Source: Panopea generosa
Taxonomy: Eukaryota; Mollusca; Bivalvia; Adapedonta; Hiatellidae
Reading direction: 5' to 3'
Assembly: GCA_029582155.1 (NCBI GenBank)
Contig: CM055901.1
Span: 47,117,228-47,181,227, forward strand
Length of the DNA stretch: 64,000 nucleotides
The position numbers were made by a program, and so were the translations under genes. Under the pieces are notes generated by a model. That model did no database searches and was not told where the DNA came from. It was given only the letters and a program-made list of their open reading frames with translations. Every line of letters begins with the position of its first letter. Position 1 is the first letter of the stretch. Shown here piece by piece: positions 1 through 64,000 of this stretch.

Positions 1-293
1 TGTACATGCATTATGGAGACTAGTTCAGTATATGTGTTTGAGTGTTTAAATGTGGTAGTATTTCAGTGTCAGATTTAATTTACAAAATGTAACAAATTGT
101 TTGTTCAACTGATTTTTTTCGTCACTGAAAAATATTTTTTTCAATATTTGTGAAGTTATCGTGACTGATGATACTTGATACACCCTACACACCATTTGTG
201 AATAACTCAAGAATTAAATTTCAGTAATGTAATGTAATAATGATCCTGGGTATACATTTTCCAAGGTTTGTATAATATTTTCCGAGAATAATA

Positions 294-885
294 ACAAGAG
301 GGCCAAAATGGCCCTGTATCTCTCACCTGACTGACTTGGAGTCACCTTACATAAGTAGATTATATAATACATGTACACTCAAAATTCCAGAAAAACAAGA
401 TGGGCGAGTAGTTAGAATTTTGATTTGTTTTGAAGATGTAACAGATGCGTAGAAGAGTTCAAACTTGGTAGAGGTTCACCCATGGTAAATGTCAGTGAAA
501 TTACATCAAAATCAGGTCTGTAGATTCTGACAAGAAGGCTTTTGAAGTTTTTACTATAGCTGCCTATATAGTAAACTAGCACCTCACTGTGGCGGTCATG
601 TCTTTTAACAAATCACAATGGCTTGAACAAACTTGGTGAACGGTCTTCCAACGAACATTTCTGCGAAGTTGTTTTAAAATCGATCTAGTGGTTTCTGACA
701 AGAAGATTTTTTAAGTTTTTACTAATTAAACTTGCCCCACCCCCTGGTGGCCATGTTTTTTGACGAATCAAGATGGCTTGAACAAACTTGGTAGAGGGTC
801 ACCCATATCAAAATTATTATCAAAGTTATATCAAAATTGGCCCAGTGGTTTCAGAGAAGAAATTGTTAGAAGCCAAAAAAAATTC
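294..885 (+). repeat. ACAAGAG-type element, family A, 3'-truncated copy
   Basis: It opens with ACAAGAG followed by GAGGGCCAAAATGGCC, then CTCACCTGA. It continues into two to three divergent copies of a core unit of about 170 bp (recognisable by GATGGCTTGAACAAACTTGG and CTGACAAGAAGATTTTTTAA). The same 5' end and core occur at 43185-44477 and 52327-53543. Here the terminal hairpin and CTAA end are missing; the copy stops near GTTAGAAGCCAAAA just before a SINE. Noncoding; the 86- and 91-codon frames over its end are chance. Confidence 0.8.
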
Positions 886-925
886 CAAACTTGCAAAAAG
901 GTCCTTAAAGTCCCCCCAAAATCCC

Positions 926-1205
926 CCCTTCCAATTAGCTCAGTCGGGAACGCTTCTGATTATCAATCCAGGGGGCGTGTTTTCAAATCCCTGCCCAGCA
1001 ACAGTCTTCAAGATGATTGATATACGACATTGTGTCCCATTTTCATTCGTCTGTCACCACTGATTCAAGTGGAAAAGTTATCAGTTACTTGTGGAGATGG
1101 GGTGTGCTAGAGTATTGGTTAACTTTTCAGGATCCCAGGAAACAGTGCTTATGTAAACTGATCGTCTGTTAGTCCTCAATGGAACAAAAATGCTGCTTAT
1201 TATTC
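926..1205 (+). mobile_element. tRNA-derived SINE, family 2
   Basis: The head TTAGCTCAGTCGGGAACG is a box A-like sequence, and TTTTCAAATCCC is box B-like. The body matches the copies at 39604-39885, 40645-40822 and (minus strand) 29275-29568, sharing GATATACGACATTGTGTC, CACTGATTCAAGTGG and GATCCCAGGAAACAGTG. The 3' part ends in the AATGGnAnAAAAATGnTG block common to the family. No protein is encoded; mobilisation would have needed LINE machinery from elsewhere. Confidence 0.8.
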
Positions 1206-1554
1206 AATCAATGTTCAATCATATCTCGGAAAATGTATACCTGTGATAGTAGACAATGTATCAGGCTACATGTACAATTATACATCAATACAATATTACA
1301 TGGCTGTACTTACACACTATCACATTATACACAGGTCGTACAAAATGATCATTATTTAAATACACTATTAAATGAATTCCTAATTAACTAATATATATGT
1401 ATACATATTTTATCATGTTTCACAACACATCCTAATGCACCTATTGACTCAATTTACCTGCATGACTCCTTAAAAATTGTCAATTTTTATATAAATCCAT
1501 AGCAACTGGTTTAACAATTCTTATCACACTAATTTAAATCCATGTGTGTATGTG

Positions 1555-1609
<55 letters not shown>

Positions 1610-2179
1610 TACACTACAACACTTTATTAATTTTCTCCACTATAATTACCACACCAGATGACGTTCATTCATTCAACTTCAACAAGCTGTATAGTAAACA
1701 TCAACAATAAAACTCACAAATACCAGATCATATTATAGGAGCTTGGATTTATGCGCAAGCATTCACGCTACAGTGATTATATTGTTGCACATCATACATA
1801 TTGTGACATTTAGATTCCCTTACAGATGGCCTCCAATATATAAGTATAAGTATAATTATCATATATTATTTTACACATTAAGATCACAGCGAATGAGTAA
1901 CCTCAGAGGGAAGTAAGATCAAGGACTAAACATCACACCTAACAACACTGCTGCAAATAACTTCAGCAAAACTACCATGATAATATGGCATTAAGCAAAG
2001 CATTAAACATTCATTAAACAGTACTACTACAATCATATGGCATTACGCGTTGATATAAGCAATCGTCCAGGCATCCAAGTCAGTAATGTAAAAACTGCCA
2101 TCCAGAAATGTCATGTTGCAACTGTGTATAATCAGTCCTAGAATTAACTACAAATATCACTGAAGGTGATGATCAATAC
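1206..2179. other. Unassigned AT-rich stretch
   Basis: No gene-like frame, splice-flanked exon or family repeat was recognised, apart from the TG microsatellite listed separately. The 70-codon frame at 1179-1391 begins in the SINE tail and is low complexity; it is not called. Confidence 0.5.
1547..1608. repeat. (TG)n microsatellite
   Basis: About 62 bp of nearly pure TG dinucleotides, with interruptions only at the left edge (ATGTGTGTATGTGCATG). Confidence 0.95.
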
Positions 2180-2187
2180 CCCCAGAT

Positions 2188-3169
2188 CAGGTCTTCTAAA
2201 ATTCCAAAACGCAAATCGGTCCAGGTTTTTAACTACCGTAAGAATCGCAATTATTTTAAAAAAATCACTAAAATTGCCTATCATTATGCCTTTACATGTA
2301 TGCATACCCCACCCACCATGTCAGCTGCATCATGTATTTTCTCCGTTTATTTATTAATAAGGAACGATTTCAAGTTTATTTGTGTATTATTTATAACATA
2401 CTTTACCACAATGTGTACATTTTAATGACTGACATTATGTTTCCTCGTTACTGAAAAATTTTCATTATATTAAAAATGATCGAACCGGAAGTGTTGCAAG
2501 TTCCGGTAGCTGCGTGAAATAATCACTGTGGAAACCAATGTAATTGCTCCACCGCCAAAATAAATCATTCAGAACCTGTCCCATATCAAAACAAAATCGG
2601 TCCGGGTTTTATCACTCTTATTAATTAATGTCATCAATTTAATAATTAAATTATTTTTTTTAAAAAAATGAAACAAACAAGTAACGCTGCACGTTTTATC
2701 AAATATTTTAATGACGCAAACAATATTCGGTCCGACCGTCCCAGCTTTGGTTAGCGGTATATCAAAGAAATTACGGACGCAAATACAGTCTTTTGATGAA
2801 CCGACAGAATGCTATGGGTGGCTGATCACATATTGGAGGCGTGCTACATAGCGATAGACTCTTCCGATAAACACCCCTAATACCATCAATGGTCTAGTCG
2901 AAATTGATATCATTTCGCACAGCAGGTGACAAAAGAAACAGATTATTGGGTCAAATGATATTGCCGCAAGGCGTATTTCACAGGTTAGTATGACATGGTA
3001 AGAGCAATTTATGAGATTTTATACGACCGATAGAAAATATCTGGACCGATTTTTTATTGAACTGTGAAAATATCTGGACCGATTTTTTATTAAACTTTGA
3101 AACGAAAACCGGTTTTGAACTTCAGAAATCGGTCCAAAACCCAAAAAAACGGCAATTTTAGAAGGCCTG
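2188..3169. mobile_element. Non-autonomous hAT-like element, 982 bp
   Basis: The ends are inverted: left CAGGTCTTCTAAAATT, right (reverse complement) CAGGCCTTCTAAAATT. They are flanked by 8-bp direct repeats, CCCCAGAT at 2180-2187 and CCCCGGAT at 3170-3177 (7 of 8 identical). An 8-bp target duplication and a CAG-initial terminus are hallmarks of the hAT superfamily. The interior has inverted repeats of the phrase ATCGGTCCAGG and no transposase, so it is a MITE-like passenger. The one-base TSD mismatch suggests age. The 60-codon minus-strand frame over the right end reads repeated TIR sequence and is not a gene. Confidence 0.75.
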
Positions 3170-3214
3170 CCCCGGATGAAGCCCTGACACACTATTTGCA
3201 CTCTTTCGCCACCT

Positions 3215-3660
3215 GTTTGACACAGTGAACCAATTAGAGTAACCAGTCACTTTTGTGAAGTGTCATTGAATTCCAACCAACGGTTGACAAGAAATAGCAA
3301 CCACAAAAAAATGTCTAAAAAATTCAAAGGGCCATAACTCATTGAAAAATTATTCTCGTGCAAGATGCTGATGATTTAGTCTTGGTACCAATCACTCTTG
3401 TAAAGTTACATGAATTCCAGGCAATGGTTATTGAGAAAATAGAGGTCACAAAAAATATGTATGAAAATTTAAAAGTGCCATAATTCATTGTGAAATCATT
3501 CTTATGCAGCATGCGGACTACGCTTGGTACCAGTCATACTTGTGAAATTTTATTGAATTCTGGCCCATGGTTGCTGAGAAATAGCGATCACAAAAATTGT
3601 CAACAGACAGACAGACAGACTGACCGAAGAAAGCGACTTCTATATAGCGCTATATATTTT
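3215..3660 (+). repeat. Degenerate tandem-core repeat fragment
   Basis: About three divergent units of 140-160 bp. Each contains a GGTACCAxTCA/CTTGTGAAxTT/GAATTC block, a TGGTTGxxGAGAAATAG block and a CATAAxTCATTG block. The right end is GACAGACAGACAGACTGACC followed by TATATAGCGC. The structure matches the core-repeat elements elsewhere in the window, but neither terminus is recognisable. Confidence 0.55.
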
Positions 3661-3839
3661 TTTATCTGAGGGTATAATTATACATGTTGAGTGTTTACAT
3701 CTAGGATAAGCTACTGGTACCATGTTTAACAGCTTCCGTATTCATGACATGGTCAGGGATTAAACCAATAACCTCTACATGCTCACAGTGACTGTGGCCA
3801 TAGCACTGTTTGAAATTTCACAATATTAACTCGCTTTGT

Positions 3840-4559
3840 GGGTTGTCTTAACAACTTCTGGATAAATATCCCCAACACACTCATATTGAACAAAAGTCAA
3901 TTGCTATAAAAAAAAGGAATACTTTAAATTTCCATACCATTCATTGGTAAAAAAAACATAGTCCCCGTACAGAACCCTTATCTTGATTGGTTAGAACTTC
4001 AATCACCCACTCTTATAATGAGCAGATATGCTTTAGATTTTAAACAGAACTTTTTTTTGAACACATTGATGCAAAAATGAAAAATTTCAGTTTTCCCTAT
4101 AATAGTCCTATGTATAAAAGGACTACCTTGCAGTATCCCTATATATCACAGCCCCTTGATTTGCAGAATCTTCAATCCATCACTAATGTAAGGATAATTT
4201 ATATCATATATTGGTATGAACCAGTTTAACAGAAAGGTTATTGAGAGGAAGATTTATGAAAATTCCCAATTTTGACCATATTGCCCCCTCCCCACCACCC
4301 ATAGTTCCTGCCCCTTATGGAAATTCAATCCTCATTATTGAACAAAAGAAAATTTACTGATATAAGACAATGCTTTAGATCTCAAACTGAACAACACATT
4401 TACATAAATGGGCGTAAAAATGAGAATTTTCCTTTTTCCCATTGTATTCCTATGTAAAACTAGAAGTTCCCTTACAGGGCCTCTATACATCCAAGTGCCC
4501 CTTGATATGTACAGATTTAGAACTATTAATCATTGGGATAATTTATAATCAAATATGAA
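3840..4559 (+). repeat. Long direct repeat of about 360 bp that hosts the transposon
   Basis: Two divergent units share blocks such as ATTGAACAAAAG, ATGCTTTAGAT, CCTATGTA and CCCCTTGATxTG, then GGATAATTTATA. The second unit breaks off at AAATATGAAC, exactly where the left terminal repeat of the transposon starts. Homology to the missing part of the unit resumes at 10349 (ACAGAG, then GAGATTTxTGAAAATxxxCAATTTTxACC). This is a near-empty-site comparison for the insertion. Confidence 0.65.
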
Positions 4560-4598
4560 CAAAGGGCTAGGTTCACGAGTAGCCAAAATCGGCCCAAT
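4560..4598 (+). repeat. Left terminal inverted repeat of the transposon
   Basis: 39 bp, an exact reverse complement of 10310-10348. The match stops sharply on both sides, as expected of element termini. AGGTTCACGAGTAGCC in the middle could be part of a transposase-binding site (inference). Confidence 0.9.
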
Positions 4599-5762
4599 AC
4601 ATTTACAAAATATAAAATAAACGGAACCTATAATATACCACTTGTTTGTTGTTGTTTGACACCTCAATGATCCAACCATATATAATATATTGTGTTGATT
4701 GTATGTTGTTGTATTTTATTGAACCCCAAATATACCCAATACTTAAGGAAATTGGCTATTTTCATGGATATTCAACCATTATTTATTGTTTTTTACATAG
4801 AGCGCATTCTTCGCCATTCTTGAAATTTTCCCCAACATTTACTGGTATTAAAACAAAACATGTACAGAAATATCTAGTATGGCGACACTTGCGCTCATAT
4901 TAAAATAATTAAAAAATCGTTCCCGAACCTGGTTGTTTCTTGCCTGTTTCCCGTTAAAACACACGTGATAGGAACACATAAATGCCAGTAATCCATTAGG
5001 AAAATGGAATCATACTATAAAAATGTTTGATCATTAAAAGTATTAATTATTAAGTGATTTGTTTCACGTGGTAGAAAAAAAAATCTTTTAATTTTGGGTG
5101 TTTTGCGTTGTTTTCCGCTCAATGGTCGATGTCGTCAATGCTTGGCGTCTGTAGCAACATGCGTTCATTCGGATATCACATATATCAGATATGGTTCGTT
5201 TTATTTCCAGGACATTTTATTTTCTTATTTAAAAAACTCCAAATTTATTATACGGCAGTGTTGATAAATGCTTACATGCATCACAACGTTAAACTTTCAA
5301 AGTGACCATTTTTTCATATAAAGATGTAATGTTCTGTTCGTCGTCAACGGAGTTTTGCGTTGAAACCTGGATGCTGTTTCGCCACATACATTTCAAGAAG
5401 GTATTTTTTTTTATTTTATGTGTGTAATACTATTAATTATTCAAAACGGTGTGAATACAGACTTATTTTGTTATTTTTATATTTTATTTAAATCGTACAA
5501 AAGGCAACATTTGCAACCATATATAGATTTATACAACGATGTAAAAGTACGAATAGGGTCGGGAGCGAATCTGAATGCTCGATGTATAATTCCGTCGATT
5601 TGAACAAGCAATTGCATTGTTTTCTATATTATTATTTTTTTTAATGGAAAGAACGATCCCAACCTAAAAAAAACAACAACAAAACAATCTGCAGAGCACA
5701 AGTTTAGTTTTTCGTTACTTGCTATTTTCATAAATAATAACTTGTTTTTTTGCTTATAGTTC

Positions 5763-5840
5763 TAAAGCGGCAGTAGCGTAGTGGTACCGTGTTTAATTAT
5801 AGACTGAAAGGTCTCAAGATCGAATCCCGTCACTGACAAT
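5763..5840 (+). promoter_or_regulatory. tRNA-like sequence with pol III box A and box B
   Basis: TAGCGTAGTGG (5774-5784) fits the box A consensus TRGYNNANNNG, and GATCGAATC (5818-5826) fits box B GWTCRANNC at every position. The spacing of about 33 bp is normal for a tRNA gene. The arms do not fold into a convincing cloverleaf, so this is probably a tRNA or SINE-head remnant. It lies just before the 3' splice-like tract TTTTTTTTTCTTTCAG and the transposase ATG, so it would fall in a 5'-UTR intron if that site is used. Whether it is transcribed is unknown. Confidence 0.5.
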
Positions 5841-5856
5841 TTTTTTTTCTTTCAGG

Positions 5857-8436
5857 ATGCCTGAGGGGAACAAAAAAGCATACAACTGCATTTTGTGCAG
5901 CAAAAGAACAAACCCCAAAAACAGACGACCAATGAATGTGTCGTTCAAATCTTTCCTAGCCACGAAGTTTTTAATAACTGCATCAGATAGGGACGTATTG
6001 TGTAATACCTGCAGACACAAATACTACATTGCAGAAACGAAGACCGTTAAACTAAATTCCAATTTGCAGCACGGCAATGACCTTACTGAACAAACGGATC
6101 CAGACTATGTACCGGAACAAACAGTTCGACAGCAGCAAAGGTCAGCTCAAATGGCCAGCCCACCGTCGATAGCAATGAATATTCCATCAACGCCAAAATC
6201 CCACTCTAGGTGTTTCATTTGTAAGCGACCTGGCCCAAAACTAGTTGTCATAGCATCAGATGCAAGATTTGCTGCGTTTTTGGAAAGTAATGTGATAATT
6301 GCTGCTGGATCTAGATGCTGTCCGGTGCACATCCAAGACCAGAAGTTGTTGTCTGCAGCTCTAAAAGATATGCCGATGCTTGCTACAACGTATCTCAACA
6401 GAAGTATGATATTGGATCTTTTATCCAGCATGAGGAACACGTGCCTACGGACAAATAATAGATTCAATTTTGATTCTCTCAATGATACAGAATATAACGA
6501 AACGACAGGTTTGAAAAGAGAGGATTTTGATGATCTTTGTACATTGGTAGATGGACACATACGTAACACGCCTTCCAGAAGTATTCGTACTACAGTTGGT
6601 ATATTCCTTTTAAAACTGAAGTCAGGGATGTCAAACAAATTAATAGGGACACTATTCGGTATATCAAAGTCTAGTATAAGGAGGGCCATCACATCTGTCC
6701 GACAGATCCTTATGAAAACATTCGTACGCAAACACTTGGGACTTCATCACATTGCAAGGGAAGTCTTAATAAATACCCACACACGCCCACTAGCACAGTC
6801 ATTGTTTGGGACCGATGAATCCGGTGAAGCTGCAAAATTAATTCTTGTGTTAGACGGTACTTATATATTTATACAGAAAAGCAACAATTTCCTTTTCCAG
6901 CGAAGGTCATACAGTATGCATAAGGGCAGACCACTTGTAAAGCCAATGGTAGTGGTGTCGACTGCAGGATATTTTGTAACAATTGTAGGTCCATATCTAT
7001 CGGACTCAAAAAACAACGATGCTAGAATACTAAACCACATGCTCATGACAAATATTGAAGATATTAAATCATACATACAGCCCGAAGATGTATTTATAGT
7101 TGACAGGGGATTTCGAGATGCTTTAGAATTGTTGGCGAACCTTGGAATAAAAGCCGAAATGCCATCGTTTATGACCAAGGGACAGAAGCAGATGCCAACT
7201 GAAGACGCAAACTCCAGCAGATTAGTTACAAAGGTAAGATTGACAGGCTACATATTTGTATTCAAATGTATACACATAGACGTAGGAGTCGGGGGCCGGG
7301 GGTGGGGTTTGTTTAGGTTGTAGGGGCCAGCATATACTTTGCCTCTATCTCAATATTTTACTATCTCCTCAGGCTGCCCCCACTTCCCCCAACCCCCAAT
7401 AATTGAAACGCTCCTACGCCCATGGTGCATGGTGTTGAGCAACAATTCATCCTGTTCGGTATATTATAAATAAGGATAATGTAACTTTATATATGTATTT
7501 ATTCGTATTATAATTCGTATCAATGGGATGCACGGCAATTGTCATGTTATTTCAATGTCCTCACTGAAAATTATTTACATGTATCTATATAATATAATGT
7601 CGATTTTAACATTGTCGCGAAACCCTTTAATTGAAAATATATATATATTTGTACTTAAATGACTTGTACAACGATTGATGTTGTTTTCGGTTTATTTACA
7701 ATAGATACGCTGGGTTGTCGAGTCTGCAAACGCCAGAATAAAACGTTGGAAATACCTAGACAGGGTTCTACCAACAAATCAAGTTCCTTACATTGGTGAT
7801 TATGTTAAAATAGTGTGTGCCATCTCAAACAAATACTTATCATCTCTGTGTTGTCCAGATAATGCGGATGAAGACAAACAGATAGCAGCACATATGTTAA
7901 AAATGTCAAAGCAAGTAAATGTCTTGAAATCCGAAATCGAAGACCGAAATCTTGAAAGACGGTCGACAATATGGAAAGCAGTAAGTGAAGTAGACCTTGA
8001 TCACTTCCCGAGATTAAGCGAGGATCAATTACGTTCTCTCACCTGTGGCGTGTATCAGCTTAAGTTAAGTTCAAGTTATGTGCAGGAACATTTAGATGGG
8101 AACTGCAATATTCAAATACACACAGAAGAGAGTGGTCTGATACGTGTTCGACTTCAGAGTCGTCATGTTTCGGCTAAACAGTACGTTTTGTGGTTAAGGT
8201 TCGACCCAACTGAAGTGACAGCGTGGTATTGTAAATGCAGGGCTGGTAGTCGCGTAGTGGGAGTATGTTCACATATTGCGTCAATTATATGGTATCTCGG
8301 ATACGCCAGATACCGGTATGTTGATACGAGAGGATTTGGTGTTCGCAATTGGGGCGAGAACTTGCTTGATGCAAGCAATATACCGGAAGCGATTGATGCT
8401 TTGGATTCTGGCAGCGAAGCTTGTGACTCAGACTAA
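5857..8436 (+). CDS. DDE transposase with N-terminal Cys clusters and C-terminal SWIM zinc finger (two exons)
   Basis: Predicted CDS joins 5857-7233 and 7705-8436 (702 residues). The start ATG follows a 3' splice-like CTTTCAG. The exon 1/2 junction is phase 0 (AAG^GTAAGA ... TACAATAG^ATA), and the frame runs on across it. Cluster 1: C11-x2-C14 with C49-x2-C52. Cluster 2: C119-x2-C122 with C154/C155 and H158. A helix-turn-helix region at about 248-290 (GMSNKLIGTLFGISKSSIRR) resembles HTH_Tnp_4. The catalytic triad is D333 (VLDGT), D416 (VDRGF) and E465 (VVESANARIKRWK), in the style of DDE_Tnp_4. E465 is supplied by exon 2, so splicing is needed for activity. SWIM: C635-x-C637-x9-C647-x-H649. 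It would bind the TIRs, excise and reinsert the element in the nucleus. The SWIM finger is known in MULE transposases but is not usual on this DDE type. No frameshift or stop is seen. Confidence 0.85.
7234..7704 (+). other. Intron of the transposase gene (471 bp)
   Basis: The donor is AAG^GTAAGA at 7234 and the acceptor TTTATTTACAATAG ends at 7704. Removing it joins D416 in exon 1 to E465 in exon 2 in phase 0. Without splicing, exon 1 reads 30 extra codons to a stop at 7321-7323 and lacks the catalytic glutamate and the SWIM finger. Retention would therefore give a truncated, probably inactive protein, a possible control point (inference). Confidence 0.8.
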
Positions 8437-8587
8437 CTGACAGTGTTGTTAGGATCTCTAAATAAGTATGACTCTGGAATCGAAGTTGTTTGTAACAAAC
8501 GTATATAACGTGCTATTTATCTGAAATAAAATCACTCAATTACCACCCTTTTGATCTGTAAATATTTGTTGTCGGCTTTTGGACAAA

Positions 8588-8775
8588 TACAGCAAAACCT
8601 GTATAAGCGGTCATCTCTATTAAGCAACCACTTGTGTTAAACAGCCATAATTGCTGTTTTTCATTCATATGCTTTCAGAGTAACTATATTTACCTATATT
8701 AAGCAATAGCCTGTCTTTAAATGCCACTTTTGCTGCTTCCCTTGATTGGTTTCTTAAGAAAGGTTTGACTGTTCG
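8588..8775 (+). mobile_element. MITE with CCTGT termini, nested in the transposon
   Basis: The left end AAAACCTGTATAAGCGGTCA and the right end AAGAAAGGTTTGACTGT are imperfect inverted repeats. The body (CTATTAAGCAACCACTTGT, CCACTTTTGCTGCTTCCCTT) matches copies at 20655-20832 and, partly and inverted, at 42243-42332. It lies in the 3' untranslated part of the larger transposon, so it arrived after that element's sequence was in place or travels with it. Confidence 0.65.
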
Positions 8776-10309
8776 CATTCCATAAATATGTATGAATATG
8801 CATATACTTAATTATTTTGCTACATTTGTGCTGTGTAAAGCGTGCAAGAGAAAGAATGCAATATTAGACATCGTTTTTGTAAATGGGTGTGTAAAAACGG
8901 TATAGTTTTAATAAGTTGATACCATGCGGCCGTTACAATTGTATTACTAAAATGACAGTGAAGTTATGGGACTTGCCGTCACTCGTCACCACGGCAGTAT
9001 AATTTTATAATGGATATATTTTAAACAGGAAATGCTAGTTTTATTGTGTGTGGAAGAACTCCGTTAAATATACATGGATTATACGGAATACCTGAATGGC
9101 TTCCCATCAATGCATTTCTTTTCATCTACAATTTCGTTTCACTATTTTGTGATAACTGCATAACATATTGTTTGTTTATTGTGTTGAAGTGTTGTTATAG
9201 CGTGTTGTTTTCGAATATTTAAAACTAGTATATATATGCAATATCAGATACATTCAGAGTGATTCATACTATAATATAAACGTCTGAGCAAAGTCAAATG
9301 ACATTTGTGTTGTTTCTTAATATCCGTCAGTTAGTCTTTTCATTTAATGGAATGCGTATTGTCAGAGACATAAAAACATGTAATTAAGTCATTGGTATTT
9401 TCCTTGTCACTCGTCAATCTTCACAGATGTGTTGGGCGATTAAAATGGCTTCTCCGTACAACATTCGCGAATGCGATATGATGCCGTATTAATAACGTAT
9501 TGGTATAGGTTTGTCAACAGTAATATCACGTTTAGCGTTCGGACACCGGACATAATTTACGAATATACTCTGATTATACATGAGTGTCAGGTGATTACTA
9601 AAGGACAATCACAATGTGTGTATATAATTCGTACAGTATTAAATTATATAATTTAGTAAAACGTACTAGAAAATCAGCTGTCTCTGTTTAATGCGTGTCA
9701 ATGTCAGAGGTCATGTATTATCTTGTATACATTTTTCGTCACTGTGCAAGTTGCTAAAATAGACTGTTCCTTAGATGAACATGCCAAATTCAATAAGTGA
9801 ACAGGCGGTACATTCAACCTCAGAAAAACAATATTCCTTTCAAGCGATCTTTTATCAAGCATAAGGAAACTTTTATCCAACGAGTGAATTTGCGGTTACG
9901 ACTTTATTACACGTCCTCACCAAAAGGTGCACACTAATACACACCTTGATTACCCCGTGTTGCGAGGTAGAGGTTAATAATTAGAACACGCTATGTAACA
10001 TAAACACGCGATTTTAATGGGCCGAAATATTGATTTTTCACTAAAATTAGTTATGAAACACGGATATGTCATCGAAATCAAAACAACGAAATAAAAAAAA
10101 TCCCAACGAAAATTAACTGAACGCCAATATCACGGCCGTTCACGACGTCATTTTGCGTACGTCGCCAAAAATAACGTGTTTTCTCCTTCGACACCATGTA
10201 TTAAAATTAACAGTGTTTACATAATATTATGTTATATAAAAAAACAGTACCAAATACAAAAAATAAATTGTTTCAAGATTCCATACATATAATCTTATCA
10301 ATTTTTGAG
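8776..10309 (+). other. 3' noncoding part of the transposon
   Basis: No second transposon gene, for example a nuclease partner, was recognised on either strand. The longest open frame is 61 codons and low complexity. The region is somewhat richer in CG than the surrounding DNA. Confidence 0.5.
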
Positions 10310-10348
10310 ATTGGGCCGATTTTGGCTACTCGTGAACCTAGCCCTTTG
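10310..10348 (-). repeat. Right terminal inverted repeat of the transposon
   Basis: An exact 39-bp inverted copy of 4560-4598. It is followed immediately by ACAGAGCAG, which aligns with the interrupted host repeat. Confidence 0.9.
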
Positions 10349-10942
10349 ACAGAGCAGTAGTTGAGAATGAGATTTTTGAAAATGTTCAATTTTAACCTTT
10401 TTGTGACCCCACGTGACCCCTTTTGATGAGTCAATCCTTCAGTTGAACAAAATCTTAAAGAAGAGAGTATCAATGTAAAAACTGGTGACGTTTACAATCA
10501 CTGCATGGAGGTCCCTCAAACTGTTTGTTTAACTCCCAAAAAAACCTTTGGTCAAATTTAGGACTTCCACAGAGTTCACTGCCTACAAAGGGAAAACATT
10601 AAGAATTTTATGTAGACACTGTGGCATACCGTTTTTTCGTTGAATTGCACAGCAGTTATATAACCACTGGATATTGGACAAGTTCTTAAACCAGCCAGAT
10701 TCAACAATAAATGCCCTCTGCCACACGACTCACATTTTATTTAAGGGGAAACTAAGGAATTACATTCTCTGAAAGTTCAAGGCCTATGACTTTGATATTT
10801 TAAATGTACCATTATGTGATGGTTGGTTGAAAGGCATGGGGGTTAATTTGGATTCATCACATAGGCACAATTAAAGGGGAACTTACAAAAGAACATATCC
10901 TCTGAAATGTCTTTCATGTGTTGCCAGTAGAGTGATTCAAAC
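10349..10942. other. Resumed host repeat, then unassigned sequence
   Basis: The first 100-130 bp continue the 360-bp repeat broken by the transposon. The remainder, to the next array, shows no gene or family repeat that I recognise. Confidence 0.5.
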
Positions 10943-11695
10943 CTCTTGAGTCTCTTATTCTATTTTGATATCTCTGTGACCTTGACCCACACAAACCTTT
11001 TGGGTCTATTATTCTATTTGGGTATCTCTGTGACCTTGACCCACACAAACCTTCTTGGGTGTCTTATTCTATTTTGGTATCTCTGTAACCATTACTCACA
11101 CAAGCCCTCTTGGGTATCTTATTCTATTTGGATATCTTTGTGACCTTGACACAAATCTTCTTGGGTCTCTTATTCTATTTGAGTTTCTATGTGACCTTGA
11201 CCCACACAAACCTTCTTTGATCTCTTATTCTATTTAGGTCTCTGTGACCTAACCCACACAAACCCTCTTTGGTCTCTTATTCTATTTGGGTATCTTTGTG
11301 GCCTTGACACAAACATTCTTGTGTCTTTTATTCTATTTGGGTCTATGTGACCTTGACACAAACATTCTTGGGTCTCTTATTCTATTTGAGTATCTATGTG
11401 ACCTTGACACAAACATTCTTGGGTCTCTTATTCTATTTGGGTCTCAGTGACCATGACACAAATATTCTTGGGTCTCTTATTCTATTTGGGTCTCTGTGAC
11501 CTTGACACAAACATTCTTTGGTCTCTTATTCTATTTGGGTCTCTATGACCTTGACACAACCATTATCGGGTCTCTTATTCTATTTTGGTATCTCTGTGAC
11601 CCTCACACAAACATTCTTGGGTCTCTTATTCTATTTGGGTCTCTGTGACCTTGACACAAAAATTCTTTGATCTCTTATTCTATTTAGGTATCTGT
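10943..11695 (+). repeat. Minisatellite, about 50-bp unit, about 14 copies
   Basis: The unit contains TCTTATTCTATTTGGGTATC, then TCTGTGACCTTGACACAAAC, then ATTCTTGGG. Nine of about 14 units keep TGACCTTGA exactly, the reverse complement of TCAAGGTCA, the extended half-site bound by ERR/SF-1 nuclear receptors. Length varies by small indels, so the hydrophobic open frames through it (65 and 60 codons) are not coding. Confidence 0.9.
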
Positions 11696-12234
11696 TTTTT
11701 TTGTGCTCAATATTTACGTGTTATGATTCATTTTATTTCATTATGCAGATTCATTCATTCATTCCTATATACCATACTTACTTTGCATATGGAAAATGAG
11801 CCTTGAATATTTATCTATCCTATGCTATCAATATCATAAAAGCCTTTCATGTGAAGCTTGCCTCAAACAATTTTTTTTTTTTTTCTTATCACATTTCCAT
11901 TTATATTAGCGATTATCAAGGTAATCAACACTTCCCAAAATTGTTTCCTTGGTTATTGCATCAAACAATACATTTTTTGAATGCTAAATTCAATTAATAA
12001 GTGGTTCTGTTACACTGATTGTCCACCAATGGGATATTTGGAGACTTGGAACAAATTGGCACATTTACTGAATCAATACTAAGTCAAGCCTCTTAAGAAT
12101 ACAGATTGAACCCATCGTCCAAGTGTCTGGATGACAATGAAGTTGACCAGCGGCACAATTAGAGTGATAAATCACAACTTGCCGTTAGAATGATCAGTTG
12201 ACAATTCCTCTTCTCTCTCATCTGCATGCTATAT
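11696..12234. other. Unassigned spacer between arrays
   Basis: It contains a poly-T run near 11871-11884 and short direct repeats (ATTCATTCATTC). No gene or repeat family was recognised. Confidence 0.5.
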
Positions 12235-13640
12235 TTCCCCTGTCTATAATAGTACCTAGTATATATATTTTACAACAAGGAACTGACATGTTTATTTACC
12301 CTGTCTATAGAAGTGCCTCCTATATTTTTGTTACAGCAAGAAACTGACAAGTTTATTTTCCCTGTCTATAAAAGTGCATCCTATTATATTTTACAACAAG
12401 GAACTGACATGTTTATTTACCCTGTCTATAGAAGTGCCTCCTATATTTTTGTTACAGCAAGAAACTGACAAGTTTATTTTCCCTGTCTATAAAAGTGCAT
12501 CCTATTATATGTTACAACAAGGAACTGACATGTTTATTTTCCCTGTCTATAGTAGTGCATCCTAAATATATTTAGAACAAGGAACTGACATGTTTATTTT
12601 CCCCGACTAGAGAGGGCTATCCTATATTTATCTTACAGCAAGGAACTGATATGTTTATTTTCCCTATCTGTAGTACTGCATCCTATATATATTTAGAGCA
12701 AGGAACTGACATGTTTATTGTCCCTGTCTATAGTTAGGAGTGCCTCCTATATGTATGTTACAGCAAGGAAATGACATGTTTATTGTCTCTGTCTATAGTA
12801 ATGCATCCTATATTTATGTTACAGCAAGGAACTGACATGTTTTTTATCCCTGTCTATAGTAGTGCATCCTATATTTATGTTACAGCAATGAACTGACATG
12901 TTTGTTATCTCTGTCTATAGTAGTGCATCCTATATTTATGTTACAGCAATTAACTGACATGTTTATTGTCCCTGTCTATAGTAGTGCATCCTATATCTAT
13001 GTTACAGCAAGGAACTGACATGTTTATTGTCCCTGTCTATAGTAGTGCATCCTATATCTATGTTACAGCAAGGAACTGACATGTTTATTGTCTCTGTCTA
13101 TAGTAGTGCATCCTATATTTATGTTACAGCAAGGAGCTGACATGTTTATTGTCCCTGTCTACAGAAGTGCCTCCTATATTTTATGTTACAGCAAGGAAAT
13201 GACATGTTTATTGTCTCTGTCAATAGTAGTGCATCTTATATTTATGTTACAGCAATGAACTGACATGTTTATTGTCCCTGTCTATAGAAGTTCCTCCTAT
13301 ATTTATGTTACAGCAAAGAACTAACATGTTTAATGTCCCTGTCTATAGTAGTGCTTCGTATTATATGTTACAACAAGGAACTGACATGTTTATTTTCCCT
13401 GACTATAGGAGCGCATTCTATATTTATGTTACAACAAGGAACTGACATTTATTTTCCCTGACTATAGGAGCGCATCCTATATTTATGTTACAACAAGGAA
13501 CTGACATTTATTTTCCCTGACTATAGGAGCGCATCCTATATTTATGTTACAACAAGGAACTGACATGTTTATTTTCCCTGACTATAGGAGCGCATCCTAT
13601 ATTTATGTTACAACAAGGAACTGACATGTTTATTTTCCCC
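12235..13640 (+). repeat. Minisatellite, about 60-bp unit, about 23 copies
   Basis: The unit contains CCCTGTCTATAGTAGTGCAT, CCTATATTTATGTTACAGCA and AGGAACTGACATGTTTATT. Copies at the right end (13380-13630) share the variant GACTATAGGAGCGCATCC and are almost identical, as in recent local duplication. Each unit contains a splice-acceptor-like ACAG but no conserved frame. Confidence 0.9.
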
Positions 13641-14281
13641 AATTTTAAAGTGTGAGGGAAAACACGAAGTGCTTTTAGGGGATTTCTTCCCGTCTGCAAA
13701 GATAGACAGTGATCATCTTACATGGAATCACAAAGGCTACAAATCTTAGAAGATTCAGTAAATCAGGAATGAACTTGACAAACTTATTTGCATATCTAAG
13801 TATATATATGGAAGATCTGTTTCCAAATAATTTCATTTCAGAACCCTTATACATATTGCGCTAGAATCCATATAAAAACTAATTTAATATCTTGAGAAAA
13901 GTTTTAATTTTCATTTTGCAACTGAAGGGCAAGACTGAGAAGCCTACAATATTAGCTACAAACAGGCAACTGAAACAGCTCTACAATATGATCAATACTA
14001 TATAGATGTACACGACTGTTAGATGTCAATTAAACATAGTTACTTCATTAGATTTATTTTCTAAATGGGGTTAACACCATTATCAACACAAGGTAGTGAC
14101 AGGTTATATAAGCAGGGCTGAAAAATCCACTCGGCCACTCGCCATGACAAGTGAACATTTGGTCAGGGTGAGTAAGATCTAAGAAACTGACCTAATATTT
14201 CTTTGACTGTAAGCATTCAATAAACAATGTTGGAAAGGGAGGACTAGTAGATTTTAAAAAAAAAAAATTAAGCTCTGATAA
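13641..14281. other. Unassigned stretch
   Basis: AT-rich DNA with no recognised gene, exon or repeat family. A poly-A run lies near 14256-14268, next to the SINE that follows. Confidence 0.5.
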
Positions 14282-14445
14282 GTATACGGCATATCCAGCT
14301 ATATTGGTGAAGGAAGACATCAGAATGAATATGCAGAGACACAATCATCACTGTAAAGTAACTGCCAAACTTTCTGACATAAAATTGGACTAAGTTTGGC
14401 TCAAACCCATGACCTCAGCAGTAAGAGGTCTGTGGTCAATAAACA
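14282..14445 (-). mobile_element. tRNA-derived SINE, family 4 (tRNA-Leu-like), partial
   Basis: On the plus strand it reads GGCATATCCAG, ATTGGTGAAGGAAGACATCA, GCCAAACTTTCT, then GGCTCAAACCCATGACCTCA, the reverse of box B. The order matches the copies at 39315-39470, 41690-41850 and 58085-58278. The last carries the clear tRNA-Leu-type head GAGTGGTCTAAGGC on the minus strand. The body here is diverged and the head incomplete. Confidence 0.6.
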
Positions 14446-15066
14446 GACAAATTCAATAATTGATTATTATATTATAAATTTTCTTATATCATACATTATG
14501 CTACTAATTATCATAATCAATTATTGCAAATTATATCACTTATAAAATTGAGTTTAGCCTAGTGTTAACCTTGACACTAGAAATTATTAATTTTCTATCA
14601 TTTAAATCCTGCCAATAATTTTGAATACCATAATATTAATTAAATATCCATAAATAATTGGACTACAGAAAACTATGATTTTACATCGTTTGTTATGAAC
14701 AGGGTATATTAATCCAGCTACTGACCAGTATCCATGGATGGGACAGATTTGATATACATAGACAAACTCTTAACTGCTTTCTTACATGCCAGATTTCAGA
14801 CAGAGGCACTAAAAACACTCGCTACATATATGTATGTATTCTCCTGCTGTTGCCATAGTAAGGGGGAAATGACTATTACCCACAAACCACATACATGATC
14901 TTCACCCACAGACATGAGCAGACAAGACCACAAATTATGCAGTTATGGCCAACAAAATCAAGCATAATCACAACACACAGATGGGACTGATACATTAAAT
15001 GTTGGACTGTGACCTCATAATGTAGGTAAACTGATGGTATATAACACAAAGACGAACCATCACCAT
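14446..15066. other. Unassigned stretch
   Basis: AT-rich DNA with no coding signal or recognisable repeat. Its right edge supplies the target duplication of the next SINE. Confidence 0.5.
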
Positions 15067-15078
15067 TCAGCTTAAACT

Positions 15079-15373
15079 AACCGCAGCAATGGTCTAGGGG
15101 TAGAATGTCTGCCTCCCATGCAAAATGTTGTGGGTTTGATCACCAGCAGAGTCATACCAAAGACTTGAAAAATGGTACTAGAAGCTTTCACATTTGTTGC
15201 TCAGCATTTAGAGGATAGTTCTAGGTTTGATCTGCCTGTTGTCATTACAATGTGACAGGGTGAGGTATCATTCTATGTGACTGTGGCATGATACTCCAGT
15301 GTGGCAGCGCTTAGTATACTGTATATATAATTGAAATATTGCTGAAAGCATCGCTAAAACGCCATACAACAAC
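15079..15373 (+). mobile_element. tRNA-Gly-derived SINE, family 1, with 12-bp target duplication
   Basis: The head GCAATGGTCTAGGGGTAGAA is box A-like and resembles tRNA-Gly, with CTCCCATGC as a CCC anticodon-like loop. TGGGTTTGATCACC is box B. The body carries ACCAAAGACTTGAAAAATGG and GGCATGATACTCCAGTGTGG, shared with 29712-29992, 54804-55108 and 58296-58645. The tail is GCTAAAACGCCATACAACAA. The direct repeats TCAGCTTAAACT at 15067-15078 and 15374-15385 flank it exactly. The right copy of this duplication became part of the adjoining minisatellite. Confidence 0.85.
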
Positions 15374-17438
15374 TCAGCTTAAACTGGTAAACACTCCCTC
15401 GCTAAAACCCATTACAACAACTCAGCTTAAAGTGGTAAACTTCCTTGTTAAAACCCCATACAACAACTGAGCTTAAAGTGGTAAACTTCTTTGTTAAAAC
15501 CCCATACAACAACTCAGCTTAAACTGGTAAACTCCCTCACTTAAACCCCATACAACAACTCAACTTAAACTGGAAAAATTCCTCGCTAAAACCCCACACA
15601 ACAACTCAGCTTAAAGTGGTAAACTTCCTTGTTAAAACCCCACACAACAACTCAGCTTAAAGTGGTAAACTTCCTCACTAAAACCCCATACAACAACTCA
15701 GCTTGTACTGGTAAACTTCCTCACTAAAACCCCATACAACATCACTTACTCAGCTTAAAGTGGTATACTTCCTTGTTATAAAACCCCATACAACAACTCA
15801 GCTTAAATTGGCAGCTCCCTCGCTAAAACCCCATACAACAACTCAGCTTAAAGTGGTAAACTTCCTTGTTAAAACCCCATACAACAACTCAGCTTAAACT
15901 GGTAAACTTCCTTGTTAAAACCCCACACAACAACTCAGCTTAAAGTGGTAAACTTCCTTGTTAAAACCCCACACAACAACTCAGCTTAAAGTGGTAAACT
16001 TCCTTGTTAAAACCCCACACAACAACTCAGCTTAAAGTGGTAAACTTCCTCACTAAAACCCCATACAACAACTCAGCTTGTACTGGTAAACTTCCTCACT
16101 AAAACTCCATACAACAACTCAGTTTGTACTGGTAAGCTTCCTCACTAAAACCCCATACAACAACACTTACTCAGCTTAAAGTGGTATACTTCCTTGTTAA
16201 AACCCCATACAACAACTCAGCTTAAAGTGGTAAACTTCCTCACTAAAACCCCATACAACAACTCAGCTTGTACTGGTAAACTTCCTCACTAAAACCCCAT
16301 ACAACAACTCAGCTTGTACTGGTAAACTTCCTCACTAAAACCCCATACAACAACTCAGCTTGTACTGGTAAACTTCCTCACTAAAACCCCATACAACAAC
16401 TCAGCTTGTACTGGTAAGCTTCCTCACTAAAACCCCATACAACTCAGCTTAAACTGGTTAACTTCCTCGCTAAAACCTCATACAGCAACTCAGCTTAAAT
16501 TGGCAGCTCCCTCGCTAAAACCCCATACAACAACTCAGCTTAAAGTGGTAAACTTCTTTGTTAAAACCCCATACAACAACTCAGCTTAAACTGGTAAACT
16601 TCCTTGTTAAAACCCCACACAACAACTCAGCTTAAAGTGGTAAACTTCCTTGTTAAAACCCCACACAACAACTCAGCTTAAAGTGGTAAACTTCCTCACT
16701 AAAACCCCATACAACAACTCAGCTTGTACTGGTAAACTTCCTCACTAAAACCCCATACAACAACACTTACTCAGCTTAAAGTGGTATACTTCCTTGTTAA
16801 AACCCCATACAACAACTCAGCTTGAACTGGTAAACTTCCTTGTTAAAACCCCATACAACAACTCAGCTTAAACTGGTAAACTTCCTTGTTAAAACCCCAC
16901 ACAACAACTCAGCTTAAAGTGGTAAACTTCCTTGTTAAAACCCCACACAACAACTCAGCTTAAAGTGGTAAACTTCCTTGTTAAAATCCCCACACAACAA
17001 CTCAGCTTAAAGTGGTAAACTTCCTTGTTAAAACCCCACACAACAACTCAGCTTAAAGTGGTAAACTTCCTCACTAAAACCCCATACAACAACTCAGTTT
17101 GTACTGGTTAGGCTCTCACTAAAACCCCATACAACTCAGCTTAAACTGGTAAACTTCCTCGCTAAAACCTCATACAGCAACTCAGCTTAAATTGGCAGCT
17201 CCCTCGCTAAAACCCCATACAACAACTCAGCTTAAAGTGGTAAACTTCTTTGTTAAAACCCCATACAACAACTCAGCTTAAACTGGTAAACTTCCTTGTT
17301 AAAACCTCACACAACAACTCAGCTTTAAGTGGTAAACTTCCTTGTTAAAACCCCACACAACAACTCAGCTTAAAGTGGTTAACTTCCTCACTTAAAACCC
17401 CATACAACAACTCAGCTTGTACTGGTAAACTTCCTCAC
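15350..17438 (+). repeat. Minisatellite, about 43-bp unit, about 48 copies, with 692-bp higher-order period
   Basis: Each unit is GCTAAAACCCCATACAACAA, CTCAGCTTAAACT and GGTAAACTTCCT or a variant. These three parts are the SINE tail, the SINE target duplication and the flanking host DNA. The array thus began as a tandem duplication across the SINE 3' junction. The variant AATTGGCAGCTCCCTCGC recurs at 692-bp intervals (gcttaaat at 15801, 16493 and 17185), showing block duplication of about 16 units. It ends at the TTAA of the next element. Confidence 0.9.
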
Positions 17439-17499
17439 TTAAAGGGACACATGACAATGAACATTATTTTGAACATTTTGAAAAAGTATCTAAAAAATA

Positions 17500-17722
17500 A
17501 TTTAAGTTTAAACTTATTTATCTTTCTTCAATTCCAAATAAAGTTCTTATACAACTTATACAAATCATTCTTGAAGAATGCCTGGGTACAACCAGCACAA
17601 AACATATGTGGAAAAAGTGTCTTGCTCAAGGATACCACACATGGCCCTGGAGGAGGACTGAACCCATGACCCTCCAATCATGGGTTTGGTGCTCTATTGC
17701 TGGACCAAGCACTCCACATAAA
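17500..17722 (-). mobile_element. tRNA-derived SINE, family 3, inside the TTAA element
   Basis: Reading the plus strand: tail AAGTTTAAACTTATTTATC, body CATATGTGGAAAAAGTGTC and GCTCAAGGA, then the reversed box B GAACCCATGA and the reversed head GCTGGACCAAGCACTCCACA. It matches 19853-20064 and 41195-41412 in reverse. The 72-codon frame 17451-17669 runs through it and is not a gene. Confidence 0.75.
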
Positions 17723-17844
17723 ACTTGCGCCATCATGCAACCTTTCAGAGTAAAAGTTAGTAAAAAAAAAAACATCTTTTAAAAATATAAATTGATATCA
17801 TACCAATGGTTGGCGTAGATGCCAACACCTGGATTTTTTTCAAT

Positions 17845-18495
17845 CATTTACCAGAGTTATGTCCCTTCCCAAGATAGAAACAACCTGAAGAGGCAGCATA
17901 GTTTATTTATTACAAACCAGAATTATGTCCCTTCCGCTAATAGAAACAAACTAAATGGACAGTGTAGTATATTACATACTTTATTACAGTTACAGTTATA
18001 TTACAGTTCTCTCTTCCCAAAATAAAAACAAACTGAAGGGATGGCGAAATATATTACATACCAGATTTAAGTTCCTTCCCAAAATAGAAACAAACTTAAG
18101 GAACGGCGTAGTATATTACATACAAGATTTAAGTTCCTTCCCAAAATAGAAACAAACTTAAGGAACGGCGTAGTATATTACATACAAGATTTAAGTTCCT
18201 TCCCAAAATAGAAACAAACTGAATGGACAGCGTAGGATATTACATACAAGATTTAAGTTCCTTCCCAAAATAGAAACAAACTGAATGGACGGCGTAGGAT
18301 ACTACATACCAGATTTAAGTTCCTTCCCAAAATAGAAACAAACTGAAAGGATTGCATAGTTTAATACATACCAGATTTAAGTTCCTTCCAAAAATACAAA
18401 CAAACTGAAGGGACGGCGTAGTATATTACATACTTGTTTTAAGTTCCTTCCCAAAATAGAAACAAACTGAAGGGATGGCGTAGTATATAAACATA
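17845..18495 (+). repeat. Minisatellite, about 60-bp unit, 10-11 copies
   Basis: The unit contains ACATACAAGATTTAAGTTCC, TTCCCAAAATAGAAACAAAC and TGAAGGGACGGCGTAGTA. The first copies (17845-18050) are more diverged than the middle ones. It lies wholly inside the TTAA element, so it expanded within that element. Confidence 0.9.
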
Positions 18496-18582
18496 CTAGG
18501 GTAATTTAATTTCATATTTGCATCACATAGATAAACAATCTTCAGATATTTTTATAATGTTTTGCAAAATTGCTGTGTCCCT

Positions 18583-19480
18583 TTAAAATCTCCATCCACT
18601 GCACTGACTTACTCTTCACAAATATTGATCCTTGTTACCATCCTTCATCGTTGTGGTAGTCAGACACTCCTGCACCTTTTATGTACATGCATGCATTTAA
18701 TACGTTTATTATTACACATTTTACCTTGAGGGGTGGAGGGGGGGTGAATTTCTGACTGATTTCTTGAATAAAATTGATTTCACCTTAGGTTTTATAAATA
18801 ATTATAAAAAAAACAGATTTAACTAGCACTCAATAAATAATACTATAAACACATTAAATTGCAATCAGTTTTGTTATTATCAAAAATTGTGCATTTCGTT
18901 AGTTTAATGAGGCATTAATGGAACAAGTCTAAAAGTCATGATTCATGCACAACTACCCATTAAGATCATGAAGTTTCATGGAAATCCAACAATAACTATG
19001 GCAGAAGTTTACACAATAAACTTCAAGGCTGTAAAACAATGTCAAGCACAACTAACTACATATCATGATGTCCATGTATATGAAGTTGTATGCTTAGTTA
19101 CATTGAAATCCAACTAAGAAAGCAGTTCACATTACAAGTTTCAGTGATGATCTACAGAAAAATATAAGTCCAAGGGTGATAACTCTGCATGATAAATGTT
19201 AAGCCTCAGATACAATATGACATGCATAACTACACATTATCATAAGTTTAGCTGAAATTTAACAAAAAAATCTCTGGAACTGTTGGAAGTAATTTGCTTC
19301 AGAAGTTTAAGTATGACAATTAACAACAAAACATAATATGTCCAAGGGCAATAACTTTGCATGATTAGGATCAATGTCATCAAATATATATCAACTACTG
19401 GTACACATCATCATGATCATGTCCAACAAAAACTGTGGAAGTAGTTTATGTCACAAGATTTATACTCATTAACACCCAAA
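18583..19480 (+). repeat. Degenerate tandem-core repeat
   Basis: From about 18880 three units of about 170-200 bp recur. They share CATGAxTTCATGGAAATCCAA, GTCCAAGGGxxATAACTxTG and CATGATAAA blocks, heavily diverged. This is the same style of repeat as the core-unit elements elsewhere, without recognisable ends. The first 300 bp hold nothing recognised. Confidence 0.5.
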
Positions 19481-19852
19481 TAAACAACACACCAACTAAC
19501 CCACAAAACAACCAAGCCTGCTGTAACCCTCTCCCACCCAAACTTTGTTTTGTGGGTGTAAGACAAATCTTAAAAAAGAGTAAAGAATAGTAAAACTTAA
19601 CTTACCTATAAGGTTTGGAGCAGCAGCAAAACAGCACATAAAAAGAAAAAAGAAATTAATACATTAGTTCTGTGTTTTGCATTTACATTTATTAGCAAAT
19701 GTCAGATTTTTTTCCTCCAAAGAAACTGCTCTAAAGACACATTTTTGTTTAAATATGCTTCCACAGTGCTGACTTTAAAGTTAAAGGCATATCCAAATAT
19801 CTCAATTGTCTCACTTATTTGCTTACCCCTTTCCACAAGTACATTTTTTTAT
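19481..19852. other. Unassigned stretch with a minus-strand donor-like site
   Basis: On the minus strand near 19590 the sequence reads CCTTATAG^GTAAGTTAAG, a strong donor consensus. The preceding sequence gives no convincing exon compatible with the PDE4-like exon at 26.3 kb, because the nearest acceptor yields an in-frame stop. No gene is called. Confidence 0.3.
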
Positions 19853-20064
19853 GTGGAGCGTGTTGTCCAGTGGTAAAGCAACGAACCCATAACCGAAGGA
19901 TCATGGGTTCGATCCTCCGCCACAGCTATGCGTGATGTCCTTGAGTGAGACAGTTTTTCCACATGTGCTTAGTACTGGTTCTACCCAGGAAGACTTCGGG
20001 AGTGATTTGTCTCAGTTGTATAAACTTGTTTCACAATCGATGTAAAATAAATAAGTTTAAACTA
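19853..20064 (+). mobile_element. tRNA-derived SINE, family 3 (Met-like anticodon loop), near full length
   Basis: The head GTGTTGTCCAGTGGTAAAGC is box A and GGGTTCGATCC box B. The loop carries CCCATAACC, giving CAT. The body contains TTTTTCCACATGTGCTTAGT and GTACTGGTTCTACCCAGGA. The tail ends in AAAATAAATAAGTTTAAACT. Matches occur at 17500-17722 (minus), 41195-41412 and 51238-51402. The head is too mismatched to be a functional tRNA gene. Confidence 0.8.
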
Positions 20065-20654
20065 TTATTTTTATTAATCAACACCAGTTTATGCCAATTA
20101 CCACCTGAGTGAGAAAGATTTGTTATTGTTCCTCAATATTTTATCCTGCCTACATTTTTGTGTCTCTGTCTGTCTATCTGTCTGTCCATCCATCTGTCCA
20201 TCTGTTTGTCATAAGTGTACCTTTTGAAGCTGTGTGTTTTACCATCCAGCATCAATGTGTTTTCTATGTGCCATTGACATCCAATAGGAGGCCTGCTCAC
20301 AGTTACCTCTAACTAAACTAGCGCATGTCCTCTCTTAGTCATTACTATGCATAATATATACTCACTGAGACTGTACTACCCAGTGAGCCCATATAACCAT
20401 CAGTAACATACCAAAATAATATATTGAAAAGTTCTACATGCTCAGGTTAGACTAAAACTGATATTGCAACATATTTTGTGATATATCAAAGGAGACATGC
20501 AATTTCAATTTGATAATGATTGAATCTGTCATACTGGCTACATATTGTTGAATTTGTTTCATTAATTAGAAAGAGTCCAAATGACACAACTCTGATTGAA
20601 CTACTGTTTTTGGTCCTGTTTTGGCAAAAAATGAAGTTCAAAGTAATTCATAGT
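20065..20654. other. Unassigned stretch with an impure TCTG/TCCA microsatellite
   Basis: The microsatellite lies at about 20161-20212. Nothing else is recognised. The 67-codon frame 20109-20312 reads through the microsatellite and is not called. Confidence 0.5.
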
Positions 20655-20832
20655 TATATATCTGTAATCGGTCACCTCTATTGAGCAGCCACTTGTCTAA
20701 AGCAGCCACATTTGCTATTTCCCATTTCTATGTTTTCAGAGCAGCTAACCTGTATTAAGCAACAACCTGTCTTAAAAGATCACTTTTGCTCCTTCCCTTG
20801 AATGGCTGCTTAAGACAGGTTTGACTGTAAAT
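20655..20832 (+). mobile_element. MITE with CCTGT termini, best-preserved copy
   Basis: The right end is GGCTGCTTAAGACAGGTTTG followed by ACTGTA; the left end TCGGTCACCTCTATTGAGCA is partly eroded. The body phrases CTTGTCTAAAGCAGCCAC and CACTTTTGCTCCTTCCCTTG match 8588-8775. It is non-autonomous. Confidence 0.65.
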
Positions 20833-23800
20833 GATATTGAGAGGCTTCGTAGTTATTTTGAAACTACCAGTAATTCTTTTCTTTTTTTTGGAATATTCCT
20901 ATTTTAATATTCAACATTTAAACACTATAAACCAGCAACAGAACGTGAGCAGACTTTCATGTAAAATGAACCTGGCATGACATCACCAGTAATCAAAACA
21001 TTAAATCAAAACTTTATAACAACAGAATCAACTATTAGTGCAGGGGTCAACACATGGAGACATTAGAACTTTCTTTGAAACAAGCTTTACCTATTCATTT
21101 TTTTTGCCAATTTAAAATGCATTAATAATCTGAGAGGTAATTAGATTAGAAACACACACCGGACTACTTGTTAAAGAGCCATGCTGAATTTTATATAAAG
21201 CAAATCTAGTTGTGGGTCAACCAAGTAATCCTCAATCATGATATTTTCACATAGCTAAAATAATTCAATCAAACTACCAAACACAAACCTTACATTGCTA
21301 TCATACATGATAAAAAAGTTTTTCTTTCAAATATAGGTAAAACAAACATTGACTTTCATCAGTCCCTGTCAATTTTCAAAAACTAAACACAATTTAAAGA
21401 CTTAATGTAGAGTCAGAAGTCACACTTTTTGTAATAAAGTCCAATGAAAATAACTCGGACAAAAAGACAATATGCACATCTGTACTTGGTAATGATGCAT
21501 CCTAGCAAGTTTCATAAAATTCCAAGCAGAGGTGTTATAGAGAAATAGCCTGGACAAAAACTAGGGGATGCACAGAGGGACAAACCATAATTAACCAACT
21601 TATAAGGTATCAGTTAACACTAATTAATGTCTTGACTGATTTCATAGCAGCTTATACAATAGTTCATAAATATGCATTCGTACTCAGTCGAGTGAACATG
21701 TAAATAATCAAAGCACTGTAGTGCTGATGGGGGCGGAGCATATAAGATGTAAAATGTCGCTATTGTTTTAGACAAACAGGTCAGTTTGCATACGTTGAAG
21801 TAGAATAATCCCGATTACCTTTGATTCTTATACATGGTACAGAATCTACATGTTATATGCTTAACGTTGACTCTTTTCTCGAATATGTCAGAAACGTAAC
21901 TGAATGGTTTGCCTTTGAAAGTGTATTTCTCCTATAGTAAGAATATTAACTTTTAAATTTGGCAAATGTCCAACTTCAAGATATTAGTTCAACTCAATGA
22001 TATGAGATTTGTATCTTCAACTCAACTCGTGATATTTTCAGAGATGTCATGCTTTCTATCATAAACAGTATATATAAAATAGCAAAGTACTCTGAATCTA
22101 GCACGATGAATTCCACTTTGAGTCTTTATTGATTTCTCTAGCGCAACAGTGAAATAATTCGTTTAAAAGACGAAAAGTAGAAATGTTTATGTCGACATTG
22201 ATAATTGATATATATGCTCTCCTGTATGATTTGGAGGAAATAAAGATATATATATATATTTATATTTTCTAGGGCCCTATATCACCCCGTAAACGGAACC
22301 GCACTAACCAAAATGTTATGGCGCCGATTTATAGACACATCTGGATGTTTGCGTATTTTCGCTACGGAAACACAAATGCTTTAACTCTTATCTGTTAAAG
22401 TAGAAATTATCTACCGTTCCAATTATTGGAAATATGTGAAATATTTACTAAATAATAAAAAACAGCACTGACATTATTCATAACTCGATCAATATCGAAT
22501 TCTTTTTAGGAATACAAGTCTATTTTTAAACATTTGGGAGAAACCGCAAGTCACATGATCGACATTAGCATATCTCTATTTTTAGAATGAGTATTGACTG
22601 TTTATTGACAAAAGCAAGGAGTATAGTTCCTTGGCATAAGGGACATATCTAGAAAAGTTTCGTTACCGTACGCATTTTTAAAATGATAGAAAAATATACG
22701 ACTCTTTCAATGTGCATGTTGGCGATATAGTTCGTGACCTGGAATTTGATTTACAAGATGGCGTAATCTTTTGGTTCAGCGCGTCTGTATTCATGCGCTT
22801 TCATTCCTTTGTGCTGATTAATGCTACAGAATATAAACTTGGAATTTATACGATACGTAATTGTTTATAGGTATAAATCGTCGCTGTATGTTATAATATT
22901 AATATTTTCGTTGAAATAGGTGAATCTACTGTTTATAGTGAGTTCGAGAGCTTATCAGGTGGAACTATTTGATAAGTGGTTGTTAGGTCTGCATTAACAC
23001 GAAACACGGTTGTAGATTTGCGGTATTGAAAATAAAATCATGTTAGCTCTGAGAGCGGCTGCTAAAGCACCGCCCCCAATAAAAAATATAAAGGGTTTGA
23101 CATTATGCAATTTTTTTTCTGTACAATTTACATCAAACCAAAGACCCATCTCTTGGTTGTCAAATTGAGGATGAAGTCAATTAAGTAAGCCAATTAAATA
23201 CTATCCCTGAGGACTTTAGAAGGAGAGATTATAAGGGGACAAAGCATCTCTGAACCAAATTTTGTCTTGTCTTAACTTAATGAATATCATAAATAGATTT
23301 ACAGTAACTATCATAATTATTAGCTGGCCAATCTTGTAGAGTGATAGCACTGTTTTATATTTTTAGATTCATCTACACAAGATTATTGAATCTTGTACAG
23401 TGGTAGCACAGGTTTATATTTTTGGATTCATCTTATCCCCTGTTTATATTTTTGCATTCATCTAGACAAGAACAAAACTGGTCAAATAAAATGAACTATT
23501 TGACCACTTATTCCTTCAAAATGAACTATTAACCACTTATTCTGTCAAAACTTATCTATTTCGGTTACCGAATCAATAGTTCAAACAAAATGGTATCTCC
23601 GATCGTAACTGAACATTGCTTTCCGTCACTAAAAACAGCAGTTACTATTAAAGACACTACTATTCTCTACATCCAGTTAATTAAAACTGACACTAAAATA
23701 TAATTTTTCAATGCTGAAATACGTATACTGAACCATTATCTAAACCTAATATGTGTGTCTAAATAATGACATCACATTATTTATGAATTGATGCTGATGA

Positions 23801-24000
23801 CTTCACATTGTTTTGGTCAAGCTCAGATCCAGGAGGTAGCAACAAAATTAAACTCAATAGTTCCCTGCTTTGGGTCAATAGTCATTTTCTTTGGATAATG
23901 TGGAGATTTAGTAACTCTTAACTTTAACAATAGTGAAAAAGTAAATTACAGCTTTTAAAATTAAATTACAGCAACATTAGCGCAATACCTCTTACACATG
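20833..24000. other. Mostly unassigned, intron-like DNA
   Basis: It contains scraps of old core repeats (21440-21590, CCAATGAAAATAACTCGGAC). The block 21700-23080 is somewhat richer in CG. At its left edge is GGGGGCGGAGCATATAAG (21729-21746), and near its right edge the inverted GCACCGCCCCCAAT (23067-23080). These could be promoter-like motifs or eroded ends of an unknown element. No exon was found. A short imperfect tandem repeat lies at 23330-23465 (GTTTATATTTTTGGATTCAT). Confidence 0.35.
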
Positions 24001-24004
24001 AATA

Positions 24005-24060
<56 letters not shown>
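24001..24060. repeat. (TA)n microsatellite
   Basis: About 60 bp of TA dinucleotides interrupted once by TACATA. Confidence 0.95.
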
Positions 24061-24063
<3 letters not shown>

Positions 24064-25289
24064 ATAGTGGTGATGAAGATAAGCTGTTTTTAAATACCTT
24101 TTGTTACAACATTACAACTCAGATGTTGAGTAGAATTTACTTTTAGAATAGTTTATACATGGAATTTACCTCATCAACAAATGACAGTTAACTACACAAG
24201 TTCTTAAAATGTGTTTTTTGTCAATAAAATATAAATCTGCATATTTAGAGACCCATATTCCCTGCAACAACAGACATGAACAATTCACAGAATATCAAAA
24301 TGTTTGCATATTTTTTGCAGTACAAAAAGTTTTATTTGACTCTGCAGCGGGAATAGATAATAGTATATTTGATACAGTATTAATAATACATTAGATAACA
24401 GATTTTATATCAGGCCATCAGACTATTTACTGGAGTAACAATACATCATATCAATGAAATATTGTTTATGTGAACAATAATATTTGCCTGACTCAGATTT
24501 CTAGAAAGAAAAACATTTCAGGACAACAAAGGGCGAAAGTTCATTATTAGCCTCAGGCAAGTTCAATTAAAGCTGACCTCATAAAGTTTGTTATAATTGG
24601 TGGGAAAAGATTAATAAGTATATAAATTTGTAATTAGGTAAAAAATAAATGTCTTTCCAGTAACTTATTCCTCGCTAACCGTAACTTTTTTTCATGGGAG
24701 ACAACGCCATTTTGTATTCGAGATGATAATTATATTATTTTATCAAGACAACGTCATTCCTGTTTCACATTTTTATTCCATTAGCATTTTCCACTCTGGT
24801 TGCTTTGCAATGTAAAAGATGCGCAATGCTACTACACATCCAACATGGTAACCGAATACTTGTTAGTGGTAAAATTAAATGATTGCGGCCACCAGAGAGA
24901 AACAAAAGCAATTAAAAGTATCAGAAGTGCAACAGAAAGGTTTTTGTAACCATGTCATAATTCTTATAATATTTTTTATTTAAAATAATTAATATTATAC
25001 CATATTGCTATATTAGAAGTGTCTGTTAAAAAAGTAATTAATACAGATATTACGAGTAGATAAATAATCAATTGTATATAAGCAATCCTAAGTTTTATCA
25101 AAGTGTCCAAGTAGATTAGCTTATAGTCATATGGGTGTCACATGTTATACATCCTGGACTGGAAGGAAATATTAGTGCCAGAATGTTTGCGTAGTAGTTC
25201 TGTCACAAATTGGGTACATCCTGTATAATGTAAATGACAAGTTGTTGGAGTGATGGGTATTATTCTATAGTAGATAGTGAATGGAACTG

Positions 25290-25545
25290 ACCAATAAAAG
25301 AAAGGATAAATTAGGTTGATTAGGGAGTTTAAAGATTATGAGAGATACTAGGAGGAGCTGGAGAAGAAAGATTGTGAAATATGAAAGTATGCAGGTAGTA
25401 AGGGAAGAGGTTGAAAGGGAAGTAAGAAAACGGAGATTTAATATTAAGGTAGTTAGGAAATAGGAAACAAGGAGAAACAAAGGAAAAAAGAAACGTAAGA
25501 AGTAAAGGAGAATTAAAGAAGTTAAAGTGAATTGTAAGATATGAA
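25290..25545 (+). repeat. Purine-rich, strand-asymmetric tract
   Basis: For about 250 bp the plus strand is strongly enriched in A and G (GGAGGAGCTGGAGAAGAAAG; GGAAACAAGGAGAAACAAAG). The 71-codon minus-strand frame is the pyrimidine reading of this bias, and a 40-codon plus-strand frame is Arg/Lys-rich. I regard both as compositional. Confidence 0.55.
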
Positions 25546-26266
25546 CTAGATGATATTTAAGATAATGTAAATTGGATATAAGTATTGTAGTAATTTAATA
25601 AACATTCCCTGAAATGATAACATGAATATACAGCCGATCACAGTTTTCTTTCAGTGTTTGGTAATATTCATCAAATGAAAAGTTGCTGCTGCTAGAAAAA
25701 ACTTTTCCAAAATTTTATTTTAAGTATTCGATAAAAAAAAGAATATAAATGACTCCTGTTAAAAGTAAATAAAAAAATAAATTATACTAAATTTTATGGT
25801 ATACTATGATTGTGTTATATTTTAAACATTTCTAATAACCAACTTTTGAGTGAGAATGATGCTGTTGTGTATCAAATTACATAATGCTTTACATGCATTT
25901 TATAGTAACCATTCATAACTTTAACTAAATGTGAACGTCACTACAAAAGTATAAGCATGGTGATAGTGACATTAGGGGAAAAAAATCTTTTTTAAAAAGA
26001 ATATAATTATTATTAATAAGACTTATTAATAAGACTTAAAATTCGTAAAATGATGTAAGAAAAACACTAAATGAATTTCCTGATTTTTTTCGCAACTTCA
26101 AATTTTATACTTACAAGTGTGTAAACTTAGAAATGTTATGAAACGATCCTGTGTGACTATTGTTGTTTTTTATGAATTACTTCCATTCTTGACTAAAATT
26201 TAATATTTTCATTTTCACTAAAACTTAACAAATACAAAATTTGATAGAAAATTAGAAGTGACTTAC

Positions 26267-26331
26267 CAGACCCAAGAGTGCCTTCGTCGCTCTGCTGGAT
26301 TAATAGGTGCGGGAACCAACAACGACATCAT
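26267..26331 (-). CDS. Candidate PDE4-like 5'-terminal coding exon
   Basis: On the minus strand two adjacent ATG codons (26331-26326) open a frame of 21 codons plus two bases, ending at a strong donor, GGGTCTG^GTAAGT. The peptide begins MMSLLVPAPINP and ends AERRRHSWV, and the split codon TG+N would give Cys or Trp. PDE4 long isoforms start with short unique exons. Human PDE4D3 has RRHSWIC at this point, with the serine in a PKA site, and the next exon follows almost directly. The match of basic-HSW plus splice position is the whole evidence. If right, this is an alternative first exon of a cAMP phosphodiesterase on the minus strand, with the UCR1 and catalytic exons outside the window to the left. 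The codon use is far more GC-rich than its surroundings. Confidence 0.5.
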
Positions 26332-26696
26332 TTTTACAGACTGATTTTTTCCCCCAATTAGGCGCAATTTTATATCCAAAAGAATAAACGAACAATTCCG
26401 ATATCTTGACACTTAAATCTCATAAACACTTCACTTGCTCCTGGAGATCATCTTGGTCATGCCTCCCTGGCACCAAAAATTATTTGCAGGCAACAGTAAC
26501 TGCATCTCAACATTGAAGTTTATTATTTATCTTACTTCATAAATATTAAACATAATGGAGTAAAAATGCCAATTGGATATAATTTCTTAAGAGTTCCAAT
26601 GCTGCTCCACAGATGGTTTATAATTCTGAAGCACACTCAATACTCTTATGCTGTTATAAGCAATATCACAAAAAATCTCTGCATGGTTATGCGGCT
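26332..26696 (-). other. Possible 5' UTR and promoter side of the PDE4-like exon
   Basis: The sequence upstream of the ATGs (minus strand) has no TATA box in an obvious place. There is no upstream coding signal and no recognised repeat. The assignment is positional only. Confidence 0.25.
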
Positions 26697-26862
26697 AATT
26701 ACAGCCAATAAAACTCTCACACAATGTCCAGATAGCTCCTCATTAATCATAAAATGCTTTTTAAAAGAAATCAAAAGAACAAACAATTACAGCCAATAAA
26801 CATTTCACATAATGTCCAGAGCTTCTCATTAATCATAAAATGCTTTTTAAAATGAATTGAAA
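26697..26862 (+). repeat. Tandem duplication of about 96 bp
   Basis: ATTACAGCCAATAAAACTCT and ATTACAGCCAATAAACATTT each start a unit containing CACAxAATGTCCAGA and TCATTAATCATAAAATGCTT. The two copies differ at a few percent of sites. Confidence 0.8.
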
Positions 26863-28227
26863 GTACATAAAGTGGCAACCAGGAAATTGTTTCAATTATT
26901 TGCTGCTGGTAGCTATAATTTTCTAGTTTCCTTCTTTATTAATTCCAAAATTTTCAATTCATTATTTTTTTTAGAATAATCATCTTCCTTAAAACATTCC
27001 CTGACAGGCGTTTTTTGCCAATCAAATCAATGTTACAACAGCTTTCTGTCCATTTCAAGTTCTGCAGCTCCCTCCATTTTTTAAAAACAAGTTATCTTTC
27101 TTCAATCACTCTTGTTTGCATCTAAATATATTTGGGTCTTTACAACCATGTCTTTGACAATCAGAGAAGATAATTTACAACTGATGTTACGTTATTTTTA
27201 ATCGAGATATTGATACAGTTCTTACATATCCAGACCAAACAAGCGACTAAATTGCTGCTTTATCATATATTAAATTTCAGTTTTGAAAATGCAACATTTA
27301 GAGATTGGCAGCTAACATTATTCCCATTTTCGGTAATCAGTTTTCAAATTTTGTCATTTTAAGTTTTCAAGTAATCCTCGGAACAATATATCTTTCCAAA
27401 CTAATTCCTACTGATTTTAAGTTTAAACAATATTTGTATGTAAGAGTTCTATATTCAATTATTACATAAGTTCTTGTAACGGGAACTGTCAGAACAATTA
27501 CTGGTAATGTCCGTTGCCTTTCTAAGAAAAAAATAATTCACTCAAATATTAATTAATTAAGATTTAACCAATATCACAAAATCATTCACAGATTTGTATT
27601 AAGCAAAGTGTTTCTAAAAAAACAAACTTCTCAAATTAATATTCATAATGTTGCTATAAGTGAAAAGAGCTTGCCATTTGTTGAGGTACAGAATACTTTA
27701 TTGATCTCCAATAACCTTTTTCAACTTCATAACTTTGGACGAATATTCTAATTTGATTTAGCAAGTAAAAAAAAAGACAGTTATGGACATTTGATATTTC
27801 ATATGTCAACATCATGACTAAGTAAACACAGAAAAACATCTGACCAGCTGCTGCTGCAAGAATCAGTTCATGTGATACTGTCATACACTGTACAGCTGCA
27901 GTGTAATAAAACATTCTTTGTGCAGGTGGGTCCAAGCAATTTTGATTGAAAGCTCTGATGAAGATTTCTGATGAATCCATGATAACAAAAAACATTATCA
28001 AGCACCAGACAGAAATTTTTCAGCCGGCTGGGACTCAAACTTGATTACAGTGCAAAACGGCAATTTTTTTATTTATTTACTGCGCTGTACAGACAACCAC
28101 AAGGAGATATCGGCAGTGCTTTTTAGATAATTTAAGTTACAACAGCAAGAAATAAGCAAGAGCAAATCATATAGTAAAACACCTACAAATGGAATATATA
28201 TTTTCAGAAAAAGTTTATAAGTCTGTA
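26863..28227. other. Unassigned stretch containing a doubtful 115-codon minus-strand frame
   Basis: The frame at 27654-28001 (minus) has no recognised motif, a mixed hydrophobic and polar composition and no supporting splice sites. It is more likely chance than a gene. Nothing else was recognised. Confidence 0.3.
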
Positions 28228-28229
28228 TA

Positions 28230-29103
28230 CACTGCCGTCCTGTTATAACGCGGTCCGATATAATGCAAATTCCGTTATAACGTGGTTTTTGCTTGGCTCA
28301 CATTTTTTCAGCGGGGAGGGGAGGGAGTCGTGATATAAAAATTGAAAATCTGCGCGAATGATCAAATGACAACTAAACAATAGATCGTTGACATGTTTTG
28401 ATTTGATAATCGCTCATCTTCTACTCACCAATTAGCCTTGATTATAACAAACTGTTATAACCATTACCTCATGGTGGTTTAAAGGATAGTTTAAGTGATT
28501 GATTCTTGCCAGCATTGACTATTAACAGTTTGTAATAACCCAGAGTGCTTCAATTAATGCTGACATGCACCAAACACGGAAGCCATATGCAAACTTTGTT
28601 ATTATCTAGTGATCACGTGATCAAGCAACAAAGCTGTTGACAGGTAATAATATATTGCGGGTATCTTATCGGATCGTAAACATAAACTTATTTTTATTAT
28701 TTTATTGTTGTAAATACTTCAGATATATATTTTTAATATTTTAACAATAATTGTGTTGAGTTTATATTGAAGCACGACTTTTTATATAGACACCATTTTT
28801 TCTTTTTCCGGGTTAAATGGAAATGGCTGCCAATTTTAGATTGACCAAAACACAAAAACGTTTTTCTTTCTTTTCTTTTTTTGTATTAATTATATACATT
28901 TCTAAGTGTACCTGTTGTAACCAAATACGCGTTGTATCATATTACAATGCAAACAATACCATTCACTTAGAGTCGGACAGCACGATAGGTGTGAATAACC
29001 GACATTGATTTTTTTCGAGGTAATTATCACTATAACGCGGTTCGCTTAAAACGCGGTTTCGTTTTGTGGACCCCAACAACCGCGTTATCACGAGACCTGA
29101 GTG
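28230..29103. mobile_element. Pogo/Tc1-like non-autonomous element, 874 bp, TA-flanked
   Basis: The left end CACTGCCGTCCTGTTATAAC and the right end (reverse complement) CACTCAGGTCTCGTGATAAC continue into GCGGT on both sides. TA dinucleotides flank the element (28228-28229, 29104-29105). Subterminal repeats of TATAACGCGG occur near both ends. A related copy is at 37268-38129. Both keep a 60-80 codon frame (28817-29008 here) starting near MAANF with a hydrophobic stretch and a CNQIRxVSYYNANNT block. Differences between the copies are mostly amino-acid-changing, so selection on a protein is not indicated. No DDE core is present. Confidence 0.75.
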
Positions 29104-29159
29104 TATATATTTTTGAATGGGGTTTAGTGCCATTTCTACATACTTAGGTTATATATAAA

Positions 29160-29274
29160 TTTATGGCATATCCAGTACTATTGGTGAAAGAATACCTCTA
29201 CTCAGAAACCATCAGCCTCCTACTAGTAACTTTCCCACAAAGACCTGGGCTTGACTCTACACCCTCAGCAATGA
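29160..29274 (-). mobile_element. tRNA-derived SINE, family 4, split by another SINE
   Basis: GGCATATCCAGTACTATTGG, GTGAAAGAATACCTCTACTC and the reversed box B region TGGGCTTGACTCTACACC match the family. The rest of the head is interrupted by the family 2 SINE inserted at 29275. Confidence 0.6.
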
Positions 29275-29568
29275 TTGATTGATTGATTGATTGAATATTT
29301 AGCATCATTTTTATGCCATCGAGGGCTAACAGATGATCATTTAATCTAACCACTGTTTCCTGGGATCCTGAAAGTTTAACTCAAGCACACTCGATCTTCG
29401 CAAGTAACTGATAATTTCCCCACTTGAATCAGAGGTGAGAGATGAATAATAATGAGACACAATGTCATTTAAAAATCATCAAGGAGACTGCTGTCGGGTG
29501 GGGATAAGAACTCACGACCCTTGGATGTAAAGTTAGATGCATAACCGACTGAGCTAATTGGGGCTGGC
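29275..29568 (-). mobile_element. tRNA-derived SINE, family 2, with 13-bp target duplication
   Basis: Read in reverse, the head is GCCCCAATTAGCTCAGTCGG with a box B-like element, and the body matches 926-1205. The tail is a TTGA repeat (ATTGATTGATTGATTGA on the plus strand). The exact direct repeats CCCTCAGCAATGA at 29262-29274 and 29569-29581 flank it. It has jumped into an older family 4 SINE. Confidence 0.85.
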
Positions 29569-29711
29569 CCCTCAGCAATGAAAAGTTGATCATAATACAG
29601 CACAATAAACATATGAAGTTCTATAAAATACAATCACAAATATTTGAAGCAATATTTGGTAGGAGACAATGACTTGATCCTTCAATATAAAAGCAAAAGC
29701 AGATGAAAGAA

Positions 29712-29992
29712 CTATAAACCACAGCGGTGGTGTACAGGTATAGGTCATGGGTTCGATCCCCTGCAGGGTCATACCAAAGACTTGAAAAATGGGACTAGAA
29801 ACTTCCTTGCTTGGTGCTCAGCATTTAGAAGATAGTTCTAGGTCTGATGTCAGTATAATGTGACTAGGTGAAATATCATACCAAGTATCTGTGGCATGAT
29901 ACTCCAGCGAGACAGCACTCAGAATACTATCTCAGGTAGACAATGTCACAATATGACCGAAAATTGAAAGCAATGCTAAACACCATACAACA
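29712..29992 (+). mobile_element. tRNA-derived SINE, family 1
   Basis: Box B GGGTTCGATCCCC is intact. The body phrases ACCAAAGACTTGAAAAATGG, TGGCATGATACTCCAGCGAG and the tail GCTAAACACCATACAACAAC match 15079-15373. The box A region is altered by a short deletion. Confidence 0.8.
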
Positions 29993-30884
29993 ACAACTAC
30001 AAAAGAACTGTGGCTTGGAAGATAAGGTAATGTGCTTTAAATATAAAAAGAAAGAATCTGCAGGGTTATTCTATTGTAGTTCGGGATATTCTTTTGTAGT
30101 TCATCTTATTCCATTGTAGTTAGAGTGAAAAACATCTAGAAAGTCCCTGTGAAGAGACAAACATAAAACAGTAGAATATTATTCCTCTACAATCATTTCA
30201 CTGGCATCTCCTTCATTCTTGGGCTGAAGTAACACGGAGCACATTTAAGAGGTGAGAAAGATGTCTGCCACTAATCTGGATAAACTACAAAACACCAAGA
30301 CAGAATACTGGAATAATGGCAAAATGCATGATGGAATGTAAATTGCATCCTTAAAGATGCCTTATATGAAAAAAAATGCTTTCAATTTGCTTTTTAAAAA
30401 TAATGCTGTGAAATTGTGAAGTAATCACTTTATTTATTGACTGGGGTAAAAGCTCAGAAAACTATCTATCTAACAAAGCAGAGATTCCCTCCGGCATTTG
30501 GACATTTATGTAATAGTGTTTTAGTTTCACTTCATTTGCTGACTGTATCAAAATTATTGCTTTTTAACGGGTTTTTGTCATTCATGTGATACATTTATTG
30601 TCTTTACTAGGTCATGTATAATGACAATCAATTTGGTAATTTATCAATGTGAACTGTTTAGCAATACAAATCATTTTCTTGACAGTCTTATACAGTTTAT
30701 TATGTAAATGTCTACAACAAGGAAAGGAGTTACATTCACACAACAAATAGGAAAAAGGGTTCCTATTATAATGCCAACCACCACTTTTCTTTCACAGCAT
30801 TTCTGTATTTCAATACATTATGTTTATAAAGCAACCAGTTCTAGAAATGTTGGAGAATGTTGTACAACCTCTTTCAATTATTCT
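29993..30884. other. Unassigned stretch
   Basis: It contains a short imperfect triplet of ATTCTATTGTAGTT-like units at 30068-30122. No gene was recognised. The 60-codon frame 30708-30890 runs into the next array and is not called. Confidence 0.5.
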
Positions 30885-32230
30885 CAGTAGAACCACCACA
30901 CCAACAAACTCATTGGTGCCTGAGATGTAAGGGTCTTGATAGATTTATCTCAGTAGAACCACCACACCAACAAACTCAGTGCTGCCTGAGATGTAAGGGG
31001 TCTTGACAGATTTATCTCAGTAGAACCACCATGCCAACAAACTCATTTATCTCAGTAGAACCACCACACCAACAAACTCAGTGGTGCCTGAGATGTAAGG
31101 GGTCTTGATAGATTTATCTCAGTAGAACCACCACACCAACAAACTCATTGGTGCCTGAGATGTAAGGGTCTTGATAGATTTATCTCAGTAGAACCACCAA
31201 GCCAACAAACTCAGTGGTGCCAGAGATGTAAGGGGTCTTGATAGATTTATCTCAGTAAAACCACCACACCAACAAACTCAGTGGTGCCTGAGATGTAAGG
31301 GGTCTTGATAGATTTATCTCAGTAGAACCACCACACCAACAAACTCATTGGTGCCTGAGATGTAAGGGTCTTGTTAGATTTATCTCAGTAGAACCACCAC
31401 GCCAACAAACTCATTGGTGCCTGAGATGTAAGGGTCTTGATAGATTTATCTCAGTAGAACCACCACACCAACAAACTCAGTGGTGCCTGAGATGTAAGGG
31501 GTCTTGATAGATTTATCTCAGTAGAACCACCATGCCAACAAACTCATTGGTGCCTGAGATGTAAGGGTCTTGATAGATTTAACTCAGCAGAACCACCACA
31601 CTAACAAACTCAGTGGTGCCTGAGATGTAAGGGGTCTTGATAGATTTATCTCAGTAGAACCACCACACCAGCAAACTCAGTGGTGCCTGAGATGTAAGGG
31701 GTCTTGATAGATTTATCTCAGTAGAACCAGCACACCAGTAAACTCAGTGGTGCCTGAGATGTAAGGGTCTTGATAGATTTATCTCAGTAGAACCACCACA
31801 GCAACAAACTCAGTGGTGCCTGAAATGTTAGGGGTCTTGATAGATTTATCTCAGTAGAACCACCACACCAACAAATTCATTGGTGCCAGAGATGTAAGGG
31901 TCTTGATAGATTTATCTCAGTAGAACCACCACACCAACAAACTCAGTGGCGCCTGAGATGTAAGGGTCTTGATAGATATATCTCAGTAGAACCACCACAC
32001 CAACAAACTCAGTTGTGCCTGAGATGTAAGGGGTTTTGATAGATTTATCTCAGTAGAACCACTACACCAACAAAGTCAGTAACAGGTGTCTGAGATGTAA
32101 GGGGTCTTGATAGATTTATCTCAGTAGAACCACCACACCAACAAACTCAGTCACAGGTGCTTGAGATGTAACAAACTTAGTGGTGCCCGAGATGTAAGGG
32201 GTCTTGATAGATTTATCTCAGAAGAACCAC
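30885..32230 (+). repeat. Minisatellite, 66-67-bp unit, about 20 copies, self-complementary
   Basis: The unit reads TCTCAGTAGAACCACCACAC, CAACAAACTCAGTGGTGCCT, GAGATGTAAGGGGTCTTGAT, AGATTTA. TCTCAG pairs with CTGAGA and CCACCAC with GTGGTG, so each unit can form a hairpin with a 13-base loop. Some units are shortened or carry insertions (31045, 32080, 32160). Confidence 0.9.
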
Positions 32231-32559
32231 CATAGCCCCTTATACTGCTGAATATCCCTGTTAATCATAATGCAATGATGACAAGCCTTAACTTGCAGAC
32301 TGGAATGGTACAAGGAATCAATATTTGATATGTAGCATTTACATATGATCAATGGTGAGGTGAATATTTCATGAGATCTGTAGTTGTCTAACCTACAGAA
32401 GCAAAGTAATCCAGTCTACAGGCCATGTAGACATATTACATATATATTAAATTATATTACTATAGCCTACACCTTTGGGCACCAGCTCCATCAAATAATT
32501 ATTTGTATAAATTCCTTAGTTTAAACCAATTTATTTTACAATGAGTGTGAAACAATTTC

Positions 32560-32770
32560 TTGAGACAAATACACTCGATATCTTCCTGTTCTCCCCATAT
32601 GAAGATAAAGATATTTGTTCAAAGCTTTGACTGGGGATCAAGCCCAGGACCCATCAATTCTGAAATCTTGACTACAATACTCTTCTACTAAGCCACACGC
32701 CCCACATGAAATTAGTTGCCCTCAATGGTATAAAAATGATGCTAAATATTCATTCAATCAATCATAAAGC
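32560..32770 (-). mobile_element. tRNA-headed SINE-like fragment followed by a family 2 tail
   Basis: The minus strand gives GGCTTAGTAGAAGAGTATTG (box A-like) and GGGCTTGATCCCCAGTC (box B-like). To its right, on the plus strand, lies a family 2 SINE 3' end (CAATGGTATAAAAATGATGC then AATATTCATTCAATCAATC). It is probably two old insertions side by side. Confidence 0.5.
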
Positions 32771-33148
32771 TAGACCTACTTGGCAAGGAGATATGGTCAA
32801 ACACCTAGTTAAGTACATTAGTGACATCGATTACAAAAATACAATGTAAAAACAATAATGCTTGCTACAAAGCAATGGAATGAATAGGACACAGCTATAG
32901 AATATATGAAATGAATATTGATAATGCAATAACCAAGATTTATGATAATTTGTCCCAGTAAGACAAACAGGAAATAGAGATAAAACACACATTGTGGCAA
33001 AGCCATCTGATTCTCGCTTCCCTTTTTCGATAATTATTGATAAGTGCATAATGAAAACGTGATTAAGCAAGATTCAATAAAACAGAGTTGTTCTTTGTCA
33101 CATTGACCATGACCTTGAGTTTTAACTATTCACCCCAAACATTTTAAG

Positions 33149-33480
33149 GAAGAGGGCCACAATGGCCTTAAACCGGTCACATATGACATAAGAGTACATG
33201 CCATACTTAGCAATTTCTTATCTTTCAAGGGCCATGACTCATATAAATTATCAAAATTATTAAAGAGCATCAGAGGTTTTTATGGTTATATATATATATA
33301 CATATATACATATATACATATATACATATATATATACATACCACATGTGAGTTTGGTCCAAATTCAATGTTAGATAATTATGCACTTAGGGCAAACATAC
33401 GATTAAGCAATCTTTGATTATGCAAGTAAAGGGCTATAACTCCTTATCAGATTTTTGTCAGTTAAAGAACTTGAATGTAA
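33149..33480 (+). repeat. Eroded ACAAGAG-type element, family B-like 5' end
   Basis: It opens with GAAGAGGGCCACAATGGCCT then TTAAACCGGTCACAT, as in the family B element at 46825. A degenerate core follows with AAGGGCCATGACTC and AAGGGCTATAACTC, and an embedded TATA/CATATA microsatellite at about 33284-33343. No 3' hairpin is found. Confidence 0.6.
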
Positions 33481-33835
33481 TCTTATATAACTTTGGTCAA
33501 GATTCATTAAAAGATGCTGATGCCAGATTACACACAGCACCATATAATGCTACAGAATAATTTAAGAGCCAAAACATCTGATTTGTCCAGTTCAAGATAC
33601 AGTATGATTGCCTCCAGTGTTATATATTTGGTCAAAATCCAGTGCAAGATGCAAGTACTAGAGTGCACAAAAGATGATCAAAGTAAAAACCCTCAATACG
33701 TTTTAAAGGAAGCATATTAGGATTTTCAAAACTTAAGAATTGGTGATAAACTCAAATGTGTACTCACTGAGCCCTTGGTGTCATAAGGATATGTATTAAA
33801 ACATTGCTAACTTTGGTTCATCTAAGAAAAAGTCT
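33481..33835. other. Remainder of a degenerate core repeat
   Basis: Phrases such as TTTGGTCAAxATxCA and CAGTTCAAGATAC suggest two further decayed core units. The 68-codon frame 33514-33720 within them is not considered a gene. Confidence 0.35.
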
Positions 33836-33970
33836 GACAGGAGCGACAAAGGTCGACAGGAGCGACAAAGGTCGACAGGAGCAGCAAAGGTTGATAAGAG
33901 CGGCATAGGTCAACAGGAGCGGCAAAGGTCAACAGGAGAGGCAAAGGTCAACAGAAGCGGCAAAGGTTGT
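33836..33970 (+). repeat. Short tandem repeat, about 19-bp unit, 7 copies
   Basis: The unit is CAGGAGCGGCAAAGGTCAA with variants. Each unit contains an AGGTCR-like half-site; copies diverge from left to right (GTCGACAGG to GTCAACAGG). Confidence 0.9.
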
Positions 33971-34826
33971 CAATCTTATTTTCAAAATAAGGATTTTGTT
34001 TCAGTTTTAACAATCAGATTAAAATATTGTCTTTTATTACTTTTTGCCAGATTTGAAACTGCAAATCATTTTTTTATATATAAATGATAAAGAGATGCAT
34101 TGTATTAATTTTAAAAATAACCGAAAAAAAAACAAACTGAATTTAAGACATTTGTGGCTCATTTACCTGGCATACTACCTGAATCTACATTGAGGTCATG
34201 TTCTCTCTGACTTCTACAGTACTGATAAACCCTGACCTAAATTTTAATTTCTAAATAAACAAAACTTTTATTCTTATGTTTTGGAACATTCTATTATCAT
34301 TTGTAGCATTAAAAATATTTTTACTGACAAAGAGACAAACAATAAAGACCTAAGTCAACCTTACTGACATATTTTTTTTATAGATCAACATTGTTATGAA
34401 ATGTGAAGCTATGATAAACCAATAAAGTATTCCTGACACAATTCTTCGATAAACACTGATAGTATAGTCCATCTGAAATTTTACCACGGACTAATTGCAA
34501 CAGATAATGTTAATGTTGTTTCTGACAGTATAGGCCTAGTTTGATTCAAAAATAAAAATAGAGAACAAGCGAAGTTGTGTAGATTGGTTTATTTTGTAAA
34601 TTGAATTTCATCCAAATGCATGTCCGAATACTATACAACTTCTCTACTTTCGTTTTGTAAATAACTTATTATATTCATTTATGGGATTGAAACAATGATG
34701 ACAGTTTTATGACTAGTCATTAAAATTACCGCTTCTATATTGGATACAAATTTCATGTGTTTGAATTTTCTTTCAAGAAAAGAAATCAGGCATTGACTCT
34801 GGATGGAAAAGTATCTGTAAAAATAT
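33971..34826. other. Unassigned stretch with a weak minus-strand exon candidate
   Basis: On the minus strand, 34213-34167 lies between CTGTAG and GCCAG^GTAAAT and can encode SQREHDLNVDSGSMP. The polypyrimidine tract is poor, and the peptide is only loosely like PDE4 sequence. I do not call it as a gene. Confidence 0.25.
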
Positions 34827-36205
34827 ATGACAAATGCAATAAGGTACAGTTATTGTTTCAATGCCCATATCTGCTGCAAGAGACATGGTAAACCAGGAAG
34901 TGCTAGCTTCTCTTTTTTTACTTATGAGTTATGCACACATCCAGCATCTCTATTTGACACAGATGGTTTAATTCCGGTTGCTTATAAACCCCAACTTGCT
35001 GATGAAATTATGCAATCTGTTTGGAAACCAGCAATAACTGAAGGTTACCATGAGTCACAGTATGTCTTAGATGGCGAGTCTTCTTCAGATAACACCATGG
35101 AATCTTTGTGTAACAAATTAGGTGATTTTCCAACAATATATTGACTTCATTTTTAAGAATTTTGGCAGGAATGTTGTAATTGCGTTTGCTGGGTATCCAG
35201 ATGGTCCGTCAATAAAAGATACTGCACACTTGAGCAGAAATATTGGGTTACATCGGGAGCACCATTCACTTTACTGGTAACATGACCTTAAATATGAAAA
35301 AAGCAGTAATTCTTGCGCATTCGAAAATCAAGCAGCATTTTATTCACATGTTAAGCTAGCATTTATAATCAAATGCCATTAAATCCATCCATGCAGAAGC
35401 TTATGCTGATCTATAAGTAACCTACTGTGAAAACAAATGTGGAATGTGCAGTAGAAATTCAAACCATTGTGATAGGTGATGATACAGATATTCTTATATT
35501 ACTGTGCTATTACGCAAACTACAAGGATCACACTATTTTTTTTTTTAAACCAAGACCCAAAAAAATGCAAAAACGTAAAAATTCATGGAATATTCAAGAA
35601 ACAAAAGTGAATCTTGGTCCTGATGTTTGCAACAGTATTCTATTTATTCATGCAATACTAGGTTGTGATAACATCTCTCATATTTACGGCATTGGCAAAG
35701 CTGTAGCGCTATATAGTTTGAAACGAATGAATTATTTCATATGTGCTTTGGTGTTCAACAATGAAAACGCATCCAATAATGAAGGCATTGAAGCTGGGGT
35801 AAAAAACATAGTAGTTTTATACAATGTAAAAAGAAAGAAAACTTAAATTCCCTAAGAGTGAGCAGATTCTTCAAGAAAGTTGCCGTCAATGCTGTGTTAC
35901 CCACTACATTTGCCTTCAACATCTGAATCTGCAAAGAATGACAGTCTCAAAGTTTATCATCAAGCTCAGGTTTGGAAAGAAAACATTGATATTGGGGGTG
36001 GAAGATATCAAAGAGTAAGCTTTTAGCATTGCAAACAGAAAAATCACCTGCTCCTGACAGACTCCTGCAGATTATACATTACAAATGTAAAACTGATTGT
36101 CGAACTGGTCATTCATTGTAAGTGCAAAAAAGTATGGGTTAGATTGTTCACCAGAGTTTGGTGCATGTAGAGGGGCCAGCTGCCTCAATAGCTCATTAAT
36201 CCAGA
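34827..36205 (+). pseudogene. Broken copy of a multicopy invertebrate gene (GDDTD/GCD nuclease-like domain plus Cys-rich tail)
   Basis: Conserved blocks appear in order but in shifting frames: QLLFQ near 34851; YELCTHPASLFDTDGL within 34827-35144; VVIAFAGYPDGPSIKDTAHL in another frame at about 35175-35235; VIGDDTDILILL and FIHAILGCDNIS within the 139-codon frame 35427-35846; then SPAPDRLLQIIHYKCKTDC and YGLDCSPEFGACRGASC near 36050-36200, separated by stops. From memory this block order belongs to large unnamed invertebrate proteins. GDDTD...GCD resembles acidic motifs of FEN1/PIN-type nucleases, and the Cys tail resembles a CXC domain. Several frameshifts and in-frame stops show it is dead. 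Function and any transposon link are unknown. Confidence 0.65.
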
Positions 36206-36210
36206 TTGAA

Positions 36211-36653
36211 ACGTCTAACTTGAATGACTTATAGTTCACGGACTACTTTATGGCTAATATGAGTGCAACATATAATCCTGTGCAGGAAATTTTCAATTTG
36301 AGTTTTATTCTAAATGGTGAAACAATTATTTAATCTAGATATAGGTTTAAGGGCATTAATCGTATTCTGAATGCAGTCTTACCCTATTTTAAACGCGTCA
36401 TACTTTGTTTAGCGCTGCAATAAATATACATGAGATTTACGAAAATAAATGTCTCGCCTGTCACAAATACAAAGGGGTAGGGTTTAGTCTGACATGTACC
36501 AAATAAGTAATTGGGCAGAGCATATTATATGATGAACAATTATGAATAACACAAAATTTAAGAAAAATAAAATGGATGCCACCGGGATTCGGGCACATAC
36601 CCAAGAAGAAATTGGGCAGTATGTAGTATATAATGATGTGTCTTAATCAACTA
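36211..36653. other. Unassigned stretch
   Basis: It contains two diverged copies of GTAATTGGGCAG/AAATTGGGCAGTATGTAGTATATAATGATG-like sequence, roughly 100 bp apart. No gene or known family was recognised. Confidence 0.4.
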
Positions 36654-38477
36654 CCGTATATCCTCATGTATATTGCGCATCCATGTATATTGCACATCCA
36701 TGTTTTAAGATCAAGAACTAAGAAAAAAATACAATTCTCCTATATATGTGTATATCGCGTATCATAATTTTGAAATCTCATTCAGATTCGACTGTGGCGA
36801 CATGTTGGAAGGAATACCTGACTCGATATGCTAAACAGAATTTGATTGGTCTGGAAAAAAAACAGTAGACTGGTACTCGCTAAAAAATATTGAATTTGTT
36901 CCCAAGATTTTATACACACACAAAATACTTGACAGTTCTCATCACTGTCTCAATACATACTCAGAGTTGTCAACACCTGCCCAGGCGTGCCAATTAAGCT
37001 GTCAACAACCGGTAATATGCAGAAGCCACATGGCAGCACCAGCTTTCAATACTCCAAAATGACCAGTGACACTTGTACACAAGTCATTTTTTTTTTTTTT
37101 AAAAAATCTTACAAATTTTTTTTTTTAATCATAACGAAATAACACATATTATAATTATTTTATTTTATAAACATAAACTACTGCAAATCACACAAACAAA
37201 AGATATATGTGTGAATAAATACATTTATGATGATAACAGTATTGCATTTATACCACATTTGTCAATACACTGCGGTCCCGTTATAACGCGGTCCGGTATA
37301 ACGCGAATTCCGTTATAACGCAGTTTTTGCTTGGCTGCCATTTTTTCGTCGGGGTGGAAAAGTCGTGATGTAAAACTTGAAAATCTGTGCGAATGATCCT
37401 ATGACAACCAAACAATATATCGTCGCCATGTTTTGACCTGATAACCGCTCATCTTCTACTCACCAATTAGCCTTGATTATAAAAAACTATTACAACCATT
37501 ACCTCATGGTGGTTTAAAGGATAGCTGAAGTGATTGATTCATGCCAGCATTGACTATTAACAGTTTGTAATAATCCAGAGTGCTTCAATAAATGCTGTCA
37601 CGCGCCAAACACGGAAGCCATATGCAAACTTTGTTTTTATCGAGTGATCACGTGATCAAGCAACGAAGCGGTTGACAGGTATTAATATATTGCGGGTTTC
37701 TTATTGGATCGTAAACACAAACTCATTTTTATTATTTTATTGTTGTTAATCCTTCAGATATACATTTTTAATATTTTAACACTAACAACGTTGAGTTTAA
37801 ATTGAAGCGCGATTTTTTATATAGACACTGTTTTTTTTTTCTCCTTCCAGGTTAAACGGAAATGGCTGCCAATTTTAGAAAAATCAAAACACAAAAAAGT
37901 TTTTCTTTCTTTTCTTTTTTTTTTGTATTAATTTTATACATATCTAAGTGTATCTGTTGTAACCAAATACGCATTGTATCATATTACAATGCCAACAATA
38001 CCATTCACATAGAGTCGGACAGCACGATAGGTGTGAATAACCGACATCAATTTTTTTTCGAGGTAGTTATCACTATAACACGGTTTCGTTTTGTGGACCC
38101 ATAAGAACCGCGTTATAAACCAGTCTGCTATTTTAAATGTTATTTCCAGTCACGACATAAATAAGCAGTAAACACTTTCTTATTTTTCGATTTATTTGAC
38201 ATGTTTTACTGCATATATAATGTATAATAAATGAATTTTAAAAAAACATTCTCCGCTAGGTAAATCATCACCTATAATCGAGCTCACATGAAGAAATTGT
38301 CCTGAAATTAATATCTGAACATACCACTGTACAAAACTTTTTCTGAATCGATAAATCTTTGAAAATTTTACATATAAAAAAAATGAAATCTTCTGTACCT
38401 ATGTATATCGCACATCCCTTCTCGAAGATCTTAAAAGTTGGGGGAAAAAAACGCTCATAATACATGAGGATAAATGG
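36654..38477. mobile_element. Pogo-like element interrupted by a second pogo-like element
   Basis: The left end CCGTATATCCTCATGTATAT and the right end (reverse complement) CCATTTATCCTCATGTATTA are inverted, with TA on the left and an eroded TG on the right. Subterminal phrases TATATTGCGCATCC and TATATCGCACATCC support a single element. The second element occupies 37268-38129, so the outer one was about 960 bp before that insertion. No transposase frame survives; the 65-codon minus-strand frame at 38268-38465 is not recognisable. Confidence 0.65.
37268..38129. mobile_element. Pogo/Tc1-like non-autonomous element, inner nested copy
   Basis: The left end CACTGCGGTCCCGTTATAAC, preceded by TA, and the internal sequence match 28230-29103 along its length. 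The right end keeps AACCGCGTTATAA but then decays (CAGTCTGCTA). A frame of 80 codons (37862-38104) corresponds to the frame of the other copy with a 3-bp length change in the poly-T part. Confidence 0.7.
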
Positions 38478-39314
38478 TGAAGAAAATAAAAAAAAAGGAA
38501 CACTATTTTACTAATTTTTTTCAAACAAGTTGAACAGTTGAAGTTCGATTTTCCTCTACTTTTAGTATGTCATTTTGAATGGTTTACTCTTTCAGGAAAG
38601 GTAAAAATCATTTATGAACTAATTTGTCAGAGGTTTGGCTTATATTTTCATAAATTGACTAGACTATGACCTATCAATTTAATGCTATACATGACCTAAA
38701 TTTCGTATAATCTCTTACTAAAATAGTTTTCAACATAAAATAAGACTGGATTAAATTAAATTCACCAATAATACTCTTAGAGACCAAATTAATTTTAACA
38801 TTTCAATTTGCCTCAACTTGCATAATGACAAGTTACTGTATTTTATTAGCATCATGAAACATTTATTTACACTGTCTTGTCCTTGGCTTGTCACAGTTTA
38901 TCATGTGAAACATGAAAGTGCAAGATTATTTGTGGCAGTAGTCGACTGTATGTGAAGGGAAAGACACTACCTGTGATGATGAAACATCAGTGACATTCAT
39001 AACACACTATAGCCCGTGTTTCCCCTTCCCCGGTGTCTGAGGTAACTCACTAGTAAAACAGTAAGGTATGCACATCAAAGGCCGGTACACAATTGGTTAT
39101 GAGCACAAACAACATCAGTGTTTTCACTTATTTACCAATTTAGAGGGAATGTGGGAGTACATTTGCTGTTGAGTCGGTGAGGTTTGCAGTTTACATCTTA
39201 GCGTACATTTTACCACAAAATGACTGAGACCATTTAACCAAGTATTTGTGCAACTGGATTTTAAAGTGATACTATGGCATTTTTTTAAAAAGCTGTTTTC
39301 AACACGACAGGTTA
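38478..39314. other. Unassigned stretch
   Basis: AT-rich except for a GC-richer patch at 39010-39060 (AGCCCGTGTTTCCCCTTCCC). That patch ends in a donor-like GAG^GTAACT but lacks a usable acceptor. No gene is called. Confidence 0.4.
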
Positions 39315-39470
39315 TATAAATAAGGCATGTCCAGTTTTACTGGTAGAGGAAGACCTCAGATAAAGAACCACTATCCTTCCTCAAGTAACTGGCTATCTTT
39401 CTCACGAAAATATTTGGTCCCAGTATGGCTCAAACCCACGACCTCAGCAATGAGAGGTGATCATTAAACA
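39315..39470 (-). mobile_element. tRNA-derived SINE, family 4
   Basis: The plus strand reads GGCATGTCCAGTTTTACTGG, AGGAAGACCTCAGATAAAGA, ACTATCCTTCCTCAAGTAAC and the reversed box B TGGCTCAAACCCACGACC. It matches 41690-41850 and 58085-58278 in the same orientation. Confidence 0.7.
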
Positions 39471-39603
39471 ACAGTGCCTGAAATCACTCATTAAATGAGG
39501 ACCCTCACAGATGGATTATAGACATTAATTTATCAGTAAGATATCCTTTAAGGTACTATTGTGGTGTATACATTCATGTGAAGAATGTTTACATGAGGTG
39601 CCA

Positions 39604-39885
39604 GGCCCAACTAGCTCAGTTGGTAGCACGTCTGACTATCAATCATGAGATTCAATCCCCTCTCAGCTACAGTCTCCATGATGACTGATATACCACATTG
39701 TGTCTCATTATCATTCGTCTCTCACCGCTGATTCAAGTGGGAAAGTTGTCAGTTACTTGTTGAGATGGGGTGTGCTTGAGTACTGGTTAATTTTCCATGA
39801 TCCCAGAAAACAGTGGTTAGGTTAACTGATCACCTATTAGCCCTTGATGGCATAAAAATGACTGCAAAAATTCAATAACATGAGG
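39604..39885 (+). mobile_element. tRNA-derived SINE, family 2, full-length head
   Basis: Box A is TAGCTCAGTTGGTAGCACG and box B AGATTCAATCCCC, a clean tRNA-like head. The body carries TGATATACCACATTGTGTC, CGCTGATTCAAGTGGGAAAG and GATCCCAGAAAACAGTGGTT. The 3' block is TGGCATAAAAATGACTGCAA. This is the best copy in the window for defining the family. Confidence 0.8.
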
Positions 39886-40285
39886 TGGACCTTCATGACA
39901 ACTACACTACTTTATTGCTTGTTAAGTAGTTACTTTACAATATTGATCAGAAAATAAGAATTCTAGATGCTACAAATATTCACAGCTGTTAATATATATA
40001 CAGGGGATATGCCATAATCAAAGGATATATGTCCATGAACACTTTTTAATTACTGCATAAGAACACAATCTGTTGAAGGTAAGATAATAACAAATTTGTT
40101 GTTTTGGACAATAAAGAGTATCCACCATTTTCATTACGAAGTATTACGGGAGCCTATATCGTGGGACAATACTGAGTATTACTAATATACCCATTCCCAA
40201 ATAACATCACCATCAACCAGTTGCAGTGACATCAAAGGCAATTTCACAAAATTTAAAACTGATCTAGTGATAAAACAAACCAACA

Positions 40286-40559
40286 ACAAGAGTTGTCAGA
40301 AGACCAACAGAGCTCGCCTCTGGGTGTCTAAGTCTAAAAAGGGCCATAACTGTGCCAAAATGCAATCCAGAGTTATGGTTCTTATCTCTGTGTGTTCCAT
40401 TGATGATGGTAAACGCACATACAACGTTTCATTCATATCCAAAGAGTGGTTGCATAGATATCTGAAACTTGTACACAAAAGTTTAACCTGGGTGTCTAGA
40501 TGACGACAACGCTGGGGTCATGACAATAGCTCTCCTTGGACTTCATCCCGGCGAGCTAA
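40286..40559 (+). mobile_element. Short ACAAGAG-type element with hairpin-CTAA end (one core unit)
   Basis: It starts ACAAGAGTTGTCAGAAGACC then GAGCTCGCC, and ends ACAATAGCTCTCC ... GGCGAGCTAA. AGCTC-CC and GG-GAGCT pair to form the terminal hairpin. This is the same start and end logic as 43185-44477 with an unrelated interior (AAAGGGCCATAACTGTGCC). Overlapping 78- and 60-codon frames on opposite strands are chance. Confidence 0.7.
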
Positions 40560-40644
40560 AAAAAACGAAAAGAAAAACGAGGGCTACTCATCAACTGATT
40601 TTGATGCAAAAAACATTTTTCAATGTTCATAAAGTTAATCCATT

Positions 40645-40822
40645 GTCATTTGTCTCACTCCACTGATTCAGTGGGGAAGTTATCAGTTATATGCAGAGAT
40701 GGGTGTGCTGAAGTGCTGGTTAACTTTCCAGGATCCCACGAAAGAAGCTTAAGTAAGTAATTGACCTGTTAGCCTTCAAAGACATAAAAATGATGCTAAA
40801 TATTCAAACAAATACACAAACA
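40645..40822 (+). mobile_element. tRNA-derived SINE, family 2, 5'-truncated
   Basis: It begins in the body (CATTGTCATTTGTCTCACTC) and runs through GGTGTGCTGAAGTGCTGG and GATCCCACG to the tail ATAAAAATGATGCTAAATATTC. Truncation at the 5' end is typical of target-primed reverse transcription. Confidence 0.75.
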
Positions 40823-41194
40823 CATTATTGCAAAACTGACATGGGATTACACTAGAATACCATTCCTGTATTGAACATGGACAATTAGTGTCAGCAATGA
40901 CATTTTGAAATGAGAGTATCATACATTTTCCTGAACAATGAAATGCATATTATACTATCTGACAATCTAGAATATTTGATGAACAAGAAAAACTTTAACT
41001 TGATAGAAATCAAGCAAAGAAACAAGCAAATATAAACATAAACATTTATCCACTCATAACAAGCAGCTTTCTTCCATATGATTCCCCCTTTTCATGTATT
41101 CAATATAGATATTAAATTTAAGTGTAGAGTGGTGAATATATTGTGATGCAATAATTTGAATTATTTCCATTATACAACTCATTCAGACATAAAA

Positions 41195-41412
41195 CTGTTA
41201 GTGTAGTCTGTGGTAGAGCATCAAACCTATGTTCTGAGGGTATTGGGTTCAATCCTCCACCACGGCAATGTGAAGTGTTCTTGAGCACAACACTCTTTCC
41301 ACATATGCTTAGTACCGGTTCTACCAGGATGACTTTGAGCCTGATTTGTCTAACTTGTAAGAACTTGTTTCATAATCAAAGTAAAGTAAAATAAATAAAT
41401 TTAAACTAACTA
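41195..41412 (+). mobile_element. tRNA-derived SINE, family 3
   Basis: It has a box A-like GTAGTCTGTGGTAGAGCATC and box B TTGGGTTCAATCCTCC, then CTTTCCACATATGCTTAGTA, CCGGTTCTACCAGGATGAC and a tail AAAATAAATAAATTTAAACT. Confidence 0.75.
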
Positions 41413-41689
41413 TAAAATGTCATGAAAATAATTATTGTAAGACCTCCGATTAAGCAACAGTCATACCACACATTCTATTATGGCCCATGAATACATATAT
41501 ATAATTTTAATCTATTTCAATAAATTGTAACCATCTTTGTCTAGAATAAGTTCAACCTGTGAACTAATAATATCGGTCTACATGCTCTTGTGCTGAGTAA
41601 CTTGTTATTTGCACCCATTCTAAATAAAAGCAAACATTTTTATTATTTGAATGGGGTTATAATAACAACATTTTCAACACATAACAGGA

Positions 41690-41850
41690 TATGCAAACTA
41701 TGACAAATTAATTGTTACTGGTGGATGAAGGCCTCAGAATGGTCTCTGAGTAGAAACACTGTCCTTCCTGCAAGAAACTGACAAACTTTCTCACATAAAG
41801 ATTATTGACCAAGCTGAAGCTCGAACCAAAGACTTCAGTGACAAAACAAA
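41690..41850 (-). mobile_element. tRNA-derived SINE, family 4
   Basis: TTACTGGTGGATGAAGGCCT, CAGAATGGTCTCTGAGTAGA, CACTGTCCTTCCTGCAAGAA and GACTTCAGTGAC give the family order. The box B region is CTGAAGCTCGAACC when read on the plus strand. Confidence 0.65.
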
Positions 41851-42242
41851 GACGAAAAAGAACCAATGATAAAAAATCAGCTAATACTAAGTGTTATAAA
41901 ACAACCAGTGTCCCTGAAGAATTCTCTGACATAAGTTGCAATCTCTCTTATTTATCTTCCACTTTTATCAATTGAAAGGCCATTATTTTGCTGAGAAAAT
42001 CCAATATAGATGTTAATCATTTGTCTCATTCTTCGTTTTTAAAACATTTTATGTCTTAGAAACACAAATAACATATTAATCACTATGGGCCCACCATTAA
42101 CAATTTCTGATAGAGCAACTCATTTAAGTAATTCAACAGGAGATTTCTTGTGAAGACATTTGCAAATAGTTACATTTAGTATCATAACATTCAGTATCAA
42201 ACAAACTGTCATTTCTATTTTATAATGTATAATACTGTTAAT
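41851..42242. other. Unassigned stretch
   Basis: No gene, exon or known repeat was recognised. Confidence 0.5.
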
Positions 42243-42332
42243 ACAGTAAAACCTGTCTTCAGCAGCCAGTCAAGGAAAGGAGCAAAAGTGGCCATTCAAG
42301 AAAGGATGTTGTTTAAAACAGGTAGCCATTTT
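42243..42332 (-). mobile_element. Fragment of the CCTGT-terminus MITE
   Basis: CAGTAAAACCTGTCTTCAGC, AGCCAGTCAAGGAAAGGAGC and AAAAGTGGCCATTCAAG are the reverse complement of the right half of 20655-20832. The other half is missing. Confidence 0.65.
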
Positions 42333-43067
42333 TATGAAGAGTTTTATGTTTTATCTCAACGTTTCAATTATATGATTCCCAATGCAGTCTTATAACTTAC
42401 ACCATTAGTTGGTTTACTGGTAAAACATTGAACTGTAAGGTTACAATTAAAGTTTAATTATTCATCCAACACTGAAATCTACAAATTCTAATACAGCCAA
42501 TATCATAAGTGCTTTCAGTTTGCTAACATTGGCTAACTGATTTTCCTGGACACTGATTAGCAGGCAGAAAGCAACAGAATTAGGCAGAAAAAAATGTGCT
42601 TGCTGTTTAATGATGCTGAAGGCAGCCACGTAGTTTAACCACAAAATAGTATATTCATTCTTTCACTCTTAAACTCCTGAGATAATTAACTTCCCATAAT
42701 TCACATATATCTTACACAATATTGTATTAATTAATTATTAATAAATTCATGAAATAATCTTTGCTCCATAAAATAACTAAATTTATAATCCCAATCAACA
42801 TTCCTGACCAACACCTGAATAAGTTCCAGAAGAGGAGCACAATCATTTGAACTGAGCTAGCTGGTAAGGAAGAATGTCTCTATCAATTTGCTGATACAAC
42901 AATATTTGTGATAATCAAGTGAGATCACAGACAGCCAATAATTACCAGAAGCTGTTACATGTCAATTAAGTGGTCATACTGTTGGAGTAAGAAGATTCAC
43001 TGACTATCTTACTGATTTATCAGTTGTTGGCTTCATCATCATCCGTTATGTCAACTGCAACCAACCA
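42333..43067. other. Unassigned stretch
   Basis: AT-rich with no coding signal. The 60-codon minus-strand frame at 42462-42644 has no motif or splice support. Confidence 0.5.
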
Positions 43068-43145
43068 TGCAGTAGGTGTAACTGCAGTGATGGTCAAGTA
43101 GTAGAGTGCCCACCTCTCTTGAAGATGGTTGTGGGTTTGATCTTG
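43068..43145 (+). mobile_element. Head fragment of a family 1 SINE
   Basis: GCAGTGATGGTCAAGTAGTA (box A region) and TTGTGGGTTTGATC (box B) are followed by CACCAAAGAATGCAAAA. The SINE sequence then stops shortly before an ACAAGAG-type element. Confidence 0.65.
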
Positions 43146-43184
43146 TTACACCAAAGAATGCAAAATTAATTAAAAGGAATTGAA

Positions 43185-44477
43185 ACAAGAGGGTCAAGAT
43201 GGCCCTAAATTGCTCACCTGACTTACCTTGAGTCAACCAACTTAAGTAGATTATATAATACATGTACACTCAAAATTCCAGAAAAACTAGATGGGAAGTA
43301 GTTAGATTTTTTATTTGTTTTGAAGAAGTAACGGATGCATAGAAGAGTTCAAACTTGGTAGAGGTTCACCCATGGTAAATGTCAGTGAAATTACATTGAA
43401 ATCAGGTCAGTAGATTCTGACAAGAAGGCTTTTGAAGTTTTTACTATAGTTGCCTATATAGTAAACTAGCATCTCACTGTGGTGGTCATGTTTTTTAACA
43501 AATCACAACAGCTTGAACAACTTGGTAAAGGGTCACCCAAGAAACATTTCTGCAAAACTGTTTTAAAATAGATCCTGTGACAAGAAGATTTTTTAAGTTT
43601 TTACTAATTAAACTTGCCTCGCCCCCTGGCCACCATGTTTTTAGACGAATTAAGATGGCTTGAACAAACTTGGTAGAGGGTAACCCAAGGAACATTTCTG
43701 TGAAGTGATATCAAAATTTGCCCAGTGGTTTCTGACAAGAAGATTTTTTAAGTTTTTTTCTATAGCTTGTATAGTAAACTAACCCCACCCCCTGGCCGCC
43801 ATGTTTTTTTACCAATCACTATGGTTTGAACAAACTTGGTGGAGTGTCCTCCGAGGAACATTTCTGTAAAATTATTTTTAAATCAAGCCAGTAGTTTCTG
43901 ACAAGAAGATTTTTTAAGTTTTTACTAATTAAACTTGCCCTGCCCTCTGGCAGCCATGTTTCTTGACGAATCAAGATGGCTTGAACAAACCTGGTAGAGG
44001 CTCACCCAAGGAACATTTCTGTGAAGTTATATCAAAATTGGTCTAATGGTTTCTGACAAGAAGATTTTTTAAGTTTTTACTGTAGCTTATATAGTAAACT
44101 AACCCTGCCCCCTGTCAGCCATGTTTTTTTGAGGAATCAAGATGGCTTGAACAAACTTTGTAGTGGATCACCCAAGGAACATTTCTGTGAAATTATTTTA
44201 AAATCGAGCTAGTAGTTTCTGACAAGAAGATTTTTTAAGTTTTTACTAATTAAACTTGCCTGCCCTCTGGCGGCCATATTTTTTGATGAATCAAGATGGC
44301 TTGAACAAACTTGGTAGAGACTCACCCAAGGAACATTTCTTTCAAGTTATATCAAAATTGGCCCAGTGGTTTAAGAGGAGAAGTTGTTAGAAGCTAAAAG
44401 TTAACGATGCACGACAGACCACGGACACCAGGCGATCACAATAGCTCACCTGTGAGCCTTTGGCTCAGGTGAGCTAA
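43185..44477 (+). mobile_element. ACAAGAG-type element, family A, full length (1,293 bp)
   Basis: The 5' end is ACAAGAGGGTCAAGATGGCC then GCTCACCTGA. Inside are about six copies of a core unit of about 170 bp: CCCTGGCCGCCATGTTTTTT, AAGATGGCTTGAACAAACTT, CCCAAGGAACATTTCTGTGA, TTTCTGACAAGAAGATTTTT. The 3' end is GGCGATCACAATAGCTCACC, a hairpin AGCTCACCT...AGGTGAGCT with inner GAGCC/GGCTC, then AA, giving a CTAA terminus. There are no TIRs of transposon length and no obvious TSD. Hairpin plus CTRR with internal tandem units recalls non-autonomous Helitron/Helentron elements such as oyster pearl (from memory; unverified). Confidence 0.75.
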
Positions 44478-44552
44478 AAAAACACTATAAAATTTGACAA
44501 GCAAGAAATGTTGCAGCTTTAGACAGGATGCATAACAAACTTGTGATATATC

Positions 44553-46657
44553 AGAGTTCAGAACACTTGTAACTCAAGTTGGTGGAATAGCAAATTTTAG
44601 GACAATTATAACTCAAGCTGGTGAAATGGAAGATTTCAGGACACTTGTAACACAAGCTGGTGAAATAACAGATGTCAGTATACTTGTAAGACAAGCTTGT
44701 GAAATAGCAATTTTCATAACACCTGTAACACAAGCTTATGAAATAGCAGATTTCAGTACACCTGTAACTCAAGCTGGTGAAATAGCAGATTTCAGGACAC
44801 TTTTAACTCAAGTTGGTTAAATAGCAAATTTCAAGACACATGTAACACAAGCTGGTGAAATAGCAGATTTCAGGACACTTGTAACACAAGATTGTGAAAT
44901 AACAGATTAACACAAGCTGGTGAAACAGCAGATTTCAGTTCACCTGTAACACAAACTTGTGAAATAGCAAATTTCAGTACACTTGTAACACAAGCTTGTG
45001 AAATAACAGATTTCAGTACGATTGTAACAAAAGAATGTGAAATAGCAACAGATTTCAGTACACTTGTAACACAAGCTTGTGAAATAACAGATTTCAGTAC
45101 TTGTAACTAAAGCTGGTGAAATAGTAGATTTCAGGACACTTTTAACACAAGCTTGTCAAATAACAGATTTCAGTACACTTGTAACACAAGCTTGTGAAAT
45201 AACAGATTTCAGTACACTTGTAATAAAAGCTTGTGAAATAGAAATTTTCATATCACCTGTAACACAAGCTGGTGAAACAACAGATTTCAGTACACTTGTA
45301 ACTGAAGCTTGAGAAATAGCAGATTTCAGTACACTTGTAACACAAGCTTGTGAAATAGCAATTTTCATAACACCTGTAACTCAAGCTGGTGAAATAGCAG
45401 ATTTAAGGACACTTGTAACTCAAGCTGGTTAAATAGCAAATTTCAGGACACTTGTAAAGCACATGCTGGTAAATTAACAGATAAACACAAGCTGGTGAAA
45501 CAGCAGATTTCAGTACACCTGTAACACAAACTTGTGAAATAGCAGATTTCAGTACACTTGTAACACAAGCTGGTGAAATAACAAATTTCAGTACGATTGT
45601 AACAAAAGAATGTGAAATAGCAACAGATTTCAGTACACTTGTAACACAAGCTTGTGAAATAACAGATTTCAGTATTTGTAACTCAAGCTTGTGAAATAGC
45701 AGATTTCAGGACAGTTGTAACACAAGCTTGTGAAATAATAGATTTCAGGACACATGTAACACAAGCTGGTGAAACAACAGATAAACACAATTTGGTGAAA
45801 CAGCAGATTTCAGTACACCTGTAACACAAACTTGTGAAATAGCAGATTTCAGGACACATGTAACACAAGCTGGTGAAATAACAGATAAACACAAGCTGGT
45901 GAAACAGCAGATTTCAGTACACCTGTAACACAAACTTGTGAAATAGCAGATTTCAGTACACTTGTAACACAAGCTTGTGAAATAACAGATTTCAGTAAGA
46001 TTGTAACAAAAGAATGTGAAACAGCAACAGATTTCAGTACACTTGTAACACAAGCTTGTGAAATAACAGATTTCAGTACTAGTAACTGAAGCTGTTGAAA
46101 TAGCAGATTTCAGGATACTTGTAACACAAACTTGTCAAATAACAGATTTCAGTACACTTGTAACACAAGCTTGTGAAATAGCAGATTTTAGTACACCTGT
46201 AACATAAACTTGTGAAATAGCAAATTTCAGTATACTTCTAACAAAAGCTTGCGAAATAGCAACATATTTCAGTACACTTGTAACACAAGATTGTGAAATA
46301 ACAGATTTCAGTTCACTTGTAACACAAGCTTGTGAAATAACAGATTTTAGTACACTTGTAATAAAAGCTTGAGAAATAGCAATTTTCATAGCACCTGTAA
46401 CACAAGCTTATGAAACAACAGATTTCAGTACACTTGTAACTGAAGCTTGAAAAATAGCAGAATCAGTACACTTGTAACACAAGCTGGTGAAAAAGCAGAT
46501 TACAGTACACTTGTATCACAAGCTTGTGAAATTGTAGATTTCAGTACACTTGTAACACAAGCTTGTGAAAAAGAAGAATTCAGAATTATTGTAACACAAG
46601 CTGGTGAAATAGCAGATTTCAGAACACTTGTAATACAAGCTGGTGAAATAGCATCAT
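44553..46657 (+). repeat. Minisatellite, about 39-bp unit, about 54 copies
   Basis: The unit is ACACTTGTAACACAAGCTTG plus TGAAATAACAGATTTCAGT with many variants. Segments such as ACAGATAAACACAAGCTGGT recur at 45478, 45778 and 45883, showing block duplications. The unit is a multiple of three, so long Cys/Tyr-rich and Ala/Ser-rich frames arise on both strands without being genes. Confidence 0.9.
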
Positions 46658-46824
46658 TTCATTGATGTATAAATAAATTATGTTGGGGTAAAGAGCTTTA
46701 TATTTGAACAGATATTTTCTCTGATTCACCAATGTTTATGCAAATATTCGTTAATTTCACTTATTTTAAATGTTTATATACATTATTAAATCTATCATGA
46801 CATTAATTTTGCTGTCTTAAAACA

Positions 46825-48340
46825 ACAAGAGGGCCACAATGGCCTTAAATCGCTCACCTCAATTTTTTTTGTGTGTGTGTGCACACAAGGTCAAAAAGGT
46901 TAAAACTGCATTTCAAGGATAATTACTTAAACATTTATAATCCAATTTGGTCTTTTCAAGAATTTATCCGAGATATAATGGTATATAACTACTGTGCAAG
47001 TTTGGTGAGAATCAAATAAAAATACTGGTGCTAGAGTGCTCACAAGTTCAAATAGAGCATTTTTTAATAATACAAGGGCCATAACTCTTACATTAAAAAT
47101 CCGATTTGGCCAGTTCAAGAACTTATCTGAGATATTATGGTTATACAACTACTGTGTAACTCTGGTGAGAATCAAATAAAAATACTGGTGCTGGAGTGCA
47201 CACACTGTCAAATAGTGCATTTTTTAATAATTCAAGGTCCATAACTCTGACATTAAAAATCCGATTTGGCCAGTTGAAGAACTTATGCGAGATATTATGG
47301 TTATACAACTACTGTGTAAGTTTGGTAAGAATAACAATAGTGCATTTTTTAATGTTTCATGGGCCATAACTCTGACATAAATTATCTGATTTGGACAGTT
47401 CAAGAACTTGTTTGAGATATTATTGTTATATAACTACTGTGCAAGTTTGGTGACGATCAAATGAATAATGCGGGTGCTAGAGTGCACACACAGTCAAATA
47501 GTACATTTTTTATGTTTCAAGGGTCATGACTTTACATAAATAATCCAATTTGGCCTTTTAAAGAAATTATCTGAGATATTATGGTTATATTACTACTGTG
47601 TAAGTTTGGTGAGAATCAAATGAAAAATACTGGTGCTAGAGTGCACACATGGTCAAATAGTGCATTTTTTAATAATTCAAGGATCATACTGACATTAAAA
47701 ATCCAATTTGGCCAGTTGAAGAACTTATCTGAGATATTATGGCTATACAACTACTGTGTAAGTTTGGTGAGAATTAAATAAAAAAAAACGGGTGCTAGAG
47801 TGCACACAAGGTCAAATAGTGCATTGTTTAATGTTTCATGTTCCGTAACTCTGACATAAATGATCTGATTTGGACAGTTTAAAAACTTGTTCGAGATATT
47901 ATGGTTATATAACTACTGTGCAAGTTTGGTGAAGAGCAAATGAAAAATGCAGCTGCTAGAGTGCACACATAGTCCAATAGTACATTCTTTTATGTTTCAA
48001 GGGCCATGACTCTGGCATTAATATTCTGATTTGGTCAGTTCAAAAACTTGTCCTAGATTTTTATGGTTATGTAACTTCTGTGCAAGTTTAATGAAGATCA
48101 AATGAATAATGCAGGTGCTAAAGTGCACATAAGGTCAAATAGTGTATTTTTTTTATGTTTCAAGGGCCATAACTCTGACATTAATAATCTGATTCGGCCA
48201 GTTCAAAAACTTGTCCGAGATATTATTGTTATATAACTACTGTAGAAGTTTAGTGAAGATCCAATGAAGAATGCGAGTGCTAGAGTGCACACAACAAAAG
48301 TTCATGGACAGACACCATGTGATCAGAATAGCTTTGCTAA
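46825..48340 (+). mobile_element. ACAAGAG-type element, family B, full length (1,516 bp)
   Basis: The 5' end is ACAAGAGGGCCACAATGGCC, then AAATCGCTCACCT. About eight core units of 150-180 bp follow (CAAGGGCCATAACTCTGACA, TTTGGCCAGTTCAAGAACTT, GAGATATTATGGTTATATAA, CTACTGTGCAAGTTTGGTGA, GGTGCTAGAGTGCACACA). The 3' end is ACAGACACCATGTGATCAGA, then ATAGCTTTGCTAA. It shares the termini of family A (ACAAGAG start, TGATCAxAATAGCT and CTAA end) but has an unrelated core. Confidence 0.75.
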
Positions 48341-49245
48341 AAATAGAAAGATGTCAGAAAATATTAAAATGTTTTCAAGAAGCTCTTGAAATAAGACTTG
48401 AATTTCTTTGATTTTTTTTTATAAAAAAAAAAGAAACTTGTTTTGTATATTATTTATGTTTTTTTACAATATAATGTTTTCTTAGACTAATGTCTTTGTA
48501 AAATTTTGTAAGTGGACATAGGTGAGATATTGACGATTTCTTTATATACTGAAAACTTGTTAATTTTCCTGGTATTAAAGTACAACAAGTAATTTTACCG
48601 ATATTTAACAATTCATTTAATTGATGTTTTTTCCAATTAAATATCGATATTCATAGATGATTTTACTTATTAATATCAATTATTCCATATTTATCATTCA
48701 TGCCTGCACAGCAATCTACAAACCACTGCCTTCACTTGGAGTAGTATAAACAAGCCATAATGGCAGAAACATGACAAAACATGACTACCAAGTCAAAATG
48801 CTTATAGGGTCAGAGATGGACGTGTTTATGTAGAAGTCCATGTGTTTATTATTAACATGTCAGAGCTGTTATAAACACTACAAAGGTTATGTTTTAACAC
48901 TTCTTTCATAACTCAAGTAAGTCATTTCTTACACTGAAAAACAGTCCCTCCCAAGCCTAAATATTGCTGGGGCAGCGTTATATGTGCATTTAGAGCCAGA
49001 ACATAATTAATGAATAAAACAATTGACTAATTACTGCAAATATCATTGCTGGAAGGTTTCTTTTAAAGATTTTTACATTTAAATGTTATTTCCCGCCCTG
49101 GGACACACATACAGTCTTGTGGCTTGTTACGTTTTATTTATTTCAATGAAATTTTACAACAAAATTCACAACTATTTATTACCATTGTACAACATGTATT
49201 TCCATTAACTGATAACTTTTGTACATTTTGTTACAGCCATTGAGC
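48341..49245. other. Unassigned stretch
   Basis: AT-rich DNA; no gene, exon or family repeat was recognised. Confidence 0.5.
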
Positions 49246-49452
49246 AACAATAGAACTTCAATGGCTAGAACCTGGATGACTGGAACACCACATGTATCTC
49301 AAACCACTTATCTGGTCCTGGCCAAATTCCTATTTTGATGTATACACATGTACATGTATCCCGTGATGTTGAACAATACTTGGCTCAAGCAACCCTGAAC
49401 TCCAACTATTTTGTCCAGTCCTGTTGGGTTCGAGCCATTGAAGTTCTACTGT
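49246..49452. mobile_element. Short MITE with TAGAACTTCAATGGCT termini
   Basis: The left AATAGAACTTCAATGGCTAG and right (reverse complement) CAGTAGAACTTCAATGGCTC ends are inverted and enclose about 160 bp. There is no internal frame. The size and pogo-like CAGT end suggest a Tc1/pogo MITE (inference). Confidence 0.65.
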
Positions 49453-49839
49453 ATATAAAGGAATCAGACAAAGATTAAATTTTTGTTTTTTTGTTCACTG
49501 GTTCACTTTCATGTTTTGCAGCCAGAAGTGGAATGAAAAATGACAACTCCCTGGTTTCTCAATATTTAACTGAATATCATTTGCTGTTTATCATTAATAC
49601 AATTGTTACTTTCTGCTGGTCTCCTGGTCATAAGGAATTTGCAAAAATGATAAAATGGACAAGGCTGCAAGTAAAGACATGCAGGAACTTGAATAATTCT
49701 AATTTTAAACTTCCTTTTTACAGATTTTATATCTATTATTGAACAAGTTGGCTGCTTTTCAAAAGCATCCAATTGTTAGGTCTTATAAAAGATGTGGCAA
49801 TTAAAGTGAATGAATGTGTAAGTTTGTTTCCTTGTACAG
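49453..49839. other. Unassigned stretch leading to a candidate exon
   Basis: The opposed 83- and 68-codon frames at 49491-49742 and 49566-49772 have no recognisable motifs. The right edge carries the pyrimidine-rich TTTGTTTCCTTGTACAG that precedes the candidate exon. Confidence 0.4.
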
Positions 49840-49909
49840 GGTACTAAATGCATTGGTGATACCAAATCCCGACAAGGTTTCGGCTGACACAGCGAATTCC
49901 GGGCTGCAG
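49840..49909 (+). CDS. Candidate internal coding exon, product unknown
   Basis: A 70-bp block of higher GC lies between an acceptor (TTTCCTTGTACAG ending at 49839) and a donor (CTGCAG^GTGTGC). One frame is open and ends in phase 0; it starts with one base completing the previous codon, then VLNA and LVIPNPDKVSADTANSGLQ. The next candidate exon on this strand, at 57479, starts in phase 0, so the two are splice-compatible. I do not recognise the protein. The opposite strand is also open over this stretch, so frame alone proves little. Confidence 0.3.
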
Positions 49910-51237
49910 GTGTGCCTGATAGTAATGTACTGATCACAGTCATTATGTATTGCTGCTTATATATTGTCTATAGCACTTACTGCTATGTTCTACCCAATTT
50001 TCTACTGTGATAATAATATATTTTAAATAATTCAAATACATATTTTTAATTAATTTGTGGCTATATTATTTTTGAAAAACAACAGTTAAAAATTACTGTT
50101 TTTCAAGAATTTGTGCATAATACAGTTCGGCGATATATATTTAATTCTGACGACATGCTGAAAATATGTCACACCAGTAAACTATCTTTATATTTCTATT
50201 GTATCAAGTAAAATAAACAACTGTAGCTGTTTAATTTTGTTATTTTTGGTTAGGTTGCATGTGGTGAATGCCATGTTTTTAACACGTGATCGTGATGTTT
50301 CAATATGGCAGCGCCCCGAGTCAATTTCTTAACTGGCCCTTATATATGGTTTGGTCGCTAATGAGACCTTACCAAAAATATATCTTTAGCTTATGGCAAT
50401 CCTCAACAGACCTTGCTATCAATAATAACATTATTTATAACCAATACTAGGCGATATGGTATTCTAGCAATATAAGCACTGATCGAGAAGCTGTTTCAGC
50501 AGGATACCGAATTGGCCATACACTGTGTATCCATTCGCTTCTTTTAAAATGAGAACAAAGTTGTACTGCTTACTGACAAACACATACTGATCGACTGTGT
50601 GGACTTTGTTCCTTTCCCATAATAAATACTGAAGTCGGTAATATGAAAGAACTTTTTAACAAAATTGAGGCAACACCAGTATTTGATGTTTTATAAGAAG
50701 TTAAACTTTTAAATAATTTTTAATTTAAAACATGTCAACAGGTTCATTATGTTTTATTGCTATTCCCTAATATCATTTATTTATGAATGTCTCTCAATGA
50801 TTTCCTTATTTATTTATTAGTTAAAAGTTTTGTCTATATTTTTAACATATTTAATTTTTATATACATGTATTTCAATCATATCACTGTCATTAACCTTTG
50901 TGCAGACAACATAACCTATTTATTTATCAACATGTCATAAAATTCCATTTATTCATTCATTATTTCATTACTGGGCAGGGTTTTCAAAAACTTTTGAAGT
51001 AGGAGAGTGAAAGGGGGCTCTGGAGGTCCTCCGCAAAAAAAAGAAGAAATTCAGCTGAAAATAGGCAGGTGTTAAAGTAAAAATAGCCAGGGGGAAAACA
51101 GATACAGGTAAGACAGAAAAGATACAAGCAGTGTCAGAGTGGTAAGTGGTCACTGACATCAATCTAGACCATGGAGAACCCTGAAAATTTATCCAGATAA
51201 TACTCATCAAGGATTAATAAAATCAGTACATGTATAT
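49910..51237. other. Unassigned stretch, partly promoter-like
   Basis: 50280-50340 is GC-richer (CACGTGATCGTGATG, CAATATGGCAGCGCC) and followed by TATATATGG. It has features of a promoter but no attached exon. The rest is AT-rich. The 80-codon minus-strand frame 50968-51210 has no recognised motif. Confidence 0.3.
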
Positions 51238-51402
51238 AGAGCACATGGTCAAGTTGTCAAATGTCCCAGGATCGACGGGTCATGGCTTTGATCCCCCACC
51301 AAGGCTATCTTAAGCAATTAAGATACTTTTTCTGCATATGCTTATTCTACTAATGAAAACTTTAAGCGTGGTTCATCTATAAATAATTAAGTTAAAAATA
51401 CA
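51238..51402 (+). mobile_element. tRNA-derived SINE, family 3, strongly diverged
   Basis: GAGCACATGGTCAAGTTGTC, GGCTTTGATCCCCCACC (box B region), TTTTCTGCATATGCTTATTC and the AAATAATTAAGTTAAAA tail follow the family order. Confidence 0.5.
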
Positions 51403-52078
51403 TTGACTATAAGTACCAATTGATCTTCAAATTAAATATTACATTAAATAATTACATTTTCCAACAGATTAACACTTCACTGGTTTGACATTTTTAATCG
51501 CTGAGTAAAGAAGAGATAATAAGAGACAATCTATCTACATCAGATACAAACACTGGCCAATACATCATTAAACCCCTCTTTGATAGTTAATACATTTAAA
51601 TCCAATTAGACACACAAAACACCATCCATGTAGCCATAGAATAACTAAATCCACACATCAACCTAATCATAACATTATGTTTTGACACTGTGATCACTTC
51701 CGATTCACTGCTCGACTTATACTTCAGTAGTTTCAGTTTCCTTTTATGTTGACTTAAAACACTATGCACATACAGTCAGTTATTACTGTATCATGTGTGT
51801 TCAATAAGAGTTACTTTATTTACTATCATTAAATTATCCATTGTTTCTCTGTCATATTTTATTTGGAAACTTATCATGACTATCTGTAAACTAACCCCAT
51901 GAACTTAGAGGAAATATCATCCAGAAGATTAGAGCAAGCACTGAAAGATGAGTAAGTCGATCTTGTAAGTGGTATTACAAACTGATTGACACATGTGGAT
52001 AAGCCATGTATAATAGTGATAGCTTGTGAAATACCAAGTGCAGAATTAGCACAACTATGCGCAGATTTAAACACTGAG
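51403..52078. other. Unassigned stretch
   Basis: No gene or repeat family was recognised. The 64-codon minus-strand frame 51880-52074 is not supported. Confidence 0.5.
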
Positions 52079-52245
52079 TAGCAAAACTATGTGCAGCATA
52101 ATACTGCGAACTAGATAGTAGAGTTACCAAAACTATGTGCAGCATAATACAGTGAACTAGATAATAGAGTTAGCAAACCTATGTGCATCATAATACAGTG
52201 AACTAGATAATAGAGTTAGCAAAACTATGTGCAGGATAATTCTGA
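52079..52245 (+). repeat. Short tandem repeat, about 47-bp unit, 3-4 copies
   Basis: The unit contains AGCAAAACTATGTGCAGCAT, AATACAGTGAACTAGATAAT and AGAGTT, with few differences between copies. Confidence 0.85.
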
Positions 52246-52326
52246 GAACAAGAGGTTACTACTATCGTGGTCATATATCCCACCACCTCATTTACCCTAA
52301 AGGCATTTCCAGAGAAGTGGATTTAA

Positions 52327-53543
52327 ACCAGAGGGCCAGGATGGCTCTATATCCCTCACCTGACTGACCTTGAGTCACCCAACATAAGTAGATTATATAA
52401 TACATGTACACTCAAAATTCCAGAAAGACGAGATGTAACAGATGCGTAGAAGAGTTCAAACTTGGTAGAGGTTCACCCATGGTAAATATCAGTGAAATTA
52501 CATCAAAATCAGGTCAGTAGATTCTGACAAGAAGGCTTTTGAAGTTTTTACTATAGATGCTAAGTCTTTGAACTAAGATAAAAATCCAGTTCCAGCAGAA
52601 AACTAACCTGTTATGTTTGAGAACGGTTTCAAACTAAAGCATCAGACTAAACTATTGTGCATGAAACAATCTGCAGTTCCAGCACAATAAATATTCCTAT
52701 GAGTTTCAAACAAAAGTCTTCCCAAAGTCTATCACTTGAAAGAATCTTTGTCGCAGTGCACTCTCCCCCAAAAACAATTAAGCTCTTCCTCCAAGATTTC
52801 AATTACACTAATCTTTGACACTGAAAATCTCAAGCAGACTTCTTGCTGTAATGAAACTAGCTAAAAATATGGTATTGCTTTATTATGAAGCAGTAAACCA
52901 TCCCTGTCTGAACCATAAAAACTATGACTATTATATTCAGAAAAACACATATTTTAAAAGGGTTCATGATATATGAATAATATTCAATCATTGATTATAA
53001 TTGTTTCATTCATCTTTTTATGATGAAATATCTTATATCTGGTATAATATTGTATAATAATAGCAAAAAAAAAAATTATTTAAAGAGTTTGTTAAAATAA
53101 TTGCTATATACAGACATATATGCTATAAAACAGGGGAAGTAATTTAACATCAAACTAACCCCACCCCCTGGCTGCCATGTTTTTTGACAAATCATGATGG
53201 TTTAAACAAACTTGGTAGAGTCACCCAGGGAACATTTCTGTGAAATTATTTTAAAATCGAGCCAGTAGTTTTTGACAAGAAGATTTTTTAAGTTTTTACT
53301 ATAGCTTATATAGTAAACTAACCCCACCCCCTGGCTGCCATGTTTTTTGACGAATCAAGATGGCTTGAACAAACGTGGTAGAGGGTCACCCAAGGAACAT
53401 TTCTGTGAAATTATATCAAAATTGGCCCAGTGGTTTCAAAGGAAAAGTTGTTAAAAGCTAAAAGTTAACGACGGAAGACAGACGACGGACACCAGGCGAT
53501 CACAAAAGCTTACCTGTAAGCCTTTGGCTCATGTGAGCTAATT
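52327..53543 (+). mobile_element. ACAAGAG-type element, family A, interrupted copy
   Basis: 52327-52557 matches the 5' part (GAGGGCCAGGATGGCTC to TTTGAAGTTTTTACTATAG). 53150-53543 matches the last core units and the 3' end, with an eroded hairpin (AGCTTACCTG...ATGTGAGCTAA). Between them are about 590 bp of unrelated sequence. That is either an insertion with concurrent loss of core units or two separate copies. The middle was not identified. Confidence 0.6.
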
Positions 53544-53574
53544 ATGCAAAATGAAAAAGTCGCCAAGCACATAA

Positions 53575-54225
53575 ATCATAAAACTGAAATACGTAGCCAA
53601 CTGTTATATGACACATTGTCTTGTCCCAGTGAGCACTGGCGTGATGTTCTAAATTGAACCATAAATATGAAAGTTATAACCCCAAATCAAAAGAAAAATT
53701 ATCTTTGACGAACAGAACCAACTTATTCGCATGACACATTGTCTTGGGCTGGTTAGCATTTGTGCCAATTCCCTATCACAACTAAAGAAGATATGGTCCA
53801 AATTATATACAGCAGTGGACGGATGGACAGAGCTGTGACCTTGACCTTTGAAGAACAGACCCAAGTCATTCACATGACACATCATCTTGTCCTAGTTAAA
53901 CATTTGTGCTGAGTTATTTAAAATTCCAATCACAACTAAAGAAGATATGGTCTGGACAAGAGGAAACACAGTGTATTCAATGGCTTTCCAAACACTTGAC
54001 CTTGAGCTATGACCTAGACCTTTGACGAACAGACCCAAGTCATTTGCAAGACGCATCGTCTTGTCCTAGTGAACATTTGTGCCAATTTATTTGAAATTCC
54101 AATCACAACTGAAGGAGATATGTTGATGACGAATGGACGGATGGATGTAGGGATGGACGGACGCACTGATGTAGCCCAATTCTATATCCCCCTGCTCCGC
54201 TCTATGAGCGGTGGCAGGGGATAAC
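53575..54225 (+). repeat. Core-repeat element, family C, with terminal hairpin
   Basis: About three to four core units of about 160 bp carry TTTGACGAACAGACCCAAGT, CATGACACATxxTCTTGTCC and CACAACTAAAGAAGATATGG. The right end CCCCCTGCTCCGCT...AGCGGTGGCAGGGG folds into a hairpin followed by ATAA. It differs from families A and B in sequence but not in plan. The 78-codon frame over it is not a gene. Confidence 0.65.
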
Positions 54226-54604
54226 AAGATAATAGAGTTGGCAAATTAAACTTAATAGCAAAACCATTGCATCAAAATACTGCATATTGGATGATAATTC
54301 TTATATTTACCTTAATCAGGTATGAGTTTTGTATATGTTCTTATTGTTATATTAAGACTTGGTTAACTCAGACATTATAGTTACTTTTCTGCCAGGGCCA
54401 GTATTCATAAAGCTTCTTTATTAATTTCTATATTAATTTTCACATCAGTTTCTATGGTACCAGTACATATTTTAGTGAATCATTTCTTGGATGATCCACA
54501 AATTTAGATCTAATGAAACATAAGCTAGATAATCCAGGAGAATGCTTTCAAAATGAATTCTGATGGTAATAAGTGGATTTTTTTAACTTACGATGTTATT
54601 GTAA

Positions 54605-55364
54605 ACAAGAGGCCCAATAAGGCTTGTGCTGAATCTATAGGAAACATAAGTATTTTGAACCCTGATGTAAAGATGACTTTTGGGAGATACAATATACTTT
54701 GGAAATTTTGTTAAATGCTAAATGCTTTTGTGATTATAATGTAAAAATTTAAATGAATCATGCATTTTTTTACACTTTAAGGACACATAACTTTCCTCAT
54801 AATGGTTGTTGTTGTATGGTGTTTAGCAATGCTTTCAACAATTTTTCAATTATATCATGATGGTGGCTGTGGGATACACTATTCTATGCACTGCAACACC
54901 AGAGTATCGTGCCACAGACACATGGTAGGATACCCCACCCAGTCACATTATACTGACACCAGGCAGCCCATCCTCCTCTAAGTGCTGTGCACTAAACGTG
55001 GAAGCTTCTAGTACCATTTTTCAAGTCTTTGGTATGACCTGGCCGGGGATGGAACCCACAAGCTTCCACAGACAGGACTGACATTCCAACTCTACACTAC
55101 CACTGTGTTTTCCCATAATGTTCCAACTGAACTCAATCAAGATTTTTCTTAATCTACATTTCGTGTATGTTTGCCATTAATAAAAGAAAAATAAAGGCTT
55201 TTAATATGGTAAAATCTTTGTCAAACTGTGACACTGTGCTGAAACTAATTTAACATAAATGAGACCAATGACAATGGCCATGACTAAGTTTACCTCAAGC
55301 CAAATCCCATACTCCCTGTTCCTGTTAGGAATCTATTCTCAAAACTTCATCAAAATTTATATTG
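54605..55364 (+). repeat. ACAAGAG-type element, family D, carrying a SINE
   Basis: It starts ACAAGAGGCCCAATAAGGCT. A family 1 SINE is inserted at 54804-55108, and the element resumes to TCAAAACTTCATCAAAATTT and AAGTTATTGAGAAGAAACC. That last phrase is the unit of the array that follows, so the array grew from this element's 3' part. Confidence 0.55.
54804..55108 (-). mobile_element. tRNA-derived SINE, family 1
   Basis: On the plus strand: TTGTTGTTGTATGGTGTTTA (reversed tail), CAGAGTATCGTGCCACAGAC, ACCATTTTTCAAGTCTTTGG, GGGATGGAACCCACAAG (reversed box B) and ACTCTACACTACCACTGTG (reversed head). The flanks TTTCCTCATAATG and TTTTCCCATAATG look like an eroded target duplication. Confidence 0.8.
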
Positions 55365-55872
55365 TAAAGTTATTGAGAAGAAACCATGGATGAATAAATG
55401 ATTATCAAACAAAAAAGTTATTGAGAAGAAAACACGGATGAATAAATGATAATCAAACAAAAAAGTTATTGAGAAGAAACCACAGATGAACAAAAAAGTT
55501 ATTGAGAAGAAACCACGGATGAATAAATGATTATCAAACAAAAAAGTTATTGAGAAGAAACCACGGATGAATAAATGATTATCATACAAAAAAGTTATTG
55601 AGAAGAAACCACGGATGAATAAATGATTATCAAACAAAAAAGTTATTGAGAAGAAACCATGGATGAATAAATGATTATCATACAAAAAAGTTATTGAGAA
55701 GAAACCACAGATGAATAAATTATTATCAAACAAAAAAGTTATTGAGAAGAAACCACGGATGAATAAATGATTATCAAACAAAAAAGTTATTGAAAAGAAA
55801 CCATGGATGAATAAATGATTATCATACAAAAAAGTTATTGAGAAGAAACCACGGATGAATAAATGATTAACA
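55365..55872 (+). repeat. Minisatellite, 48-bp unit, about 11 copies
   Basis: The unit is AAAGTTATTGAGAAGAAACC, ACGGATGAATAAATGATTAT, CAAACAAA. Since 48 is a multiple of three, the minus strand shows a 184-codon frame of 16-residue hydrophobic repeats (HLFIRGFFSITFLFDN). There is no start-region, signal or splice evidence, and the origin from a noncoding repeat argues against coding. Confidence 0.9.
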
Positions 55873-56389
55873 AACAAAAGGAATGCTTCAAAGCATGCAT
55901 GCATGTAAATAAAATAATGAACAGATGGATAATGGTAACACTATAATTATGGTCTCGTACTCTCATTCTTAGAACTTCATCTGTAAATACTAAGAGACAA
56001 GAATCGCAATAACATTGCTTCATCTGACGTTAGAGGAGTTAAATAACAATGAAATGACTTGCAACATTAGATTATTTACCAACTTGTACTCTATATGTTG
56101 TCTGAGATGTAAAATCAATTCTAAGGAAATGTCCAATGGTGACACTTTGTAACTTCAAAATATCTCCTCGTAATGGATATTATGTGGGATTATCGACACT
56201 GTCTCCAATTTAATTATTTTCCAAATGTTTGGTTGGTTGTACTCTACTATACATTGGCATAGCGAATTCAATTTACAAAAGGTTCTGTAACGAGATTTGC
56301 AGAAAAGGAATTCAGAAGCTAAACTGATTGATACATTTGCTTGATCGATATTTCAACTATCTCACTTCGGTTTCATCGACATTTTACTT
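55873..56389. other. Unassigned stretch
   Basis: No coding or repeat signal was recognised beyond the array edge. Confidence 0.5.
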
Positions 56390-56765
56390 AAATACTTAAA
56401 AACTTTTAACTGAGCTTTGACTGGTTGACTTATCTATTATATAATCAATATTAATGAAATCATGTGTACTTTTACTGGAACCAGTCTAAACTCATGATCA
56501 CTTGGCTGCTTTTCTTACATTTAAGTTACTAAGTATTTAAGTATATGTTAGTGAAACAGGAACCAGGCTTCTGCTAAACTTAAAATCTTAAAAACTTAAC
56601 TAAAATTTGACTGGTTATTTATCTATGATATAATCAGGTTAATGAAACTATTATGTAGTTTTACTGGAACCAGTCTAAAATCATGATCATATGGCTGCAT
56701 TTAATTTTTTAAGTATTTAGATATATATAATGTTGGTAAAACAGCAGCCCAATCTCCTAAAATTG
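56390..56765 (+). repeat. Tandem duplication of about 190 bp
   Basis: The blocks TTTGACTGGTT, TTTTACTGGAACCAGTCTAA, TCATGATCA and ATGGCTGC/TTGGCTGC recur in the same order at about 56415-56530 and 56608-56705. Confidence 0.75.
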
Positions 56766-57299
56766 CCAATGAGCCCATTGTTATATATAAATTTATTCAA
56801 ATTTAAATAACAAGTAAGCAGATACACACTATATAACAATCACTTAAGTTCTCTGGGAGATAATCATTTTAATTACAGGCCAAGCTACAACAGATGGTAG
56901 TATTTACTTGCAGTTTTGTAGCCTAAGAGAGAATAATATTCTTTGTTTTGATCATTTTGAAGCATACAAAATATATTTCATTCTCAACAACAGGAAATTT
57001 TCAAAACTCTTGAAAATGTTTTCACGAAGGACATGAGTGTTAAAGGTAACCTATAACCTATATTGCTGGTCAAACTAACAAACGTTGACCCATGACCAGT
57101 TGATTATATCCAAAGGCATGTTGTTAGGTATAAGACATACGGACCAGGTCAACATCTCAGGATAAAACACAGGTGACAGATATACCCAAGGGAATACTTA
57201 ATGGATGATGAAGTTGTGTTTTCACATTATTTTGTTAATTTAAGCTAATCCCTCCACTGTGCAGCCATCACAGACATAAAAGTGCTTACATAGCTGTTG
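56766..57299. other. Unassigned stretch
   Basis: No gene or known repeat was recognised. Confidence 0.5.
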
Positions 57300-57415
57300 T
57301 CATTATCATGTGGTCACTATCATCATCTCCATCATATAACTTATCAACATTTTTATCACCACCATCATTAATGTCATCATCTTCATCATCATAATATCGA
57401 TCATACTCATCATTA
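57300..57415. repeat. Impure (ATC)n microsatellite
   Basis: Repeated CATCATC/CACCACCATCATTAATG runs lie about 60 bp before the candidate exon acceptor. Confidence 0.8.
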
Positions 57416-57478
57416 TTTATAACAGTCATATTTACATTGTTTCTGTAACAGTTACTATACTCTTACTTTCTTGTTCAG

Positions 57479-58066
57479 ATCAATGATGCAACTTACAGTA
57501 TAGACCCAGACCAGTTTGCGAGAGGCTGGCAGTCTACAACTTACAGTATAGACCCTGACCAGTTTGCGAGAGGCTGGCAGTCTACAACTTACAGTGTAAA
57601 CCCTGACCAGTTTGCGAGAGGCTGGCAGTCTACAACTTACAGTGTAGACCCAGACCAGTTTGCGAGAGGCTGGCAGTCTACCACTTACAGTGTAGACCCA
57701 GACCAGTTTGCGAGAGGCTGGCAGTCTACCACTTACAGTGTAGACCCAGACCAGTTTGCGAGAGGCTGGCAGTCTACAACTTACAGTGTAGACCCAGACC
57801 AGTTTGCGAGAGGCTGGCAGTCTACAACTTACAGTGTAGACCCAGACCAGTTTGCGAGAGGCTGGCAGTCTACAACTTACAGTGTAGACCCAGACCAGTT
57901 TGCGAGAGGCTGGCAGTCTACAACTTACAGTGTAGACCCAGACCAGTTTGGGAGAGGCTGGCAGTCTACAACTTACAGTGTAGACCCAGACCAGTTTGCG
58001 AGAGGCTGGCAGTCTACAACTTACAGTGTAGACCCAGATCAGTTTGTGAGGGGCTGGCAGTTTACA
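57479..58066 (+). CDS. Candidate exon encoding 12 tandem 16-residue repeats (48-bp minisatellite)
   Basis: A pyrimidine tract and acceptor (CTCTTACTTTCTTGTTCAG) end at 57478. In phase 0 the sequence then reads INDA, followed by 12 units of TYSVDPDQFARGWQST, of exactly 48 bp each (57491-58066). Two units have Ile at the fourth position and one has Asn at the fifth; one has Gly for Ala; the last is diverged (FVRGWQFT). No stop or frame shift occurs. The frame runs on to a stop at 58124-58126, but from about 58085 that sequence is a SINE, so a splice or alternative end is likely. The neighbouring 70-bp exon candidate ends in phase 0, consistent with joining. No protein family was recognised. A noncoding minisatellite remains possible: one minus-strand frame is also open. 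Confidence 0.35.
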
Positions 58067-58084
58067 TCTTCAGCTCCAAAGTTA

Positions 58085-58278
58085 ATTTTCTGTCAGTTTT
58101 ATTGGTGGAGAAAGACCTCAGAATGAACCCGAGTAGAACAATCATCATTCTGCAGGTGTAGTTTGCAAACTTTCTCACTAAAGTTTTTGTATCAAGCTGG
58201 GCTTGAATCCTCAACCTTCTTGGTGAGAGGTAAGTGGTCACTAGACCAAAGTGCCTTAGACCACTCGGGAAAAGAGTA
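58085..58278 (-). mobile_element. tRNA-Leu-like SINE, family 4, full-length head
   Basis: The minus strand begins CCGAGTGGTCTAAGGCACTT, a tRNA-Leu/Ser-type box A, and has GGTTGAGGATTCAAGCCC as box B, with a long variable-arm-like spacer. The body and tail (plus strand AGAAAGACCTCAGAATGAAC) match the other copies. This copy defines the orientation of the family. Confidence 0.75.
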
Positions 58279-58295
58279 CCCTCATTCTCCTAGTC

Positions 58296-58645
58296 ACTTT
58301 GTTGTTGTTATTGTTGTTGTATGGTGTTTAGCATCATTTTTTAAAAAAATTCAGTTATATTGAAATGGTCATGATCTACTTGAGACAGTATTCTAAGCAC
58401 TGTCACACTGGAGTAGTATGCCATTCTAAGCACTGTCACACTGGAATATCATGGTATGATACCCCACCCAGTCACATTTTACTGACACCATGCCGACCAG
58501 ACCTGGAACTATCCACTTAACGCTGAGCGCCAAGTGAGGAAGCTTCTAGTATCATTTTTCAAGTCTTAGGGCAGTCATGGCTGGGGATCGAACCCGTGAC
58601 CTTCAACATGCAAGGCGGACACTCTACCCCTAGAAAGACAGCTGC
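58296..58645 (-). mobile_element. tRNA-derived SINE, family 1, with internal duplication
   Basis: Plus strand: TTGTTGTTATTGTTGTTGTA, GGTGTTTAGCATC, ATTTTTCAAGTCTTAGGGCA, GGGGATCGAACCCGTGACC (reversed box B) and CTCTACCCCTAGA (reversed box A region). CATTCTAAGCACTGTCACAC is present twice in tandem, a small duplication not seen in the other copies. Confidence 0.8.
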
Positions 58646-59499
58646 AGTTCTGCCACTGTTAAGGATGTAAGAGATCATTTACTGTTACAAACTGTCATGC
58701 ATAGTTACCTTTCAGACACAAAGTAAGACTGTTACAACCAATTAAGGATACACTATGCACTGTGCTAACAGTACATTGTGTGTATGAAATATAGGTTATG
58801 CAAGATTTAATCATGAAAACAAGGACATAGGACACATTACTGATGTAACTATTAAATCACAATGGGTTTTGGGTTTCTTTAACCAACTGAGTTTGCAAGC
58901 TCACAGATTTAGTGCAGAATGGGTGGCCACTGGCTTTTCCACATAATCAGGTGTATATTGGGATTTCATGTTGTTTTTTTTTATAATTTTCTTATAAAGT
59001 GAAATTTTGTGTCTTATTTTATGGAAGAATGCAAACTTCAGTGTACATAAAATTGATTTGCAAGGCCTTCCCTTTACTTAGGTGAATTAGGGCCAAGGCT
59101 TTCAGAGGGGGAAATTTTAGCATTGTTTTCGTGTCACGTCGTCTGGTTATGCAGAAAAACTCATAGTATATGATTGTATAGCAAGAGTTAAAAAGAAGGG
59201 ACATTAACCTTACCAGTAACCAGACAATTCCCCCCATAAAAATAAAAAAAATTTTTTTAAAAAATTTCAGGGGTGAATTTTCAATGAAATTTGGGGGGAG
59301 GAATGGAAATGGGGCAGAATTTCGTAATGTCATTCCCAAAAATGGCCAAACAAGGGCCCTGATTGATAATGTTTAAACTATGCAGACATAATTTTACTGC
59401 CAACAATGGAGATAGTGAAAACACTTTTGTCCATTCATTTAAAGTAATGTAAATAAATTAAGTGCTGCTCAAAATATACAATGTTGCCGACTCATGAAA
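58646..59499. other. Unassigned stretch
   Basis: 59215-59345 is rich in homopolymers (CCCCCCATAAAAATAAAAAA). The 106-codon minus-strand frame 59019-59339 has no motif and spans these runs, so it is not called. Confidence 0.45.
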
Positions 59500-62400
59500 T
59501 AAAGTCAACTGTTGGTCTCATATATGTTTGTATTGTACACTAAACAACAAAATCTGCAGTGTTGCAGACTCATACAATAAAGTCAACTGTTTGACTCATA
59601 TATGTTTGTATTGTACACTAAACAACAAAATCTGCAGTGTTGCAGACTCATACAATAAAGTCAACTGCTTGTCTCATATATGTTTGTATTATACACTAAA
59701 CGACAAAATCTGCAGTGTTGCAGACTCATACGATAAAGTCAAACTACTTGTCTGATATAATTATGTTTGTATTGTACACTAAACAACAAAATCTGCAGTG
59801 TTGCAGACTCATACAATAAAGTCAACTGTTTGTCTCATATATGTTTGTATTGTACACTTCACGACAAAATCTGCAGTGTTGCAGACTCATACGATAAAGT
59901 CAAACTACTTGTCTGATATAATTATGTTTGTATTGTACACTACACGACAAAATCTGCAGTGTTGCAGACTCAAACAATAAAGTCAACAGTTTGTCTGATA
60001 TATGTTTGTATTGTACACTGAATGACAAAATCTACAGTGATGCACTCATACAATAAAGTCAACTGTTTGTCTCATATATGTTTGTATTGTACACTGAATG
60101 ACAAAATCTACAGTGATGCACTCATACAATAAAGTCAACTGTTTGTCTCATATATGTTTGTATTGTACACTGAATGACAAAATCTACAGTGTTGCTAACT
60201 CGTACAATAAAGTCAACAGTTCGTCTCATAAAGGTTTGTATTGTACACTGAATGACAAAATCTACAGTGATGCACTCATACAATAAAGTCAACAGTTCGT
60301 CTCATATATGTTTGTATTGTACACTGAATGACAAAATCTACAGTGATGCACTTTTACAATAAAGTCAACAGTTTGTCTCATATATGTTTGTATTGTACAC
60401 TGAATGACAAAATCTACAGAGTAGCTGACTCATACAATAAAGTCAACTGATGTCTCATATAGGTTTGTATTGTACACTGAATGACAAAATCTGCAGTGTT
60501 GCTGACTCATACAATAAAGTCAACAGTTTGTCTTATATAGGTTTGTATTGTACACTTAATGACAAAATCTACAGTGTTGTTGACTCATACAATAAAGTTA
60601 ACTGTTGTCTCATATAGGTTTGTATTGTACACTGAAAGACAAAATCTACAGTGTTGCTGACTCATACAATAAAGTCAACTGTTGTATATATAGGTTTGTA
60701 TTGTACACTGAATGACAAAATCTACAGTGTTGCTGACTGATACAATAAAGTCAACAGTTTGTCTCATATAGGTTTGTATTGTACACTGAATGACAAAATC
60801 TACAGTGTTGCTGACTCATACAATAAAGTCAACTGTTGTCTCATATAGGTTTGTATTGTACACTGAATGACAAAATCTACAGTGATGCACTCATACAATA
60901 AAGTCAACTGTTGTCTCATATAGGTTTGTATTGTACACTGCTTTGACAAAATCTGCAGTGTTGCTGACTCATACAATAAAGTCAACTGTTTGTCTCATAT
61001 AGGTTTGTATTGTACACTGAATGACAAAATCTACAGTGAAGCACTCATACAATAAAGTCAACTGTTGTCTCATATAGGTTTGTATTGTACACTGAATGGC
61101 AAAATCTACAGTGATGCACTCATACAATAAAGTCAACAGTTTGTCTCATATAGGTTTATATTGTACACTGAATGACAAAATCTGCAGTGTTGGTGACTGA
61201 TACAATAAAGTCAACTGTTTGTCTCATATATGTTTGTATTGTACACTGAATGACAAAATCTACAGTGATGCATTCATGCAATAAAGTCAACAGTCTGCCT
61301 CATATATGTTTGTATTGTACACTGAATGACAAAATCTGCAGTGTTGCTGACTCATAAAATAAAGTCAGCTGTTTATCTCATATAGGTTTGTATTGTACAC
61401 TGAATGACAAAGTATACAGTGTTGCTGACTCATACAATAAAGTCAACTGTTGTATATATAGGTTTGTATTGTACACTGAATGACAAAATCTACAGTGTTG
61501 CTGACTGATACAATAAAGTCAACAGTTTGTCTCATATAGGTTTGTATTGTACACTGAATGACAAAATCTACAGTGTTGCTGACTCATACAATAAAGTCAA
61601 CTGTTGTCTCATATAGGTTTGTATTGTACACTGAATGACAAAATCTACAGTGATGCACTCATACAATAAAGTCAACTGTTTGTCTCATATATGTTTGTAT
61701 TGTACACTGAATGACAAAATCTGCAGAGTTGCTGACTAATACAATAAAGTCAACTGTTGTCTCATATAGGTTTGTATTGTACACTGCTTTGACAAAATCT
61801 GCAGTGTTGCTGACTCATACAATAAAGTCAACTGTTTGTCTCATATAGGTTTGTATTGTACACTGAATGACAAAATCTACAGTGATGCACTCATACAATA
61901 AAGTCAACTGTTGTCTCATATAGGTTTGTATTGTACACTGAATGGCAAAATCTACAGTGATGCACTCATACAATAAAGTCAACAGTTTGTCTCATATAGG
62001 TTTATATTGTACACTGAATGACAAAATCTGCAGTGTTGGTGACTGATACAATAAAGTCAACTGTTTGTCTCATATATGTTTGTATTGTACACTGAATGAC
62101 AAAATCTACAGTGATGCACTCATGCAATAAAGTCAACAGTCTGTCTCATATATGTTTGTATTGTACACTGAATGACAAAATCTACAGTGATGCTGACTCA
62201 TACAATAAAGTCAACTGTTTGTCTCATATATGTTTGTATTGTACACTGAATGACAAAATCTACAGTGATGCTGACTCATACAATAAAGTCAACAGTCTGT
62301 CTCATATATGTTTGTATTGTACACTGAATGACAAAATCTACAGTGATGCACTCATACAATAAAGTCAACTGTTGTCTCATATAGGTTTGTATTGTACACT

Positions 62401-64000
62401 GAATGACAAAATCTACAGTGATGCACTCATACAATAAAGTCAACAGTCTGTCTCATATATGTTTGTATTGTACACTGAATGACAAAATCTACAGTGTTGC
62501 TGACTCATAAAATAAAGTCAACTGTTTGTTTCATATATGTTTGTATTGTACACTGAATGACAAAATATACAGTGATGCACTCATACAATAAAGTCAACAG
62601 TTTGTCTCATATAGGTTTGTATTGTACACTGAATTACAAAATCTACAGTGATGCTGACTCATACAATAAAGTCAACTGTTTCTCTCATATATGTTTGTAT
62701 TGTACACTGAATGACAAAATCTACAGTGATGCACTCATACAATAAAGTCAACTGTTTGTCTCATATATGTTTGTATTGTACACTGAATGACAAAATCTAC
62801 AGTGATGAACTCATACAATAAAATCAACAGTTTGTCTCATATATGTTTGTATTGTACACTGAATGACAAAATCTACAGTGTTGCTGACTGATACAATAAA
62901 GTCAACTGTTTGTCTCATATATGTTTGTATTGTACACTGAATGACAAAATCTACAGTGATGCACTCATACAATAAAGTCAACAGTTTGTCTCATATAGGT
63001 TTGTATTGTACACTGAATGACAAAATCTACAGTGATGCACTCATACCATAAATTCAACTGTTTGTCTCATATATGTTTGTATTGTACACTGAATGACAAA
63101 ATCTACAGTGATGCACTCATACAATAAAGTCAAAAGTTTGTCTCATATAGGTTTGTATTGTACAAATAAATGACAAAATCTACAGTGTTGCTGACTCATA
63201 CAATAAAGTCACCTGTTTGTCTCATATAGGTTTGTATTGTACACTGAATGACAAAATCTACAGTGATGCACTCATACAATAAAGTCAACAGTTTGTCTCA
63301 TATGTTTGTATTGTACACTGAATGACAAAATTACAGTGATGCACTCATACAATAAAGTCAACTGTTTTGTCTCATATATGTTTGTATTGTACACTGAATG
63401 ACAAAATCTACAGTGATGCATTCATACAATAAAGTCAACTGTTTGTCTCATATATGTTTGTATTGTACACTGAATGACAAAATCTACAGTGTTGCTGACT
63501 CATACAATAAAGTCAACTGTTTGTCTCATATAGGTTTGTATTGTACACTGAATGATAAAATCTACAGTGATGCACTCATACAATAAAGTCAACAGTTTGT
63601 CTCATATAGGTTTGTATTGTACACTGAATGACAAAATCTACAGTGATGCACTCATACAATAAAGTCAACTGTTTGTCTCATATATGTTTGTATTGTACAC
63701 TGAATGACAAAATCTACAGTGATGCACTCACACAATAAAGTCAACTGTTTGTCTCATATATGTTTGTATTGTACACTGAATGACAAAATCTACAGTGTTG
63801 ATAACTCATACAATAAAGTCAACAGTTCGTCTCATATATGTTTGTATTGTACACTGAATGACAAAATCTGCAGTGTTGCTGACTGATACAATAAAGTCAA
63901 CAGTTTGTCTCATATAGGTTTGTATTGTACACTGAATGACAAAATCTGCAGAGTTGCTGACTCATACAATAAAGTCAACTGTAGTCTCATATAGGTTTGT
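59500..64000 (+). repeat. Long minisatellite, 75-79-bp unit, about 58 copies, running off the window
   Basis: The unit contains TTTGTATTGTACACTGAATG, ACAAAATCTACAGTGATGCA, CTCATACAATAAAGTCAACT and GTTTGTCTCATATA. Two main monomer forms alternate irregularly: a short form with GATGCACTC and a longer one with GTTGCTGACTC. The left 500 bp use an older form (ACTAAACAACAAAATCTGCA). A block of 11 monomers is duplicated at an exact 846-bp spacing. The 60-88 codon frames are array artefacts. Confidence 0.95.

Follow-up and report, generated by a model that had tools for sequence, protein, structure and literature searches.

A probable Spy-type DNA transposon, with its empty target site nearby, in the genome of the bivalve Panopea generosa

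The 64,000-nucleotide stretch of the Panopea generosa genome analysed here (the window) carries an autonomous-looking, cut-and-paste DNA transposon that probably represents a new family of Spy, a group of the PHIS superfamily. This assignment rests on the insertion signature (AAA|TTT, without duplication), the single gene, the size, and the HTH and DDE layout, all of which correspond to the published description of Spy. The original prediction had recognized an autonomous-looking transposon with an IS5/Harbinger-type DDE core, and the ends, the gene and the Pfam-matched core all agree with it; its view that the domain order could be assigned to no standard named superfamily gives way to the Spy features listed above.

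The inverted ends (4560-4598 and 10310-10348) are complementary at 39 of 39 bases, with 5711 nt separating the arms. The first 25 bases of the inverted end, searched window-wide with at most three mismatches, match two places, both of them these known ends (mean of 0 in 100 shuffles). The perfect 39-bp TIRs that had been predicted stand as a match of letters, but the empty site described below indicates that the outermost 4 bp on either side most likely belong to the target, leaving TIRs of 35 bp (Table 1). The intact ORF and the identical ends suggest that mobility may have been recent.

Table 1. Coordinates of the element, its gene and the surrounding host repeat within the window.
Feature	Position	Strand	Basis
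Transposon proper, 5781 bp	4564..10344	+	TIRs and empty-site comparison
Left TIR, 35 bp, start GGGCTAGG	4564..4598	+	
Right TIR, 35 bp	10310..10344	-	
CAAA, most likely left half of target site	4560..4563	+	k = 4 best among symmetric splits (k = 0..7), 4/4 scoring schemes
TTTG, most likely right half of target site	10345..10348	+	Empty-site comparison
Transposase exon 1, residues 1-459 (CxxC clusters, HTH, D333, D416)	5857..7233	+	
GT-AG intron, 471 bp, inferred from sequence	7234..7704	+	
Transposase exon 2, residues 460-702 and stop (E465, SWIM-like CKCx9CSH)	7705..8436	+	
AATAAA, possible polyadenylation signal, starting 89 bases past stop	8525..8530	+	
Uninterrupted paralogous host repeat copy, equivalent to empty site	4028..4283	+	blastn of joined flanks
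Left flank, host repeat unit broken by element	4370..4559	+	Direct repeats D2 / D9, spacing 342; alignment

In the left flank, a host repeat recurs at an interval of 342 bases (direct repeats D2 and D9); the element occupies its second unit, and the first is uninterrupted. Compared by blastn with this first unit, the joined flanks produce an alignment that crosses the junction (67% over 262 columns, E = 1.4e-13). In the empty unit, TATGAACCAGTTTAACAGA (4215-4233) corresponds to the insertion site; the flanks joined with CAAA and TTTG read TATGAACAAATTTGACAGA, which agrees with TATGAACCAGTTTAACAGA at 16 of 19 bases, paired base for base, with a 6-base alignment gap immediately left of the insertion site. 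The empty-site copy fits insertion at AAA|TTT without duplication, within CAAATTTG.

Candidate joins of the flanks were scored under four schemes, each of which ranks the 4-bp split, alone, at the top of the symmetric joins. Scheme 1 gives 163 to the join that counts 4 bp per end as target. Without duplication, a 39-bp TIR reaches 147; when a duplication of 1-12 bp is assumed, scores are 130-144 for the 39-bp TIR and 143-156 for the 35-bp TIR. In 4 of 4 schemes the 35-bp TIR without duplication outscores every one of these alternatives. In right-flank controls, none of 500 decoys reached 163 (largest 118), and the largest score among 500 shuffled flanks was 125. When all joins up to 10 bases from each 39-bp boundary are admitted, the 4-bp join retains the top score in all four schemes, but shares it with 2, 4, 7 and 2 asymmetric joins, respectively, the tied joins keeping 8 target bases in two schemes and 8-12 in the other two. 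The choice of the symmetric 4-bp split therefore draws on TIR symmetry, as alignment alone does not fix the cut; with repeat units only 67% alike, certainty to a single base derives from symmetry and alignment together, on the boundary evidence of one insertion and one empty site.

Flanking k-mers are identical for no k from 2 to 12 at either the 39-bp or the 35-bp boundary. The flanks of the 39-bp TIRs share a single base (A/A), so that k-mers alone are compatible with a 1-bp duplication. The flanking 2-mers are AA/AC (39-bp boundary) or AA/TT (35-bp boundary), with 2-bp duplication joins scoring 141 or 153 vs. 163; the 3-mers are GAA/ACA or AAA/TTT, with 3-bp duplication joins scoring 138 and 150 vs. 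163; and the 9- to 12-mers are alike at only 1 to 5 positions. As published Spy elements make no duplication, this absence is diagnostic rather than a fault. Target sites described for the PHIS groups are TWA for PIF/Harbinger, AT for ISL2EU, ANT for Pangu, CWG for NuwaI and TNA for NuwaII, and AAATTT, without duplication, for Spy (PMC4482050). PIF/Harbinger, NuwaI, NuwaII and Pangu were rejected as assignments, no 3-bp duplication of TWA, CWG, TNA or ANT having been found.

The transposase gene runs from an ATG at 5857 to a stop codon at 8434-8436, and its GT-AG borders define a spliced product of 702 aa without internal stops; a single spliced, stop-free transposase gene had been predicted, as had the triad D333, D416 and E465, whose residues occupy those places in the spliced protein. 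The intron is supported by the effect of splicing on the match to DDE_Tnp_4, in which two part-matches of the unspliced sequence (6.8e-8 and 1.3e-4) merge into one full-length match (E = 8.3e-19, 158 of 158 profile positions, above cut-off). The element holds 29 open stretches of at least 50 codons, two of which contain the exons; the other 27 span at most 89 codons, apart from two (198 and 128 codons) that lie antisense to the transposase. No second gene was seen, and the 13 of these 27 stretches that were scanned gave no Pfam match above cut-off.

Just ahead of the transposase ATG lies a tRNA-like stretch (5773-5831), with matches to A-box (TAGCGTAGTGG, at 5774) and B-box (GATCGAATC, at 5818) consensus patterns; a T-rich run and then CAG come after it. 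The Rfam tRNA model scores 13.2 bits on this stretch (E = 6.3), below the cut-off of 29; ARAGORN found no tRNA, and Rfam at gathering scores returned nothing. The stretch could derive from the head of a SINE and now serve as 5' leader or as source of a splice acceptor, or the resemblance could be due to chance.

Four Pfam families match the spliced protein: DDE_Tnp_4, the family of Harbinger-type transposases, and DDE_Tnp_1 (E = 1.4e-7), both above cut-off, along with HTH_Tnp_4 (1.6e-4, 21.6 bits vs. a cut-off of 27) and HTH_28 (0.069), both below. The full-length DDE_Tnp_4 match bears out the DDE core named in the original prediction; the HTH proposed there finds its counterpart in HTH_Tnp_4, but this match is weak and falls under the curated cut-off. 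The Cys clusters are present, as CxxC pairs at residues 11, 49 and 119. Aligned with each other, the two N-terminal zinc clusters score 38, a value reached by 5 of 2000 shuffles, which is weak evidence that they form a repeat. Neither the whole transposase nor the excised clusters match THAP in Pfam. AlphaFold models of each exon alone, built without an alignment, have mean pLDDT values of 35.2 and 34.7, and a search of the PDB by sequence with exon 1 alone yielded nothing meaningful (6 matches, the best being talin, E = 0.11).

Toward the C-terminus, the SWIM-type sequence CKCRAGSRVVGVCSH (residues 635-649) fits the pattern CxCx(6-25)CxH; of 5000 shuffled versions of the transposase, 29 contain a match of this form. 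Of the SWIM finger originally predicted, the motif itself (CxCx9CxH) stands, but no match to Pfam SWIM was obtained with the whole protein or an excised 97-residue tail (E≤10); at this motif level, a SWIM domain is plausible but unproven.

Published accounts, insofar as they describe these properties, place the element within the Spy range. Intact Spy elements measure 1165-5910 bp with TIRs of 5-691 bp, the transposases of five tested elements have ∼700 aa, AAA and TTT flank most elements, and new insertions in human cells show no duplication (PMC11304231); the element, which measures 5781 bp, has TIRs of 35 bp and encodes a product of 702 aa, fits all of the size ranges. Two ORFs are present in most PHIS groups, but Spy has a single one (PMC4482050), which in most Spy elements encodes DDE and HTH (PMC9179366). 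Here the insertion most likely falls within AAA|TTT, the exact split depending in part on TIR symmetry; target-site duplication is absent for k = 2-12 at both boundaries; and a single transposase ORF combines DDE with an HTH that remains below cut-off, on a scan covering 13 of the 27 other open stretches. Four Spy elements have been described from four mollusc species (PMC11304231), and in the curation of bivalve elements the duplication requirement was waived for the Spy group (PMC10294476).

The closest competitor, which we consider unlikely, is an AT-duplicating ISL2EU element whose YqaJ gene has been lost or has decayed. The two groups are sister clades (PMC11304231), Repbase places Spy under ISL2EU (PMC12730594), and the ISL2EU group shares the DDE type, with TIRs that usually begin with GG (PMC4482050). 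Against this reading, AT is not duplicated and the 2-bp joins score below the duplication-free join; YqaJ is matched by none of the open stretches scanned, 13 of the 27 outside the exons, a result that would also accommodate a decayed relic; and THAP is absent from the whole protein and the clusters.

The SWIM-like tail raises two further readings. It is possible, if doubtful, that the element belongs to a Spy sub-lineage or sister group marked by N-terminal zinc clusters, a C-terminal SWIM finger and duplication-free insertion at the palindromic CAAATTTG, in which a PHIS transposase would have gained, or always had, a SWIM tail otherwise known from MULEs. Even less probable than an ISL2EU origin is a separate, undescribed PHIS lineage that combines DDE with SWIM and arrived independently at duplication-free AAA|TTT insertion. 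In favor of such a lineage, the term SWIM does not occur in the main text of PMC11304231, PMC12730594, PMC4482050 or PMC9179366, and the matched portions of the literature joining SWIM with Harbinger, DDE_Tnp_4, ISL2EU or Spy hold no link to a transposase of this kind (SWIM there refers to swimming crabs, a swim bladder virus and plant proteins derived from MULEs); however, the target-site and coding features that were tested equal those of Spy, and SWIM is present only at the level of a motif. A domesticated host gene between relic ends, to which the long intact ORF might point, is very improbable, given that the two ends agree over all 35 bp, an identity that mutation would presumably have eroded in an old relic, and that the boundary inside a host repeat appears clean.

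If the element is indeed a Spy transposon, its HTH would bind the element ends, perhaps, at a guess, together with the N-terminal zinc clusters. By analogy with the family, the DDE core would make double-strand cuts at the element tips and join the ends within AAA|TTT at positions directly opposite each other; opposed joining would leave no gap to fill, and hence no duplication. The SWIM-like tail might conceivably add a contact to DNA or protein. In human cells, four donor plasmids whose Spy TIRs were short (15-167 bp) are reported as inactive, short-TIR donors failing even when UTRs were included (PMC11304231), and TIRs of 35 bp may for this reason be insufficient for activity.

Searches for relatives yielded no confirmed match: 11 pattern-matching stretches in viral contigs (whole 702 aa) and 69 in prokaryote genomes (exon 1 only) were not confirmed, the 477-residue exon-1 frame matched nothing in phages and plasmids, and a 21-bp TIR pattern occurred 0 times in viral contigs and 0 times in genome contigs. 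These misses say little, as the collections comprise viruses, plasmids and prokaryotes.

Elsewhere in the window, an open stretch of 141 codons (35421-35843, + strand; IVIGDDTDILILLCYYA ... ILFIHAILGCDNISHIYGIGKAVAL) has no Pfam match and may resemble a kind of protein found in invertebrate genome repeats. A satellite array (59470-64000; ∼76-bp units, ∼59 copies) extends to the end of the window, and further arrays have units of 46 bp (15351-17443), 67 bp (31045-32151) and 117 bp, the last containing a 39-bp sub-unit (44535-46661). The region 57449-58158, in which a 48-bp unit is repeated 12.1 times in tandem (57489-58070), is open in two + frames and one - frame; because its repeat unit is divisible by three, this array can stay open without being a gene.

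The element is otherwise an ordinary and well-explained one, with a neat, in-place empty site within the same window. Two of five Spy transposases tested, one of them from oyster, are described as active in human cells, and published Spy elements are scarce in molluscs (PMC11304231); with an intact new family, there would be more natural Spy transposases to choose from. Should the SWIM-like tail prove to be shared, it would be a component whose role in target choice or in joining without duplication could be tested.

Among known systems, MULE / Mutator elements resemble the transposon in pairing DDE with a SWIM finger, as judged from MULE-derived plant proteins (PMC8616336). In contrast to MULEs, its core is DDE_Tnp_4 / DDE_Tnp_1, and MULE membership was rejected, with no MULE profile among the four Pfam families and no duplication of the 9-12 bp given for MULEs (PMC11304231). 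NuwaI has the same DDE type and TIRs that usually start with GGG (PMC4482050), but would be expected to show a CWG duplication and a Myb/SANT second gene, whereas no 3-bp duplication or second gene was seen here. ISL2EU is likewise similar in DDE type and TIR start, and differs in the AT duplication and YqaJ second gene expected there, neither of which was found, the scan for YqaJ covering 13 of the 27 other open stretches. Spy elements such as cvSpy (Crassostrea virginica) and cgSpy (Colletes gigas) (PMC11304231) were compared by their published descriptions. The transposon departs from these in having two exons, where the papers speak of one ORF, and in its SWIM-like tail, which the main texts searched do not mention; it agrees with them in AAA/TTT insertion without duplication, a single gene of ∼700 aa encoding a DNA-binding domain and DDE, overall size and TIR range, and in its occurrence in Mollusca, from which the group is already known (PMC11304231).
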